From Bacillota bacterium (GTDB lineage: Bacteria > Bacillota > SHA-98 > Ch115): a DNA stretch of 64,000 nt. The stretch covers positions 135,369 through 199,368 of the forward strand of contig JABLXA010000005.1 of NCBI GenBank assembly GCA_013178415.1, in the 5' to 3' direction. Below are positions 1-64,000 of the stretch, piece by piece (the first letter of the stretch is position 1; the number at the start of each line of letters is the position of its first letter). The notes under the pieces are model-generated. The model saw only the letters and a program-made list of their open reading frames with translations. It made no database searches and had not been told where the DNA came from. Made by a program: the position numbers and the translations under genes.

Positions 1-160
1 GGCCACGGGTAAGCCTGAGATCAAAAGAGACCTTGAGATCAGACAGGGTCTTCCGGACAACTGGCATTACCCGCCTTGCCCGCCCTCTGCCTGCTCTCGG
101 GTTAAGTATGACCAGAAATTTCACTTCACGCACCTCCATTATGAATCAAAAGGGCTATAT

Positions 161-907
161 TCATCTGGCTGCGGAGGCGAAAAAGCCAGGAGGCGAGGAG
201 GTCAATAAACATTTGATGAACGAAGCAAGTTCAGCGAAGGTCCCGGAATGATCAGGCTTATGGGATTCATCGCATCGGCCTCTGAGACAATCGGTAACAA
301 GGTAAGTTTTGATTCCGAGGGCTCCGGCGCTCAAATCCTCTTCAGCATCATTTCCCACCATGAGACATTCACCCGGCGACCTCATGATTTTGTCGAGGAT
401 CTCCTGATAATATTCCTTATTAGGCTTGCAGAAGTGCATCGTCTCATAGGAAGTTATGAGTTTGTAATCAAAGTCAGCAAGCCCGCCCCAACTGAGACGC
501 TCCCGTATGGCAGACAGCGGAAACACCGGATTTGTGGCAATAACCACATCAAGCCCGTGGCGAAAGATATCCTCCATCACCTGGCGGGCTTCGGGCACCG
601 GCCTGACATAAGAAGAGAGCTGTCGAAATTCATTTTTGTAGAAATCATCAAAAATAGGCATAAGACTCTCTTCGGGAATGCCAATTTTGGGGAAGAAATC
701 CTCGACGAAGACTTGCTTATTTGTCTTGCCCGGATCCAGGCTTTTCACCATGGCGTCTGTGGAGGAGATCAGCTGTTTTATGAATCTCCTGGGCTCGACG
801 AGGCTCGAGACCCTCATAGCCAGGAGCTCCATGTATTTGCCAAGGAAATAATCTCTGTCGTAATTTAGCAATGTCCCGTCCAAATCAAAAAGAATCGCCT
901 TGATCAG
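161..907 (-). CDS. HAD-superfamily hydrolase
   Basis: Cytosolic phosphatase-like protein of the haloacid dehalogenase fold, about 248 aa. Motif I is seen as FDLDGTLL at the N-terminus, motif II as the Thr in VIATNP, motif III as the Lys in HFCKPNKEY, and motif IV as GNDAEEDLSAG. The substrate cannot be told from sequence. The first strong ATG/GTG/TTG codon (TTG, 883) lies inside motif I, so the real start must be further upstream; the only open option is CTG at 907 or 910, just after the stop of the upstream phosphodiesterase gene and behind GAGAGGG. The two genes are in the same frame, separated by one TGA. Likely translated by coupling. Confidence 0.85.
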   Translation of the reverse strand: MIKAILFDLDGTLLNYDRDYFLGKYMELLAMRVSSLVEPRRFIKQLISSTDAMVKSLDPGKTNKQVFVEDFFPKIGIPEESLMPIFDDFYKNEFRQLSSYVRPVPEARQVMEDIFRHGLDVVIATNPVFPLSAIRERLSWGGLADFDYKLITSYETMHFCKPNKEYYQEILDKIMRSPGECLMVGNDAEEDLSAGALGIKTYLVTDCLRGRCDESHKPDHSGTFAELASFIKCLLTSSPPGFFASAAR

Positions 908-913
908 CAGAGA

Positions 914-1417
914 TCACCCTCTCTTCAGGTAAAAGATGCGCGCTTCTATATCAGCAGTGGCATCATTATCATCAAGGTAGAGTATCGCATAAGACGGCCT
1001 TTCAGTCCAGGGACTCTCCACACAAGACCCCGGGTTAAGGAGCAACGTCTTGCCCTTGTACCCCGTATACGCGCGATGGGTATGGCCAAAGATCACGCAA
1101 TCAGCTCCAGGGAAGCTGTTTTCCGCCAGTCTCATAGTCTCCTCAGGGCTCCCATCACCATGCATAATGGCAATCGTCTTGCCTTTCAGCTTTATTTCCT
1201 TGGTGGGAGTCAATTTCTCGCGAACTTCAGGAGGATCCATGTTCCCATATACTGCCTCCACCGGAGCGATTGTCGCAAGCCGATCAAGCACCTCTAGTTG
1301 AGTCAAATCTCCGGCATGTATAATCAGATCCACCCCCTCAAATCCCGAGAGCACTTCTTGGGGAATTTCCTTCGCTCTCACAGGGATATGAGTATCCGAG
1401 AGCACCCCTATCTTCAT
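914..1417 (-). CDS. YfcE/MJ0936-type metallophosphoesterase
   Basis: A 167-aa calcineurin-like phosphodiesterase. Metal-binding motifs appear in the family order: SDTH near the N-terminus, HAGDLT, GNMD, MHGDG and FGHTH. The length matches the short single-domain YfcE/MJ0936 group, which hydrolyses phosphodiester model substrates; the physiological substrate is unknown. The start is ATG at 1417 with GGGAGGG upstream. It lies directly upstream of the HAD gene in the same frame, so the two form a phosphatase pair on one transcript. Confidence 0.88.
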   Translation of the reverse strand: MKIGVLSDTHIPVRAKEIPQEVLSGFEGVDLIIHAGDLTQLEVLDRLATIAPVEAVYGNMDPPEVREKLTPTKEIKLKGKTIAIMHGDGSPEETMRLAENSFPGADCVIFGHTHRAYTGYKGKTLLLNPGSCVESPWTERPSYAILYLDDNDATADIEARIFYLKRG

Positions 1418-1519
1418 TTTTTACATTCCCTCCCAAACTTACTGCTTTCAACTATTATGCCCATTATCTTACATTCTGTTTCATCGCGAATCGCTCCTCA
1501 ACCATGAACGACGCGCACC

Positions 1520-1894
1520 TTACTCAACTAGGGTCACCCGAAGCCTGCTTCCATCCTTGACTTGCCGTAGAACCCCAAGGTCCCCGATTATCTTACCAAA
1601 AACGCTGACAGCGCTCGCGGGCCGTATCTCATTCCCGCGGCTTGCCGGTGTCGGTCCGAAGAACAGGCACATTGCAGATCCGGGCGGCCAGTAGCCTACA
1701 TCCCCTCTCTCAACCACCTCACGTCCATTCTCTAGGTCCAGCCGTACAGGGATCCTAAAGTAAATCTCATCCCCCCAGGTATTGGCTGTAGCAGTAAATG
1801 GTGCCGCCTGCGCGACCGCTTTTGCGGTTTTTGTGTCATTCAACTCTATAATTATGCGATTTTCTCCAGCAATAACCGCAATCTTCTGGGACAT
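1520..1894 (-). CDS. cyclophilin-like domain protein
   Basis: A 124-aa protein resembling the small cyclophilin-like family (TM1367 type). The central stretch TWGDEIYFRIP, the later DVGYWPPGSAMCLFFGPTP and the C-terminal VFGKIIGDL are typical of that family. It has no signal peptide. Members have a cyclophilin-like barrel, but peptidyl-prolyl isomerase activity has generally not been shown, so no enzyme activity is assigned. The start is ATG at 1894 behind GGGGGTAGG. It is transcribed divergently from the ATP synthase operon. Confidence 0.75.
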   Translation of the reverse strand: MSQKIAVIAGENRIIIELNDTKTAKAVAQAAPFTATANTWGDEIYFRIPVRLDLENGREVVERGDVGYWPPGSAMCLFFGPTPASRGNEIRPASAVSVFGKIIGDLGVLRQVKDGSRLRVTLVE

Positions 1895-2006
1895 ATTCCT
1901 ACCCCCTATGCAGGATGTTCAAAAGTTTCTATTTCAACACTTTCAGGCTACTTCCTGTCATAATGTCACCCATATGGTCAAAAAATAGAATGAGTGAGGC
2001 GAGTAA

Positions 2007-2378
2007 GTGATGGAATTCATGTCCACGGTGATATTCATCGCGAAAAGAGCTGCCATGCTTGCCGGTCTCGGATCGCTCATCGCCACCATCTCGGGGTCAT
2101 GGCAATTCGCGATAGGACTATCGGCGGGGGCGCTTGCTAGCGTCCTCAATCTCGCGCTCCTGGGCATGAGTATCTCAAGAGCGATCCAGATGCCGCCCCC
2201 TGCTATCGCTAGATTCATGGGGTGGCGATATTTCCCGAGGTATTTTGCCATGGGCGTCGTCTTGTACTTAGCCCTCAAGATGGGGATGCCCTATCTTTTG
2301 GGAACCCTTACAGGACTTTATCTGGTGAAATTCATCATCCTCATGATGGGCGTGTTTGGATATAGGGGCGGGTGGTAA
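2007..2378 (+). CDS. atpI: ATP synthase subunit I
   Basis: A 123-aa membrane protein with four hydrophobic segments, first gene of the F1Fo operon. AtpI is a small accessory protein that helps assemble the c-ring and may take part in cation handling. It is poorly conserved in sequence, so the call rests on membrane topology, size and position directly before atpB. The start is GTG 2007 or ATG 2010, behind GAGGCGAG. No clear sigma-A promoter could be fixed in the 112-bp divergent region upstream. Confidence 0.75.
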   Translation: MMEFMSTVIFIAKRAAMLAGLGSLIATISGSWQFAIGLSAGALASVLNLALLGMSISRAIQMPPPAIARFMGWRYFPRYFAMGVVLYLALKMGMPYLLGTLTGLYLVKFIILMMGVFGYRGGW

Positions 2379-2385
2379 TAGGGCG

Positions 2386-3413
<1,028 letters not shown>

Positions 3414-3424
3414 GAGGAGTCGGG

Positions 3425-3931
3425 ATGCAGTCTCAACAGGCGATCTCTCTTTTCCAGTTGCCAATCTATGTCTCTTCGCTCCTAAATTTCATCATCCTTT
3501 ATCTTGTATTGAGAAAGATCTTCTTCAAGCCTGTCATGAATTACCTAGATCGGCGTCGTCAGCATGTGGCTTCTGATCTCGAAAGCGCCAATGAGAAGCT
3601 TCAAAAGGCCCGGGAGATCGAAAAGAATTTGATCGCCAAGGTTGAACAGGCTGAAAGACAAGCCCGGGATGTGATTGCGGAGTCGAAGAGGCGGGCCGGA
3701 GAGATAAGGGATCAGAATGTGAAACAGGCAAAACATGAAGCGGATATCATACTTCGCCGTGCTCATGAAGAGGCAAAGGCAGAGGTTGATGAAGCGCGCC
3801 AGGAAATGGTGAATGTCGCCACGGAGATAGCATCGGCTCTTACTAGCCGCCTGTTGCGAAAGGAGATAACCACAGAAATCGACCAGCGATTGATAGATGA
3901 AGTAATATCCAGGATTGAAGGGCCAAGATGA
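3425..3931 (+). CDS. atpF: F-type ATP synthase subunit b
   Basis: A 168-aa peripheral-stalk subunit. It has one N-terminal membrane helix (about residues 10-30) followed by a long charged helix rich in Glu, Lys, Arg and Ala that would pair as a coiled coil. The start is ATG 3425 behind a strong TAGGAGGAG. It overlaps atpH by 4 bp (ATGA), which suggests translational coupling. Only one b gene is present, so the stalk is probably a homodimer. Confidence 0.93.
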   Translation: MQSQQAISLFQLPIYVSSLLNFIILYLVLRKIFFKPVMNYLDRRRQHVASDLESANEKLQKAREIEKNLIAKVEQAERQARDVIAESKRRAGEIRDQNVKQAKHEADIILRRAHEEAKAEVDEARQEMVNVATEIASALTSRLLRKEITTEIDQRLIDEVISRIEGPR

Positions 3932-4485
3932 CGAGAGCGCGGGAAGCATTCATATGGGCCCAGGCACTGATAGACGTGACCGGAGCCATCGAGGACGTAG
4001 ATAGAATAGGGGAAGATATCTCCTTCGTCGTAAAGGCCTTGGAGAAATACCGAGGGCTAGAGGGAGTTCTGGCGTACCCCAGCATCGATGCCAGGTCTAA
4101 GGTCATGTTCGTCAGAGAATTCATCAAGGAGGCCCTAGGACAAGATATCGACCCCGTAATCGTCTCCCTTCTGGAGCTCCTCATTCAACGCCGAAAGATA
4201 GGACTCCTGAAAGACATAATGAAGGCATATGATGCCGCCATCATAGAGCGTAAGGGGTTCGTCCCTGCAACGGTCATTTCAGCCAGGGGGCTGACTATGA
4301 GACAAATCGAAAGATTACGGGGTGTCTTGGAGGGTCGCTTGGGAAGGAAAGTAGAGATTAATGTCAGACAGGATCCAGAGATAATCGGGGGCATCAGGGT
4401 GGTCGCAGGAGATACCGTGATAGATGGAACCATCTCCTCCATCATCCGGCGAATATTCAGCTTTCAGACGAATTCAGCCAGGTAG
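3928..4485 (+). CDS. atpH: F-type ATP synthase subunit delta
   Basis: A 185-aa subunit that joins the peripheral stalk to the top of the alpha3beta3 head. The N-terminal part is helical. The C-terminal motif DPEIIGGIRVVAGDTVIDGTI is the conserved delta/OSCP signature. The start overlaps the atpF stop (ATGA), and atpA follows after 12 bp. Confidence 0.93.
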   Translation: MTRAREAFIWAQALIDVTGAIEDVDRIGEDISFVVKALEKYRGLEGVLAYPSIDARSKVMFVREFIKEALGQDIDPVIVSLLELLIQRRKIGLLKDIMKAYDAAIIERKGFVPATVISARGLTMRQIERLRGVLEGRLGRKVEINVRQDPEIIGGIRVVAGDTVIDGTISSIIRRIFSFQTNSAR

Positions 4486-4497
4486 AGGATGTGAGAA

Positions 4498-6096
4498 ATG
4501 GCCTCGAATATTGGGGAACTTTCATCATTGATCAAGCAGAGATTGAACCTAGATGAGAATGTGCTGGAGACCTATGAAGCTGGATGGGTGATCGAGGCCG
4601 GAGACGGTATCGCCAGCGCTTATGGGCTAATGAGGGCCATGGTCGGGGAACTGGTGGAGATTGGAGAAAGAGCCACAGGTATGGTCCTCAATCTTGAAGA
4701 GGATCGCATAGGGATCGTTCTTCTTTCCTCAGACACTCAAGTAAAAGAAGGAGATCCAGTCAGGAGCACCGGGCGCACCGTTTCTGTTCCAGTCGGAGAT
4801 AGCATCATCGGGCGTGTAATCGATCCTCTCGGCCGTCCCGTAGATGGCAAGGGACCAATCAACACAACAAGATATCGGCCTATTGAGGCCCCTGCTCCGG
4901 GAATAATCCACCGGGAACCTGTACATACTCCACTGCTAACCGGCATCAAAGCCATCGATGCCATGGTTCCCATCGGCAAAGGGCAGAGGGAATTGATAAT
5001 CGGCGATAGACAAACGGGTAAAACGGCGATTGCGGTGGATACCATCATAGCACAAAAGGGCCAGGGGGTCATTTGTATCTATGTGGCAATAGGCCAGAAG
5101 ACATCTACGATAGCGCAGATTGTCAGGACTCTGGAGGATAATGGAGCCATGGATCACACGATCATTGTGGCCGCTCCCGCCAGTGAGCTTGCTCCAATGC
5201 AGTATATTGCGCCTTACGCTGGCTGCGCCATTGGCGAGGAATTCATGTATAATGGCAAGGATGCCCTTATCATATATGACGACCTGTCAAAGCACGCCAT
5301 AGCCTATAGAGCCACATCACTACTGCTGCGTCGTCCTCCCGGGCGCGAAGCATTTCCTGGCGACATTTTCTATATACATTCCAGGCTCCTCGAGAGATCG
5401 GCCAAGCTTTCCCCGGAATTGGGAGGTGGCTCTCTTACCGCCCTGCCCATAGTGGAAACTCTAGCTGGCGATGTATCAGCCTATATTCCCACAAATATCA
5501 TCTCCATTACTGATGGGCAGATCTATCTTGACAGCGAGATCTTCTTTTCGGGGATAAGACCCGCCATCAATGTAGGGCTTTCCGTCTCACGTGTGGGCGG
5601 CGATGCCCAGATACCTGCGATGAAGAAAGTTGCAGGCAGGCTAAGGCTCGACCTGGCACAATATCGTGATCTCGCCACATTCGCCAGGTTCGGCACAGAG
5701 TTGGATGAGGCCACAAAGAAACGTTTGGAGAGAGGCAAACGTATAGTAGAAGTCCTGAAGCAACCTCAGTACCAACCGCTCCCGGTAGCAGAGCAGGTAG
5801 CCATCATATTCGCAGTAATCCGCGGATATCTAGATGACGTCGATGTAGAGTGGATCGAGGATTTTGAGCACGAGTTTCTACAATATATGCGAAGAAACAA
5901 TGCTGATCTCCTGCATGATATAGAAGTTGCAGGTGAATTAGATGAATCATTGGAGGATCGCCTGAAAAAGGCCATAGAGGAATTCAAACCGAAATTTCTA
6001 GCAATAGCGAAAACCAGGGAGCCTGCCGGGCCGCAGGTTGCCTCCCGCATTCAGCCGCAGGGGGATGTGGAACGGCAGGTAATTCAAGGGGCCTAA
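4498..6096 (+). CDS. atpA: F-type ATP synthase subunit alpha
   Basis: A 532-aa non-catalytic nucleotide-binding subunit of F1. The P-loop GDRQTGKT lies at residues 169-176, and the family signature [14 protein letters not shown] is present, including the Ser-Arg pair that supplies the arginine finger. The C-terminus is somewhat longer than the common ~505 aa, ending in a hydrophilic tail. Unusually, atpG does not follow directly: 825 bp of repeats and hairpins intervene. Confidence 0.96.
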
Positions 6097-6112
6097 GCGT
6101 GGCTAGGTGATG

Positions 6113-6404
6113 GTGATACTGTCCCGTCGGACGCGACAGTCCTGGGGAGTGGATACTCCTCTCGGCGGACGCAGCGTGATCGTGGAATGGGTGCTCCTCG
6201 CCATCGGACGCGGCCCTGCTGCGGGGCCGCTCAGTGGTCCTCGACCCTCGAGTAATAAGGTCTCGGACCAATGCCGATGGGAGGAGCACCCTAACCCCGA
6301 GTCCATCAGCCTTGGATCAAAGCCGCTGGGCTGGTATCACCCATCCCCGAATAGCTGCTTCCTTGGTTGCAGTAGAGCCTCGGACCAATTCTTGGGCAAT
6401 TAAA
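6113..6404. repeat. Structured segment after atpA with inverted repeats and GTGG-headed units
   Basis: This is the first part of the long gap between atpA and atpG. Three units beginning GTGATAC, GTGGATAC and GTGGAATG (6113, 6149, 6182) each contain CGGACGC. Nested hairpins are visible: an 11-bp near-perfect repeat (6118-6128 with 6130-6140), GGAGT/ACTCC (6146-6159), and a long outer stem (6189-6207 with 6274-6291, one unpaired base). The outer stem encloses two inner hairpins, GCGGCCC/GGGCCGC (6210-6230) and TGGTCC/GGACCA (6235-6270), which together would fold as a three-way junction. Open frames across it look non-coding. It could be an RNA element or a decayed mobile repeat. Confidence 0.7.
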
Positions 6405-6818
6405 GTGGTGGGACGGATTCTGGGCAGGTTCCGCGTGGAAGTGACCAGAAATTCGTCAGCTCCCTCGCCGAGGTGGCCATACTATCGTCAGATTAGGGAG
6501 ATTCCGGAAAATTCTGGGCCTGAATTCTCCCCAGGTGACGAGAATTTAGGCAGATTTTGCTCAAGGGTGGTCAGAATTTGACCAGCTTCTGGCCCAGAGT
6601 GGCGAATTTCCTGTCATCTTGCCGTCAAGTTGGAAAATTATAGGCTATGATTATCCATAATAAGGAAGTCTATAGGGCATTTTGGACGAAGGTGACGGTA
6701 TTTTAGTCAGCTTAAGCGTGAAGGTGGCAACAGCCTAGGCAGGCTCTGCTCTAAGGTGGCGAAAATCTGGGCACCTCAGTCCCAAGGTGAAGAACTCGAG
6801 GATAGAATCATCCGACGA
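6405..6818. repeat. Degenerate ~32-bp tandem repeat array inside the atp operon
   Basis: About twelve head-to-tail units of 30-32 bp fill this stretch. Most begin GTGG or GTGA; unit starts include 6441, 6473, 6535, 6567, 6599, 6692, 6724, 6756 and 6787. Several intervals are exactly 32 bp (6441-6473, 6535-6567-6599, 6692-6724-6756). A loose core GAATTT then CAGCTT then TGC can be followed through most units. Identity between units is moderate, and there are no unique spacers flanked by constant repeats, so it is not CRISPR. A 32-bp period is not a multiple of 3, which argues against coding repeats. The function is unknown; it must be transcribed if atpG-D-C share the atp promoter. Confidence 0.75.
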
Positions 6819-6921
6819 TCTGCATAGTCGGGAGAATTGCCGGGGAATGGGATAATAGATGCAACATCATACCGCATGTTCTAAGTTTGAGTTTGCCCAT
6901 TTACAAAAGGAGTGGCTATAT

Positions 6922-9332
<2,411 letters not shown>

Positions 9333-9343
9333 TTTAGAGAAGC

Positions 9344-9604
9344 ATGGCACGACAAACATTCGATTTCAAAGTGATTACTCCTAGCGGGACCGTCCTTTCC
9401 AGGAAACCTGAAATAGTGGTATTACCTGGAGCGGAGGGGGACTTCGCCCTCATGCATGGCCATGTGCCCATGATCGCAAAGCTTAAAAGCGGTAAGGCGC
9501 TGATTCTTCATGATAGGCAAAAGGAGAGCATCGTGATTGCCTCAGGGTTTGTGATGATGCGGCAGGATCAGGCTATTGTCTTCACGAGAGAGATGAATCT
9601 TTAA
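9344..9604 (+). CDS. atpC: F-type ATP synthase subunit epsilon, short form
   Basis: An 86-aa epsilon subunit containing only the N-terminal beta-sandwich: VITPSGTVLS, VLPGAEGDFALMHGHVPMIAKL and the glycine-rich SGFVMM. Typical bacterial epsilon has ~130-140 aa, with a C-terminal two-helix domain that inhibits ATP hydrolysis; that domain is absent here. The stop is followed at once by the convergent diguanylate cyclase gene, which overlaps the last 23 bp. Either this is a natural short form or the 3' part has been lost. Confidence 0.9.
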   Translation: MARQTFDFKVITPSGTVLSRKPEIVVLPGAEGDFALMHGHVPMIAKLKSGKALILHDRQKESIVIASGFVMMRQDQAIVFTREMNL

Positions 9605-11282
9605 GGCTCTGGATCCTATCTGAAATGGCAGAAACGCCGCGGCTGCGATTGCCGCCCTCCTGCTTGCCGGCGTACATGGCCATATCTGCAAATTCAATCA
9701 GATCGCGCTTTGTCTTTGCATCGTCCGGGAATGTGCTAACTCCCAGGCTTACAGTTATCTTCCCCCCGGAACGCTTATCTGAGATCGGGAAAATACAGCG
9801 CTCGATCCGCTTACGTATCTTTTCGGCAACTACCATTGCGCTGGTCGAATCCGCCTCGAGCAGGATGACTACAAATTCCTCTCCGCCATAGCGTGCCACG
9901 ATATCGGTGTTCCTTACCGCCCGCTTGATCTCCCGGGCAACCATCTTGAGCACCCCGTCCCCTGCCTGGTGACCATAGGAGTCATTATATTTCTTGAAAT
10001 CATCGATATCAATCATCACCAGCGATAGATAACGGGCGTACCTTATGGCCCTTTCAATTTCATAGTCAAGTCTCTCCTGGAAATAACGGTGATTGTAAAG
10101 GCCGGTGACCGGATCCGTTATGGCCAGCTGCTCCGCCATCTTATGCAGTCTGGTCACCTCCGCCAACTGTTCGTCCAGCTTCTGATTTACCAGCCTGAGC
10201 TCCTCTTCCCGCTCCTGGAGCCTGGTATTCTTCTCTTTGAGCTCAGTGTACAACCGGGCATTTTCGATGGCAATAGCCGCTTGAATCCCAATTGTAGAAA
10301 CGAGGCGCAGCTCATTTTCTGTATAAACAGTGGAATAGCTTTGGACCGAGAGGGCGCCAATAACCTTGCCACCAAAAACGAGCGGGACGACAATCACCGA
10401 ACGAGGAAGCCTTTCCGTATCGCCGGTGAGCTTTGCCTCTTCGGGAAGCTGGCTCTGGTCAGCAAGAAGGTCAGGAATGAAAATGACCTGGTTCGAGAAT
10501 ATGACCTTCCCGGTGAACCCCGCATTCTCGCCCGGCGATACCCTAAAGCTGGGAATCCTTTTCCCGTTGTCAATTAAGATCTCGAAGCTTATTTCATTTG
10601 TTTCATGGTTGTATAGCGCGATAAAGAATCCCGAGGCATCCATAAGCTGGGAGATTTCCCTATAGATAACATTCAGGACCTCCGCCAGATCCAAAGTCGA
10701 TGTAGTTGCAAGGCCAATCTGATAGAGGCTCGCCATTTCCCCGGCCATCCGGCGGGCCTCTTCTGTCTGTCTTACGAGCTCTCGCTCGAGTTGTTTCTGC
10801 CGGGTAATATCCCTCACTATGCCCTGGATGGCATAGGGTGGACCTCCCTGATGTATCAAAGTGGGATTCACTTGAAGCCAGCGTTCCCGGCCGTCCTTGC
10901 CCGCCACGCAAATATCATAGATCCGGAGGCCCGGCTCTTCTCTCAACCTTCCGCCGTCTTCACCCGGTTCTTCTGAGGCAGCTGCCTCATAAAGCATCGG
11001 TGGCACCAGGTCCTTGAAGCATTTTCCGATAAGCTCCTCCCTAGAAAAGCCAATCATTTCGGCCAGGTGCTCATTTACGAAAGAAAGCCTGCCGTCGAAC
11101 GTCATGATGAAAACGCCGTCGCGTGCCTCCTCAACAAGTCGGCGATACTGCCTCTCTGACTCTTGTAGCTGATTCATCCTGGCACGGATATCCCGCTTGA
11201 TCACCTGGTCCCATATGATCATCAGGAGTATTACAAAGAATGCCAGTCCCAGAGCAAGTGAGAACCCAGAAGTGAGTACCAT
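9582..11282 (-). CDS. Membrane-anchored PAS-GAF-GGDEF diguanylate cyclase
   Basis: A 566-aa signalling protein predicted to make cyclic di-GMP from two GTP. The order is an N-terminal membrane helix (about residues 5-28), a short coiled coil, a PAS domain ending in GIVRDITRQKQ, a GAF domain around residues 190-345, a second coiled coil, and a C-terminal GGDEF domain. The active-site loop is RYGGEEF, a functional GGEEF variant. An RNTD motif five residues before it matches the product-inhibition I-site. The start is ATG 11282 behind a GGGGGCGGGG stretch; the frame is open to 11333. The 3' end overlaps atpC in convergent orientation. Confidence 0.92.
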   Translation of the reverse strand: MVLTSGFSLALGLAFFVILLMIIWDQVIKRDIRARMNQLQESERQYRRLVEEARDGVFIMTFDGRLSFVNEHLAEMIGFSREELIGKCFKDLVPPMLYEAAASEEPGEDGGRLREEPGLRIYDICVAGKDGRERWLQVNPTLIHQGGPPYAIQGIVRDITRQKQLERELVRQTEEARRMAGEMASLYQIGLATTSTLDLAEVLNVIYREISQLMDASGFFIALYNHETNEISFEILIDNGKRIPSFRVSPGENAGFTGKVIFSNQVIFIPDLLADQSQLPEEAKLTGDTERLPRSVIVVPLVFGGKVIGALSVQSYSTVYTENELRLVSTIGIQAAIAIENARLYTELKEKNTRLQEREEELRLVNQKLDEQLAEVTRLHKMAEQLAITDPVTGLYNHRYFQERLDYEIERAIRYARYLSLVMIDIDDFKKYNDSYGHQAGDGVLKMVAREIKRAVRNTDIVARYGGEEFVVILLEADSTSAMVVAEKIRKRIERCIFPISDKRSGGKITVSLGVSTFPDDAKTKRDLIEFADMAMYAGKQEGGNRSRGVSAISDRIQSLKDSSLS

Positions 11283-11423
11283 TGCCCCGCCCCCGTAAGA
11301 ATCTATCTTTCTCCGCCCGGAACCCAGCTGCAAAAATACATTGTTAAATATTTCTACGCTCAGGGCGTTGTTCCTGCATCATTTCATAAAATCCAGTGAC
11401 AGGAATGTGAGGATACAAGATAA

Positions 11424-11468
11424 ATAGATAATAACAAACCACCGGATGCAGTCCAGCATGTCCGGTGG
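11424..11468 (-). terminator. Probable rho-independent terminator after the HU gene
   Basis: A perfect 8-bp inverted repeat, CCACCGGA (11439-11446) and TCCGGTGG (11461-11468), encloses a 14-nt loop. On the minus strand it is followed by a T-rich tail (TTTGTTATTATC). It lies between the HU gene and the diguanylate cyclase gene. A second hairpin, GGGGGC/GCCCCC with a 4-nt loop near 11483-11498, lies between it and HU. Confidence 0.6.
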
Positions 11469-11539
11469 CGTAATTAGATGATGGGGGCAGGCGCCCCCTC
11501 TATTCCCTTGATTGCAGAACAACAGGCTTGTCCAATGGT

Positions 11540-11818
11540 TTATTTCTTGCTGACACTATCTTTAAGGGACTTGCCTGCTTTGAAGACCGGAACAGTTGAC
11601 GCCGCGATCTTGATCTCTTCCCCAGTCTGAGGATTCCTGCCGACTCGAGGCGCACGGTTCTTCACTGCGAAGGTTCCGAACCCGACTAGCTGCACCTTGT
11701 CTCCCGCCGCTAGAGCCTCCCCGATGGTATCAAAAACAGCCGTGACAACGGTTTCGACATCCTTCTTTTTCAAATCTACCTTTTCTGCAACGGAGGATAC
11801 GAGGTCTGCCTTGTTCAC
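11540..11818 (-). CDS. hup: HU-family DNA-binding protein
   Basis: A 92-aa histone-like protein. The sequence has the HU pattern: [12 protein letters not shown], the dimer core [11 protein letters not shown], and the DNA-binding arm with [12 protein letters not shown] (Pro at its tip). The chosen start is GTG 11818, six bases after AAAGGAGGG; the upstream ATG would add nine residues that overlap the ribosome binding site. It is probably monocistronic, with a hairpin downstream. Confidence 0.95.
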
Positions 11819-11989
11819 ATGTTTCCCTCCTTTCGCATTCATATTAGCTAGATCTGGAAACCTGAAACCGGCATAGTGACGCGGATTCAGCCATATCGAC
11901 TAAAGGTATTCGCGAAACCCCCGATAAATCCTGCAAAGGCAAGACCCCAATGTAAAAAAATCACGATTTTTGGTCGATGGTACACTATC

Positions 11990-12994
11990 TTAGTTGGAGC
12001 CATTTGCCATCGGAAATCTCAGATCAATCACGTCGCCCCTACCGCCCGGGCTACCGATACTTTTACCATTGTATTCAACATCGACACCACCAGCATTTCC
12101 AAAGCGTATAACCATCTCTTCATTGGCGCCCCAGGTAACTTCTTCACCCGGATTCAAGGCTTTTTCATAGATAACTCTGCCATCGGCCTTCACCCTGATC
12201 CAGCACCTCTCTCTGGCATGTATCTTCACAGAGATCGGCAGAGCCTTCTCAGTCGCAGAAGAAGGCGGCAATTGCTGACTCTCAGGTTTCGCTGGCTGAC
12301 CGGGCGCGAGTTGCGACGCCGACTGCTCTGCTCGCTGTTCAGGAGCTGCCTTCCCTATTGATGTCGACTCCCCCGCTGGCGCCGCCTGCCCCATAGGCGC
12401 CTGGCCCGATGGTGTTGCCAGGCCGCCTTGATGCTCCTGCTTCGATGGCGGCTGTTCCGGCGTCCCCGGTTCGACAACCGGGGGTTTCACCGGCGATTTT
12501 GCAGGCGAGGGCGACAGCTCAGACATGTCAGGAGCTCCCGTCGAGATTTGATCAGACGGCGGAGCTGATACCCCTCGTGTGAAAGGATATAGCGTCTTCC
12601 AGGCATAGACCCCCCCAATGATCAGGATAATGAGGGAAAAGATAGCCATAAGGAGACGCTCGCGATGCACTCTGCGGTAGAACCTTTGCTTCGATCTCCC
12701 GTCATTCAACGGCCTGGAAGGGCTGCGCCCTTTGGCGGCACTTCCGGCTCTCTCATCATTATGCCCCCTAGACAGCTTATATTGTTCCATCATCTGTACT
12801 CGGTCAAGACCAAGGAAGTCGGCATAGCTTCCGATGAAGCCCTTTGCGTACACATCACCAGGGAGCTTGTCAAACTGCTCTTCCTCTATCGCTTTCAGAT
12901 AATATTCTCTGATTTTTGTTGCCTGTGCCACATCCTTCAAAGATAAACCCCTGGACTCTCTCGTTTGTCGCAGGAGTTCTCCAAGACCTTCCAT
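11990..12994 (-). CDS. RodZ-like helix-turn-helix membrane protein
   Basis: A 334-aa protein with the RodZ layout: an N-terminal Xre-type helix-turn-helix (about residues 1-75, GLSLKDVAQATKIREYYLKAIE), a basic stretch, one membrane helix near residues 115-132, a long Pro/Gln/Ser-rich linker, and a C-terminal beta-rich domain of the DUF4115 type (VKIHARERCWIRVKADG). RodZ links MreB filaments to the membrane in cell-shape control. The gene lies 36 bp downstream of spoIIIE/ftsK, an arrangement seen in other Bacillota. Confidence 0.85.
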   Translation of the reverse strand: MEGLGELLRQTRESRGLSLKDVAQATKIREYYLKAIEEEQFDKLPGDVYAKGFIGSYADFLGLDRVQMMEQYKLSRGHNDERAGSAAKGRSPSRPLNDGRSKQRFYRRVHRERLLMAIFSLIILIIGGVYAWKTLYPFTRGVSAPPSDQISTGAPDMSELSPSPAKSPVKPPVVEPGTPEQPPSKQEHQGGLATPSGQAPMGQAAPAGESTSIGKAAPEQRAEQSASQLAPGQPAKPESQQLPPSSATEKALPISVKIHARERCWIRVKADGRVIYEKALNPGEEVTWGANEEMVIRFGNAGGVDVEYNGKSIGSPGGRGDVIDLRFPMANGSN

Positions 12995-13030
12995 GACGCT
13001 ACCACGTCCCCATCCTTAGTTTTCCATATT

Positions 13031-15421
13031 TTACTGTCGTCTCATCCCCTGCCCAAATCTGTCAGGGCCGACAAGCACTTTTCTTGGTTTACTTCCTTGA
13101 GGAGGGCCAACTATTCCCCTCAACTCCATAGCCTCGATCAAGCTAGCCGCGCGATTGTATCCTATGCGCAGCCGGCGCTGAAGTCGAGAAATGGAGGCTT
13201 CTTGTGTCTCCATGACGACCCTCACGGCCTCGTCGAAGAGGTCATCCTCTGCGCCCCTCGAATCTTCTGATTCCTGGGATGGGGCAACACTCTCCGCTTC
13301 ATATTTCGGAGTTCCTTGGCCTCTCACATAATTGACCAGTAGCTCCACCTCAGCGTCAGAAACATAGGCGCCCTGTACTCTGATAGGTTTCGGCGCCCCC
13401 ACCGGGAAAAAGAGCATATCTCCCCTCCCGAGGAGCCTCTCCGCCCCTCCGCTATCAAGAATCACCCGTGAATCTATCTGAGAAGGAACAGCAAAAGCTA
13501 TACGTGACGGGATATTCATCTTTATTACTCCGGTGATCACATCAGCTGACGGGCGCTGAGTCGCCACAACAAGGTGAATACCGGCGGCCCTTGCCATGAA
13601 GGCAAGCTGGCACACTACATCTTCTACTTCTTTCTGCGCCACCATCATGAGATCGCCGAGTTCATCAATGATCACCACTATATATGGGAGCGGCAGCGCC
13701 TCCTGATCTTTCAACTTGCCTTTGAGGCAGGCCTCATTGTATTTCTCGATATTGCGCACGCCCGCCTCTTCCAGGAGTTTATATCTCCTATCCATCTCGC
13801 CGGCCACCCACCGTAAATAGCCCGCAGCTTCCTTCGTGTCGGTGACGACAGGGGCGAGAAGGTGGGGCACCTCATCAAAAGTTGTGAGTTCGACACGCTT
13901 TGGATCTATCATGAGAAGCTTGACTTCATCTGGTGTCTTTGTAAAGAGTATGGTGGAAATCAATGTATTAAGACACACGCTCTTGCCCGACCCTGTAGCG
14001 CCCGCGACCAAGAGGTGGAGCATGCTCACCAGATCCCCCACCACCGGGGTCCCGGCAATATCCTTGCCGATCACTATGGGGATCTTGCGCTCTTTTGCCC
14101 TGAATTCCTGTGATTCCAGCACTTCGCGCAGGTAAACGGTGGCAATTTCCTTGTTGGGCACCTCAATCCCCACCGCTGATTTCCCGGGAATGGGAGCTTC
14201 GACTCTAACCCCCACCGCCGCCAGGGCCAAGGCTATATCATCAGACAGGTTCACGATCCTGCTAACTTTGACACCGGGACCTGGCTGGATTTCAAAACGA
14301 GTTACCACAGGTCCCCTGCTCACTTGCAGCACCTTTGCCTGAACTCCAAAGCTGAGGAGGGTCTCCTCCAGCAGTCGCGCCCGGTCCAGAACACTTTGAG
14401 AATCCTTCAGGGCAACAGATCTTTTCGCGGTGACCCGTCTCAGGATAGATATGGGAGGCAGTGTGTAAGATGCAACGGGATCTTCGACAATAGGGATAGA
14501 CTGATGAACAGCGACAGATTCCCCGGGCTTCTGGGCAGCGGCCATATCTCCGCGGGCCATAGCCCTGCCCTGTCCCTTACCCTTGCCTATTTGTCCCGCC
14601 ACTTGTGCCGCATCTTGAGGTTCCACAGAAAAGACAGGGGCATCCCCGGCAAGAGGGAATTCATGGCCTGCATCAATGATGATGGGTATCTTGCTGGCAG
14701 CCGCTTCCCGAGTTGAGGCCGCTTCAGTGCTTTCCCCCTGTCCAGAGGTAACTCCTTGGGCTCTTTGAGAAGAGATCTCTCTCCGAGATTTCTTATGGAA
14801 AAAGGAGATCAGAGCTGACGATCCCCTCAAAAGCCAGCGCAGCAGAGCAACAAGCCCCGCAGCAAGATATCTTGTCCACCTCAAGCACATCCGTCCCAAG
14901 GCTAGAAGCGAAACATCCAGAGCCGCTGCGGCTCCTATCCATCCGAAGAGCAAAAGAAGGATCAACGCGCCGACTTCCCCGAACGCAGGCGCTAAAAATG
15001 ACGATAATAGGCCTCCTAAAAGTCCCCCGGAGGGCTCGGGCACACCCCAGCTTCGCAATATAGCTCTGACTGAGGCAAGATCAAGTATGCTCAAAATGGA
15101 GAACATAATAACTATGAGTCCTACAATTCTGGGCGCAATACGATGTCTTGTGGTAATGCTCAAGACTCCCGCCGTGAGAACCATGAGAGGGATAAGAGCA
15201 GCCCCCGTCCCTGATAGAAACCGCAAAGATGCAGCGATTGCAATACCAGCCCGGCCGACGAAAAATGCACGTTCATGCGCTTGATAGAAGATAGTGATGA
15301 ACGCCATGATACCAATGGCAATGAGAGCTATCCCCGCCAGGTCGGAAATTCCAGGATTGGAGCCCCCCTGAACACTCCTATCGTTTCTGATGGACCCTCT
15401 TTTAGCATGACCTGCCACCAC
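13031..15421 (-). CDS. spoIIIE: SpoIIIE/FtsK DNA translocase
   Basis: A 796-aa septal DNA pump that moves chromosomes through closing septa, including into the forespore. There are four hydrophobic segments in the first ~170 residues, a low-complexity linker, then the motor domain with P-loop GATGSGKS, Walker B VVIIDELGDLMM and RPSADVITGVIK. The last ~65 residues form the winged-helix gamma domain (ISRLQRRLRIGYNRAASLIEAME) that reads polar DNA motifs. The frame is open to 15541, but GTG 15421 or 15418 lies behind GGGAGGG and after the uppP stop. Its place beside ylzJ and tepA supports spoIIIE rather than a second ftsK. Confidence 0.92.
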   Translation of the reverse strand: MVAGHAKRGSIRNDRSVQGGSNPGISDLAGIALIAIGIMAFITIFYQAHERAFFVGRAGIAIAASLRFLSGTGAALIPLMVLTAGVLSITTRHRIAPRIVGLIVIMFSILSILDLASVRAILRSWGVPEPSGGLLGGLLSSFLAPAFGEVGALILLLLFGWIGAAAALDVSLLALGRMCLRWTRYLAAGLVALLRWLLRGSSALISFFHKKSRREISSQRAQGVTSGQGESTEAASTREAAASKIPIIIDAGHEFPLAGDAPVFSVEPQDAAQVAGQIGKGKGQGRAMARGDMAAAQKPGESVAVHQSIPIVEDPVASYTLPPISILRRVTAKRSVALKDSQSVLDRARLLEETLLSFGVQAKVLQVSRGPVVTRFEIQPGPGVKVSRIVNLSDDIALALAAVGVRVEAPIPGKSAVGIEVPNKEIATVYLREVLESQEFRAKERKIPIVIGKDIAGTPVVGDLVSMLHLLVAGATGSGKSVCLNTLISTILFTKTPDEVKLLMIDPKRVELTTFDEVPHLLAPVVTDTKEAAGYLRWVAGEMDRRYKLLEEAGVRNIEKYNEACLKGKLKDQEALPLPYIVVIIDELGDLMMVAQKEVEDVVCQLAFMARAAGIHLVVATQRPSADVITGVIKMNIPSRIAFAVPSQIDSRVILDSGGAERLLGRGDMLFFPVGAPKPIRVQGAYVSDAEVELLVNYVRGQGTPKYEAESVAPSQESEDSRGAEDDLFDEAVRVVMETQEASISRLQRRLRIGYNRAASLIEAMELRGIVGPPQGSKPRKVLVGPDRFGQGMRRQ

Positions 15422-15479
15422 AATACCCTCCCATAATATACTTCTCCTGTCTTTTCCCACATCCTTCTCATGAGGGGCA

Positions 15480-16310
15480 TTATTGCGCGATAAACCGCCC
15501 GAATATGATGAGCCCGCCCACAATCCAACAGTAAATGGCAAGTAAGGAGAATCTCCTTTTCCGGAAAGCCAATAGCACCATCCTGATGGCGATATATCCG
15601 GAGACTGCGGCAGATATCACACCGATAACCATAGGTGCCACCAGCCCGCCCCCGACCCCTGTCCCCAAGAGGTCTTTCAACTCGAGCAGCGCCGCCCCGA
15701 TGATCACCGGAATCGACAAGATGAAGGAGTATCTAGCGGCTTCTTCCTTCCTCAGTCCCAGCAAAAGGGAAGTCCCTATCGTTGCGCCGGAACGCGATAT
15801 TCCGGGGAACGCCGCGATCCCCTGAGCTATACCGACGATAAATGCGCTGATCGCGGGGAACCGGCTGATCGAAGCACGCTCACTTCCGAAGCGTTCGCTT
15901 ACGAGTAGGAAAGTGCCAGTTATGAGAAGCGCCCACCCCACGGTGCCAACGGAGGAGAAAGTCGCCTCCACAAGGGGTTTCAAAATGAGAGCCAGTATAA
16001 CCGTGGGGATACAGGATATGATGAGCAGGAAGAACATTCGCCTGTATCCCGCTACAGTATACCGTGATTCCTGCGTCCGGCCAAGGGATCGGGGAGCAAA
16101 GAAAGCCGCGATGAGACGTCCTAGATCCTCCCGATAAGCGATTAATACGGCAACAACCGTTCCTAAATGTAACATCACATCAAATAACAGAGGCGCCTCA
16201 TAAGCGCCCAAGATGCTTCTAAAAATAACCAGATGGCCCGAACTGCTCACAGGCAGAAATTCGGTAAGCCCCTGGACGATACCGAGAATTAGAGCTTGAA
16301 AGCCGGTCAC
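15480..16310 (-). CDS. uppP: Undecaprenyl-diphosphate phosphatase
   Basis: A 276-aa integral membrane enzyme that recycles the lipid carrier for peptidoglycan synthesis. Both conserved motifs are present: ILGIVQGLTEFLPVSSSGHL near the N-terminus and PGISRSGATIG in the middle, which bring the catalytic Glu, Ser, His and Arg residues together. GTG 16310 is preferred over ATG 16331 because GGAGGTG sits at the right distance. It lies between spoIIIE and a Na/Pi symporter gene, away from its usual neighbours. Confidence 0.94.
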   Translation of the reverse strand: MTGFQALILGIVQGLTEFLPVSSSGHLVIFRSILGAYEAPLLFDVMLHLGTVVAVLIAYREDLGRLIAAFFAPRSLGRTQESRYTVAGYRRMFFLLIISCIPTVILALILKPLVEATFSSVGTVGWALLITGTFLLVSERFGSERASISRFPAISAFIVGIAQGIAAFPGISRSGATIGTSLLLGLRKEEAARYSFILSIPVIIGAALLELKDLLGTGVGGGLVAPMVIGVISAAVSGYIAIRMVLLAFRKRRFSLLAIYCWIVGGLIIFGRFIAQ

Positions 16311-16340
16311 GCGCATCACCTCCGTCATCAAATTCTATCA

Positions 16341-17267
16341 CTAATGATGGAATAAGGCGAGAAGCATGGTGACCATTTTGACGAATTGATTCATGAATAG
16401 AAGCACCAGGATGCCGGATATCAGGTTGAAGAGGAGGTGGGCTCCGGCTGCCTGTCGGCCTAGATCTGGAGACAATTTAGATACAATGCATGTAAATTTT
16501 TCTAGGAATGGAAAAAGAAAGAGCACCCCTACTGCATTGAATATGAGATTAGCCACAGCTACGGCCTTACCTGCGGCCGTTGAGCGAACGCTGGCGATCA
16601 ACCCTGTGACGCACGTCCCGATATTGCTCCCCAGGATTACCGGTATTGCCTCAGAAAGGCCCAAAATACCGCTATCACAGAGTGCCACTACAGCCGACGT
16701 CACAGCGCTCGAGCTTTGAACCGCCGCAGTGACCAGCGTCCCAGCCAGGATACCAAGGGAAGGATTGCGGCCAAAGCTCGCAAGCAAGGAAACGAACCTT
16801 GCGTCAGCTGCTAACGGCTCGAGGACCTGAGTCATCGTCTCAATACCCAGGAATATGGCGCCAAATCCAGAGAGAGAAAATCCTATGGCACGAAATGGCC
16901 TCACCAGCAAGAATACAAGTCCCAGGGTAACCAATGGCACTCCAAGCGTTCCGAGATCCAGCGCGGCAATCTGGGCAGTCAGAGTGGTTCCAATGTTGGA
17001 TCCCACGATTATGCTGAAAGCCTGGCTAAGGCTCATTATCCCAGCGTCCACCATAGCGATCATGGCCACGGTTACTGCGCTCGAACTCTGGAGTATGGCA
17101 GTGGCCAGGAAACCGATGACTGCGCCTATCGTGGCGTTTGGGATCCGACGTCCTATCAATTCCTGTCCTCTATGGCCAAACCACGATGAAAGACCTGACT
17201 TTACAAGCTCGATACCTCCCAGCAACATGAAGAAACCACAAAACAACCAGCATATAAGGCAACGCAT
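16341..17267 (-). CDS. Na+/phosphate symporter family protein
   Basis: A 308-aa membrane protein of the NptA/PNaS family. Two inverted-repeat halves each carry the QSSSAVT motif (ATAILQSSSAVTVA and VTAAVQSSSAVTSA), each followed by a VGSNIGT or LGSNIGT motif, the family hallmarks. It lacks the C-terminal PhoU-like domain found in longer (~550 aa) relatives. The B. subtilis homologue YqeW is similarly short. Transport of phosphate with Na+ is inferred from the family and fits the Na+-type ATP synthase. Confidence 0.85.
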   Translation of the reverse strand: MRCLICWLFCGFFMLLGGIELVKSGLSSWFGHRGQELIGRRIPNATIGAVIGFLATAILQSSSAVTVAMIAMVDAGIMSLSQAFSIIVGSNIGTTLTAQIAALDLGTLGVPLVTLGLVFLLVRPFRAIGFSLSGFGAIFLGIETMTQVLEPLAADARFVSLLASFGRNPSLGILAGTLVTAAVQSSSAVTSAVVALCDSGILGLSEAIPVILGSNIGTCVTGLIASVRSTAAGKAVAVANLIFNAVGVLFLFPFLEKFTCIVSKLSPDLGRQAAGAHLLFNLISGILVLLFMNQFVKMVTMLLALFHH

Positions 17268-17346
17268 CGTCCTTCTCCTGGTCCCCTCTCATGACGATTC
17301 CACTGCAATATATGCTGGCAATGCGGCGCCTATTATCCATTTAACG

Positions 17347-17583
17347 CTACCATAAGAAGGAGCGAGGACTAAGCGGCATTTCGAGAACCATACCGGGCTG
17401 GATGTCCTGGCGAAGATATGCGAATGGATCAGTGGAGAGGATCCTCTCTATTTTCACTTTACTAGGAGAAATTGGGGAGACCTGCATCTTAAAGCCTCCA
17501 TAGTCCAGCTCCAGGAGATCCTTGCCGACATCCTCAAGACCATTGAGAACATCTTCTAATGGCACGACGGTATAAAGTATCAT
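17347..17583 (-). CDS. ylzJ: YlzJ-like small protein
   Basis: A 78-aa protein starting [15 protein letters not shown] and ending in [12 protein letters not shown], matching the YlzJ family found beside tepA and spoIIIE in spore formers. The function is unknown. The ATG overlaps the tepA stop (ATGA), so translation is probably coupled. Identification rests on both the start motif and the synteny. Confidence 0.8.
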
Positions 17584-18404
17584 TGCAGCCTCATATCCTC
17601 TCTCTTGTCAACATCCTCCCCGGCCGGGGGGACGCCAATCTCTTCTTGAGTCTCGACGATATTCCCAACTTTCCTTCTTCGATGTTCAGCGATCATATCT
17701 CTCAACTTTTTAAGAGCCAGGCTCAGCCCTCCTACATCATCCATAAGGCCGACATCAACTGCATCTTTCCCGACCAAAACCGTTCCAACATCCCTCACTA
17801 GCTCCCCGGTCCGCAGCATGAGCTCACGGAACTTTTCCTCGGTTATCCTCGAATGGGAACATACGAATTTGATGACGCGATCCTGCATCTTGTCTAGATA
17901 CTCATATGTCTGAGGAACCCCAATCACCAGCCCCGAAAGCCGCAATGGGTGAATAGTCATAGTAGCTGTATTGGCGATGATGGAATAATCGCAACTGACA
18001 GCGACCGGGACAGCTATTGAATGACCTCCGCCTAGGACCAAAGACACTGTAGGCTTTGACAGGCTCTCCAGCATTTCGGCGATGGCAAGCCCTGCCTCCA
18101 CATCGCCCCCGACCGTATTGAGTATAACAAGGAGGCCCTCAATGGCGGGATTTTGTTCGACAGCTACAAGCTGCGGAAGAATATGTTCGTATTTTGTGGT
18201 CTTGTTCTGTGGGGGGAGCATGATATGACCTTCGATTTGGCCCACGATGGTGAGACAATGAATGTTATTTTCGGGCTGATGCGGTACCTTCATTTCCCCA
18301 AACTGCTGTATCGACTGCATCTGTCCTGACAATGAGCCAGGCGAGGTTCCTGGCGGAGAACCTGGTCTGGCCGGCGGGGTAGATGAAGGGATTTCCATCG
18401 GCAT
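17580..18404 (-). CDS. tepA: TepA-type ClpP-like serine peptidase
   Basis: A 274-aa cytosolic protein with a Clp/SDH-fold protease core. The oxyanion region [15 protein letters not shown] precedes the predicted catalytic Ser in GGGHSIAVP, and a His follows in [10 protein letters not shown]. subtilis TepA was described as a translocation-enhancing peptidase that may degrade signal peptides. The N-terminal ~40 residues are Pro/Ser-rich. The start is ATG 18404; the GTG at 18416 overlaps the AGGAG site. It lies between RNase J and ylzJ as in Bacillus. Confidence 0.88.
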
Positions 18405-18490
18405 ACAAAGTAACACTCCTGTTCATTCAGCATTTGGCATTCAGGAGTAGTATGTGAGGGAAGGGCCAAAACATGCAAAGAGGATGCTTC

Positions 18491-20155
18491 TTACACTTCC
18501 ATCACAATGGGAAGGATCATGGGCCTCCTCTTCATTTTTTCAAATATGAATTGGCGCAGGGAGTCCCGGATATAGCGTTTTATTGTCTCCCACTCAGTAA
18601 CGCCCTGATCTTCGCATCGCTTCACAACTTCTTTTACGGTCGACCGGGCATCTTCAAGCAGCCTCTCTGATTCCTTGACATAGACAAATCCTCGGGAAAC
18701 GACATCAGGTCCAGCGACTATGGCCCCTGTTTGTTTGTCTATGGTAACTACCACGATCAGGATCCCGTCCTCGGCAAGCTGTTTCCTGTCACGAAGAACC
18801 ACATTGCCGACATCGCCTATCCCGAGCCCATCTACGAGGACTTTGCCAGCCGTGACCTTTCCTCCGACACGGGCCCATGACTGCCCGAATTCAAGGACAT
18901 CGCCGATGTCAGGGATAAATATGTGTTCCTCAGGGAGGCCTACCTGCCTCGCCAGCCTGGCGTGTTTCACCAGATGCCGATATTCTCCATGAACGGGGAT
19001 GAAGTACTTCGGCATCACGAGATTTAGCATGAGTTTCAATTCTTCCTGGCTTGCGTGCCCGGAGACGTGCACCCCCGAAAACGCTTCATAGATCACATCT
19101 GCACCCTGCCGGAAAAGATGATTTATAGTCCGGCCGATGAATTTCTCATTTCCTGGAATGGGAGACGCAGAGATTATGACAGTATCTCCTGGCATGATAC
19201 CGATTTTCTTGTGCTCGGCCATAGCCATTCTGGTGAGCGCGGACATAGGCTCGCCCTGGCTGCCGGTTGTTATAATGACGAGCTGTCCAGGGGGCACACG
19301 ATCCACAGCGTCAAGCTCTATCATCATTCCATCGGGCATCTCCAAGTAGCCGAGATCTAGCGCGATCCCGACCACATTTTCCATGCTCCTGCCTACAAAA
19401 GCCACCTTGCGATCGAACTTCCAGGCAGAGTCTATGATTTGCTGTATCCTGTAAATATTGGAAGCAAAGGTGGCGACAAGGATCCTCCCTTGAGCGCGGC
19501 GAAAAGTCTCCTCAAATGCCTCCCCTACTTCCCTCTCGGACAATGTATAACCTGGACGTTCCGCATTGGTGCTGTCCGAAAGGAGCAGCAAGACACCCTT
19601 CTGTCCATATTCGGCAAATTTGCTAAAATCCATTGGCTCCTGGCCAATGGGAGTCTGGTCAGCCTTGAAATCACTTGTATGTATTATTATCCCTGCAGGG
19701 CATGTTATTGCAAGAGCGACTACATCAGCTATACTATGGGTCACATGAATGAACTCAACTGTGAAAGGCCCAAGCTCCACCCTATCTCCCGCTCTTATGC
19801 AAACAGGCGGTATGGCAGGCTCTATGCCCTGCTCTTTCAGTTTCCCTTCCACAAGCCCTAGCGTGAGCCTTGTTCCATAGATTGGAACATCAATCTGCTG
19901 AAGCACATAAGGGACGGCTCCAATATGATCTTCATGGCCATGAGTCAGGATCATCGCAAGTATCCTGTTCTTATTTTCCAGCAGATAGGAAATGTCAGGG
20001 ATCACCACATCTATCCCCAGCATCTCCTCCTCGGGGAACATGAGCCCTGCATCTATGACCAGTATCTTGCGGTCATATTCAATGGCCATCATGTTCTTGC
20101 CTATTTCCCCAATGCCCCCCAGAGGAATGACATTTACTTTGTTTTCTTTTGGCAC
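18491..20155 (-). CDS. rnj: Ribonuclease J
   Basis: A 554-aa metallo-beta-lactamase/beta-CASP ribonuclease for mRNA decay and RNA processing. The core starts VIPLGGIGEIGKNM, with the zinc motif THGHEDHIGAVP, the later HTSDFK, and the beta-CASP motif VHVSGHASQEELK. The C-terminal domain is short and typical of RNase J. GTG 20155 gives the normal length; in-frame ATGs at 20191 and further upstream are possible. Synteny (dapA upstream, tepA downstream) matches B. subtilis rnjB. Confidence 0.93.
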   Translation of the reverse strand: MPKENKVNVIPLGGIGEIGKNMMAIEYDRKILVIDAGLMFPEEEMLGIDVVIPDISYLLENKNRILAMILTHGHEDHIGAVPYVLQQIDVPIYGTRLTLGLVEGKLKEQGIEPAIPPVCIRAGDRVELGPFTVEFIHVTHSIADVVALAITCPAGIIIHTSDFKADQTPIGQEPMDFSKFAEYGQKGVLLLLSDSTNAERPGYTLSEREVGEAFEETFRRAQGRILVATFASNIYRIQQIIDSAWKFDRKVAFVGRSMENVVGIALDLGYLEMPDGMMIELDAVDRVPPGQLVIITTGSQGEPMSALTRMAMAEHKKIGIMPGDTVIISASPIPGNEKFIGRTINHLFRQGADVIYEAFSGVHVSGHASQEELKLMLNLVMPKYFIPVHGEYRHLVKHARLARQVGLPEEHIFIPDIGDVLEFGQSWARVGGKVTAGKVLVDGLGIGDVGNVVLRDRKQLAEDGILIVVVTIDKQTGAIVAGPDVVSRGFVYVKESERLLEDARSTVKEVVKRCEDQGVTEWETIKRYIRDSLRQFIFEKMKRRPMILPIVMEV

Positions 20156-20290
20156 GTCTGGTGCACCGCCTCCTACACGAAAACCATCCATTGGGCGCGG
20201 ACATCTCATACATGATATCCGCGCCCCATTGCTGCGATCCCGAAATCCCGGCGCCACTTCGACATATTCACGGCGGCGCTGGTCGAAAGC

Positions 20291-21181
20291 CTAAGCGCTT
20301 ATTATCCCGGCCTCCACAAGAGCGGATTTGATGGCACTTGCCTCAGCGTCATTCGGGGGTATCATCGGCAGACGATACCCTCCCACATCAAACCCGGAGA
20401 GCTTGAGGGCAAACTTGACGGGAATGGGGTTCGTGGTCACAAAAAGAGCCTTGAAGACGGGATAAAGCCTGGCGTTGATTCGCCATGCTTCCTGAATCTT
20501 ACCAGCGAAATATGCATCGACCATCTGTCTGATCTCATTCCCGACTATATGGGATGCCACGCTCACCACTCCCGAACCCCCTATTGAAAGGATTGGGAGT
20601 GTAAGGCTGTCGTCCCCGCTGTATATCTCAAAGCTCTCAGGAGTCTTGCGTCTTACCTCTGTTGCCTGATCAAGATTTCCCGTGGAGTCCTTCACCGCGA
20701 CTATATTTGGAATCGAAGCAAGTCTGGCCAAGGTGCCAGCAGTCATGTTCACTCCAGTCCTACCAGGAATGTTATATATCATGATCGGCAAAGAAGTCTC
20801 ACTAGCAATTGCGGAAAAATGCTGGAAAAGACCTTCCTGCGGTGGTTTATTATAATACGGAACCACCACAAGGGCACCGTGAACACCCAGTTTCTCGGCG
20901 GCTCTTGTGAGCTCAATGGATGCCTGAGTAGAATTTGTTCCTGTGCCCGCGATCACCTTAGCTTTATCCCCAACGGCATCTAACACAGCACTGAATAACT
21001 TGAGCTTCTCTTCTTTCGTTAAGGTAGGAGATTCGCCGGTGGTGCCTGCGACCAGGACGGCCGCGGACCCATTCTCTACCAGCCTTTGAGCGAGTTTGCC
21101 TGCCTTATTATAGTCAACCTCCAAATCGGCCCCGAAGGGGGTTACCATAGCTGTCACAACCGGTCCGAAACGTGATTGCAC
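20291..21181 (-). CDS. dapA: 4-hydroxy-tetrahydrodipicolinate synthase
   Basis: A 296-aa TIM-barrel aldolase that condenses pyruvate with aspartate semialdehyde, the first committed step to diaminopimelate, lysine and dipicolinate. Seen are GTTGESPTL, the Tyr in IYNIPGRTGVN and the Schiff-base Lys in IVAVKDSTG. GTG 21181 follows GGGAGGTGG and gives the canonical length. It is the third gene of an asd-dapG-dapA run. Confidence 0.95.
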   Translation of the reverse strand: MQSRFGPVVTAMVTPFGADLEVDYNKAGKLAQRLVENGSAAVLVAGTTGESPTLTKEEKLKLFSAVLDAVGDKAKVIAGTGTNSTQASIELTRAAEKLGVHGALVVVPYYNKPPQEGLFQHFSAIASETSLPIMIYNIPGRTGVNMTAGTLARLASIPNIVAVKDSTGNLDQATEVRRKTPESFEIYSGDDSLTLPILSIGGSGVVSVASHIVGNEIRQMVDAYFAGKIQEAWRINARLYPVFKALFVTTNPIPVKFALKLSGFDVGGYRLPMIPPNDAEASAIKSALVEAGIISA

Positions 21182-21218
21182 AAATCCACCTCCCAAACTC
21201 AAACCTCTGGTAAGCCTC

Positions 21219-22451
21219 CTAACTGCCCCCAAGGTGAAACTTACTGTGAAGATTCCTCACAGCCCTCTGCATATCCTCCTTTTTCACCAGGCATGATATG
21301 CTCGTATGAGAATCCGATGTCTGGAATATCGGAATCCCATCGCCGTTCAAAGCTTCTACCACCCGCTCCATCACGCCAGGCACGCCGCGCATCCCCGCTC
21401 CGACCACAGATACTTTGGCGCACGACCTCATGGTCGTCACCTGGACGCCGGAAAGTTCCAGGGCAGAAATGACCGCGAGCGCGCTATCTAGCCTGTCATC
21501 CTTTACAGTAACCACGATCATTTCAGGAAATACATTTATCAGGTCCACGCTAACTCCTGCATCAGCCAGGGCCTTGAAGATAGAGCGAGCTATGCCCGAG
21601 CTATTCACATCAACTGATGCTGCGACCTTGATCTGCGCGAGATCGGTGATACTGGTAACCCCTGTCACGACTCGATCTCCATAGATCCTGGTGGAGGGAA
21701 ACCCCCTGACTTCACTGATCACGGTCCCAGGCGAATCCGAGGAGGCGCATAGAATCTTCATAGGGATGCCTCCCTGCATTGCTATCTCAACGGCCCTCGG
21801 GTGGATCACCTTAGCCCCGAGATGGGCTAGTTCAGCCACTTCACGATAAGTTATCGATTTGAGAGGCCTCGCATCAGGCACAAGCCTGGGATCAGCAGTC
21901 ATAATACCTTCCACATCAGTATAGATCTCGATCATCTCTGCATGTAAGGCGACACCCAGGGCTGCGGCCGTGGTATCACTCCCTCCCCGACCCAAAGTCG
22001 TTATTTCATGTGATTTGGTAATGCCTTGGAATCCCGCGACCACCACTATATAACCCTCATTTAGATGCTTCAAGACCTGATCCGGACGGACCTCGATAAT
22101 GGAGGTATTGCCAAATTCCTCATCGGTGATGATGCCAGCCTGGGCTCCCGTCAAGGCAATGGCGGGGTATCCCTTTGCCTTGAGGGTTAAAGCCATGATC
22201 ACACTGGATATAACCTCCCCACAAGAAATCAGGAGGTCCTGATGCCTCGCATCTGCATCAGGACTAACCTCCCTTATCAGGTTGAGCAATGTATCTGTTG
22301 CATATGGCTCTCCTGCACGCCCCATGGCCGAGACGACTACGACAGGCGAGTATCCCTGTCTCTTGGCCTCGATGACACGCTCCGCTGCCTTTGCTCTGAG
22401 GGCGGGGGTGGAGACTGACGTGCCACCAAATTTCTGAACAATAATCCTCAC
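21219..22451 (-). CDS. dapG: Aspartate kinase
   Basis: A 410-aa kinase that phosphorylates aspartate at the head of the aspartate pathway. The N-terminus IIVQKFGGTSVSTP is the kinase signature, and GRGGSDTTAAALG binds substrate. Two ACT regulatory domains occupy the last ~150 residues, so feedback control by an amino acid is likely. In Bacillus the isozyme at this position responds to diaminopimelate; that specificity is inferred only. The start is GTG 22451 behind GAGGTGG; the open frame reaches 22502 and overlaps asd. Confidence 0.94.
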   Translation of the reverse strand: MRIIVQKFGGTSVSTPALRAKAAERVIEAKRQGYSPVVVVSAMGRAGEPYATDTLLNLIREVSPDADARHQDLLISCGEVISSVIMALTLKAKGYPAIALTGAQAGIITDEEFGNTSIIEVRPDQVLKHLNEGYIVVVAGFQGITKSHEITTLGRGGSDTTAAALGVALHAEMIEIYTDVEGIMTADPRLVPDARPLKSITYREVAELAHLGAKVIHPRAVEIAMQGGIPMKILCASSDSPGTVISEVRGFPSTRIYGDRVVTGVTSITDLAQIKVAASVDVNSSGIARSIFKALADAGVSVDLINVFPEMIVVTVKDDRLDSALAVISALELSGVQVTTMRSCAKVSVVGAGMRGVPGVMERVVEALNGDGIPIFQTSDSHTSISCLVKKEDMQRAVRNLHSKFHLGGS

Positions 22452-22494
22452 CTTTACCACCTCATGAGGTAATTCCAGGAAGCGGCAGGCACAC

Positions 22495-23529
22495 TTAGAC
22501 AAGGCTCCATTCGATGGCTCTCTCCGCTATTTGAATTGCATTTAGAGCTGCGCCCTTACGAATCTGGTCTCCGACCACCCACAGGTTAAGTCCTGAAGGC
22601 AAGGAATTATCCTCACGGATACGCCCGACGTATACCTCATCTTTGCCAGATAGATCCAATGGCATTGGATAGACCATTTCCTCCGGCACATCCATTACTT
22701 TGACTCCAGGCGCCGAAGAGAGCACCTCAATAGTCTCTTCTCTGGTCAAGCGTCTTTCAAGTTCGAGGTTTACTGATTCGGAATGGCATCTCATGACGGG
22801 GACCCTCACCGTTGTGGCAGTGATCTTGATGTCCTGCCGGTGAAGAATCTTCCGTGTCTCATGAACCATCTTCCATTCCTCTTTGGTATAATACATTTCT
22901 CCAAAGACATCTATCTGCGGTATTAGATTGAAAGCTATCTGAAAATGCTTTGGGGCGCTCGCATAGGGAAGAATGGCTGGCTCCACTGCCTCGCCGGCAA
23001 GGTATTTCCGCGATTCCTCAAGAAGCTCCTGCATAGCTCTAGCCCCTGCTCCTGACGCCGCTTGATAGGTGGAGACCACGATGCGCTTTATTCTCGCGCG
23101 GTCATCTATAGGCTTCAGCGCGACAACCATGATAATCGTGGAGCAGTTCGGATTTGCGATTATTCCTTTATGTAGCCTGATATCCTCTGGATTTACCTCC
23201 GGCACCACTAAAGGCACATCAGGGTCCATCCTGAAGGCACTGGTATTATCTATCACAAGAGCCCCGGATTCCACCGCGCGCGGAGCCAAGTCTTTGCTCA
23301 CCTGCCCACCTGCGCTGAAAAACGCCACATCTATCCCTTTAAAACTCTCTCCAGTAGCTCTTTCAACCTTACATGCGGTTCCCTTGAAACCCAGTGATTT
23401 GCCAGCCGACCGCTCTGAAGATAGTAATCTGATCTCTTTGACCGGAAAGTTGCGTTCCTCGAGTATTGAAAGTAACTCCCTGCCCACTGCGCCTGTAGCG
23501 CCTACTATTGCTACATTAAATCCGTTCAT
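22495..23529 (-). CDS. asd: Aspartate-semialdehyde dehydrogenase
   Basis: A 344-aa NADP-dependent enzyme reducing aspartyl phosphate to the semialdehyde. The nucleotide motif VAIVGATGAVGRELL is at the N-terminus, the catalytic Cys is in NPNCSTI, and RVPVMRCHSESV holds the active-site His. It lies between spoVFB and dapG, so precursor flow can serve spore dipicolinate as well as cell wall and lysine. Confidence 0.95.
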   Translation of the reverse strand: MNGFNVAIVGATGAVGRELLSILEERNFPVKEIRLLSSERSAGKSLGFKGTACKVERATGESFKGIDVAFFSAGGQVSKDLAPRAVESGALVIDNTSAFRMDPDVPLVVPEVNPEDIRLHKGIIANPNCSTIIMVVALKPIDDRARIKRIVVSTYQAASGAGARAMQELLEESRKYLAGEAVEPAILPYASAPKHFQIAFNLIPQIDVFGEMYYTKEEWKMVHETRKILHRQDIKITATTVRVPVMRCHSESVNLELERRLTREETIEVLSSAPGVKVMDVPEEMVYPMPLDLSGKDEVYVGRIREDNSLPSGLNLWVVGDQIRKGAALNAIQIAERAIEWSLV

Positions 23530-23576
23530 AAAGGTCCCCTTTCAGACGGCCTACCCATTTTCATATTAACATAACC

Positions 23577-24170
23577 CTATCTAGTTCTCTTGTCAACAAG
23601 CAATGGCTGTAGCTGCACCCCCTCAAGGGCGGCCAGTATGGCATCAGGTATCAAGTCCATCTTTGAAATTAGGGAATTAGGCTTTTTGTCGGGGTCATCC
23701 TGGCCAAATGGAACAAAATATATGTTCTTTGTGTTGAGCAGGATGCCCAGATTCTTTGCATTATTACTCAGGGCGTCATTTGTGGAGATGCCGATGACTA
23801 CAGGCCTGCCGTTTCTAAGATGCGCCTTCACGGCCATAGTCACGGGCCCGTCGGTTATGGCCATGGCAAGCTTCGCTAGTGTGTTTCCGGTGCAGGGCGC
23901 AACAACGAGGACATCAAGGATGGCGCACGGGCCTATAGGCTCAACCTCCTGTATGGTGCAAATCGGTTCCCGGCCTGTGATCTCTTCGAGTCTCTTTACC
24001 AATTCGGCGGCCTTTCCAAATCTTGTATTACACATAGCCGCGTTATGGGATAGAATCGGATATACCTCGGCCCCTTGTTTTACCAAAACCTCGACCTGCG
24101 GAAGGACTTCCGGTATGGTGCAAAACGAACCTGTAAGCGCAAATCCTATTGTTTTGCCACTGAGGCGCAT
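23577..24170 (-). CDS. spoVFB: Dipicolinate synthase subunit B
   Basis: A 197-aa flavoprotein-fold subunit of dipicolinate synthase, which works in the mother cell to make the Ca-dipicolinate of the spore core. TGSFCTIPE at the N-terminus and VVAPCTGNTLAKLAMAITDGP are typical of SpoVFB/DpaB. ATG 24170 has GGAGG upstream. It is 30 bp behind spoVFA and should be co-expressed with it. Confidence 0.92.
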   Translation of the reverse strand: MRLSGKTIGFALTGSFCTIPEVLPQVEVLVKQGAEVYPILSHNAAMCNTRFGKAAELVKRLEEITGREPICTIQEVEPIGPCAILDVLVVAPCTGNTLAKLAMAITDGPVTMAVKAHLRNGRPVVIGISTNDALSNNAKNLGILLNTKNIYFVPFGQDDPDKKPNSLISKMDLIPDAILAALEGVQLQPLLVDKRTR

Positions 24171-24200
24171 AATCCATACCTCCAATTTCCCGTTTGGTCA

Positions 24201-25094
24201 TCAGGGACGAGAGAGCGTCCTGCGAATTAGATCAGGCACTGTCTTAACGAGAATCTGACCTGCCGTTTTGGGAGCCACTTTCCCGGGCAGCCCAAGGGCA
24301 AGTATCGCCCTTATTCCGAGTTTGGCAGCAGCGTCAAAATCTGTGCCTCCCGGATGAGAAGCGAGGTCTATAATAATACTGCCGGGTTTCATATGCTTCA
24401 GGACATCCTCTGTGAGAACCACATAAGGGATTGTGTTGAATACAGCATCTGCGAGATTCATATATTCCTTGATGCTGGAAAGAGGTATTGCAATGGCGCC
24501 CATCTCATCTGCCCTTGCCAGCTGTGCTGGGTTTCTGGCGATAACGTAGGTATGGGCCCCTAGAGCCAGGAGAACCCGGGCCATTGTCTGCCCCACCCGT
24601 CCGAAACCGGTGACAAAGGAATATGACCCGTGGATCGTGATAGGCAATTCCTCCATGGCGATCTGAATTGCGCCTTCAGCTGTAGGCACCGAATTGGCGA
24701 TAGCTATCTCATCCACCTCGGCGACCTCTACCAACCTCACCCCATGCTTGTTCGCGAGATTCTTGAGCCTGGGGCGCGCGACCCCTATGAAAACCGGAGC
24801 ATTCGTTCCTATAGCCTCCAGCAGCTCCTCGGTAATGTAGATTGTCGCATTGGGGTCCATGGTCCTGACCTTGCCCCCAACATCAAGACCGCCCATTCCC
24901 ACCACGATCACATTTGCGCTCTGTATGGCATCCCAGATATTGTCAGATCGTTTGGCATTAGAGAGTTCCGGTAAAGGAGGAAAACCGTAGGTAATAACTG
25001 AGGCTCCCTGAGCAATGAATTCTCTTATAAGCTCGATTTCCCGATAATCACCTCCCAGTACAAAAATAGTCAACCCTTCTAAGCCGTAAGCCAT
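24201..25094 (-). CDS. spoVFA: Dipicolinate synthase subunit A
   Basis: A 297-aa dehydrogenase-like subunit that converts the DapA product to dipicolinate together with SpoVFB. An N-terminal domain begins LEGLTIFVLGGDYREIELI; the NAD(P)-binding domain is marked by VTGFGRVGQTMARVL. The start is ATG 25094 behind GGGGAGGG. Its presence is strong evidence that the organism makes endospores. Mother-cell-specific control is expected, but no promoter could be assigned in the 106 bp upstream. Confidence 0.93.
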   Translation of the reverse strand: MAYGLEGLTIFVLGGDYREIELIREFIAQGASVITYGFPPLPELSNAKRSDNIWDAIQSANVIVVGMGGLDVGGKVRTMDPNATIYITEELLEAIGTNAPVFIGVARPRLKNLANKHGVRLVEVAEVDEIAIANSVPTAEGAIQIAMEELPITIHGSYSFVTGFGRVGQTMARVLLALGAHTYVIARNPAQLARADEMGAIAIPLSSIKEYMNLADAVFNTIPYVVLTEDVLKHMKPGSIIIDLASHPGGTDFDAAAKLGIRAILALGLPGKVAPKTAGQILVKTVPDLIRRTLSRP

Positions 25095-25200
25095 TTCCCT
25101 CCCCTCCCCTTAACCTACTGAACTGCAACAGTAGTATATTCTGGGGAGGGAAGACTGGTGATTAACTCAGGCTCGAAGGGCTGGACCAAAAAATGAGAGT

Positions 25201-26010
25201 CTACAAGCCCATGAGTTTATCCAGGCCAACGACCAGCCCCTTCAGGGTTCGTGCCTTCCGGACGGCCAGCATGACCCCAGGCATGAAAGATTCACGATTG
25301 ATGGAATCATGCCTTATGGTCAGAGTCTGACCTTGACCGCCAAATATCACTTCCTGATGGGCTACAAGACCTGGTAGGCGAACACTGTGAATTCTATATC
25401 CCTTTACTGTTGTCCCCCTTGCAGGGTTATTCTCAGCAGTATCACCTTCTTCTGCCCTCGTGGCAAAGCCAGCTTCTTCTCGAGCCCGGCCCATCATCTC
25501 GGCGGTCCTGATGGCCGTCCCAGAAGGGGCGTCAATCTTGGCCTCATGATGAAGTTCGATGATCTCAGCCACCTCCAGATACCGGGAGGCCATCTCGCAA
25601 AACTTCATCATGAGAACTGCCCCAATCGCGAAGTTCGGGGCGATCACCGCGCCTATCCCGCTTTTATCACACAATGCCGCAATTTCATCTATCTTTTGCT
25701 GCGGTATGCCTGTTGTGCCGATAACCGGGGAGACACCCCTCTCAATCGCGCAACGGGCATTTGATACAGCGCCTTCCGCTCTTGTGAAATCTACAAGGAC
25801 ATGGGGCCGAAGGCGAGATATCACCTCTTCCAAATCACGCGCTACCCTTATGATGGTGGGCACCCCGCGCAGCTCAATGGTGACATCGCGCGGCACGGCA
25901 TCTACCCCGCCCACCAATTCCATATCATCCTGGTTTCCCACAGCGCGCATGACTTCGGTGCCCATCTTGCCACAGGCCCCTGAGACCAAAACCTTTATCT
26001 TCTCCACCAT
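25201..26010 (-). CDS. dapB: 4-hydroxy-tetrahydrodipicolinate reductase
   Basis: A 269-aa NAD(P)H-dependent reductase acting after DapA. It shows VLVSGACGKMGTEV (nucleotide binding), IIELHHEAKIDAPSGTA (catalytic His/Lys region) and a C-terminal TIRHDSINRESFMPGV. It starts at ATG 26010. It competes with SpoVFAB for the DapA product and here lies next to spoVFA, which is not the Bacillus arrangement, where dapB is elsewhere. Confidence 0.94.
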   Translation of the reverse strand: MVEKIKVLVSGACGKMGTEVMRAVGNQDDMELVGGVDAVPRDVTIELRGVPTIIRVARDLEEVISRLRPHVLVDFTRAEGAVSNARCAIERGVSPVIGTTGIPQQKIDEIAALCDKSGIGAVIAPNFAIGAVLMMKFCEMASRYLEVAEIIELHHEAKIDAPSGTAIRTAEMMGRAREEAGFATRAEEGDTAENNPARGTTVKGYRIHSVRLPGLVAHQEVIFGGQGQTLTIRHDSINRESFMPGVMLAVRKARTLKGLVVGLDKLMGL

Positions 26011-26106
26011 CTCAGCTCTCCCCTCAAACCCACGCAAGGGTCACAAAATCCCCATATACGCTGGATATTATAACATTTAGCGAATCCAGATGCCGCCCGT
26101 CTTATC

Positions 26107-26562
26107 CTAATGGACCTCTACATCGCTCGCCCCTTCTGACCTAAATATATTGGCAGCATCATTGGCCTTGGCATCATCAGTCTTGACGACTCCGAGGATT
26201 CCGCCCTGTTTCACGCGCTCCTCATAATATCCACCGCGGTCATCGGGAATTCCCAGGTCAACCAGCCCACCTACCAGGCCCCCTGTTACTGCGCCGCTTA
26301 GCGCAGCGGCTAGCGGACCTGCCGCGACTATCGGCCCTATGCCAGGGATCGCAAGGGCACCAAGACCAGCCAAGAGCCCGGCTCCTCCACCTATGGCCCC
26401 ACCGGTCACCGTGCCCTCCATTATGCTGCCCCCGCCTCTTGCTCCTCCATCATCTTTAGAGACGATCGATATCTCGTCATCTCCGAATCCTTTGGCCCTC
26501 AAGGCACGAATAGCTTTCTCCGCTTGATCGGCAGAATTGAAGACTCCTATAACTGACGCCAT
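26107..26562 (-). CDS. YflT-like general stress protein
   Basis: A 151-aa protein. The first ~40 residues (VIGVFNSADQAEKAIRALR) match the heat-induced stress protein 17M domain of YflT/GsiB-type proteins. A Gly/Ala-rich hydrophobic middle (residues ~45-110), similar to glycine-zipper segments, follows, then a short ferredoxin-like C-terminus (GGILGVVKTDDAKANDAANIFR). The function is unknown; membrane association is possible. It sits between ymxH and dapB. Confidence 0.7.
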   Translation of the reverse strand: MASVIGVFNSADQAEKAIRALRAKGFGDDEISIVSKDDGGARGGGSIMEGTVTGGAIGGGAGLLAGLGALAIPGIGPIVAAGPLAAALSGAVTGGLVGGLVDLGIPDDRGGYYEERVKQGGILGVVKTDDAKANDAANIFRSEGASDVEVH

Positions 26563-26603
26563 GATTTAGATTCCTCCTTTGGGGTCTGAAACTAGTATGT
26601 AGT

Positions 26604-26870
26604 CTACCCCAAAGGCGCATTGCCATATTCCGATTCGGGCATTTCCACCAGGACAATCTCAGGCCCGATAGTCTTGACTCTGGACCAAGGTATCATCAGA
26701 TCAGGTTCTCGCCATAGAGGCAAAAGACCGCGGCGTCGCCCCGGTATCACAATGGATACTACCCGGCCGGTTTCTGTATCGATCTCGACCTCCGGGTCAG
26801 TTATCATCCCCAAGCTGCGAGCTTGGCCAACCTCGATTATCTCCTTTCCAGCAAGCTCACTTATCCTCAT
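26604..26870 (-). CDS. ymxH: YmxH/YlmC family sporulation protein
   Basis: An 88-aa PRC-barrel protein (MRISELAGKEIIEVGQARSLG, then IPWSRVKTIGPEIVLVE). YlmC/YmxH proteins occur almost only in spore formers; their role is unclear. ATG 26870 has GGAGG eight bases upstream. It overlaps the end of the Spo0E-like gene by 14 bp. Confidence 0.85.
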   Translation of the reverse strand: MRISELAGKEIIEVGQARSLGMITDPEVEIDTETGRVVSIVIPGRRRGLLPLWREPDLMIPWSRVKTIGPEIVLVEMPESEYGNAPLG

Positions 26871-27123
26871 TGTGACGACCTCCGTACGCATGCCGGCGGG
26901 GATTGACTCTTTCGCATTCCTCGAGTTTTTCCCTCACGCGCAAATATTGGATTACAAGACTATCTAACTGGCTGCTGACATGCCGGGTCCTGTCGCCATC
27001 GAAGCGCCCGCCATCTTCCTGGATGGATAAATATAACTCTTGCCTGAGCGCCTCTATCCGAACCTTGAGGGAATTCAGCCGCCCATCTATGTCTTGCAGC
27101 AATTCATCAGCTGATGCTCGCAT
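26857..27123 (-). CDS. Spo0E-like aspartyl-phosphate phosphatase
   Basis: An 88-aa helical protein. Two predicted helices surround the Spo0E motif: IEALRQELYLSIQ in the first and SSQLDSLVIQYLR in the second (consensus S-x-x-LD-x-L-I). Family members dephosphorylate Spo0A~P and so delay sporulation; the target here is not shown. The gene overlaps dut upstream by 37 bp and ymxH downstream by 14 bp, which suggests tight translational coupling. It is longer than the common ~55-85 aa. Confidence 0.7.
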   Translation of the reverse strand: MRASADELLQDIDGRLNSLKVRIEALRQELYLSIQEDGGRFDGDRTRHVSSQLDSLVIQYLRVREKLEECERVNPRRHAYGGRHNEDK

Positions 27124-27599
27124 AAGCCTCCCCCCGGCATTCCCGTATGGCCAAAGCCTCCTTCACCGCGATCAGTCTCCGGGATCTCAGATATCTCTTT
27201 GAACTCTGCGCGGATCACCCTGGAAAACACAATTTGAGCGATTCTGTCACCTCTATGTATAGTAAATGCCTCAGGCCCAAGGTTTATGAGCACCACATGA
27301 ACAACACCCCGATAATCCGCATCGATGGTCCCCGGGCTGTTGAGCAGGGTCACTCCATACCTTGCGGCAAGGCCGCTCCTGGGTCGCACCTGTCCCTCAT
27401 ATCCCGGGGGAATTATAAGCCTGAGTCCAGTGGAAATCATTCGATATTCACCAGGACCCAGCGTGACTTCACCATCGACAGCGGCCGGAAGATCCAATCC
27501 CGACGCCATGGATGTCATATATTGAGGAAGGGGAATATCACATGCTCCCGGTTCTCGAACAAATCCAATCTCCACTTTTTCTCGCCCAAATTCATTCAT
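27087..27599 (-). CDS. dut: dUTP diphosphatase
   Basis: A 170-aa trimeric-type dUTPase that hydrolyses dUTP to dUMP. All five motifs are visible: ASGLDLPAA, RPRSGLAA, LNSPGTIDADYRG, RGDRIAQIV, and the C-terminal TDRGEGGFGHTG that closes over the active site. About 18 residues follow the last motif, and their DNA overlaps the Spo0E-like start. It lies 17 bp after the M16 peptidase gene. Confidence 0.94.
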   Translation of the reverse strand: MNEFGREKVEIGFVREPGACDIPLPQYMTSMASGLDLPAAVDGEVTLGPGEYRMISTGLRLIIPPGYEGQVRPRSGLAARYGVTLLNSPGTIDADYRGVVHVVLINLGPEAFTIHRGDRIAQIVFSRVIRAEFKEISEIPETDRGEGGFGHTGMPGGGLCEHQLMNCCKT

Positions 27600-27616
27600 G
27601 GCACATCACCCTTGGG

Positions 27617-28963
27617 TCAGGAATATAAGGAATCAAGCAATCTCTTCTGAGATTTTTTTACATCTGGACCTATGATCGCTAGAGAGAGCTGATCAAACCC
27701 CGCGATTTTGCGAATGATGCGCATTATATCATCCATCTGGACTCGGTCGACTGCACCGATTACCTCCTCAGGAGTATAAAGCCTGTCATCGAACATCTCC
27801 ATTTTGGCGAGCCGGCTCATCCTATTGCTGGTGCTTTCAAGAGACAGTAAAAGACTCCCTTTTAACTGCTCCCTGGCCCTGGAGAGTTCCTCCGGCGACG
27901 GTCCATTTGTCCTGAAGTCCTGGATGATCTCTTTGATAAGGGCCAAGACCGTCTCTGCGTTGTAGGGGCTGGCTGCCGCATATATCACGAAAACGCCCGT
28001 ATTCTCGTAGGATGCATGATAAGAATATGTGGAATAAACAAGCCCACGCTCTTCTCTGAGTTCCTGAAACAACCTCGAGCTCATCCCCCCGCCCAGGATG
28101 GCATCAGTGAGATACAGAGCGTACCTATCAGGATGGTTCCAGGGCAATCCCGGAAGGCCAATGCATATATGGATTTGCTCCGTATCCTTGTCACGGAATA
28201 TATGGCGAAAGGCCATTTCATGATCAGTTTGGAAAGTCTCGCCAGCGCCGCGAGGAAGATCATGGAAATATGTTTCTGCCAGCTTCACTATCTTCTCATG
28301 AGGTACGTTACCTGCCGAGGATATTATCAGCCTCTCTGAACCATAAAATCGGGACATGTATGAGATTATATCATCCCTGCTCAGGCTGCCGACGGTATCC
28401 TTTGTGCCAAGGATGTTCAGCCCTAGAGACCGGTCCCCGTAAACGGCTCTTGCCAATTCATCCTGGACCAGTTCATCAGGTGAATCCTCATACATCTTGA
28501 TTTCCTCGATCACTACCCCCTTCTCCTTCTCGATTTCGACAGGATCAAAGAGAGAATGGAGGAACATGTCCGCAAGGACATCAACAGCCAGCGGGAGATG
28601 TTGGTCCAAGACTTTGGCATAAAAACAGGTATATTCCTTGCTTGTGAAGGCATTGAGCTGGCCCCCAACTGCATCGATCTCTTCTGCGATTTCCCGGGCT
28701 GATCTATGTTCGGTGCCCTTAAAGAGCATGTGCTCTATGAAATGACCTATTCCATTATTTTCCGATGTCTCACCGCTTGACCCAGTTTTCACCCAGAGGC
28801 CAATAGTGGCTGATCTGACATATGGGACAAATTCCGACAGAACGCGAACCCCGTTATTCAAGATGCTTCTCTCGTACACATCATTCGCTCCCTGACTCTT
28901 ATTCTTATTAGCAAGATCCCTGACAATATAAATATCGCCATTCATCGGGAGCATATCATTCAT
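27617..28963 (-). CDS. mlpA: M16 family zinc metallopeptidase
   Basis: A 448-aa peptidase related to mitochondrial processing peptidase and B. subtilis MlpA (YmxG). The inverted zinc motif HFIEHMLFKGT is near residue 55, with the distal Glu in EEIKMYEDSPDE. The inactive second half is typical (ELREERGLVYSTYSY). ATG 28963 follows GAGGAG and is preferred to the upstream 29011 start. Its position next to ymxH and the deacetylases is conserved in spore formers. Confidence 0.9.
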   Translation of the reverse strand: MNDMLPMNGDIYIVRDLANKNKSQGANDVYERSILNNGVRVLSEFVPYVRSATIGLWVKTGSSGETSENNGIGHFIEHMLFKGTEHRSAREIAEEIDAVGGQLNAFTSKEYTCFYAKVLDQHLPLAVDVLADMFLHSLFDPVEIEKEKGVVIEEIKMYEDSPDELVQDELARAVYGDRSLGLNILGTKDTVGSLSRDDIISYMSRFYGSERLIISSAGNVPHEKIVKLAETYFHDLPRGAGETFQTDHEMAFRHIFRDKDTEQIHICIGLPGLPWNHPDRYALYLTDAILGGGMSSRLFQELREERGLVYSTYSYHASYENTGVFVIYAAASPYNAETVLALIKEIIQDFRTNGPSPEELSRAREQLKGSLLLSLESTSNRMSRLAKMEMFDDRLYTPEEVIGAVDRVQMDDIMRIIRKIAGFDQLSLAIIGPDVKKSQKRLLDSLYS

Positions 28964-29156
28964 TTTATTCTCCTCTGCTCGACAAACTCCTCTTACAGTT
29001 TTCGACATCATTCACTTTTCCAGCTAAATCCTGCGACACATAAAATTACATAAAGGAATCATCTGGCTTGTTGCGAATTGGTACATAGCAGCTCATGTGT
29101 CAGCAGTCGCCTTGCTATAATATCCAATAATCTCTGAAACATCAAGGAGGAGCTAC

Positions 29157-30590
29157 ATGGATCCCAAAGTCGGAGCAACGATCTTCACCCTGCTTTTATA
29201 TGTCTTATCATCCCATTCGCCTCAGAGCCCTCCGCAGGATCATCCGGCGATAAATGAAGAGACCCCTATATCGCAACATGTGGGACAGGGGGGCGTAAAA
29301 CCGGGTCATGATGACAGGACCAATGAGCAGTCTCCCGGTAAAAACAATCCAGGTTCGGCTCCAGCGGAATTCCCCCCAGGATCGACGCTCTGGACGAGAG
29401 AAGAGGCAAACTTGCGCTCCGGCCCCGGGACTGCTTATAAGCGGATAGGCAAATTACATAAAGGCGCCAAGGTCTTTGCCTTAACGACCCATGGCAGCTG
29501 GCACCAGGTAAAACTCATAAACGGACAGATTGGGTGGGTGTCGGCTTCTCTGGTCTCACCATCCGCCAATGGATCAAAGCCTGGCGGCATGACTCAGGAG
29601 GATAAGACTCCCCCGGAGGGAACCAATGGCAAGCCCGAGATAATTGCCTATTTTGCGCAAAACCATGCCGGCGACACTGCTCCCATAATATCACTTGGCC
29701 ATGCAAAGAGCATCCTCGATGGTGTGGTGATGTTTTCATATTTCCTGGATGAAAACGGTAATCTTATAAGCAGCAATAACGACCAGGTGGTAAGGCAGCT
29801 GAGGTCAAATGGAATTGAGACTTATGCCCTTATTCATAATTACCGCTCATCGCAATTCGACCAAGGGGTGGCTCATTCTGTGCTAAGGTCAGAGGAGCTC
29901 AGGTTGAAGGCAATAAGAAACATAATGGATATACTTGAACAGGGGCATTTTGATGGAATCAATGTGGACCTTGAAAACGTGCACCCTGGAGATCGATCGT
30001 ATTACACCCGCTTTATTCAGGAACTCTCAACGGTATTGAGACCTCGCGGGAAGAAGGTTACCATCTCAGTGCCCGCCAAATCCAGAGACCTTCCCGGCAC
30101 TGCCTGGTTCGGCGCTTTCGATTATTATTCGCTGGGGAAGATCGCCGACAAAGTCATGATCATGGCATATGACGAACACAGCCCTGTGAGTGGGCCTGGG
30201 CCGGTGGCGTCAATCAACTGGGTGCGCGAGGTTATACGATATGCCATGACCCAGATGCCAAAATCCAAAATCTATCTTGGTATCCCAGCATATGGCTATG
30301 ATTGGCCACTTTACTGGGGAGGTTCAGTAGAGGCGGTATCCTATCGCCAGGCAGTGAGTAGAGCGGCGCGTAGTGGAGTAGAACCGCAGTGGGACGAAAG
30401 CTCTGCCTCATGCTATTATCGCTACAGCATCCCCGCCGGGCAGCATGAAGTGTGGTTTGAAAATGGGACAAGCCTGGCTGCCAAGGTGAGGCTTGTCAAA
30501 CAATATGGCCTAGCAGGAATTGCTGTATGGCGACTTGGGTATGAGGAGAAGGAATTTTGGCAGATCATAAACCAGGAACTCAGGCGGTAG
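29157..30590 (+). CDS. Exported SH3b-GH18 glycosidase
   Basis: A 477-aa protein with an N-terminal hydrophobic segment, a Pro/Gly-rich linker, a bacterial SH3 domain around residues 80-128 (EANLRSGPGTAYKRIGKL) and a GH18 domain from ~160. The catalytic motif DGINVDLE spans 266-273, with Glu273 as proton donor. The arrangement resembles spore-cortex or wall hydrolases such as YaaH/SleL, where a binding domain precedes GH18, so a role on peptidoglycan is likely. ATG 29157 has AAGGAGGAG. It is transcribed away from the M16 gene. Confidence 0.85.
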   Translation: MDPKVGATIFTLLLYVLSSHSPQSPPQDHPAINEETPISQHVGQGGVKPGHDDRTNEQSPGKNNPGSAPAEFPPGSTLWTREEANLRSGPGTAYKRIGKLHKGAKVFALTTHGSWHQVKLINGQIGWVSASLVSPSANGSKPGGMTQEDKTPPEGTNGKPEIIAYFAQNHAGDTAPIISLGHAKSILDGVVMFSYFLDENGNLISSNNDQVVRQLRSNGIETYALIHNYRSSQFDQGVAHSVLRSEELRLKAIRNIMDILEQGHFDGINVDLENVHPGDRSYYTRFIQELSTVLRPRGKKVTISVPAKSRDLPGTAWFGAFDYYSLGKIADKVMIMAYDEHSPVSGPGPVASINWVREVIRYAMTQMPKSKIYLGIPAYGYDWPLYWGGSVEAVSYRQAVSRAARSGVEPQWDESSASCYYRYSIPAGQHEVWFENGTSLAAKVRLVKQYGLAGIAVWRLGYEEKEFWQIINQELRR

Positions 30591-30626
30591 CGCAGCGCCG
30601 GGCCGCCTGAGCCATGGCAGTCCACA

Positions 30627-31670
30627 TTATGAATCCGATTCCTGCCCCCTTTCCATCCTCAGGAGATCTGAAATTGTCACAATTGCATAGCCTGCCTTGC
30701 GTATCTCGCCGATCAGCTTTCTCAAAGAAGAGGTGGTTACAGCTGTAGGATGCATGAGAATTATGGCCCCGGGCGTGAGTTTCGTGATCACCCGGCTCAT
30801 AAGTTTATCTTCGGGGGGCGATTTCCAATCAACTGTATCGATGGTCCATAGAATAGTCCTATATCCGAGGCTCCCTGCGGCTGCTAAGACCTCTTTATCT
30901 ACCTCCCCATAGGGTGGGGCGAAAAGTCGTGATGCTCTCCCTGCTACTTCCAGTAGAAGTTCCTCATTCTTCAATATAAGATCCTTTACCTCATCAATGC
31001 TCAAATCTTTGACATGAAGATGCCTGAGCCCATGGTTTGCGATTTCATGTCCTTCAGATGCTACCTTGCGAGTCAAGTCCGGGAAAAGATTGACCCAATT
31101 TCCATCAAAGAAAAATGTGGCTTTGATATTCTCCTCTCGCATAGTCTCCAGCATCTTATCAAGGAATTCTTCACCCCAGGCCACATTGATTCCAAATGCA
31201 ACAGCTTTATCTTTGATATCGACCTTTCTGATCGCTTCAAAGTTGGATCGTGTTATAGCCGGCAGCACCTGATGGGTTATGAGATTCAGTTTGCTGCCTG
31301 GTTTTGCGGACATCAATGCTTCTACAGTCGCTTCCTTATCCACCTCGACCCCAGCTTCTTCAGGGATGAGCTCGCCTGTCTCGCTATAGATCATCGCATC
31401 CTTAGGCAAGCGTTTCTCCTTCTCGGCAAGGGCGGCGACGGTCTCCTCTACTTCCTTTTTCAAGAATCCGCTCATATCCAGGCCTTCAAGGGTCACACCC
31501 GGCTTGACTCCGTATATCGCTCGTCTTACATCATCGAGAGACATAAAGGTAAAGGCTGTAAAGACCATGACGAAAAACACCAGGAAATTCAAGAAGATGG
31601 AATCGCGGTGCAACACCAGTACCTTGAGCCTGGGTTTACCTTTGAGGCGCCTGTTTAATTTTCTTCTCAT
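30627..31670 (-). CDS. Membrane-anchored NodB-fold protein, YlxY-like
   Basis: A 347-aa protein with a membrane anchor near residues 27-45, a VanW-linker-like region (PGVTLEGLDMSGFLKKEVEE) and a C-terminal polysaccharide deacetylase fold. The zinc pair is present (NHGLRHLH), as is the RLFAPPYGE motif. The first catalytic motif, usually TFDDG or TFDxGW, reads AFGINVAWG, so the Asp base is missing and activity is doubtful. The B. subtilis counterpart YlxY, near mlpA, is also an atypical deacetylase. The start overlaps the end of the upstream deacetylase gene by 35 bp. Confidence 0.8.
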   Translation of the reverse strand: MRRKLNRRLKGKPRLKVLVLHRDSIFLNFLVFFVMVFTAFTFMSLDDVRRAIYGVKPGVTLEGLDMSGFLKKEVEETVAALAEKEKRLPKDAMIYSETGELIPEEAGVEVDKEATVEALMSAKPGSKLNLITHQVLPAITRSNFEAIRKVDIKDKAVAFGINVAWGEEFLDKMLETMREENIKATFFFDGNWVNLFPDLTRKVASEGHEIANHGLRHLHVKDLSIDEVKDLILKNEELLLEVAGRASRLFAPPYGEVDKEVLAAAGSLGYRTILWTIDTVDWKSPPEDKLMSRVITKLTPGAIILMHPTAVTTSSLRKLIGEIRKAGYAIVTISDLLRMERGQESDS

Positions 31671-32478
31671 CGCTCACGGTTCCCCTCCCCTGCTCTGGCC
31701 TCTGAACAGGACGCTGCTCGCCTGTATGAGGGTGAATATAATATTCTCCCTTGATGAGGAGTTCGGAAATAGGCACTATTTCATAACCCTGTTCCTTTAG
31801 CATAGGTATCAGCGTTTCCACTGCCTCGGCGGTATGAGTTCCATTGTTATGCATCAAGATGATGGCGCCGTTGTGTATCTTGCCCATGATACGGTCCACA
31901 ATGGCCTGAGCGGATAGATCCTGCCAATCGAGAGAATCTACACTCCATTGGATGGTTTCATATCCGCATTCCTTTGCGACCTCTATGACCTTATTGCTAT
32001 ATTCACCAAAGGGAGGTCTGAAAAGGCGCGAGTCTTTGCCAGTGAGCGATTTTATGATGTCATGGGCACGCATCAACTCTTCGCGGATCTGTTCCCTAGA
32101 TAGGGCATTCAGATGGGGATGCGAATACGTATGATTACCGATTTCATGGCCTTCACTCGCTATCTTCTTCACGTAATCCGGATATTTCTCTAGCCAATAT
32201 CCCCCCAGGAAGAACGTCGTCTTGATCCCATGCTTTTGTAGAATGGCCAGGATCTTATCGGTATAATCGGTCCCCCACATGGCGTCGAAGGATAGAGACA
32301 CTTTCTTGTCATTGCGGGCTACAGAATATATGGGGACCAGCCTTTCGGACATGGTGGACATTACCATGCGGCAGGCGCCCACAAGGAGGTCGCCAGCGAA
32401 CCGCGCCGCGATCGCGAGCAACAGGAAGATCAGCAGCAGGCGCCATCCACGCTTTATATAAAAAACAGACACCGCCAT
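31636..32478 (-). CDS. Polysaccharide deacetylase, PdaB-like
   Basis: A 280-aa membrane-anchored deacetylase with an N-terminal helix (about residues 12-30) and a NodB domain. Catalytic motifs: SFDAMWG (Asp present), zinc motif NHTYSHPH, RLFRPPFGE, and WSVDSLDW. It probably removes acetyl groups from cell-wall or spore-cortex glycan, as PdaB does. The C-terminal ~30 residues are charged and low in complexity. It is co-transcribed with the YlxY-like gene. Confidence 0.85.
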   Translation of the reverse strand: MAVSVFYIKRGWRLLLIFLLLAIAARFAGDLLVGACRMVMSTMSERLVPIYSVARNDKKVSLSFDAMWGTDYTDKILAILQKHGIKTTFFLGGYWLEKYPDYVKKIASEGHEIGNHTYSHPHLNALSREQIREELMRAHDIIKSLTGKDSRLFRPPFGEYSNKVIEVAKECGYETIQWSVDSLDWQDLSAQAIVDRIMGKIHNGAIILMHNNGTHTAEAVETLIPMLKEQGYEIVPISELLIKGEYYIHPHTGEQRPVQRPEQGRGTVSDEKKIKQAPQR

Positions 32479-32721
32479 CGCCTCCCAAAGGTCCTCGATA
32501 ATTTCTATGCAAGATGCATGGCGGACATTCTATCCTCTTTTTCCTCTTTTCAACTGTCTTCCCAATGAAATAAATGTAGGTTATAATGATTACGATTTTG
32601 GAGTCAACCACCGCAAAAATGAGTCCCGCCACGCCAGGACATTTTCGTCCTTTTTATCCCACCAAGCTGGCAATTAAAGATGAGGAATGCGCTAATACTG
32701 GTAAAGAGAGGATGATTCACC

Positions 32722-33783
32722 TTGCGCAAGGAGACCATGACACCGCGGGAAAGATGGCTCGCTGTGCTTACCCGCCAAAAGCCTGATCGTGTACCGATGG
32801 ATTATTGGGCTACAGATGAAGCTACGAATAAGTTGATGAAGTATCTGGGATGTTCGGAGAGAAGAGAGCTTTACGAGCGCCTTCATATTGATCGCCCCGT
32901 GGTCGTCGGCCCAAAGTATGTAGGCCCGCCTGTAGCTGAAAACACCGACATCTATGGTTGTCGATACAAGGATGTGCCATATGGAACAGGCATCTACCGG
33001 GAATGCATCCATCACCCTCTGGCTGAATACAAAACTGTGGACGAAATAGAGCATAATTACATATGGCCAACTCCTGACTGGTATGATTATTCAGTGATCC
33101 CCGATCAGGTAAAGGGCAATGAAGAATATCCCATCCAAGGGGGAGGCTCTGAACCATTCTTGATATATAAGAACTTGCGCGGAGATGAACAGGCTTTCAT
33201 AGATCTAGTTCTAAACCCGGAGATCGTCCATTACTGCCTGGATAAGCTCTTTGATTTCTGCTATCAAAACACACTTCGCATTTATGAACAGGTCCCCGGA
33301 AAGGTGATGATAAGCTACATCGCCGAAGATATGGGCGCGGAGAATGACCTCATGTATTCGCCATCCCAGATACGTGAATTCTTCATACCGAGGATGAAAC
33401 GGATGATCGATCTTGCCCATCAGGCTGGCGCCTTCGCGTTCCATCATAATGATGGAGCGATTCGCAAGATCATTCCTGATATGATCGAGGCGGGAATAGA
33501 TGTCCTCAATCCAATTCAATGGCGCTCGAAAGGAATGGATCGAGAGTCTTTGAAGCGGGAGTTTGGCGATAAGCTTATCTTCCATGGCGGCGTAGATAAC
33601 CAATATACCCTGGCCTTTGGTTCTGTCGATGAGGTGCGTCAGGAGGTGCTAGACAACCTCCGGATCCTCGGGGAGGGAGGCGGATATATCCTGGCCCCAT
33701 GCCATAATATTCAAGCCGTCAGCCCGCCAGAGAATATCGTGGCAATGTACGAGACTGGGTATGAATACGGCTGGGTATCCTGA
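32722..33783 (+). CDS. Uroporphyrinogen decarboxylase-family protein
   Basis: A 353-aa TIM-barrel protein of the UroD/MtaA superfamily (TPRERWLAVLTRQKPDRVPMD, ISYIAEDMGAENDLMYSP, FHHNDGAIRKIIPDMIEAGIDVLNP). It belongs to the group of uncharacterised relatives or methyltransferases, not true HemE. The zinc motif of MtaA (H-x-C, then C) is only partial: FHGGVD lacks the first Cys, while APCHNIQ has a Cys. TTG 32722 is preferred because ATG 32737 sits only 3-4 bases after AAGGAG. Confidence 0.8.
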   Translation: MRKETMTPRERWLAVLTRQKPDRVPMDYWATDEATNKLMKYLGCSERRELYERLHIDRPVVVGPKYVGPPVAENTDIYGCRYKDVPYGTGIYRECIHHPLAEYKTVDEIEHNYIWPTPDWYDYSVIPDQVKGNEEYPIQGGGSEPFLIYKNLRGDEQAFIDLVLNPEIVHYCLDKLFDFCYQNTLRIYEQVPGKVMISYIAEDMGAENDLMYSPSQIREFFIPRMKRMIDLAHQAGAFAFHHNDGAIRKIIPDMIEAGIDVLNPIQWRSKGMDRESLKREFGDKLIFHGGVDNQYTLAFGSVDEVRQEVLDNLRILGEGGGYILAPCHNIQAVSPPENIVAMYETGYEYGWVS

Positions 33784-33803
33784 TCTGGATAGGCCGTTTA
33801 GCA

Positions 33804-33822
33804 TACCTTGACAAGCAAGGTA
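33804..33822 (+). terminator. Hairpin after the UroD-family gene
   Basis: TACCTTG (33804-33810) and CAAGGTA (33816-33822) form a 7-bp stem with a 5-nt loop, followed by GCTTTCGCT. The tail is only partly T-rich, so terminator function is tentative. Confidence 0.4.
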
Positions 33823-33921
33823 GCTTTCGCTAGTCTAAAGACAATTCCGGGCAAGGATCAAGCGCCGGTCAATTTGTCCACGTTATAAAAAGATGTCCAT
33901 GCACATAAAGGGGGAAGAAAC

Positions 33922-35070
33922 ATGCAATACAGGAGATTTGGACATCATGATCTCAAGGTATCCGCGCTGGGATTTGGATGCATGAGACTTCCGGTCCTAG
34001 ATGGGGATTCCAGCAAGATCAATGAACCTGAAGCCATCAGAATGATTCGCTATGCCATTGATCATGGGGTGAATTATATCGATACTGCCTATGGTTACCA
34101 TGGAGGCAACAGCGAGATCCTCGTTGGCAAAGCCCTGTCAGACGGATTCCGCGAGAAAGTCAATCTTGCCACCAAATGCCCGGTCTGGCTGTGTAACACC
34201 CGTGCCGATTTCGACAAGTATTTAAATGAGCAGCTCAAGAAATTACGCACAGATCACCTGGATATATACTTACTGCATTCTCTAAATAAGAGCCACTGGG
34301 AAAAGATAAAGAAGATCGGCGTTTTCGAGTTTCTCGACCATGCCCTTCGGGATGGAAGAATTAAGTACGCTGGATTCTCCTTCCATGATGAACTTCCAGT
34401 ATTCAAAGAAATCGTTGATGCATACGATTGGAGCATGTGCCAGATCCAGTATAATTATCTGGATGAGGACTACCAGGCCGGCACTGAGGGGCTGAAGTAT
34501 GCCGCGTCCAAAGGCATGGCAGTGGTGGTTATGGAGCCGCTCCGTGGCGGAAAGCTAACCAATAACGTCCCGAAAGAGGTGCAGGCGGTTTGGGATACGA
34601 GTAAAACAAAGAGGACTCCCGCTGAATGGGCATTGCGGTGGGTATGGAATCATCCTGAGGTTTCCGTTGTTTTGAGTGGCATGAGCACCATGGACCAGGT
34701 GGTAGAGAACGTGAGAACTGCTGAAGATGCCCTTCCCAATTCCTTGACAGAAACAGAGCTGAACCTGGTCGCTAGGGCGCGCGATATCTATAATGGGAAA
34801 ACCAAAATCACTTGTACAGGATGCGGCTACTGTATGCCTTGCCCCAATAATGTCAATATTCCCCATATCTTCTCGTTGTATAATGACGCCTTCATATATG
34901 GAACAGTGCAGGAGTCGGCGCGAGCGTACAATTCGCTCAAGAAATCGAACTCTGACGCGTCGCAATGCGTCGAATGCGGCCAGTGCGAACAGGCCTGTCC
35001 GCAGAATCTGCCAGTTCCAGAGCTTTTGAAGGAGGTACATGAATTCCTCGAGGCCCAGTTTGGGAAGTAG
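33922..35070 (+). CDS. Aldo/keto reductase with C-terminal 4Fe-4S domain
   Basis: A 382-aa oxidoreductase. The aldo/keto barrel covers residues 1-~280 ([25 protein letters not shown], and [11 protein letters not shown] with the active-site His). The C-terminal part has two cysteine clusters, [11 protein letters not shown] and [12 protein letters not shown], which would hold iron-sulfur clusters. This type is common in anaerobes; the substrate is unknown. ATG 33922 follows AGGGGGA. Confidence 0.9.
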
Positions 35071-35102
35071 CAGACGCGGCGGTGGGAGTGGCCACGGACA
35101 GG

Positions 35103-36188
35103 TCATTCCCACTTCCAAAGCCTTGCCGCCAGCACCAGGCTCACGATGCTCCAGCCGGCAAGTATCATAAGATCGGTAAAAATACTGTAGGCTGGTGGAG
35201 CCCCCACCATCACCTGGCGTAGCAGATCTCCAAGGTATGTCAAAGGCATAGCGGTGATCACGGGCCGCAAGAAGGAAGGCATGATCTCCATAGGGAAAAA
35301 GATACCCGAGAGAAACATCATAGGGAATTGGATGAGTTGGATTATCCCTTGCCCGCTTTCCTCCGTCCTGACCGAGGATACGAGCATATACCCGAGACTC
35401 ACAAAGGTTACTGCTCCCAGGAATACTACTCCGAGGATAGAATACCATTCTCCCACCACGTTCACCTTGAATACCGCCTGGCCTATGGCTACTATGGCAA
35501 GTGTCTGCATCACAGCCATGAGTATCCTTAGAAGCACCTCGGCTGCAACCAATAACCCCCTGGGAAGTGGAGTCGCGCCAAGACTCTTGAGGATCTTTTG
35601 TTCTCTCAGGCTCACAACACGGAGGGAACCGAAAAGGCCTAACTGCATGAGGGCCATGGCCAGAATGCCGGGAAGGAGAAAATCTATGTCCCGGAGCCCG
35701 GCATGCTGAATTGGCTGCGGCTCCACATCAAATATCCTGGGCCTGCCGGTGATATGCCTTTCGATCTCTCCCAGTATCTGACTTACTACCGGGAGTAAAA
35801 CCTGACCTGTCGCCTGCTTGCTTTTATCATAGTATACTTTCAACTTCACCGTTTCCCCTGCCATGGCAGGCTGCAACGAAATGTCCGGTACATCAATCAC
35901 CAGGGTCCTCTTTCCTTTCTTGAGCTCGCCAAGCTCCTCATCGCGGGTACCCTTATGTAAAGTAAACGCAGGCACGGCGCCGAAACCCATTGAGAGGGCC
36001 TGTACAAGGGGCCCTTCGGAACCGTAGGCAAGTCCTATGTCATAATGAATATCCCCGGCGGAAGAGAATATGGTTCCAAATAAGAGTACGAACAGGATGG
36101 GAAATCCAAAAAACCAGAACAGGTTCATTCTCTCGCGGACGATATCCTTCAGATTTGCTGAAAGAAGCTGCCAGAACGTATTCGTCAT
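35103..36188 (-). CDS. ABC-2 type exporter permease
   Basis: A 361-aa permease with one N-terminal membrane helix, an extracytoplasmic domain (residues ~50-175) and five or six C-terminal helices; PMMFLSGIFFPMEIMPSFLRP is the ABC-2 signature. The start codon overlaps the stop of the ATPase gene by 4 bp. The pair probably exports a drug, lipid or peptide; no substrate clue is present. Confidence 0.88.
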   Translation of the reverse strand: MTNTFWQLLSANLKDIVRERMNLFWFFGFPILFVLLFGTIFSSAGDIHYDIGLAYGSEGPLVQALSMGFGAVPAFTLHKGTRDEELGELKKGKRTLVIDVPDISLQPAMAGETVKLKVYYDKSKQATGQVLLPVVSQILGEIERHITGRPRIFDVEPQPIQHAGLRDIDFLLPGILAMALMQLGLFGSLRVVSLREQKILKSLGATPLPRGLLVAAEVLLRILMAVMQTLAIVAIGQAVFKVNVVGEWYSILGVVFLGAVTFVSLGYMLVSSVRTEESGQGIIQLIQFPMMFLSGIFFPMEIMPSFLRPVITAMPLTYLGDLLRQVMVGAPPAYSIFTDLMILAGWSIVSLVLAARLWKWE

Positions 36189-37099
36189 TCTCTGATCCTC
36201 CTCCCTGTGAGCTTCAGGAAGACATCCTCCAGGGTCGCTCGCCTTACAATCACATCGCCGGTCGTGCCTCCATTTGCCTCGGCAAGCTCCATAAGCCCGG
36301 AGATTGTGCGCGTAACATCACGGGTATACAAAGTAGCTTTGTCGCCGTCAAAACGAGCTCTCGTAACCCCGGGCAACGATTCAAATCCCTCATGAGCGGC
36401 AGTAATAGAATTGGAGAATTCTATAGCCTGCTCTTTAAAATGCTCTGCGATAAGGCTAGACGGTGAGCCACAGGCTATAACCTTTCCATGGTCCACAATG
36501 GCCACTGTATCGCACAGGTGTTCTGCTTCTTCCATATAGTGCGTCGTGAGAAAGACTGTCTTTCCTCGCTTCTTCATATTCCCGATTACATCCCAGAGAC
36601 CCCGTCTTGCCTGAGGATCAAGTCCAGTTGTGGGTTCATCGAGAAAAACCAGCTCAGCATCATTGATCATGGCCAGAGCTACTGCAAGCCTTTGGACCTG
36701 GCCTCCCGACAAGGATTTCACTATAGTCCTCGTCTTGCCTGTCAGTCCTACCATCTCTATTACTTCATCTGGCGGCAGGTGTTTCTCATAGAAACTGGCA
36801 AATAGACATACGACTTCGCGCACCGTAAGCCTTGGATAAAGGCCATGGGTCTGCAACTGCACCCCGATCCTGGATTTTATCTCTTTTCCATCCCTTGCAG
36901 GATCCAACCCCAGGACAGATACTGTTCCAGCATCACGGTTCCGAAGGCCCACAAGTATCTCAACAGTCGTGGTTTTCCCGGCCCCGTTTGGACCCAACAT
37001 ACCAAAGACCTGTCCAGATTCCACCCGAAGATCAAGGCCATCTACGGCCCTCACATTTCTATATGACTTATATAACCCTGATACAAGAACCGCATCCAA
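36185..37099 (-). CDS. ABC exporter ATP-binding protein
   Basis: A 304-aa ATPase partner of the downstream ABC-2 permease. Walker A GPNGAGKTT, signature LSGGQVQRLAVAL, Walker B LVFLDEPTTGLDP and the switch His in FLTTHYMEEAEHL are all present. The C-terminal ~80 residues match the DUF4162-type extension of drug and antibiotic exporters. It starts with TTG 37099 behind GAAGGAGTGG. Confidence 0.92.
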   Translation of the reverse strand: MDAVLVSGLYKSYRNVRAVDGLDLRVESGQVFGMLGPNGAGKTTTVEILVGLRNRDAGTVSVLGLDPARDGKEIKSRIGVQLQTHGLYPRLTVREVVCLFASFYEKHLPPDEVIEMVGLTGKTRTIVKSLSGGQVQRLAVALAMINDAELVFLDEPTTGLDPQARRGLWDVIGNMKKRGKTVFLTTHYMEEAEHLCDTVAIVDHGKVIACGSPSSLIAEHFKEQAIEFSNSITAAHEGFESLPGVTRARFDGDKATLYTRDVTRTISGLMELAEANGGTTGDVIVRRATLEDVFLKLTGRRIRE

Positions 37100-37188
37100 C
37101 CTGACCCACTCCTTCGCAAGTGGATACCTCCATCGCGCCCCGTCTATTATATCCTATGGTGGAATTCCCCAAAAGCCCTTTTTTGATC

Positions 37189-37217
37189 TTGATTATATAA
37201 GCGAAACCATTTATGAT
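37189..37217 (+). promoter_or_regulatory. Sigma-A-like promoter of the mntA-hepT pair
   Basis: TTGATT (37189-37194) and TATGAT (37212-37217) are separated by 17 bp. A short inverted repeat, GGCAT-AA-ATGCC (37231-37242), follows and could be an operator. The mntA start codon is about 100 bp downstream. Confidence 0.5.
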
Positions 37218-37316
37218 TATCCCTAAGGTAGGCATAAATGCCGTCGAGGCTCCACTATCAGATAGATGAAATGCCCCTCGTCGGCCAGGCCTATTTGCAG
37301 GGTGGCGGACGATAAA

Positions 37317-37742
37317 ATGATTACCGAAAGGCGATTCCTATCACAAGAGGAAAAAGAGAAGATCATATCAAAGATCAAGGAATACCTACAACCCAGACAC
37401 GAGATCAGCTTTGCATACCTTCACGGTTCTTTTGCTGGGTCAAAAACCTTTGCCGATGTAGACATAGCCATCTATCTTGACCCAGACACCGCCGGCCATC
37501 TCGATTATGAAGTCTCGCTGGAAGGTCTGCTGGAGAAGGTTGCTGGTGTACCTTTCGATGTCAGAGTAATCAACAATGCGCCCCCTTCTTTTTGCTACAA
37601 CGTCCTCAGGAAAGGATATCCGATTCTGGTCCGAGACCAGAATGCACGCTGTGATTTCCAGGCTCGGACCCTAGATATGTATTTCGATTTCGCTCCTTTT
37701 CGCTTCCGTTATTTGAAGGAGGCGTTGAGACATGAAATGTGA
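37317..37742 (+). CDS. mntA: MntA-type nucleotidyltransferase antitoxin
   Basis: A 141-aa minimal nucleotidyltransferase. The active-site motif is GSFAGSKTFADVD (Gly37, Ser38, Asp47, Asp49), with spacing slightly shorter than the usual GSx10DxD. In known HepT-MntA systems the antitoxin adds AMP to a Tyr of the HEPN toxin and so neutralises it. ATG 37317 is chosen over 37266, which has no ribosome binding site. It overlaps hepT by 11 bp. Confidence 0.85.
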   Translation: MITERRFLSQEEKEKIISKIKEYLQPRHEISFAYLHGSFAGSKTFADVDIAIYLDPDTAGHLDYEVSLEGLLEKVAGVPFDVRVINNAPPSFCYNVLRKGYPILVRDQNARCDFQARTLDMYFDFAPFRFRYLKEALRHEM

Positions 37743-38154
37743 TCCATTGAAGGTAACCAAACTTGTTTCTTCTTTCAAACAGGCCGTCGGTCGATTGAAA
37801 CATCTATCAACGCTGTCCCTTGATGAGTTCATATCTGATCCAGACAGAATTGCCAGCGCGAAATACCATTTCATCGTCGCAATTGAGGCTGCCATAGATC
37901 TATGCAATCACCTTATTGCTCAAAATGATCTTCGCTTGCCAGAAGATTACTCGGACACATTCCGTGTCCTGGGGGAAGCTGGAGTCTTTCCACCGCCTTC
38001 AATCGATGATCTCGTTCAAATGGCGAAATTCAGAAATAGGCTTGTTCACCAATATTGGGATGTCAGCCATGAGGTTATATATGGCATACTTCAGAACAAG
38101 CTTAGCGACCTAGATGACATCTTGATCTCCCTAGGGAAAGCGCTGGATCTATGA
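37732..38154 (+). CDS. hepT: HepT-type HEPN ribonuclease toxin
   Basis: A 140-aa all-helical HEPN protein (DUF86). The catalytic RNase motif is RNRLVH (Arg101 to His106), followed by Gln-Tyr108, the Tyr that the partner AMPylates in characterised pairs. The expected activity is tRNA or mRNA cleavage when freed from the antitoxin. The gene overlaps mntA, typical for this type VII-like pair. Confidence 0.87.
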   Translation: MKCDPLKVTKLVSSFKQAVGRLKHLSTLSLDEFISDPDRIASAKYHFIVAIEAAIDLCNHLIAQNDLRLPEDYSDTFRVLGEAGVFPPPSIDDLVQMAKFRNRLVHQYWDVSHEVIYGILQNKLSDLDDILISLGKALDL

Positions 38155-38195
38155 TTGCCTATAACTGGCGCTAAGCTAACCTCTTCTTCATGAAT

Positions 38196-38211
38196 ATGGC
38201 GACTTCGCCAT
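38196..38211 (+). terminator. Possible terminator between hepT and the M48 protease gene
   Basis: ATGGCG and CGCCAT pair around a 4-nt ACTT loop, followed by CTTTC on the plus strand. It lies between convergent genes and may serve hepT. Confidence 0.45.
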
Positions 38212-38239
38212 CTTTCACATCGCTATTGGAGTATGAAAA

Positions 38240-39160
38240 TCACATGGATCTCAATGCGCGAATACGTTCCTCGACGGGTGGATGCGTGCTGAACAACACA
38301 TCCATGCGGCTCCGGCGATCTTTGAGGGGGTTCACGATATAAAGGTGGGCGGTTGCCTTATTGGCCACCTCCAGAGGTTCATTGTCCGCGGATATCTTCT
38401 CCAGGGCTGATGCCAACCCCTCAGGGTAGCGGGTAAGCAGGGCGCCACTTGCGTCTGCCAGGAATTCCCTCTTCCGTGAAATTGCAAGTCTGAGAAGCTG
38501 AGCGATAAGAGGCCCAACTATGGCGAGGATCAATCCTATTATAACCAGAATGGCTCCGATGCCGCCTTCTCCATTGCCATCCTGCCTGCGCCGGCCACCC
38601 CCACCAAATCCGCCGCCCCAGGCACCCCTCCACCACATAGAGCGGAGCATCCAGTCGCTCAGAAGCGCTACTACTCCCACCATGATCACGGCGATGGTGG
38701 AAATGAGAATATCATAATTCTTGATATGAGACATCTCATGGGCAATAACGCCCTCCAATTCAAGGCGGTTCAACTTACTGAGAAGTCCGGTAGTGACGGC
38801 GATGGCAGAATGCTCGGGATTTCGCCCCGTAGCGAATGCATTTGGGGCAGAATCGTCAATGATATATACCTTTGGCATGGGAATGCCTGCTGCGATCGAG
38901 AGGCCCTCAACAGTATTCCAGAGATAAGGGTTTTCATCCTTTGTGACAGGTCGCGCATGGCTGATAGCGAGAACAATGGAATCACTGTAGTAATAGCTGC
39001 CGGCACTCATAAGGATTGCGATTATTATAGCGATTGCGAGACCTCCATAACCATAGCCTGTCATCTCGCCGAAAGCATAGCCAAGTATCCCGATTATCAC
39101 GATGAAGAATGCGATCAGGAATCTTGTCTTATTGACATTGCTGGCTATCTGCTCATACAT
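38240..39160 (-). CDS. htpX: HtpX-like M48 membrane metalloprotease
   Basis: A 306-aa membrane protease. Two N-terminal membrane helices are followed by the zinc motif HEMSH in VIAHEMSHIKNYDIL, two further helices around a Gly/Arg-rich loop, and the third zinc ligand Glu in REFLADASGALLT. HtpX-type enzymes degrade misfolded membrane proteins. ATG 39160 (MYEQIASNVNKT) is chosen over the upstream frame start at 39208 because it gives the canonical N-terminus. Confidence 0.92.
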   Translation of the reverse strand: MYEQIASNVNKTRFLIAFFIVIIGILGYAFGEMTGYGYGGLAIAIIIAILMSAGSYYYSDSIVLAISHARPVTKDENPYLWNTVEGLSIAAGIPMPKVYIIDDSAPNAFATGRNPEHSAIAVTTGLLSKLNRLELEGVIAHEMSHIKNYDILISTIAVIMVGVVALLSDWMLRSMWWRGAWGGGFGGGGRRRQDGNGEGGIGAILVIIGLILAIVGPLIAQLLRLAISRKREFLADASGALLTRYPEGLASALEKISADNEPLEVANKATAHLYIVNPLKDRRSRMDVLFSTHPPVEERIRALRSM

Positions 39161-39191
39161 TGGTCTCGCCCCCCAAACTGAATTCCTCCAT

Positions 39192-39419
39192 CTAGTCCTG
39201 CAGTACAATTACGCTGGAGAATACCGCTGGCGGCAAGATGCTGTGTTGAACATCTCCACGGCTAAAGTCGCGGGATCCTGTAACCCGGACCTTGTCGTAT
39301 AGCCTGCGCTTAAACGGCTCGGCTATGTCCCTGGCTCCTGCCAATGCCTTTCTATAAGGGAGCAATTCCGCGTCTTCGATGGTAAGGTCTTCCGATTTAT
39401 CAAGGTTATTCGAACACAC
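39192..39419 (-). CDS. Hypothetical protein, possibly broken gene (3' part)
   Basis: An open frame of up to 83 codons (from TTG 39443; GTG 39419 is another option) overlapping the preceding frame in a different phase. The residues are mixed and protein-like (DLTIEDAELLPYRKALAGARD), but no family is recognised. It may be the second half of one gene split by a frameshift with the 39406-39645 frame. No clear ribosome binding site. Confidence 0.35.
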   Translation of the reverse strand: MCSNNLDKSEDLTIEDAELLPYRKALAGARDIAEPFKRRLYDKVRVTGSRDFSRGDVQHSILPPAVFSSVIVLQD

Positions 39420-39645
39420 GAAGTCGATACCTCCCTGGCCCAACCATGATAAGCTCCCCAGTTGATCTTGCTCGGTCCAACCTCGCTTTTGCGAGGCGAG
39501 TGAGGATTTCTATTTCTTCTTTGCTTTTTGGACGGCGCCTCACATTCCGGTGGGACCCGTCCCGCGCACCCTCGGCATCAAGCCATATACGGCGCGCCAT
39601 CGTCTTATGTTTATTTATGTATTCATCGAACTCCAAGCGCCGCAT
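39406..39645 (-). CDS. Hypothetical basic protein
   Basis: A 79-aa Arg/Lys-rich frame (MRRLEFDEYINKHKTMARRIW... RYRLRVFE) between leuS and htpX. The ribosome binding site GGAAGGAG is rather far from the ATG. No family is recognised. It overlaps the next frame and could be the 5' part of a broken gene. Confidence 0.4.
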   Translation of the reverse strand: MRRLEFDEYINKHKTMARRIWLDAEGARDGSHRNVRRRPKSKEEIEILTRLAKARLDRARSTGELIMVGPGRYRLRVFE

Positions 39646-39710
39646 CTCACGCTGCCGCTCCTTCCCAGTCCGCCGCGGACAACATCATCATGGGTCCAAT
39701 TAAAATGATA

Positions 39711-39761
39711 CTATAATGGCTGCAAAATAACCATATACCGTCGTGGTCGAAAATCCGCCAT
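39711..39761 (-). CDS. Very short ORF directly after leuS
   Basis: A 16-codon frame, beginning MADFRPRR and ending at TAG 39711, starts 14 bp after the leuS stop behind a near-perfect AAAGGAG site. It may be a leader-type peptide, a remnant of a lost gene or simply chance. No homologue is recognised. Confidence 0.25.
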   Translation of the reverse strand: MADFRPRRYMVILQPL

Positions 39762-39774
39762 ATGTTTTCTCCTT

Positions 39775-42249
39775 TCAGCGCACCACGATATTGACTATCT
39801 TTCCGGGGATCAATATCTCCTTCACGATTTCTTTGCCGGAAATATTCCGTGCCACACTGGTAAGCTCCTTAGAGGCTGCAATGACTTCTGATTTGGTAGC
39901 ATCCCTGCGTACTTGGATTGTCCCCCGTACTTTGCCGTTAACTTGCACCGGCAGTGTGAGAAGGTCTTCCTCCACCTTACTGCGGTCGTATTCAGGCCAC
40001 CTGGCGGCAAATACGCTATCTGGGTGACCCATCCTCTGCCAGAGTTCTTCCGCCGCATGCGGCGCGAACGGAGCGACAAGACGCACAAGGGTTTCAATGC
40101 TTTCCTTGTCAATCGGACCGCTTTCGCTCATATAGTCCCCCAGGAACTTGACATATGACATGAGGGCGCTTACCGCCGTATTGAGCTTAAACGCTTCAAG
40201 CCTTTCAGTAACCTCCATGGCAGCGCAGTTTCGTTCGCGCTCAAGTGCCGCGGATGTGCCGCCGTACCCGCCGATATGAGATGTCACCAGGTGCCACAGC
40301 CTGTTCAAGAAACGGTACATTCCTTCGATGCCGCTATCGCTCCATTCTGAATCCAGTTCAGGAGGACCGATGAAGAGCTCATAGAGCCTCAAAGAATCAG
40401 CTCCGTAGCGTTCTACGATATCATCGGGGCTTACAACATTCCCCTTGGATTTACTCATCTTGGCTCCATCTTTGCAGACCATTCCCTGGTTAAACAGCCT
40501 GATAAAAGGCTCATCAAATCCGATGGCGCCTATGTCATACAGGAACTTGGTATAAAACCTTGCATACAAGAGGTGCAGGACCGCGTGTTCGATACCGCCC
40601 ACATAAAGATCCACTGGCAGCCAGGCATTGGCCTTATCAGGATCGCAAAGAGCCTTGTCATTATTGGGATCCACATACCTTAGGAAATACCAACATGACC
40701 CGGCCCACTGGGGCATGGTATTGGTTTCGCGCTTCGCTGGTCCACCACATTTAGGGCACGTGGTATTCACAAATTCAGGTATTGCAGCAAGAGGAGATTC
40801 GCCGGTCCCGGTCGGTTCATAATGCTCAACGCGCGGCAACATAACAGGGAGTTGGTCCTCGGGCACCGCGACCTCGCCGCATTTCTCGCATAGGATTATC
40901 GGTATAGGCTCGCCCCAGTATCTCTGTCGCGAAAACACCCAGTCCCGCATTTTGTAGTTGACCGTGAACCGTCCCATCCCCCTCTTCGCTAGGCTTTGCG
41001 TTACCGCCTTCTTGCCTTCCTCAGAAGTCATGCCATCAAATTCGCCGGAATTGACCATAACGCCGTATTCAACCTCTGCATGGTCAAGGGGCAGATCAGC
41101 TGCTTTTTTCATATCTTGCCGCGCGATATCTGTGGGAGCTATTACCCTTATTATCGGTATCCCAAACGCTGAAGCGAAGTCAAAATCGCGTTCATCATGG
41201 CCCGGCACACCCATGACAGCACCGGTCCCATAGTCCATCAACACATAGTCAGAAACCCATATCGGCAAACGCCTGCCGTTGATAGGATTGATAGCATAGC
41301 CACCGGTGAAGACTCCTGCCTTTTCCTTCGTAATGGTCATACGATCCACCGAGGACTTTGCCAGCGCATTCTCTATATATTTATCAACAGCATCCCGCAT
41401 TTCCGGGGAGACAAGATCCGCCACCAGTGGATGCTCAGGCGCCAGTACCATATAGGTAGCCCCAAAAAGCGTATCCGCACGGGTTGTGAAGACTGTTACA
41501 GTTTTATTTAGCCCTTCGATGCCGAATGTAATCTCGGCTCCATAACTCCTGCCAATCCAGTCTGCCTGCATTTTCTTAACCTTCTCAGGCCAGTCCAACC
41601 TATCAAGATCCTCAAGCAGTCTGTCGGCATAGGCTGTAATCTTCAGCATCCACTGCATCAGGTTCTTCTTTGTGACCTTAGTGCCGCAGCGTTCACAAGC
41701 GCCATTTACGACCTCCTCGTTGGCGATGCCTGTCTTGCAGGCCGGACACCAGTTTATGGGCATCTCCTTTCGATAGGCAAGGCCGCGCTCAAACATTTTA
41801 AGGAAGATCCATTGTGTCCATTTATAATACTCAGGAGAATGGGTGGCTATCTCCCGCTCCCAGTCATACATGGCGCCGATATCATGGAGCTGACGCTTGA
41901 AAGTCGCAATATTCCGGGCAGTTGATATCTCCGGATGAATGCGCTTTTTGATTGCGTCATTCTCAGCAGGAAGGCCGAAAGCATCCCACCCCATTGGGTG
42001 CAACACGGCGTAACCCTGCATTTTCTTGTAGCGGCTCCACACATCGCTTAAGACATATACGCGCCAGTGCCCCACATGGAGTCCCGACCCGGATGGATAA
42101 GGAAACATGTCAAGGCAGTAATATTTCGGCTTGCCGGGAGATTCATCTGTGCGGTGGGCGTTGGTTTTTTCCCAAAGCTCCCGCCATTTTTCTTCTATGG
42201 CCTGATGATTGTACCTTTCCATTCTTTCCGCTGCCCTCTCTGTTGCCAT
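39775..42249 (-). CDS. leuS: Leucyl-tRNA synthetase
   Basis: An 824-aa class Ia synthetase. The HIGH motif reads HVGH (GSGLHVGHWRVY), the KMSKS loop GAKMSKSKGNVVSPDD is intact, the zinc-type cysteines are at CPACKTG and CERCG, and the editing domain includes the conserved GTGAVMGVPGHDERDFDFA. The C-terminal anticodon-binding and leucyl-specific domains are complete. ATG 42249 follows GGGAGGGG. Expression is controlled by the T-box leader upstream. Confidence 0.97.
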   Translation of the reverse strand: MATERAAERMERYNHQAIEEKWRELWEKTNAHRTDESPGKPKYYCLDMFPYPSGSGLHVGHWRVYVLSDVWSRYKKMQGYAVLHPMGWDAFGLPAENDAIKKRIHPEISTARNIATFKRQLHDIGAMYDWEREIATHSPEYYKWTQWIFLKMFERGLAYRKEMPINWCPACKTGIANEEVVNGACERCGTKVTKKNLMQWMLKITAYADRLLEDLDRLDWPEKVKKMQADWIGRSYGAEITFGIEGLNKTVTVFTTRADTLFGATYMVLAPEHPLVADLVSPEMRDAVDKYIENALAKSSVDRMTITKEKAGVFTGGYAINPINGRRLPIWVSDYVLMDYGTGAVMGVPGHDERDFDFASAFGIPIIRVIAPTDIARQDMKKAADLPLDHAEVEYGVMVNSGEFDGMTSEEGKKAVTQSLAKRGMGRFTVNYKMRDWVFSRQRYWGEPIPIILCEKCGEVAVPEDQLPVMLPRVEHYEPTGTGESPLAAIPEFVNTTCPKCGGPAKRETNTMPQWAGSCWYFLRYVDPNNDKALCDPDKANAWLPVDLYVGGIEHAVLHLLYARFYTKFLYDIGAIGFDEPFIRLFNQGMVCKDGAKMSKSKGNVVSPDDIVERYGADSLRLYELFIGPPELDSEWSDSGIEGMYRFLNRLWHLVTSHIGGYGGTSAALERERNCAAMEVTERLEAFKLNTAVSALMSYVKFLGDYMSESGPIDKESIETLVRLVAPFAPHAAEELWQRMGHPDSVFAARWPEYDRSKVEEDLLTLPVQVNGKVRGTIQVRRDATKSEVIAASKELTSVARNISGKEIVKEILIPGKIVNIVVR

Positions 42250-42280
42250 ATGCACCCCTCCCGAAAAATCATCGGAGACA

Positions 42281-42626
42281 AATAACCCCGTCTCCGGATA
42301 AGAGACGGGGTGAGATACTTCCCTCGCGGTACCACTCTAGTTGACCAACTATGGCCCACTCATCAAGACACAGGTAAAAACGCCCTATGCTCTGGACGAT
42401 TTCCTATGCCTTCCCCTCATAACGGTGGGATCCGTCGCAGCCTACCGGGTTACTATTCCTCCCCTTTAGGCAGGTATCCGGGCTCTTGTAACCTTTGGGT
42501 GCGAAACTCACAGGCGAGTTCGAGACGCACCGGTTGCCACCTTTCACCATACGGCGGCTCTCTGGTAACCTATGATGCCCCTCTTTCTCCTGTTCATAGC
42601 CTCTGATATTTTCTTGTGGTTTTATT
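42281..42626 (-). promoter_or_regulatory. Leucine T-box riboswitch leader of leuS
   Basis: The minus-strand leader holds the conserved T-box sequence AGAGTGGTACCGCGAGGG (42321-42338). A terminator stem CCCCGTCTC/GAGACGGGG (42286-42294 with 42302-42310) is followed by TTATTTGTC. Stem I shows the distal features GGTGAAAGG and AGAGAG. The likely specifier is CUC (42516-42518) in GAACUCGCC, a leucine codon followed by a purine. Uncharged tRNA-Leu should stabilise the antiterminator and switch leuS on. Confidence 0.93.
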
Positions 42627-42632
42627 ATGACA

Positions 42633-42661
42633 ATAGTATCATTTGGCTAGAAAAATGACAA
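42633..42661 (-). promoter_or_regulatory. Sigma-A promoter of leuS
   Basis: On the minus strand TTGTCA (42661-42656) and TACTAT (42638-42633) are separated by exactly 17 bp. Transcription would start near 42626, at the 5' end of the T-box leader. Confidence 0.7.
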
Positions 42662-42662
42662 T

Positions 42663-43093
42663 ATGCGCGTGCAGGTCCAGGTCTTTGCCTTCTACTATTT
42701 CTGGTCAACTGTATATGCTGGTCGCAGACAGTTAGAGGGGTATTCATGGTCTGACATGCAGACGTACATCTTCGTGGCCTTCGTAGCTAATATGCTACTC
42801 TCTTTTTATACCGAGACGGGGATTTCCCAGAAGATCAGAGACGGGAGCATAGCCATGGATCTTGCCAGGCCCTCGGCTATCTCGTCAAGTTTTGCATCGC
42901 GTATCTCATCGGCATGGCCTGTTTTTGGGCACATAATGTTGTGGGGCTGACATGGGCTCGCGCCGCCATAACTAATACCCTGTCTGGAGAGGTAATCCCT
43001 CTTGCATTTTTCCCTACCTGTTTCCGCCGCATCGTATTTGCCCTGCCATTTTGCAATATCGTTCACGTGCCGGTTTCAATCTATCTCGGGTAG
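42663..43093 (+). pseudogene. Decayed ABC-2 family permease (viologen-exporter type)
   Basis: The first frame (42663 onward) encodes FYYFWSTVYAGRRQLEGYSW and GISQKIRDGSIAMDLARP, motifs of the ABC2_membrane_6 permease family. After that the sequence shifts frame and continues from about 42878 as YLVKFCIAYLIGMACFWAHN, then LSGEVIPLAFFP and LPFCNIVHVPVSIYLG, ending at TAG 43091. In intact members ~60-70 residues lie between these parts, and there is an N-terminal segment absent here. So the gene has lost its 5' end and a central piece. No ATPase partner is adjacent. Confidence 0.75.
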
Positions 43094-43141
43094 CATTTTT
43101 GGGATGGTCGCCAGGCTATACGACTTCCCGGCGTCGACATC

Positions 43142-43170
43142 AGCCCGGCTGTTGAACGATCAGCCGGGCT
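43142..43170 (-). terminator. Strong hairpin at the end of the DUF4434 gene
   Basis: AGCCCGGCTG (43142-43151) and CAGCCGGGCT (43161-43170) form a perfect 10-bp stem with a 9-nt loop, starting inside the stop codon of the minus-strand gene. The tail (GATGTCG) is not T-rich, so it may protect the 3' end rather than terminate alone. Confidence 0.5.
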
Positions 43171-44186
43171 TACTGGCTCACGGCCATATCCTGAAGATAG
43201 CGAAAATAGATATCATAGAGCTCCTTGGCCGCTCCTCCTCTGACCGGGCTCATATAATGGTTATACTCAAAGATGACAAAGCCTTCCACATGAGGAGCTT
43301 CAGCGACCATCTGAGATTTGACCCGTTCCCAGGGTGCAGAGGTCCAAGTGGATTCGACAAAGATTTCCAAATCGCCCCAGAGCCGGATTCCGGCGGCTGC
43401 TGTAGCCCGCCGCATGGCAGCGAAATACTGCGCAGCTATTTCTGGGGAGATCCCGCGCTGAGTCCCGACCCCATCCTGAAGGAAAACAGTTGTGATCCCT
43501 GAGCCGGTGAGCGCCTCTTTCCACCAGGATTCGAACATGTCGATTGATAATTGACGATCGAAGAAGGGAGAAATCGTCACTGGCTTGTTAGGGGTAATTC
43601 CGTGGAGGAGATCGACTGCCTGTCGTAGCAACCTGGCGGCATAATGACGCGCAGCAGGCGCGGAGACTGCGCTCGCATTGATCTCGTAGGGAAGATACCA
43701 GCCGGCAAAGGCTGGTGATCGCCCGTAAAGCGAATACAGCTCCCCTGCCACTCGTGCTGTAATAGCCAGTTCCTGTTCAACAAAGCTGGCATCCATATAG
43801 CAGCTCCACCAGGCTTCATTCATATATGGGCCCAAATAGACCAGGAAGCCATATTTCTCCGCTTTCTGCATCACTATATCCAATGGAGATGGTACATATC
43901 TGCGGCCTGGGAGATCTTTTGCGGGGTAATATACCTGCTCCGGAGTGGCGGCCCATTGAACAATGAGAATGTTCATACCCAGCCGTTTCATGCTGGCGAA
44001 CTCCTCATCCCATTGAGCTTCCGACCATATAGCATTACCTGCATCTAGCTGTAAGAATGTCCCCGAAAAATGCGAACGAGTTTCACCCGCGGCCTTTGTT
44101 TTCTCCACGGATATGCACATCGGCCAGGTTGCTGCCAAAGCCGCAAATAGAATCAGACGCCAAATCGGTGCATATTTGATAGACAT
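43170..44186 (-). CDS. Exported DUF4434 TIM-barrel protein
   Basis: A 338-aa protein with an N-terminal signal sequence (hydrophobic residues ~10-27). The remainder resembles DUF4434 glycoside-hydrolase-like barrels: SGTFLQLDAGNAIWSEAQWDEEFASMKRLGMN at the start, GWYLPYEIN with a candidate acidic residue, and WGDLEIFVE near the C-terminus. Possible catalytic residues are Glu in YEIN and in DLEIF. The substrate is unknown; probably an extracellular polysaccharide enzyme. No transport genes adjoin it. Confidence 0.75.
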   Translation of the reverse strand: MSIKYAPIWRLILFAALAATWPMCISVEKTKAAGETRSHFSGTFLQLDAGNAIWSEAQWDEEFASMKRLGMNILIVQWAATPEQVYYPAKDLPGRRYVPSPLDIVMQKAEKYGFLVYLGPYMNEAWWSCYMDASFVEQELAITARVAGELYSLYGRSPAFAGWYLPYEINASAVSAPAARHYAARLLRQAVDLLHGITPNKPVTISPFFDRQLSIDMFESWWKEALTGSGITTVFLQDGVGTQRGISPEIAAQYFAAMRRATAAAGIRLWGDLEIFVESTWTSAPWERVKSQMVAEAPHVEGFVIFEYNHYMSPVRGGAAKELYDIYFRYLQDMAVSQ

Positions 44187-44332
44187 ATCGCTTCCCCTTC
44201 CCTTTTGCTAGCCCAGCACACAGATATGCCATCAGAATGCGGACAACCTTATTGATCTATTTTTCACATCTTGGCATTCTCCTTCAAGTAAATCACATAA
44301 TTTTGCACATCCTTTGGCTCCCGCTGACCGCC

Positions 44333-44366
44333 ATACCATGGTATAATTGGTCTATAATCGATTATA
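44333..44366 (+). promoter_or_regulatory. Two palindromes and -10 element upstream of the AAA ATPase gene
   Basis: ATACCATGGTAT (44333-44344) and TATAATCGATTATA (44353-44366) are perfect palindromes with centres 21 bp apart, two helical turns. A TATAAT at 44342-44347 overlaps the first. Their placement suggests a promoter with a repressor site. No good -35 was found. Confidence 0.45.
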
Positions 44367-44430
44367 TGTTTGGGACTAGCCGCGCACCCTGGAAATTGGT
44401 ACCTGGAGATGCACAAGGGAGGGCATGTCC

Positions 44431-46257
44431 ATGATCGAGCCTCGGGTATTGCCAGTTGAAGAATTGGTTTCTGAGGAAGAATTCACCGACCGGGTTGAGA
44501 TACTGAGAGAGCTTGAGCAATGGTATCGCAACATCAAGCGCAAGATCTCCACCAGTCTCGCCCTCATTTCCCCTCGCCGAATGGGTAAGACTGCTGTGCT
44601 CGACAGGCTCGTCAATACGGTCTTCTTCAAAGGCTATGATGTGGCCCCCTTCTATTTCAAGATGAAAAGGGAGGAGACCACGCTCCATAAGTTTCTTCTA
44701 GAATATTACACTACCTTCTTCAGGCAATACATAGCATATATCCTGAAAGATCCCACTCTATATGGCAACAGGAAGGTTGACCTGGAGAGTCTCCTAAAGA
44801 TTGAAACACACGACGATAGGGTCCGCTATGTTCAAGAGGAACATATCAGGGTTTTTGTAGAGAGATACAAAGAACGAGGATGGCAAGATGCTCGCAACCA
44901 CTGGGAAGACATGATCGCAACCCCTGAGTTTCTTGGAGCGATGCTCGGAATCAATGTGGCTGTGATCATCGATGAGTTCCAGGATATGAAGTTCTATATC
45001 TACGACGCAGAGGACGAGAAAGAGGTGGATCCTAAGATACATCGGCCCACGGACCTCACTGCCACATATGACCGTCAGTCTCAGAGCAGGCGTGCTCCAA
45101 TGCTGGTCTCAGGCTCTGCTGTGACCATGATATTCCGCACTGTCATGGGTGGGCCCCTCGGAGGACGCTTCGGCTTCAAATACTTAAAGCCCATGTCAAT
45201 TGAAGATGGCGCCACCTTGATGAAAAAGCTCCTCAGGGAGAGAGATTCAGATATCTCTGATGAGCTTGCCATATATCTGAGCTCCAGGGTAAATGGCCAC
45301 CCATATTATGTGTTCTGCTGCGCTGATTCCGACTGCCCTGTCAAGGATTTCACCACAAAAGAGGGGATTGACAAAGTAATCGAATACGAGGTCACAAGGG
45401 GCAAGATATTCGGTTTCTGGGAGACTCACTTTGCGGAGAACCGGCAGTACATAAACCAAGATAATGACATGGAGCTCGGGAAGAAGATCATCTATTACTT
45501 CACCAGGTATAACAACGCCCCTGTAGACATAGAGGAGATAGCAAACAAACTCAAGGTAAGCAAGTATGCTGTGGAGGAGAAGATAGAGAAGCTCTACCAG
45601 GCAGACCTGGTTTACAGGAGTGACTTCAAGTATTACACCTTCAACGACATCATGCTCATGAGGTATATACAGAACCGGTATGAGAATGAACTAAAGGATA
45701 TTGAGAAGGTGGACTTGAAGGAACAGGGGACCTATAACTATGTCAAGGGCAAGCTTCTCGAGATGGCGGTCCAGAACCTCATGTCCAAGTTCAACAATGA
45801 GAAACTTGATGGGAGGTTATTCGGCCACCCAGGAGAACTCATAGTGGCTCCACTTCTCAGCACGCCGGGGAGCATCATTGTGAAGCTGCCCACATCCGGG
45901 GAATATCAGATTGATGCGTATGGGTATTATGACCAGGGCGGGGAAAGGCACATATGGATGGCAGAGTGCAAGTATCGGAAGGGCCAGCCTATGACAGCCC
46001 AGGAGGTAAAGAAGGCTTTTGAGGCAGCGGATGTGGTAAGGGAGATGCAGCGGGGCAAGGATGTGACGGTGTGGCTTGTGTCGAGCGGGGGGTTTACAAA
46101 TGAGGCCCTGGAGCTGATAAGGGAAAGTAACCTGCGGGGCGGCCAATCCGCTGTGAGCGAACCGCAAAGGAGGCGCTGCCTTTTTTCAGGGCGGGATGAG
46201 ATAAATGAGATTCTCGCGTCGTATGGCGTTGAGGTCAAGATAGTGGATTTGGATTAG
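44431..46257 (+). CDS. AAA ATPase with C-terminal PD-(D/E)xK nuclease-like domain
   Basis: A 608-aa protein of the archaeal-type/STAND-like ATPase group. The P-loop is SPRRMGKT (Gly52-Thr54) and Walker B is VIIDEFQD (Asp181-Glu182). A winged-helix segment lies near residues 365-410 (IEEIANKLKVSKYAVEEKIEKL). The C-terminal region has YQIDAYG (Asp495) and ECKYR (Glu512, Lys514), the core of a PD-(D/E)xK (DUF234-like) nuclease fold. ATG 44431 has AAGGGAGGG eight bases upstream. Such fusions are widespread and often linked to mobile DNA or defence, but their role is unproven. Flanking genes are decayed. Confidence 0.8.
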   Translation: MIEPRVLPVEELVSEEEFTDRVEILRELEQWYRNIKRKISTSLALISPRRMGKTAVLDRLVNTVFFKGYDVAPFYFKMKREETTLHKFLLEYYTTFFRQYIAYILKDPTLYGNRKVDLESLLKIETHDDRVRYVQEEHIRVFVERYKERGWQDARNHWEDMIATPEFLGAMLGINVAVIIDEFQDMKFYIYDAEDEKEVDPKIHRPTDLTATYDRQSQSRRAPMLVSGSAVTMIFRTVMGGPLGGRFGFKYLKPMSIEDGATLMKKLLRERDSDISDELAIYLSSRVNGHPYYVFCCADSDCPVKDFTTKEGIDKVIEYEVTRGKIFGFWETHFAENRQYINQDNDMELGKKIIYYFTRYNNAPVDIEEIANKLKVSKYAVEEKIEKLYQADLVYRSDFKYYTFNDIMLMRYIQNRYENELKDIEKVDLKEQGTYNYVKGKLLEMAVQNLMSKFNNEKLDGRLFGHPGELIVAPLLSTPGSIIVKLPTSGEYQIDAYGYYDQGGERHIWMAECKYRKGQPMTAQEVKKAFEAADVVREMQRGKDVTVWLVSSGGFTNEALELIRESNLRGGQSAVSEPQRRRCLFSGRDEINEILASYGVEVKIVDLD

Positions 46258-46281
46258 ATGCCACGAACCTTCGTTACTGCC

Positions 46282-46453
46282 TTTGATGCCGCCGGCTGGC
46301 GCCAGGCTTGATGGCAGTCAGGGCGAGGGAAGCTGTGCGCAAATCCGAAGTCTTTGATGTCTCCGGCTGTTGTCAGGCTTGATGGAGCGATCAGGCAGGT
46401 GTCAAGCATAATAGCGCGACCGGCCGGACGCCAGGTCCAATAGAGCGATCACG
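46282..46453. repeat. Imperfect direct repeats downstream of the AAA ATPase gene
   Basis: A 33-bp element at 46282-46314 (TTTGATG...CAGGCTTGATGG) recurs at 46353-46385 with 28 of 33 positions identical, 71 bp apart. A third partial copy starts at 46420 (CCGGCCGGACGCCAGG) and shares the following AGAGCGATCA with the second. The ~310-bp gap between 46257 and 46572 contains no convincing gene besides these repeats. Confidence 0.6.
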
Positions 46454-46571
46454 CGCTAAAATCCTGGCAGGAATCTGGCTTTTATTGGCGAATGCCAAAG
46501 GAGCAGGCCTGGCAGCGCGGGGTTATATATGCCAATTGGCCGGATGTTGAAGGCTGAAAGGAGAGATCAGG

Positions 46572-46760
46572 ATGCCTCATATTTCTGTTGATGGTCCTCA
46601 TTTGACTCGTGAGCAGAAGGCAGAACTCGTGAGGGAATTTACCGAGACTGCCAGCAGGGTCATGAAGATTCCTAAGGAAGCTTTTGTCGTTATGATCAAA
46701 GAAAACGACCCGGAAAACGTGGGAGTAGGTGGTAAGCTACTGGCGGACAGAGAAAGATGA
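46572..46760 (+). CDS. 4-oxalocrotonate tautomerase-family protein
   Basis: A 62-aa small tautomerase. After removal of Met, Pro1 would be the catalytic base (MPHISVDGP). LTREQKAELVREFTETASRVMKIP and VVMIKENDPENVGVGG follow the family pattern. ATG 46572 has AAAGGAGAG. The natural substrate is unknown; isolated copies like this are common in Bacillota. Confidence 0.85.
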   Translation: MPHISVDGPHLTREQKAELVREFTETASRVMKIPKEAFVVMIKENDPENVGVGGKLLADRER

Positions 46761-46845
46761 CCTGATTTCTAAAGGATCGTTCCGAGGCGCTTCCTGTTAA
46801 TAAGAGGGCAGGAGCGCCTCATAGATTATGAGAGGATGAGTCAAT

Positions 46846-47118
46846 ATCCTGGCGCTACTGGACACAGATGAAGGTTCCCGCTATGTTGGGGAATTCGCTA
46901 TTGGCACGAACTACGGCATTGATCGGTTCACAAAACATATGCTTTTTGACGAGAAAATCGGTGGCACAGTCCACCTGGCTATAGGGGACAGCCTCCCCAT
47001 GACCGGGGGCAAGAACCGTTCCGCAATCCACTGGGATATGCTTTGTGACATGAGAGAAGGCGGGGAGATCTACGCGGATGGGGAGCTATTCTATAAGGAT
47101 GGCAGGATGCTGTTTTAA
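46846..47118 (+). pseudogene. C-terminal remnant of an M29 aminopeptidase
   Basis: This frame, lacking a start codon and ribosome binding site, encodes ~90 residues matching the end of thermophilic (M29) aminopeptidases: [37 protein letters not shown] and [15 protein letters not shown]. Two zinc-site regions (the Glu in DEK and HWD) are included. The first ~320 residues of the usual ~410 are missing; the upstream DNA is unrelated. A broken gene. Confidence 0.8.
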
Positions 47119-47208
47119 ATAGGGGGTGCGTAGCCGCTGCTAAATTTATCTGGGAGTTTTGAGTCGCGCAAAGTCTAAACCAGAAAAATGTAAGCCAAAG
47201 TGATGTCA

Positions 47209-47368
47209 GTGGCGAGCACTATCGGCGGGGAATAGTATCAGTGGTCAGCATCATTCGTCGGGAATAGTGCCGATGATCAACATCGTTCACTGGAGACAGT
47301 GTCGATGGTTAGCATTATCCTCCGCGAACAATGTCGGTGGCCAGATCTATTTGAGGGCGATTCACCGG
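47209..47368. repeat. Second array of 32-bp degenerate tandem repeats
   Basis: Five consecutive units, each exactly 32 bp, start at 47209, 47241, 47273, 47305 and 47337. Each begins GTGG or ATGR followed by a short CAG/TAG-like segment, and the first four end in a GAATAGTGTCG-like stretch. Weaker units seem to extend to ~47177 and ~47400. There are no constant repeats with unique spacers, so it is not CRISPR. It shares its period and the GTGG unit start with the array in the atp operon. Confidence 0.75.
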
Positions 47369-47469
47369 AGTCTGAGGTTAATTGCGGGAAATCGGATCCC
47401 CAGTTTATTGGGCATACCTTCACAAAAGCCGAGAGGGAGTGTTAGGTATTTCAAACCAGATCAGGGAAT

Positions 47470-47496
47470 CTGGCACCCCGATCCAAGGGGTGCCAG
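47470..47496 (-). terminator. Strong hairpin downstream of ddh
   Basis: CTGGCACCCC (47470-47479) and GGGGTGCCAG (47487-47496) form a perfect 10-bp stem with a 7-nt loop. It lies ~80 bp after the ddh stop. On the minus strand the tail is ATTCC, not a T-run, so termination is not certain. Confidence 0.45.
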
Positions 47497-47577
47497 GAAA
47501 ATAGGCAGATGCCCATGCTGTCGCGGTAACACCATCGAAGGAAAATTGTCAAGAGTCTGGGCAGATGAGATTACGGC

Positions 47578-48528
47578 TTATGTCAATTTCCTCAAGAGTG
47601 CCTCTTTCTCTCCATACAGGAAATCGATTATCGGGATTTCAAGCATCGTATACGCTCCTGGGGCCTGCCTCAGGCTCGCTCTTGCGCTAGCCACCAGGAT
47701 TTGCCCGGTCAAGGCGGGGTTATTGATACGCATCTCGAACTTGAATAGCTGATTGTGGGTTGCCCCTGATACGCCTTTTCGCTCCATTACCACGCCATGG
47801 CCCATGTCTATGATGGCCTGGATGTCAGTTACTTCTGATACAATAGTCTCATCCTTTGCAAAATACGGATCCTTGAGGATGGCCTGCTTCACCTTTTCAA
47901 ACTCGGCTCCATCCTGAAGCTGTATATACACAAGGCGCCTGTGCACCCCAGTCCCCAGTGGGACGGTGACAGACAAGGCATCTTTTACCCCTGGAATTGC
48001 CTTGACGGCTGTGGAGTGGCCCATGCTCATTCCCGGTCCGAAATTAGTGTATGTTACCCCGCGCGGCGCCATGAATTCCAACATGCCGCGGATCATTGAA
48101 TCCGTCCCAGGGTCCCATCCCGCAGAAACTATGGCTACGCTACCTGATTCTTTTGCTATGGAATCAAGTTTGCGCTTGAGATCAATGAGCTCACCGTGAA
48201 TGTCGAAACTATCGACGGTATTGATCCCCAGGCGCAGGATTTTCTCCGCATAGGCAGGCACCTGACGTGTAGGCACGGCGAGGATGGACACTTCAACCCG
48301 CTCAAGTTCTGAGATAGATGATACCACGGGGATGTCAGCGAGCTGGTGAGACACTGGGGAATTGACCGTCTCAGGCCGCCTCACGATGCCTGCGAGTTCC
48401 ATGTCTTTTGAGTTAAGGACCGCTTCTACGGTGTATCTCCCTATATTGCCATATCCCACAACTGCCACTCTATGCTTCTGTTCAGTCTGGTTGTTTTCCG
48501 CGTCCATTTCTTTTGATCTGTAAGTCAT
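47578..48528 (-). CDS. ddh: meso-Diaminopimelate dehydrogenase
   Basis: A 316-aa NADPH-dependent enzyme that makes meso-diaminopimelate from tetrahydrodipicolinate in one step. Seen are VAVVGYGNIGRYTVEAV (nucleotide fold), DSFDIHGELI, SAGWDPGTDSMIRGM, and FGPGMSMGHSTAVKAIPGVKDALS. It is monocistronic and ~27 kb from dapA. ATG 48528 follows GGAGG. It offers a short route parallel to the acyl branches of the lysine pathway. Confidence 0.93.
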   Translation of the reverse strand: MTYRSKEMDAENNQTEQKHRVAVVGYGNIGRYTVEAVLNSKDMELAGIVRRPETVNSPVSHQLADIPVVSSISELERVEVSILAVPTRQVPAYAEKILRLGINTVDSFDIHGELIDLKRKLDSIAKESGSVAIVSAGWDPGTDSMIRGMLEFMAPRGVTYTNFGPGMSMGHSTAVKAIPGVKDALSVTVPLGTGVHRRLVYIQLQDGAEFEKVKQAILKDPYFAKDETIVSEVTDIQAIIDMGHGVVMERKGVSGATHNQLFKFEMRINNPALTGQILVASARASLRQAPGAYTMLEIPIIDFLYGEKEALLRKLT

Positions 48529-48747
48529 CTTGCCTCCACCAAATGGCCCGCCATGATACGATCTACGCCTTGGCGATCTGGCAATCCGGTGTGGAATACC
48601 CCCCTGATCTATAACATTAACGCCTCCATTGTGAGGTCCCCTTACAAGATTCGTCCAATATGCCGGATTTCCTGCATGAAGTAGCCCGGTACGGAAGTAA
48701 GCAGGACGAGCCTTGGCAGACTTGGCAGATGGCGCAGAGGCCTACAT

Positions 48748-49695
48748 CTAATGATCGCGAACATGCGCGCTGGTCTCGACACTAAGTGAAACAGCCCTGC
48801 TATTATTATATTGAGACCTCTGATAGTCTGCGCCCACTGCAGGTCTGAGCCCCCTGTAGCGCGACGGGCTCTCTCCTACTATCTGTCTAAAGACCCTGGA
48901 GAAATAGTTATTGTCAAGGAAGCCAGTATCCACAGCCACCTGTGAAATGGGAAGATCCGAGCCACTTAGCATTTCGCAAGCTTTAGCAATTCTCAGAATC
49001 TTAAGGTATTCCATGGGGCTCAGTCCAATCAGCTCCCTGAATACTCGTGAAAAGTAGTCAGGACTGAGGTGGACAGCCGAGGAGATATCCTCCAACCTCA
49101 GCTGACAATGGAAATTCTCCTCCATGAATGATAATGCCTTATATATCAAGGAAGGAGGGAAATATCTGGGGCTCTTGATGCTTTGACCTTGTTGTCTGAA
49201 CTCCCTTCCTAGCATCACCAGCAATTCAAGTAAATGCCCCTTGAGCTTGGCTTCCCATCCTATGTTTCTGGCGCTATTCTCCTCGGTCATAGCAAGAATG
49301 ATGCGTGAGATTTCATCTCTTATGCCGGGCTGCAAATGGATCCTGTTCCATCCCATTCCATGCGCATTAAGGAAAATAGCCTTCAGACAATCGAATTCAC
49401 TGAAATATCTCATGTCCTCCCCAATAGCGTCTTCTGTGAAAAGGCAGTTATAGATGACGGCATGAAAGGGGTTCTTATAGCTGTGGGGACACCCTGGATA
49501 GATGCCGAACACATCACCAGGAGTCAGGATAGACGCCTGCTCGCCAGCCATATGGAGCGAGAATCCTGACTCTACGTAGACGAGCTCGTAAAATTCATGA
49601 CAGTGAGGGGACACGCCTTCATTGTGGATATACCGCTGAATTGATATGGGTATAGAGCCAGACCCGAAGTAGCTTGCTATGGACAGCTGGTGCAT
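48748..49695 (-). CDS. AraC-family regulator with cupin N-terminus
   Basis: A 315-aa transcription factor. The N-terminal cupin-like sensor (residues ~20-110) includes SPHCHEFYELVYV and LTPGDVFGIYPGCPHSY. The two helix-turn-helix motifs lie at the C-terminus: LRLEDISSAVHLSPDYFSRVFRE and PISQVAVDTGFLDNNYFSRVFR. ATG 49695 with GGGGAGGG is preferred to the far-upstream frame start. Regulators of this type often sense sugars; it may control the catabolic cluster that begins 1.3 kb away, but nothing proves this. Confidence 0.88.
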   Translation of the reverse strand: MHQLSIASYFGSGSIPISIQRYIHNEGVSPHCHEFYELVYVESGFSLHMAGEQASILTPGDVFGIYPGCPHSYKNPFHAVIYNCLFTEDAIGEDMRYFSEFDCLKAIFLNAHGMGWNRIHLQPGIRDEISRIILAMTEENSARNIGWEAKLKGHLLELLVMLGREFRQQGQSIKSPRYFPPSLIYKALSFMEENFHCQLRLEDISSAVHLSPDYFSRVFRELIGLSPMEYLKILRIAKACEMLSGSDLPISQVAVDTGFLDNNYFSRVFRQIVGESPSRYRGLRPAVGADYQRSQYNNSRAVSLSVETSAHVRDH

Positions 49696-49891
49696 GACCA
49701 ACCCTCCCCGACCTCTTGCCCGGATAACCCACGATTTGATTTTATCATATCCCACCTTTCGCATGAAGCTCGCCTTTATGGCGGAACAGCGACAGATGAC
49801 TGCCCTATTTCTAGCGGACAGCAATGGCTATTGCTGCTATTTCCGTCGGATAGTATCGTCTACTGATGCTATCCCCGGTGAATTATGCGTA

Positions 49892-49930
49892 TTGATCTTC
49901 ACGTAAATGGGTGATATACTCATTTACGTG
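49892..49930 (+). promoter_or_regulatory. Promoter and operator of the vapBC pair
   Basis: TTGATC (49892-49897) and TATACT (49915-49920) are spaced by 17 bp. A perfect 10-bp inverted repeat, CACGTAAATG (49900-49909) and CATTTACGTG (49921-49930), spans the -10 element with an 11-bp spacer. This is the layout expected for autorepression by the antitoxin. Confidence 0.75.
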
Positions 49931-49941
49931 AGGTGATGTCT

Positions 49942-50184
49942 ATGGATTACCAAAATATCACTCTCTCTATTCGCAAGGATTTGCTTCGAAGGGTGAAACA
50001 TATTGCTATCGAACGTCAGACCTCGGTGTCAGGGCTCCTGGCGAAATTGCTTGAGGATCTTGTCCAGAAGGAAGACGCCTACAGGAAAGCATATGAAGAT
50101 CATCTTGAGATATTGGAGACTCCCTTAGATCTTGGGACATATGGCACTATATCGTGGAGAAGGGAGGACCTCCATGAAAGATAG
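49942..50184 (+). CDS. vapB: VapB-like antitoxin
   Basis: An 80-aa protein. Residues ~4-40 (ITLSIRKDLLRRVKHIAIERQTSVSGLLAKLLEDL) look like a ribbon-helix-helix DNA-binding domain, and the C-terminal part would wrap the toxin. ATG 49942 follows GAGGTG; GTG 49933 and ATG 49936 are alternatives. It overlaps vapC by 11 bp. It probably binds the upstream inverted repeat. Confidence 0.8.
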   Translation: MDYQNITLSIRKDLLRRVKHIAIERQTSVSGLLAKLLEDLVQKEDAYRKAYEDHLEILETPLDLGTYGTISWRREDLHER

Positions 50185-50605
50185 CGGCTTCCAATTTGTT
50201 GATACAAATGTTTTGGTTTATGCTCATGATGTATCTGCTGGGGAAAAGCATGACCGTGCCAGGGAACTCATCACTAAACTATGGAAGAGTGGCAACGGTT
50301 GTATCAGCATCCAGGTGCTTCAGGAATTTTATGTGACTACAGTCTGTAAAATCGCAAGACCGCTGGCCACGGAGATGGCGGCCCGGATTATTTCTGATTT
50401 GTCTCAATGGCGGATACATGTACCAGACATAGAGGATGTCCTAGAAGCTATTCGAATACACAGGCGCAACGAGCTATCATTCTGGGACGCTCTCATCGTC
50501 CGTAGCGCCAGAATGCTTGGCTGCGAAATCATATGGACAGAAGATCTCAATAACGGCCAGGAATATGAGGGAATCAAGGTTCTAACGCCCTTTCCAACAG
50601 AATAA
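50174..50605 (+). CDS. vapC: VapC-like PIN-domain ribonuclease toxin
   Basis: A 143-aa PIN-domain protein. The acidic active-site residues are in FVDTNVLVYAH (Asp10), QVLQEFY (Glu), FWDALIV (Asp) and WTEDLN. VapC toxins cleave tRNA or rRNA; the target is unknown. ATG 50174 has GGAGG upstream. Confidence 0.88.
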   Translation: MKDSGFQFVDTNVLVYAHDVSAGEKHDRARELITKLWKSGNGCISIQVLQEFYVTTVCKIARPLATEMAARIISDLSQWRIHVPDIEDVLEAIRIHRRNELSFWDALIVRSARMLGCEIIWTEDLNNGQEYEGIKVLTPFPTE

Positions 50606-50955
50606 GTGGCGATCATCGTGTTCCCGCCTCAAGCGCGACCTCATCCGAAAATATCCGCAGAAGGCGCACATACAACCTGTAGTCTTCCATTTATGTAGCT
50701 ATGCTTCGCTATTTTGGGTCATTCCACATAGACGTTAATTCTCCTCCCAAGGGACAACAAGATGATAGGAAATATGCTATCACAGTCGCTTTTATGCTAA
50801 CTATTGTTCAGCACCAGGCGCTATCTTGATAGGTGAGGACCTGACTTGTTGAGGGTCTTGTTTGCGGATTTGGCGCATCCAGTCCGAGTGTTTCATTCCA
50901 TCCGGGAATATCATTCGCATTATCCAGGAATGTCAGGATGATGGGGGGAGCAGGT
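50606..50955. other. Intergenic region before the catabolic cluster
   Basis: A 350-bp stretch with no convincing gene. It probably contains the promoter of the catabolic cluster, but no clear -35/-10 pair could be chosen. A small hairpin, CTATC-TT-GATAG, lies near 50820. Confidence 0.4.
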
Positions 50956-51945
50956 ATGTCATTGAAGATCGGCATAGTGGGCATGGGTGGCATAGGCAAT
51001 GTGCATGCTGGTGTTTATGCGAGTAATCCCAAGACAAAGGTTGTGGCGGTCTGCGACATCATAAAGGAACGGGCGGATGCTGCCGCCGAGAAGTACGGGG
51101 CCAGGGCCTTCTATAGCGTCAGGGAGATGCTAGATAGCGGCATAGAGCTTGACGCTTGCAGTGTAACAACAGCCGGAGTTGAGAATGGCGGGGATCATTT
51201 CAAACCTACTATGGAGCTCTTAGAAGCTGGCATTCCCGTATTGGGGGAGAAGCCTATCTCGAATAATATCGAAGAAGCCAGAAAGATGGTCGAGCTGGCT
51301 AAAAGCAAGAAGATTCCTTATGGAATCAACTTGAATCACCGTTTCACTCCTGCCGCGCGGAGAGCCAAGGAATGGATCACAAGTGGCCGGCTCGGGAAGC
51401 TTCATATTATAAATATGAGAATGTGGATAAACAACCCCAACGAATCATCGCCGTGGTTCCACATGCGTGCGCTTCATCCCCACTCCTTCGATGTCATGCG
51501 TTATTTCTGCGGAGATGTGAAAAGTGTGGCAGCTTTCATGATGAAAGGGGCAGGCCGCAGCATCTGGTCAAACTGCCAGGTGCTTCTCTATTTTGAGAAT
51601 GATGTGGTTGGAAATCTGACCGGCAGCTACGATGCGGGCGGCAGTTATGGCCTGGAACGCTGCGAAGTGGCGGGATCAGAAGGCCGCTTCGTGCTGGAAG
51701 ACGCCTGTGAACACCTACATTTCTATTCGCGGAGAAGCATAGAGAGCGAGAGCTATCACTATCTTGGCGGTATGCGTTCATTCAGCGAGACATTCAAAGA
51801 CCGGATAGGGGTCTGGATTGACCAGCTCGAATCTGGCGCCAAATATGATGAAATCGACGCTTCGGGTGAAGACGCCCTGAAGGCCCAGCTCATAATCGAA
51901 GCTGCCATCAAGTCCTGGGAGACTCACAGCATTGTCGATCTCTAA
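50956..51945 (+). CDS. Gfo/Idh/MocA oxidoreductase, copy 1
   Basis: A 329-aa NAD(P)-dependent dehydrogenase. The Rossmann motif IGIVGMGGIGNVHAG is at the N-terminus and the conserved Lys is in GEKPISNN. The C-terminal domain has SPWFHMRALHPHSFDVMRYFCG, with His residues likely to hold the sugar. Family members oxidise sugars or inositols, often at C3. It is a clear paralogue of the gene at 59385. ATG 50956 follows GGGGGGAG. First gene of the cluster. Confidence 0.9.
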   Translation: MSLKIGIVGMGGIGNVHAGVYASNPKTKVVAVCDIIKERADAAAEKYGARAFYSVREMLDSGIELDACSVTTAGVENGGDHFKPTMELLEAGIPVLGEKPISNNIEEARKMVELAKSKKIPYGINLNHRFTPAARRAKEWITSGRLGKLHIINMRMWINNPNESSPWFHMRALHPHSFDVMRYFCGDVKSVAAFMMKGAGRSIWSNCQVLLYFENDVVGNLTGSYDAGGSYGLERCEVAGSEGRFVLEDACEHLHFYSRRSIESESYHYLGGMRSFSETFKDRIGVWIDQLESGAKYDEIDASGEDALKAQLIIEAAIKSWETHSIVDL

Positions 51946-52029
51946 ACTGGATTTTGATAAAGGTTCGCGGTTGGAAAGAGCGGCGCCGTGTTTTACTTTT
52001 GGCATAGCAGATTTAGGGAGGTATGAGAA

Positions 52030-52830
52030 ATGATCCAACTTGGCGTAAATTCGGTGCTATTTGGCGGGTTTGATTTTGCCACTGCTGCCAAGTACATAGC
52101 CATGGCCGGTTATGATGGGGTGGAAATATCCGCCATCAAAGGAATGTGTGAACACCTGGAGCTTGATCGCTGGCGGGAGCAAGCTCCGGAACTCAAGCGG
52201 ATCGTTGAGGATAACGGCCTCAAGTTCCTTTCAATGGAAGAGGCGGCTTTGGATGAAGACAGGCTGATCAAAGCTTTTGAAGCAGGCGCGGAGCTTGGCA
52301 TTCCCATAATCAATGTCGGCCCCGGCGGGAAATCCAATTCTGAGGAAGATTTCCAGCGCCAGACCGATCTCCTGGCCAAAATGGCTGAGAAGGCCAGCAC
52401 ATATGGCGTTACTCTTTGCGTAAAGGCCCATGTTGGGGCATGTATTTACAACACTCCGACAACTCTACGGGCCATGGAGAAGATCACCTCGCCAGCATTT
52501 GGCATCGATATGGATCCAAGCCACATTTACCGGGCTGGAGAGGATCCTGCCTGGGCCCTTTCACAAGTATTGCCCCGAGTGAGGCACCTTCATATCCGTG
52601 ATTGTCTAGGCAAAGGACCGGGTCCTGGAACGCCTCCAAATCAGGCATGCGGGCGTGGAGATATAGACTTGATGGCATTCTGCAAGGTCCTGGTGGAGGG
52701 CGGCTATTCCGGGCCGGTTTGCCTCGAGGTGATCGGCGCTGGCCAGCTTGAATTGCCGCAGGTGGCTATTATCGCGGCGGAGAGCTATGGCTATCTCAAC
52801 GCGTGCTTCAAAGCTTTAGGTGCAAGGTAG
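52030..52830 (+). CDS. Sugar phosphate isomerase/epimerase-family TIM barrel
   Basis: A 266-aa xylose-isomerase-like barrel (AP_endonuc_2 family). Metal-binding residues are seen in IDMDPSHIYRAGE, HLHIRDCLG, and CLEVIGAG; KAHVGACIYNTP resembles the active-site loop. Family members isomerise or epimerise sugars, act in inositol breakdown (IolE/IolI) or cleave 3-keto-glycosides. The neighbouring Gfo/Idh/MocA gene makes such a paired role plausible here. ATG 52030 follows GGGAGG. Confidence 0.85.
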   Translation: MIQLGVNSVLFGGFDFATAAKYIAMAGYDGVEISAIKGMCEHLELDRWREQAPELKRIVEDNGLKFLSMEEAALDEDRLIKAFEAGAELGIPIINVGPGGKSNSEEDFQRQTDLLAKMAEKASTYGVTLCVKAHVGACIYNTPTTLRAMEKITSPAFGIDMDPSHIYRAGEDPAWALSQVLPRVRHLHIRDCLGKGPGPGTPPNQACGRGDIDLMAFCKVLVEGGYSGPVCLEVIGAGQLELPQVAIIAAESYGYLNACFKALGAR

Positions 52831-53006
52831 TCATATGCCGCTCATAGTGCTGGTGATAGATACTTCTTTCGGCGGTGTCGATCTCACCTTATGATGTTTG
52901 TGGGAACTACGATGCATCCGGCGAGAGAAGTATCTAAACCATAGCAGGTTCGCTGAGGGGTGGCGCCCTATCACCGGTAATATAAACATGAAGGGGGAGT
53001 GGCGAG

Positions 53007-54434
53007 ATGAAAAGAAGCCCGAACCTGATCTTTTTCGGGATCGATAGCCTACGGGCAGACCATATGAGCCTCTATGGATATCACAAACTTACCACACCGC
53101 ATATTGACCGGTATGTTGCGCATGGCACAGTCTTCGAGCAGACTTTTAGCCCTTCCATTCCGACGACATCGGGTTATTCGTCAATGCTTACAGGCATGGA
53201 TTGTTTTGGCACAGATGTGGTGGCCCTCCGCCATAAGGGAGCGCTAGGGTCGCACGTGGCTACCCTGGCGGAGGTTCTTGGCGAAAACGGATATAACACA
53301 ACCTGCATTGGATTCACCGGAAATCCAGCGGCGCGCGGTTTTCAGAACTATTTCGATTACCATGCATGGGGAACATTTGAGGAGGGTCGGCTTCACAAGG
53401 CGGAAAACCTGAATGAAAAAGCGATCCCCGAGCTCAAGCGATTTGTGAAGGAAGGGAAGCCATTCTTCCTCTTTATGCGCCACATGGATCCTCACGCGCC
53501 ATACCTGCCGCCTGCGCCATTCGAGCGGATGTTCTACGATGGCGATGAGTTCGATAAGAATAACCATTCCCTGGATCCGGTATATGCGTTCAAACCATTC
53601 CGCGACTTCTTCGCATCCTGGTTTCCGCCTGGATGCACAGACAAGGATTACATCATTGCCCAATATGATGGCGAACTTGCCTACATGGACGCCTGCATCG
53701 CCAACATATTCGCAACCATAGAGTCTCTGGGGATCGAAGAGGACACATTGGTCGTCTTTACTTCAGACCATGGCGAGACACTCTATGATCATGAATGCTG
53801 GTTCGACCACCATGGCCTATATGACTGCACTCTCCACGTGCCCCTTGCATTCCGATTTCCGGGAAAAGTGCCAGAGGGCAGGCGTATTCGGGATTACTGC
53901 CAGCTGAAAGATATCATGCCCACGGTGCTGGAACTGATGGGCATCGATACGAATATCAAGTTCGATGGGAGAAGCCTTGTCCCCCTTATGAAAGGCGAGC
54001 CCAGGCTCATGGAGCCCGAGTTTTACATAACTGAGGCAACCTGGATGCGCAAGCATGGCTGGAGAACCCCTGAGTGGAAGTTGATTCACGCGCTGGAGCC
54101 GGATTTTCACTTCAAACCAGAGATAGAACTCTACAATCTGGTGGTGGATCCAGAGGAGAATCACAACCTGGCGCAAGAGGAGCCTGATGTGGTGGCTATG
54201 CTGGAGGCCAGGATGCAGGCCTTTATCAAAAGGCGGGAAAGTGAGACCGGCCGGCCTAACCCCATGTATACCAACCTCGATTGGCATGGCCAGGGATGCG
54301 GGCCATTCAAGACATCACAGCAGGCCTACAACACATTGTACATCGGGTCGCCTAGGGCAGCCCGCGCTCTCCAGGCCAACCAAAAGCCCAAAGACGAGGG
54401 TGGGGGAGGGGAGGATGATGACGATGGGCGTTAG
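53007..54434 (+). CDS. Sulfatase-fold hydrolase with Thr nucleophile, copy 1
   Basis: A 475-aa alkaline-phosphatase-superfamily enzyme (FFGIDSLRADHMSLYGY at the N-terminus, TSDHGETLYDH later). At the nucleophile position the sulfatase motif C/S-x-P-x-R is replaced by TTSGY in IPTTSGYSSMLTG, so no formylglycine can form. Metal ligands Asp and His are retained. Thr is the nucleophile in nucleotide pyrophosphatases, phosphonoacetate hydrolase and LtaS, so a phosphoester substrate is possible. It has no signal peptide. It is paralogous to the gene at 57922, and its end overlaps the binding-protein start. Confidence 0.85.
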   Translation: MKRSPNLIFFGIDSLRADHMSLYGYHKLTTPHIDRYVAHGTVFEQTFSPSIPTTSGYSSMLTGMDCFGTDVVALRHKGALGSHVATLAEVLGENGYNTTCIGFTGNPAARGFQNYFDYHAWGTFEEGRLHKAENLNEKAIPELKRFVKEGKPFFLFMRHMDPHAPYLPPAPFERMFYDGDEFDKNNHSLDPVYAFKPFRDFFASWFPPGCTDKDYIIAQYDGELAYMDACIANIFATIESLGIEEDTLVVFTSDHGETLYDHECWFDHHGLYDCTLHVPLAFRFPGKVPEGRRIRDYCQLKDIMPTVLELMGIDTNIKFDGRSLVPLMKGEPRLMEPEFYITEATWMRKHGWRTPEWKLIHALEPDFHFKPEIELYNLVVDPEENHNLAQEEPDVVAMLEARMQAFIKRRESETGRPNPMYTNLDWHGQGCGPFKTSQQAYNTLYIGSPRAARALQANQKPKDEGGGGEDDDDGR

Positions 54435-55902
54435 AATGGCCCGGTGTACATTGGTTATTGTGATAACAGGCCTTTTCATGGCGTATTTCCCTTTCGTGCC
54501 GAGGGCCAATGTGGCCTATGGTCAGGAAAAGCTGGCCGTGCGAGTTGATGCGGCGGAATACACTCCGAGGAAGAGGCTCCCCACTGATAGGTGGGACCCG
54601 CCATCATACCTCTGGGTCTTGGAGAAGAAATATGAAGGTCTTCATCCGGGCGTAGATATTCAGTTCATCGAGCCCCCTGAGGGCATGGACAGGGATATCT
54701 GGCTTACGACTCAGTTTACCGGGGGCACGGCACCAGATGTATCAACCCAGCTTTTCTCTGAAGTTAACAGAAATGCCTATAAGGGCTGGTACGTGGACCT
54801 GGCTCCTTATCTGGGGAAGCCGAATCCTTATGTAAAGGGCAACAAAAGGTGGAGAGACATATTCCTGCCCATAACCATTGAAACAGGCCTTGCCCCTGAA
54901 GGTAAGAGCATGTTCGTGCTGCCCACAGGGCTTACCGGCACGGCGATCTTCTACAACAAGGAGATATTCCGCAAAGTAGGCATAAGTGTGCCAGAGACGT
55001 GGAAGGAATTTATTGACCTGCAGGCCAAGATCAAAGGAGCGGGCTATATCCCATTTGCCTGGCCCGGGACCGAGAAGATGCGCTTCAATTGGGCATTGAG
55101 GGTAATCCAGGACATGATCCTTGATTCAAAGCTCCCGGAGATCAAAGGCGCGAAGGGGAAGGTCAAGCGCGGCAACGTGGAAGGGTCAGGCATCAGTCAG
55201 AAAGAGCTTGTAATGGCTATAAGGAAGGGGACTTATAGCGCAAAGGATCCGCAGTGGCAGGAGCAGCTCAGGCTTCTTAAGCAATGGTCGCAGTTCTGGC
55301 AACCCGGCTATCTTGGTGTGGATGCCGATGGGATGTATATGCTCTATATAACCGGCAAGGCAGCCATGATGTATGAAAGCGCAGGCCGGATAAAGCCGGT
55401 GGAGGTTGATCCCCTACGCAAGTTCGAGTATGGGCTCTTTTATTTCCCCAAGATAACGAAAGAATCCTCGAAATATGCTACTGGCATAGGCGCTGCGGCA
55501 GTCGGAGGGGCTACCGGGGCAGGCGCCTGGATAATCCCGTCCATAACCGAGAAGCGCGGCACAAAGGAACAGGCCATAGATTGGCTCAGGTTTATCACTG
55601 CTCCTCAGAATTTCGTCCCGATGGCCAATGATTACGGAGGAACTGCGCCATCGCTGGTGGAGCGGCCGGGGCTGGATCCAAGGCTTGAACCATTTGTGAA
55701 GTCGCTGGAGAATGGGGTTTTCAGGATAGAATCCTTCTATCGCGGGCTCACGCGTGAGTATGCGGACAACTTCTTCAAGATCCTCCAGGATTTCCTGGCG
55801 GGCCGCTATGAACTCAAAGTTGCCTGTGAGAAGATCCAGGCCGAGATGGAGAAATCGGCTAATGAGCTGATAGCCGCGCATCCTGAGTGGGGCATCAAAT
55901 AA
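54415..55902 (+). CDS. ABC transporter sugar-type solute-binding protein
   Basis: A 495-aa exported binding protein of the carbohydrate uptake (CUT1-like) family. An N-terminal hydrophobic segment (~10-30) ends near NVAYG and would be cut by signal peptidase I or stay as an anchor. No lipobox Cys is seen, which is unusual for a monoderm. TGLTGTAIFYNKEIFRKVGI and ETWKEFIDLQAKIK are typical of the family. ATG 54415 overlaps the sulfatase-fold gene by 20 bp. The ligand is unknown. Confidence 0.88.
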   Translation: MMTMGVRMARCTLVIVITGLFMAYFPFVPRANVAYGQEKLAVRVDAAEYTPRKRLPTDRWDPPSYLWVLEKKYEGLHPGVDIQFIEPPEGMDRDIWLTTQFTGGTAPDVSTQLFSEVNRNAYKGWYVDLAPYLGKPNPYVKGNKRWRDIFLPITIETGLAPEGKSMFVLPTGLTGTAIFYNKEIFRKVGISVPETWKEFIDLQAKIKGAGYIPFAWPGTEKMRFNWALRVIQDMILDSKLPEIKGAKGKVKRGNVEGSGISQKELVMAIRKGTYSAKDPQWQEQLRLLKQWSQFWQPGYLGVDADGMYMLYITGKAAMMYESAGRIKPVEVDPLRKFEYGLFYFPKITKESSKYATGIGAAAVGGATGAGAWIIPSITEKRGTKEQAIDWLRFITAPQNFVPMANDYGGTAPSLVERPGLDPRLEPFVKSLENGVFRIESFYRGLTREYADNFFKILQDFLAGRYELKVACEKIQAEMEKSANELIAAHPEWGIK

Positions 55903-56061
55903 GTGGCAGGCAGACCTCCATGCCGCTGCGCCGCGCTATCAGAAGGGGGAAACCCCCGAGGCGGGTGCCGCTATTTCCTGGGCAGTCCTCGGTGTTGGCC
56001 AGCCGCCGCTGAAGGACGGAAATGGCGGCTTACGGTCATTTCTTAAAATAGGAGGCGCTAT
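55903..56061 (+). promoter_or_regulatory. Intercistronic hairpin region between binding protein and permease genes
   Basis: This 159-bp spacer holds a GGGGG-AAA-CCCCC hairpin (55945-55957) and further GC-rich inverted segments. In ABC importer operons such hairpins often raise binding-protein mRNA relative to permease mRNA. No separate promoter is visible. Confidence 0.4.
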
Positions 56062-56952
56062 ATGGTGCTCAAGAAAGCAATAAAGATGTGGTATTGCTAT
56101 GCGCTTCTGTTGCCGACACTTATCTTGCTCGTTGTTTTCAACTACTACCCAGCCATATCAGCCCTCTACCATTCCCTTTTCCGATGGGATGGGTTTACCG
56201 CCCCTGAATTTGTGGGGCTCAAGAATTTCGCGGAGCTTCTTTTCCATGATGAGGTGATGGCCATCTCAGGTCGGAACATCGCCATACTATCGGGCCTGAG
56301 AATAGTCATCGCCCTCACGGTTCCCCTTCTCGCCGCGGAGCTGGTATTCAACCTCAAGGGCCCGAAGGCAGGATATGCGTACCGGAGTCTCTTTGTTATA
56401 CCCATGGTAGTGCCTGCCGTAGTCAATTTGCTGATCTGGAAATTCATCTATGATCCTAATTACGGGGTCCTGAATGAGGCCCTTCGCCTGCTTGGGCTGG
56501 GAAGGCTATCCCGCGCCTGGCTTGGAGATTATTCTGTGGCCCTTTATAGCATACTCTTTGTCGGCTTTCCCTGGATCTCAGGTCTGTGGTTCCTGATTTT
56601 TCTGGCGGGACTTCAGAATATCCCGCCAGATCTTTTTGATGCAGCCCTGATAGATGGCGCAAGCAGCCTCAGGCGGATAATCAATGTTGATATCCCCTGC
56701 ATACTCGGCCAAATCAAGCTTGTGCTGATCCTGAGCATGATAAACGCGCTTCAAGGTTATGTGGGGATCATGATATTGACCAATGGCGGCCCTGGCAATA
56801 GCACCATGGTCCCCGGGCTTTACTTATACCAGAATGCCTTCTATTACAACAGAATGGGATATGGATGCGCTGTCGGCGTCATCCTTTTCGTTATCCTGTT
56901 CTCGCTCACATATGTGAATATGAAATACATACGGACATCTTCTGTTTATTGA
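56062..56952 (+). CDS. ABC sugar transporter permease (MalF/UgpA type)
   Basis: A 296-aa permease with six predicted membrane helices. The EAA loop that contacts the ATPase reads FDAALIDGASSLRRIINVDIP. ATG 56062 follows AGGAGG. It forms a heterodimer with the next gene product. No ATPase gene is in the cluster, so a shared MsmX-type ATPase encoded elsewhere is likely. Confidence 0.92.
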   Translation: MVLKKAIKMWYCYALLLPTLILLVVFNYYPAISALYHSLFRWDGFTAPEFVGLKNFAELLFHDEVMAISGRNIAILSGLRIVIALTVPLLAAELVFNLKGPKAGYAYRSLFVIPMVVPAVVNLLIWKFIYDPNYGVLNEALRLLGLGRLSRAWLGDYSVALYSILFVGFPWISGLWFLIFLAGLQNIPPDLFDAALIDGASSLRRIINVDIPCILGQIKLVLILSMINALQGYVGIMILTNGGPGNSTMVPGLYLYQNAFYYNRMGYGCAVGVILFVILFSLTYVNMKYIRTSSVY

Positions 56953-56964
56953 GGAGGGCCGGCG

Positions 56965-57804
56965 GTGAGAAAAAGGGCGCTTCGAAGAAATCTAAGGGAG
57001 GGGATCTTACACCTCGCCATAATCCTCCTGGTTATCATGAGCTTCTATCCCTTTGTGTTCATGATCTTATCTTCGTTTAAATCCACAGAAGAGTTTTATC
57101 ACAGCTTTTTCGGCCTGCCTCAGGGTCTGCTGTTTATGAACTATGTGAGCGCCTGGGCTGAAATCGCCCCTTACCTCCTGAATAGCGCCATCGTAAGCTG
57201 CGCTACCGTCCTGGGCATCGTCATTCTCGCTTCTGTTGACGCCTATGTCTTCGCAAGGTTCAGGTTCCCGGGCAGGGAAGCCATATTCATGCTCATAATA
57301 GCCCTGTTGATGATCCCGTCAATCCTCACTTTGATACCGGCTTTTCTCATTGTCAGAGATCTCGGCCTCCTAAATACATATGGCGCCCTGGTCCTGCCAT
57401 ACATTTCCGGAGGGCAAATCCTGGCCTTGTTTATCCTCAGGAGCTTCTTTGACTCTGTGCCCCAAGAACTCTTTGAGGCTGCCAAGATAGATGGCGCATC
57501 TGAGCCCCAGTGCTTTTGGAACATAGTGCTCCCGCTTTCAAAGCCCATACTCTTTACGGTGGGGATCCTGAGTTTCCAAAATTCCTGGAACGAATATGTC
57601 TGGCCGCTCGTAACCATAACTGAGAAGAAACTCCTTCCAATCACTGTAGGCCTGGTGACCTTTCAAACCAGATATATGGGAAGCGCCGCCTGGGGGCCGC
57701 TCTTTGCCGGTTATGCCATTGCGACAATACCGCTTGTTGCGCTGTTTTTATTCACGATGAAGTATTACATTGCAGGAATGACGAGCGGGGCTTTGAAACT
57801 CTGA
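56965..57804 (+). CDS. ABC sugar transporter permease (MalG/UgpE type)
   Basis: A 279-aa permease with six predicted helices and the EAA loop FEAAKIDGASEPQCFWNIVLP. It starts with GTG 56965 behind GAGGAGGG, 12 bp after the partner permease. C-terminal residues AGMTSGALK match the MalG group. Confidence 0.92.
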   Translation: MRKRALRRNLREGILHLAIILLVIMSFYPFVFMILSSFKSTEEFYHSFFGLPQGLLFMNYVSAWAEIAPYLLNSAIVSCATVLGIVILASVDAYVFARFRFPGREAIFMLIIALLMIPSILTLIPAFLIVRDLGLLNTYGALVLPYISGGQILALFILRSFFDSVPQELFEAAKIDGASEPQCFWNIVLPLSKPILFTVGILSFQNSWNEYVWPLVTITEKKLLPITVGLVTFQTRYMGSAAWGPLFAGYAIATIPLVALFLFTMKYYIAGMTSGALKL

Positions 57805-57808
57805 TCTA

Positions 57809-57880
57809 CAGGAGTGCCGCCAGGAGTCGGGCCGCTGGGAGCAGGGCCGCTAGGAGCGTCATCGGAAGCCGGGCCGTCAT
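57809..57880. repeat. Short GC-rich tandem repeats between permease and hydrolase genes
   Basis: Five imperfect units of 12-15 bp alternate AGGAG- or GGGAG-type starts with GGGCCGCT or GCCGCC ends. This creates several ribosome-binding-site-like sequences that are not near a start codon. The true site of the next gene is AAGGAGG at ~57905. Confidence 0.5.
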
Positions 57881-57921
57881 GGGGTGCACACAGAGGGCGC
57901 AGCTAAGGAGGGTAGTTCGAC

Positions 57922-59355
57922 ATGAACGTGCTTCTTATAAGTCTAGATACCACCCGCGCTCAGAGCTTGAGCTGTTACGGCTGCAGCAAGCTTACATCTC
58001 CTCATCTAGATGCCCTGGCCAACGAAGGGGCAGTCTTTACCGAATGCTTTAGTACGCATATTCCTACGCATCCGGGCCATACCTGCATGTTTACTGGCAT
58101 GGATGTCATGCGCCACCAGATAGTCTGCCAGGGCGGGGCAAAGGAACTCGATCCCGCGATCAAGACTCTGCCTGAGATACTTTCCAATCAAGGCTATTTT
58201 ACGGCCGCCGCAGATAGTCTTGGCCGGTGGTTTTCACGGGGATTTCAAGTATATGAGCGATATTCGTGGCAGAAGGATGGCATCGTTGCCCCGAGGAAGG
58301 CTGAGGCGGTAAACAAAGTGGCGTTGAAGCTTCTCGAGGAGTGTGCGGCCCAAGATAAGCCGTGGTTTCTCTTTGTCCACTATTGGGATGCCCATACGCC
58401 GTACATCGTCCCTCCGCCGTTCGATCGGATGTTCTATGACGGGGACGAAACGGACCCCAATAATCACAGCATGGATCCGGTCTATGCCTGCGAGCCATTC
58501 CGAGACTATTTCCTTCAGTGGATGTTCACGCCGGATCCAGAGGAGCCCGGAAATCCTGAAAAATGGCGCAGGTGGACGGACCGGGGGTTCGTGAATGCTC
58601 TTTATCATAGCGCCATCGCCTATATGGATGTGGCCTTATGTGCCCTTTTCTACAAACTCGAGGAATTGAAGCTCGACGAAAAAACTCTTGTAGTTATCAC
58701 CGCAGATCACGGTGAGGAGCTTGATGAGCATGGCCTCTGGTATGACCACCATGGCTTATACGACACCAATACCAGGATTCCTCTCATTCTGAGATGCCCG
58801 GGGACCATCCCAGCGGGACTGCGTCTGGGAGGGTTGGTCCGGCTCTTTGACCTGCCGCCTACTATTCTGGATTTCCTTGGGAAGGGGGATCTCATTTCTA
58901 AGTATGGTATGGAAGGGCATAGTCTGGTGCCTCTTATTTGTGGCGTAAACCAGGCTGGTACGTGTGATGAGCTCTATATGACGGAAGATACCTGGATGCG
59001 GAGACGTGCCATCCGCACGCGCCGGTGGCTTTTCATCCAGGAAGCGGTGGAAGGCGGGACTCCAGAGGTATACGGCAGGCCCTCAAAGGAGCTATATGAT
59101 CTTGTCAATGACCCTGGCCAACTCCGAAATCTTGCTTTTGATCTTCCTGAGGTCGTGGCGGAACTTGAAGCGCATCTTATGAAATGGCGCGACCGTAGGA
59201 TGCGCGAGACCGGGCTTCCGGATCCCATAGAGGAGCAGGGTATAACTCTTAGGCAGATCACAGTGACAGGTCCAAAGGCATCCCTGTCCCACAAAGAGAG
59301 ACCTGTGGAACTTGAGGATAAAAGTGGGAGATTTGCTGGCTATGATAGGAGATAG
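57922..59355 (+). CDS. Sulfatase-fold hydrolase with Thr nucleophile, copy 2
   Basis: A 477-aa alkaline-phosphatase-superfamily protein (LLISLDTTRAQSLSCYG at the N-terminus, TADHGEELDEHGL later). The nucleophile region IPTHPGHTCMFTG has Thr where sulfatases have Cys or Ser, and T-x-P-x-H resembles the TFPNH motif of nucleotide pyrophosphatase/phosphodiesterases. It shares long segments with copy 1, such as RMFYDGDE and NNHSMDPVYA. No signal peptide. Predicted to act in the cytosol on the imported compound; phosphoester specificity is inferred. Confidence 0.85.
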   Translation: MNVLLISLDTTRAQSLSCYGCSKLTSPHLDALANEGAVFTECFSTHIPTHPGHTCMFTGMDVMRHQIVCQGGAKELDPAIKTLPEILSNQGYFTAAADSLGRWFSRGFQVYERYSWQKDGIVAPRKAEAVNKVALKLLEECAAQDKPWFLFVHYWDAHTPYIVPPPFDRMFYDGDETDPNNHSMDPVYACEPFRDYFLQWMFTPDPEEPGNPEKWRRWTDRGFVNALYHSAIAYMDVALCALFYKLEELKLDEKTLVVITADHGEELDEHGLWYDHHGLYDTNTRIPLILRCPGTIPAGLRLGGLVRLFDLPPTILDFLGKGDLISKYGMEGHSLVPLICGVNQAGTCDELYMTEDTWMRRRAIRTRRWLFIQEAVEGGTPEVYGRPSKELYDLVNDPGQLRNLAFDLPEVVAELEAHLMKWRDRRMRETGLPDPIEEQGITLRQITVTGPKASLSHKERPVELEDKSGRFAGYDRR

Positions 59356-59384
59356 ACTTCATGATTGGAATTGGAGGAATCGAA

Positions 59385-60383
59385 ATGCTCAAAGTTGCTG
59401 TTGTTGGGATGAGAGGCATTGGCAATATACATGCTGCTGCCTATCAGGCATCTCCACTAGCCAAGCTAGTGGCAGTCTGTGACCTCGTTAAGGAACGAGC
59501 TGACCAGGCGGCCGCCAGATTTGGGGTCAAGGCCTATTATGACCTTGAAAAGATGCTGGATATTGAGAAACCGGATATAGTAAGTGTGGCAACTGGCGGA
59601 GAGGAAAATGGCGGTGATCATTATGTCCCGGTGATGGCGGCCCTGGAGGCGGGGGCCCATGTCCTTTGCGAGAAGCCCATCTCCAACAGGATCGAGGAAG
59701 CACGGGCGATGGTGGCTAAAGCCAGGGAGAAAGGGGCTTATTTTGGCATAGACCTCAACCATAGGTTCGTGCCTCTGGCCGAACGTGCCAAGAGTTGGAT
59801 CGAGGAAGGACGGCTTGGACATTTGCTTCTTATGAATATGACATTGTGGATAGACAATTCCAGGGATACCTCGCCATGGTTCCATATCCGTGCTCTTCAT
59901 CCTCATTCGCTGGATGTGATGCGCTACTTTTGCGGGCCCATCACAAAAGTTCAGGCTTTCTTCAACCGCGCCCCCGGACGCGTATGCTATTCTAATGTGC
60001 AGATCAATATGGAGTTTGCCAGTGGTGTTATAGGCCACCTGACTGGCTCCTATGATGCTAATCAGCACCATAATCTTGAACGGGCAGAGGTTATGGGCAC
60101 CGAGGGGAGGTTTTTCCTTAACAACTGTTTTGAGGAACTCGTCTTTTATCCCAGGCGGAGCGATGAATGCACTGTCATCCGGAATAGCATCATGGGCGGC
60201 ATTGGAGATTTCCAGCAAACTATGTTCCGCCGCATTCATCGTTTTGTGGAACAGGTGTCCCAGGGTGTGCCCAAGGAGGAAATCGAGGCGTCCGGAGAGG
60301 ATGGCCTCGCTGTTCAAGAGGTTATCGAGGCAGCGATTCGCTCATTCGAGACGGGGACTGTTGTGAATGTCCCGAGGCTTTGA
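59385..60383 (+). CDS. Gfo/Idh/MocA oxidoreductase, copy 2
   Basis: A 332-aa dehydrogenase closely related to the gene at 50956: the same VGMRGIGNIHAAAY start, CEKPISNRIEEAR, SPWFHIRALHPHSLDVMRYFCG and GHLTGSYDA. ATG 59385 follows GGAGG. It directly follows sulfatase-fold copy 2. Duplicated pairs on both sides of the transporter suggest two related substrates or two steps on one molecule. Confidence 0.9.
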   Translation: MLKVAVVGMRGIGNIHAAAYQASPLAKLVAVCDLVKERADQAAARFGVKAYYDLEKMLDIEKPDIVSVATGGEENGGDHYVPVMAALEAGAHVLCEKPISNRIEEARAMVAKAREKGAYFGIDLNHRFVPLAERAKSWIEEGRLGHLLLMNMTLWIDNSRDTSPWFHIRALHPHSLDVMRYFCGPITKVQAFFNRAPGRVCYSNVQINMEFASGVIGHLTGSYDANQHHNLERAEVMGTEGRFFLNNCFEELVFYPRRSDECTVIRNSIMGGIGDFQQTMFRRIHRFVEQVSQGVPKEEIEASGEDGLAVQEVIEAAIRSFETGTVVNVPRL

Positions 60384-60407
60384 CCTGTTGCTATAGATCC
60401 CATACAT

Positions 60408-60427
60408 AAAGGCCCATGTGCCCTTTT
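60408..60427 (+). terminator. Weak hairpin with T-run after Gfo/Idh copy 2
   Basis: AAAGG and CCTTT pair around CCCATGTGC, followed by TT and GATG. It could partly end the upstream transcript before the propeller gene. Only a weak call. Confidence 0.35.
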
Positions 60428-60588
60428 TGATGATACCCTGCGACAGGGGGAGTGGTTCATTTTATGCCATGAGATAGCTGTAATGGTGTAAAGGTATATG
60501 GTTATATGGTTGGTAAGAATCTGGAAGATTATATCAAGAGTCCGTGAGTGATTGAAGGACAAAGAAAGATACAAGGGGGTACCCTATT

Positions 60589-61674
60589 GTGGTAAGGTTT
60601 AAGAAGCGTCTTATAGACAGTATAACTTACGAAGCTGCCGCTGTTTTCGATGTGAATAACGACGGGATATTGGATATCGTATGTGGGGGGTACTGGTATA
60701 AAGGGCCTGAGTTCAGGGAGAAATACAAGATCTGTGATGTACAGCAGGTGGGCGATTACTACGATGATTTTTCAGATTATGGCATGGATGTAAACGGTGA
60801 CGGCCGTCTTGATATTGTCACCGGCGGCTGGTGGGGTGAGACATTAAGGTGGCGAGAAAATCCTGGCAATGAAGGTGAATGGAAGGTCCATGACATTGAT
60901 AAATGTGGCTCTATAGAAACAATCCGGTTTATAGACATAGACAATTGCGGTATTCCAGAAGTCTTTCCGAACACCCCTGGTAAACCACAAGCGTTTTATA
61001 AGCTCATTACTGATACTGAAGGGAAAGGAACGGGCAGATTTGAGAAGTATACGATAGGGACAGAACCAAGCGGCCATGGGATGGGATTTGGTGACATCAA
61101 TGGTGACGGCAGAGTGGACGTGATTCTATCGAGAGGATGGCTTGAGCAGCCTGAAGACCCGTTTGAAACGCCCTGGAGATTCCATCCTGAATTTGATCTT
61201 GGTGTAGCGAGTATACCCATTCTTTCGTATGACATCACTGGAAACGGACATTGCGATCTCATTGTAGGTCAAGCTCATAATTACGGCCTGGCATGGTGGG
61301 AGCAGAAGATAAACAGTGGTGGAGCAAGGAGGTGGGAAAAGCATGAGATTGATAATCAGGTATCCCAGTATCACGATATGTGGCTTAAAGATATTGATGG
61401 AGATGGTGAGCCTGAACTCATAACCGGGAAGCGATACTGGGCACATTGTGGGCGTGACCCGGGAGAGAACGACCCATTGGGCATATATTATTTTAAGATA
61501 AATGGAGGTCGTTTTGAAAAGTACATTATCGACTATGGCCCGCCTGGTGAGGGATCAGGTTGTGGTATTTACTTCTGGGTAGAGGATCTGAACGGAGATG
61601 GGCGACCCGATATAGTCGCTCCAGGAAAGGATGGGCTCTATCTTTTTGAGAACCTCGGGGCTACGGATATCTAA
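60589..61674 (+). CDS. FG-GAP/VCBS-type beta-propeller protein, cytosolic
   Basis: A 361-aa protein built of seven repeats, each with a calcium-loop-like motif: DVNNDGILD, DVNGDGRLD, DIDNCGIPE (degenerate), DINGDGRVD, DITGNGHCD, DIDGDGEPE and DLNGDGRPD. Seven copies fit a complete seven-bladed propeller. There is no signal peptide, though most such proteins are extracellular. Enzymatic residues are not evident; it may bind a carbohydrate or act as a scaffold or lyase. It starts with GTG 60589 behind AGGGGG. Confidence 0.8.
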   Translation: MVRFKKRLIDSITYEAAAVFDVNNDGILDIVCGGYWYKGPEFREKYKICDVQQVGDYYDDFSDYGMDVNGDGRLDIVTGGWWGETLRWRENPGNEGEWKVHDIDKCGSIETIRFIDIDNCGIPEVFPNTPGKPQAFYKLITDTEGKGTGRFEKYTIGTEPSGHGMGFGDINGDGRVDVILSRGWLEQPEDPFETPWRFHPEFDLGVASIPILSYDITGNGHCDLIVGQAHNYGLAWWEQKINSGGARRWEKHEIDNQVSQYHDMWLKDIDGDGEPELITGKRYWAHCGRDPGENDPLGIYYFKINGGRFEKYIIDYGPPGEGSGCGIYFWVEDLNGDGRPDIVAPGKDGLYLFENLGATDI

Positions 61675-61746
61675 TGCGGTACTCCGGCGTTTATATGCTG
61701 TTCGAAGCAAAAGCCAAAACTAAAATAACTACGGGGTGGTGTCAAA

Positions 61747-63165
61747 ATGAGGAAGATTGCCATTATCGGAGCTGGCAGCATCGTCTTCTGCAAGACTTTC
61801 ATGCTGGACATAATGGGAACTAAGAGCCTTGAAGATACACAGTTCGCATTGATGGCCCCCAGTAAGACCAAGACACCGTATGTTGAGGCATTCGCAAAAA
61901 GGGTAATTGAGAAGAACGGCCTCAAATCCGAGGTATATATTACGACGGATATGCGAGATGCCCTGAAGGACGCGAAATACGTCATCGCGACATTTCAGGT
62001 TGGCGGTGTCACAGCATTTGAGTATGACTATAAGATCCCTTTGAAATATGGAGTGGACCAGTGTATCGGTGACACCTTAGGGCCGGGCGGGATCTTCCGG
62101 GCTCTCCGAAGTATACCTGTAGCCATGGAAATGGCGAAGCTTGTGGAGGAGGTTTGTCCTGATGCGCTCATCCTCAACTATGTAAACCCTATGGCAATGG
62201 TCTGCTGGGCACTTGGCGAGACAAATGTCAAGTTCGTAGGTCTCTGTCATGGGGTGCAGACGACACTTGACCTTATTGCTGGGTATGTTGGAGTTCCTAA
62301 AGAAGAGATTGATTACGTGTGTGCCGGGATAAACCACATGGCGTGGTTCTTGAAGCTTGAAAGGAATGGGCAGGACCTTTACCCGATCCTGAGGGAGAGA
62401 TTTGAGAGGCCGGAGTACTATGTGAATGAAAAGGTTCGTGGTGAAGTCTTTCGGCATTTCGGTTATTTTATGACTGAGTCTACAGGACACCTTTCCGAGT
62501 ATGTCCCATGGTTCAGGAGTAGTAAGAGGGCGCTTGAGCTATACTGTGACGAACCTGCCTTCGGTGGGGAGTCCGGCGCATACTATAAATGGTGTAAGGC
62601 TGTAGCAGATAAGTACAATGAGCGCGATATTCTTGCTGATGAGCCTACCACCCTGCCCCCGAGGAGTAATGAATACTGCTCTTACGTAATAGAGGCGCTC
62701 GAGACTGGAAAGACGTTCAGGTTCAATGGAAACGTGAAAAATGAGGGGATGATCACAAATCTTCCTCCGGATTGCTGTGCAGAAGGCCCGATTTTTGCAG
62801 ATGGTGCGGGGCTCCATAAGACTATCGTAGGAGATCTCCCACCTCAGTGCGCAGCGCTAAACATTACGAACATAAATGTCCAGCGCCTTGCCGTCCAGGC
62901 CGCTTTAACAGGAGACACGGAGGCTATAGTACATGCATGCGCCATGGACCCACTTACGAGTTCTGTGCTAACACTGAAAGAGATACGGGACATGGTAGCT
63001 GAGATGCTTGAAGCAGAAAAGAAGTGGCTCCCGCAGTTTGAAGGTAAGACCATAAGAAGAACATCCATAATAAGCATACCCAAGGACGTAAGAAGGGCTC
63101 AGGTGCCAATAGACCCTGCCCTTGCAATCTTTGCCCGGTTCGGTGAACTAGCGAGGGAGGAATAG
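61747..63165 (+). CDS. Glycoside hydrolase family 4 protein (MelA-like)
   Basis: A 472-aa NAD+- and metal-dependent glycosidase. The N-terminal Rossmann motif is IAIIGAGSIVF, the metal/substrate motifs are LNYVNPMA, GLCHGVQ (Cys and His) and AGINHMAWF. GH4 enzymes open glycosides by oxidation at C3, elimination and rereduction; the MelA/AglA subgroup acts on alpha-galactosides or alpha-glucosides. This mechanism fits the neighbouring Gfo/Idh/MocA dehydrogenases. ATG 61747 follows GGGGTGG. Confidence 0.9.
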   Translation: MRKIAIIGAGSIVFCKTFMLDIMGTKSLEDTQFALMAPSKTKTPYVEAFAKRVIEKNGLKSEVYITTDMRDALKDAKYVIATFQVGGVTAFEYDYKIPLKYGVDQCIGDTLGPGGIFRALRSIPVAMEMAKLVEEVCPDALILNYVNPMAMVCWALGETNVKFVGLCHGVQTTLDLIAGYVGVPKEEIDYVCAGINHMAWFLKLERNGQDLYPILRERFERPEYYVNEKVRGEVFRHFGYFMTESTGHLSEYVPWFRSSKRALELYCDEPAFGGESGAYYKWCKAVADKYNERDILADEPTTLPPRSNEYCSYVIEALETGKTFRFNGNVKNEGMITNLPPDCCAEGPIFADGAGLHKTIVGDLPPQCAALNITNINVQRLAVQAALTGDTEAIVHACAMDPLTSSVLTLKEIRDMVAEMLEAEKKWLPQFEGKTIRRTSIISIPKDVRRAQVPIDPALAIFARFGELAREE

Positions 63166-63293
63166 GCCATACAAGGTTCCGGTTAAGAGAGGCTAATTTG
63201 TAGTAATCAATAGGTATGGGCTGCCATGTTGTGTTCTCCGTTCATAAAGGTGACCTGTAGACGGGAGAGCATCGAAAAGGAGTGTCAGGCAAG

Positions 63294-64000
63294 ATGGACA
63301 AAATAAAGATCGGATTTGTAGGCGTGGGTTTTATGGGACAACTCGCTCACTTATCGAATTATGCAGTGCTTGATGACTGTGAAGTCGTAGCAATTGCTGA
63401 GCCTCGAAGGGAGCTTGCAGAAAAGGTTGCACGCCGATATGGGGTTGGTAAGATATATAGAGACCATAGAGAGCTCCTTGAGAAGTGCGATGTGGATGCG
63501 ATAGTTGCCGCCCAGCCTTACAGGCGCCATTTCGCAATCATCCCCGATATACTCGAGGCAGGGAAACCTGTTCTTACAGAGAAGCCTCTCGCTCTTACTG
63601 TTGAAGCAGGGGAGAGACTTGTAAAACTCGCCGAAGAGAAGGGCATTCTCCACATGTTAGGGTATCACAAGAGGTCAGATCTCGCGGTAGAATATGCAAA
63701 GAAGCTCGTAGATGAATGGAAGGCAAGTGGGGAATTGGGCAGGATGAGATTTGTAAGAATAACGATGCCCCCGGGAGATTGGGTTGGCGGGGGAGCTTCT
63801 GGACTAATAAGGACGGATGAACCGCAGCCTGTAGGGGAATTGGAGCCTATGCCTGAGTATTTCGACAAAGAGGCCGCAGAAGCATATGATGCCTTTGTCA
63901 ACTATTACATTCACCAGGTAAATATGATGAGGTTCATGTTGGGTGAACATTACGAAGTGAGCTTTGCTGACCGCTCCGGGGTTCTACTCGCTGTGGAGAG
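63294..64000 (+). CDS. Gfo/Idh/MocA oxidoreductase, copy 3 (partial)
   Basis: The first ~235 residues of a dehydrogenase that runs past the window edge. The N-terminus reads IKIGFVGVGFMGQLAH; the catalytic-type Lys is in LTEKPLALTVEAGE, followed by GYHKRSDLAVEYAK. The sequence is only distantly related to copies 1 and 2, so it is not part of that duplication. ATG 63294 follows AAAGGAG. Confidence 0.88.
   Translation, partial: MDKIKIGFVGVGFMGQLAHLSNYAVLDDCEVVAIAEPRRELAEKVARRYGVGKIYRDHRELLEKCDVDAIVAAQPYRRHFAIIPDILEAGKPVLTEKPLALTVEAGERLVKLAEEKGILHMLGYHKRSDLAVEYAKKLVDEWKASGELGRMRFVRITMPPGDWVGGGASGLIRTDEPQPVGELEPMPEYFDKEAAEAYDAFVNYYIHQVNMMRFMLGEHYEVSFADRSGVLLAVE

Follow-up and report, generated by a model that had tools for sequence, protein, structure and literature searches.

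The gap between atpA and atpG

The window, the whole stretch of 64,000 nucleotides analysed here (contig C5:135369-199368 of a 3.57-Mb draft genome), contains two ATP synthase genes separated by an unusually long intergenic gap. The upstream neighbour of the gap is atpA, which encodes the alpha subunit (4498-6096, forward strand; an ORF of 532 aa) and whose product is 80% identical to the alpha subunit adjoining atpG in G001, a genome of the same family. Downstream lies atpG, encoding the gamma subunit (6922-7875, forward strand), which likely starts at 6922 rather than at position 6859 of the ORF list and is preceded by a Shine-Dalgarno sequence, AAAAGGAG (6905-6912, forward strand), unaffected by the insertions. 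Between the end of atpA at 6096 and the start of atpG at 6922 the gap measures 825 bp, compared with 82 bp in G001, the sole same-family genome compared, and 9 bp in four relatives from the same class. About 740 bp have therefore been gained in this lineage, and the excess length reported by an earlier, sequence-only reading of this DNA is real.

Within the gap no terminator-like or sigma-70-like promoter match was found and, since atpG also retains a ribosome-binding site of its own, read-through of the operon is probable. An Rfam scan of the gap returned no family, either at the gathering threshold or at E ≤ 1. A second F-type ATP synthase operon lies at L055 (C18:63418-67071), its gamma subunit showing about 33% identity, and the window also carries a T-box leader (RF00230, 98 bits) at 42298-42606 on the reverse strand.

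The sequence-only reading had described the gap as filled by one repeat of about 32 bp in two subfamilies. When the gap is searched against its own genome, positions 1 to about 300 of the query (element A) and about 311 to 690 (element B) match different sets of loci; the gap holds two unrelated dispersed non-coding repeats side by side, rather than one degenerate array. Autocorrelation at lag 32 exceeds shuffled sequence across the interval originally described, 6113-6818 (z = 4.6), and is strongest in 6405-6800 (z = 7.8, a value reached by none of 500 dinucleotide shuffles), whereas 6097-6404 has no periodicity at 31-33 bp (z from -1.0 to 1.1). The proposed periodicity thus holds for B and fails for A. 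Because it is confined to B, the parts bearing CGGACGC and GAATTT-CAGCTT, taken for subfamilies of one repeat, are different dispersed elements. Tandem Repeats Finder, run on the window, reported nothing in the gap, as the B units have diverged too far. The two elements repeatedly lie close together in one intergenic gap (window 6097-6800; L302, L303, L304), and gaps holding both look like insertion islands.

Fold, copies and relatives of element A

Element A (6097 to about 6395, forward strand) contains the CGGACGC part and is a multi-copy dispersed repeat of nested palindromes around a three-way junction. The 5' arm of its outer stem, GGTGATGGTGATACTGTCCC (6106-6125, forward strand), is predicted to pair with the 3' arm, GGGCTGGTATCACCCATCCC (6328-6347, forward strand; the pairing is approximate to the base), and the RNA fold of the element as a whole is far more stable than that of shuffled sequence (z = -4.2). 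The inner core of 108 nt (6187-6295, forward strand), matched by model R1 at C5:141555-141663 with 122 bits, consists of an outer stem and two hairpins, GCGRCC..GGYCGC and TGRTCC..GGAYCA. Nested complementary stems are common to the A copies, while the stem sequences vary from copy to copy. Among 29 model matches, 94% of cells are paired, 30 of the 36 pairs have changed on both sides, and the covariation score is 0.44 against 0.17 ± 0.01 in shuffled alignments and no more than 0.10 when the partners are slid. Being fitted to model R1, that alignment leans towards the structure, but the controls with slid partners agree, and so does an independent alignment of eight copies, in which 15 of 36 pairs are compensatory. 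Covariation backing a common fold, the test for a structured RNA, is therefore present, and compensatory changes have preserved the fold, a three-way junction in nested stems.

With model R1, about 20 strong copies on the sense strand are found in the own genome, nine in G002 and one, a partial match, in G003; the latter two genomes belong to another family of the same order. No matches were found in G001 or in 27 further genomes. In G002 the core sits within elements of about 232-235 bp, several of them about 96-97% identical, which end in CTAAGTTAGTGCGCAAAAATC...GATTTTTGCGCACTAACTTAG, inverted over about 21 bp with the pattern C-TA...TA-G. Element A is thus the body of a MITE in this related genome. 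Elements of the IS630 type insert into C-TA-G, and by this analogy the ends in G002 would fit such insertion. Unlike these relatives, the own-genome copies showed neither common ends nor clear conserved termini. The spread of A may have been driven in trans by a DDE transposase with an IS630-like CTAG target. One IS630-like (DDE_3) gene is present in the own genome, on contig C26, and no DDE_3 match was found in G002. The IS630-like element on C26 (L202) appears to have CTAG on either side, CTAGTAGTCAGTTCG...GCTATACTAG. A search of viral contigs for the motifs of A and B gave no matches.

In the own genome, at least one gene 3' end adjoins 18 of 19 A cores, and cores in co-directional gaps are mostly in the sense orientation (nine sense, three antisense). 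This setting bears on the idea that A and B set subunit ratios as functional cis-regulatory RNAs in the atp operon, whether by attenuation or through mRNA processing or stability. Lying between atpA and atpG, both would be transcribed; A folds far beyond shuffles with a covarying structure, and its copies are mainly found directly 3' of genes. However, the copies adjoin unrelated genes in gaps of every orientation (convergent, co-directional and divergent), the relatives of the same family and class lack A and B at the atp locus, and the gap is devoid of Rfam and terminator matches. Nothing found ties either element to ATP synthase, and we regard such a role as improbable. The earlier proposal of a transcribed RNA that sets the ratio of alpha to gamma-beta is likewise unsupported, given the unrelated neighbours of other copies and the relatives that run the operon without A and B. 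The best reading is that the insertions are no ATP-synthase control element; an effect on mRNA folding, on stability or on the ratio of alpha to gamma and beta is possible and would be modest at most.

Element A is an uncatalogued structured palindromic element whose fold is conserved between families of one order. As a marker, it may help to trace how elements of this type become nested and come to rest 3' of genes, a core energy operon included.

Register and mode of change of element B

Element B (6405-6785, forward strand), delimited by BLAST, alignment, autocorrelation and a period fit, is an array of phased 17-bp pseudo-palindromes with the unit consensus TGGCGAAAWTTTCGYCA. Its palindromes in the gap, given without strand, include TGACCAGAAATTCGTCA (6442-6458, alignment column 20), TGGCCATACTATCGTCA (6474-6490), TGGTCAGAATTTGACCA (6568-6584, alignment column 146), TGGCGAATTTCCTGTCA (6600-6616, alignment column 178) and TGGCGAAAATCTGGGCA (6757-6773). 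The most conserved part of B is an AT-rich stretch, TTGGAAAATTATAGGCTATGATTATCCATAATAAGG (6631-6670, forward strand), mostly invariant across 14 copies. A tail follows (6786-6900, forward strand), part of which recurs, with 78% identity over 54 bp, at the B locus L294 and also, judged by eye, at L303 and L296a; tails are common to some loci, and a leader is common to L295, L298 and L300.

The units run head to tail at a constant period, as in a tandem repeat, and the palindromic sites stand in helical register, as in a phased operator array. Across 21 arrays and 296 sites, against 19 sites in mononucleotide shuffles, the period is 31.45 bp (bootstrap 95% interval 31.40-31.55; coherence 0.82). 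In B-DNA at 10.5 bp per turn, three turns amount to 31.5 bp. The motif GTG[GA]C occurs 144 times in 14 arrays where 14 are expected, and 80 of its spacings are 31 or 32 bp, compared with 0.03 expected. Blocks of 157 bp comprising five units recur, and the order of units is identical in all copies. Near-identical repeats with unrelated spacers, as in CRISPR, were not seen; the units are diverged throughout and the whole block is homologous between loci, so the exclusion of CRISPR in the sequence-only reading stands.

At least 22 B arrays are present in the own genome (41 model matches), all of them between ORFs. The search for further arrays that the earlier reading had called for was otherwise empty: the model has no matches in 60 relatives, nor were any found in the phages and plasmids searched. 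Every B copy has stops in all six frames. A degraded gene for a repeat protein might be suggested by the 63-bp doublets, which are divisible by three, but with these stops, and with nothing coding in the gap of relatives, a coding remnant is refuted for practical purposes. The earlier judgement that these are not coding repeats is borne out, and the finding that would have refuted the earlier reading, a homologous coding gene across the gap in relatives, was not made.

The copies of B change in an unusual way. In 19 aligned cores, drawn from two subfamilies that differ by as much as about 35%, about 1,050 inferred substitutions are accompanied by one internal indel (+2, in L022), a count stable across gap-opening values of 0.8, 1.53 and 3. 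The A cores of the own genome, by comparison, show seven gap patterns per about 291 substitutions (Fisher p = 2e-4). The 19 cores were chosen for a full-length core match, leaving out the more diverged or partial arrays L310, L311 and L313, and the selected set understates indels, because L311 and L313 carry some: the alignment of L310 is free of gaps along 203 bp, L311 has gained one unit (32 bp) and, in a second insertion, about one turn (11 bp), and L313 has five small indels with a net change of +1. The indels in these left-out arrays mostly keep the register. BLAST with permissive gaps gives 3.6 gaps per 100 mismatches for B and 10.7 for A; the alignment counts are preferred, because such scoring opens spurious paired gaps.

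Constraint is also visible within the unit. Diversity at the palindrome arms is 0.165, as opposed to 0.33 elsewhere, a difference unmatched by any circular shift of the mask, although this conservation is partly circular since the arms were used to recognise units. Unlike in A, no covariation between arms was detected beyond that in shuffles between copies of the same unit. This bears on whether the units (GTGGC...GCCAC) are RNA hairpins forming a repeated protein-binding RNA scaffold. Each unit could form a hairpin of 4-8 bp, and the RNA fold of B is somewhat more stable than shuffles (z = -2.3). Against this, covariation within units is absent, A-C mismatches equal G-U pairs in frequency at one arm position, the covariation term of RNAalifold is small, and RNA would have no need of a fixed 31.45-bp register; hairpins are accordingly an unlikely explanation. 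The scarcity of indels, the conserved arms and the lack of covariation favour phased recognition of DNA over RNA hairpins.

The simplest account of B would be a double-stranded palindrome recognised in helical register. B may act, or may once have acted, as double-stranded DNA, its palindromes serving as pairs of half-sites for a putative dimeric protein and all facing the same side of the helix; substitutions outside the half-sites would be tolerated, and most length changes would not. The stronger claim, that B is a chromosomal DNA scaffold on one face of which such a protein assembles, with its register under strong selection, is put forward tentatively. The earlier suggestion of a DNA-binding scaffold survives to the extent that phasing at three turns, conserved arms, few indels and the absence of arm covariation are compatible with it.

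An equally tentative alternative holds that B is neutral DNA propagated by error-prone, indel-poor copying, for instance through RNA, so that its phasing is ancestral and unselected. B copies (window 6423-6785 and its copies) have a transition/transversion ratio of 2.5, compared with 1.2 in A cores, and since B is transition-rich a mechanism that makes substitutions without indels is conceivable. The single unit order in all copies and passive hitch-hiking within a CTAG-bounded unit of 827 bp, described below, also speak for neutral copying. It sits less well with palindrome arms half as variable as the remainder, with a length held even across subfamilies about 35% apart, and with indels of 32 and 11 bp in L311 and a net +1 in L313, which are close to whole helical turns.

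Dispersed intergenic repeats are generally regarded as drifting debris. B separates two constraints, its letters being free and its length fixed, a pattern that a phased protein-DNA lattice predicts and that neither coding nor RNA folding explains. If the scaffold were real, it would be of a new kind, consisting of tens of intergenic arrays in which a 17-bp palindrome is locked at three turns and whose core sequence has diverged by about 35% while its length stayed virtually constant.

Origin of the insertions and known repeat families

One B copy has moved recently inside a larger unit. A block of 827 bp, bounded by CTAG and including a B array, occurs at C8 and C4 (L016/L017) with 99.8% identity and different flanks, and pieces of a third copy lie at the contig ends C7 and C14. 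By eye, the ends of this unit resemble those of a CTAG-bounded MITE of about 118 bp on C9, C18, C32 and C54, most of which makes up its 3' end; copies of this MITE, CTAGGAGATTGCTCGAAAACTC...GAGTTTCCGAGCATATTCCTAG, lie at L235:1501-1617, L233, L234 and L232. Local alignment of the outer 120 bp of the 827-bp unit for terminal inverted repeats found only a chance-like 12-mer. Among B loci this unit alone has inverted-repeat-like ends, and most other copies lack sharp common ends. As CTAG-bounded units of 827 bp carry arrays, B can hitch-hike, and it may have been carried partly as their passenger.

Arrays of the B1 subfamily occur in gaps of all three kinds, convergent, co-directional and divergent. 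Of the eight B2 arrays, six (L306, L307, L308, L311, L312, L313) occupy divergent gaps, where B1 arrays mostly do not lie, though these numbers are small. The neighbouring genes, read by eye, are varied and ordinary, with no common kind. Of two B2 loci compared, L262 (reverse strand, about 1795-1981) carries about 186 bp that L264 lacks at the corresponding position, which may be a small insertion into the tail of the element.

With moderate confidence, we conclude that two dispersed non-coding repeats of mobile type, both belonging to this lineage, inserted into the gap and filled it, and that they are tolerated within an operon; the atp gap is the one site at which an empty counterpart was compared. 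The expanding non-coding repeat family envisaged in the sequence-only reading is supported for both elements, each being multi-copy and dispersed in the own genome, with one B copy recently duplicated. At the atp operon A and B would be tolerated passengers. Their location, as operon-gap insertions, is ordinary; what is unusual is the evolutionary mode of B.

Several known systems resemble one or the other element. The relatives of A in G002 are like IS630/Tc1-mariner MITEs, as they start with CTA, end with TAG and have inverted ends of about 21 bp. Structured RNAs in Rfam share with A a conserved covarying fold, but A matches no family at E ≤ 1. REP/BIME elements, which are mobilised by RAYT (Y1) transposases, are likewise palindromic, mainly 3' of genes, clustered and nested; A differs in its larger junction core and in the covariation of all its stems (PMC2817692). 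REP/BIME with RAYT is excluded as the family of A by the lack of a Y1 transposase gene (PF01797, IS200/IS605-like RAYT): there were no matches in the own genome and three relatives, while positive controls were detected.

The pneumococcal BOX elements are likewise modular repeats dispersed between genes; the number of their middle units varies, their transcripts are predicted to fold, and they occur inside operons. They form one modular family as opposed to two unrelated ones, and no sequence relation to A or B is shown (PMC3049150). In the portions of these sources drawn upon, phase locking and a near-absence of indels as in B are not described for BrickBuilt, BOX or REP/BIME. The nearest kind to B is BrickBuilt, a Porphyromonas gingivalis minisatellite inside a MITE, with units of 23 nt and a reported 0-6% indels within elements (PMC4596501). 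B differs from it in its palindrome-based units of 31.45 bp and its core almost without indels. Both number about 20 intergenic copies within a single lineage, and both are degenerate tandem arrays in which the number of units varies; leader and tail parts and a link to inverted-repeat ends may be further common traits (PMC4596501).
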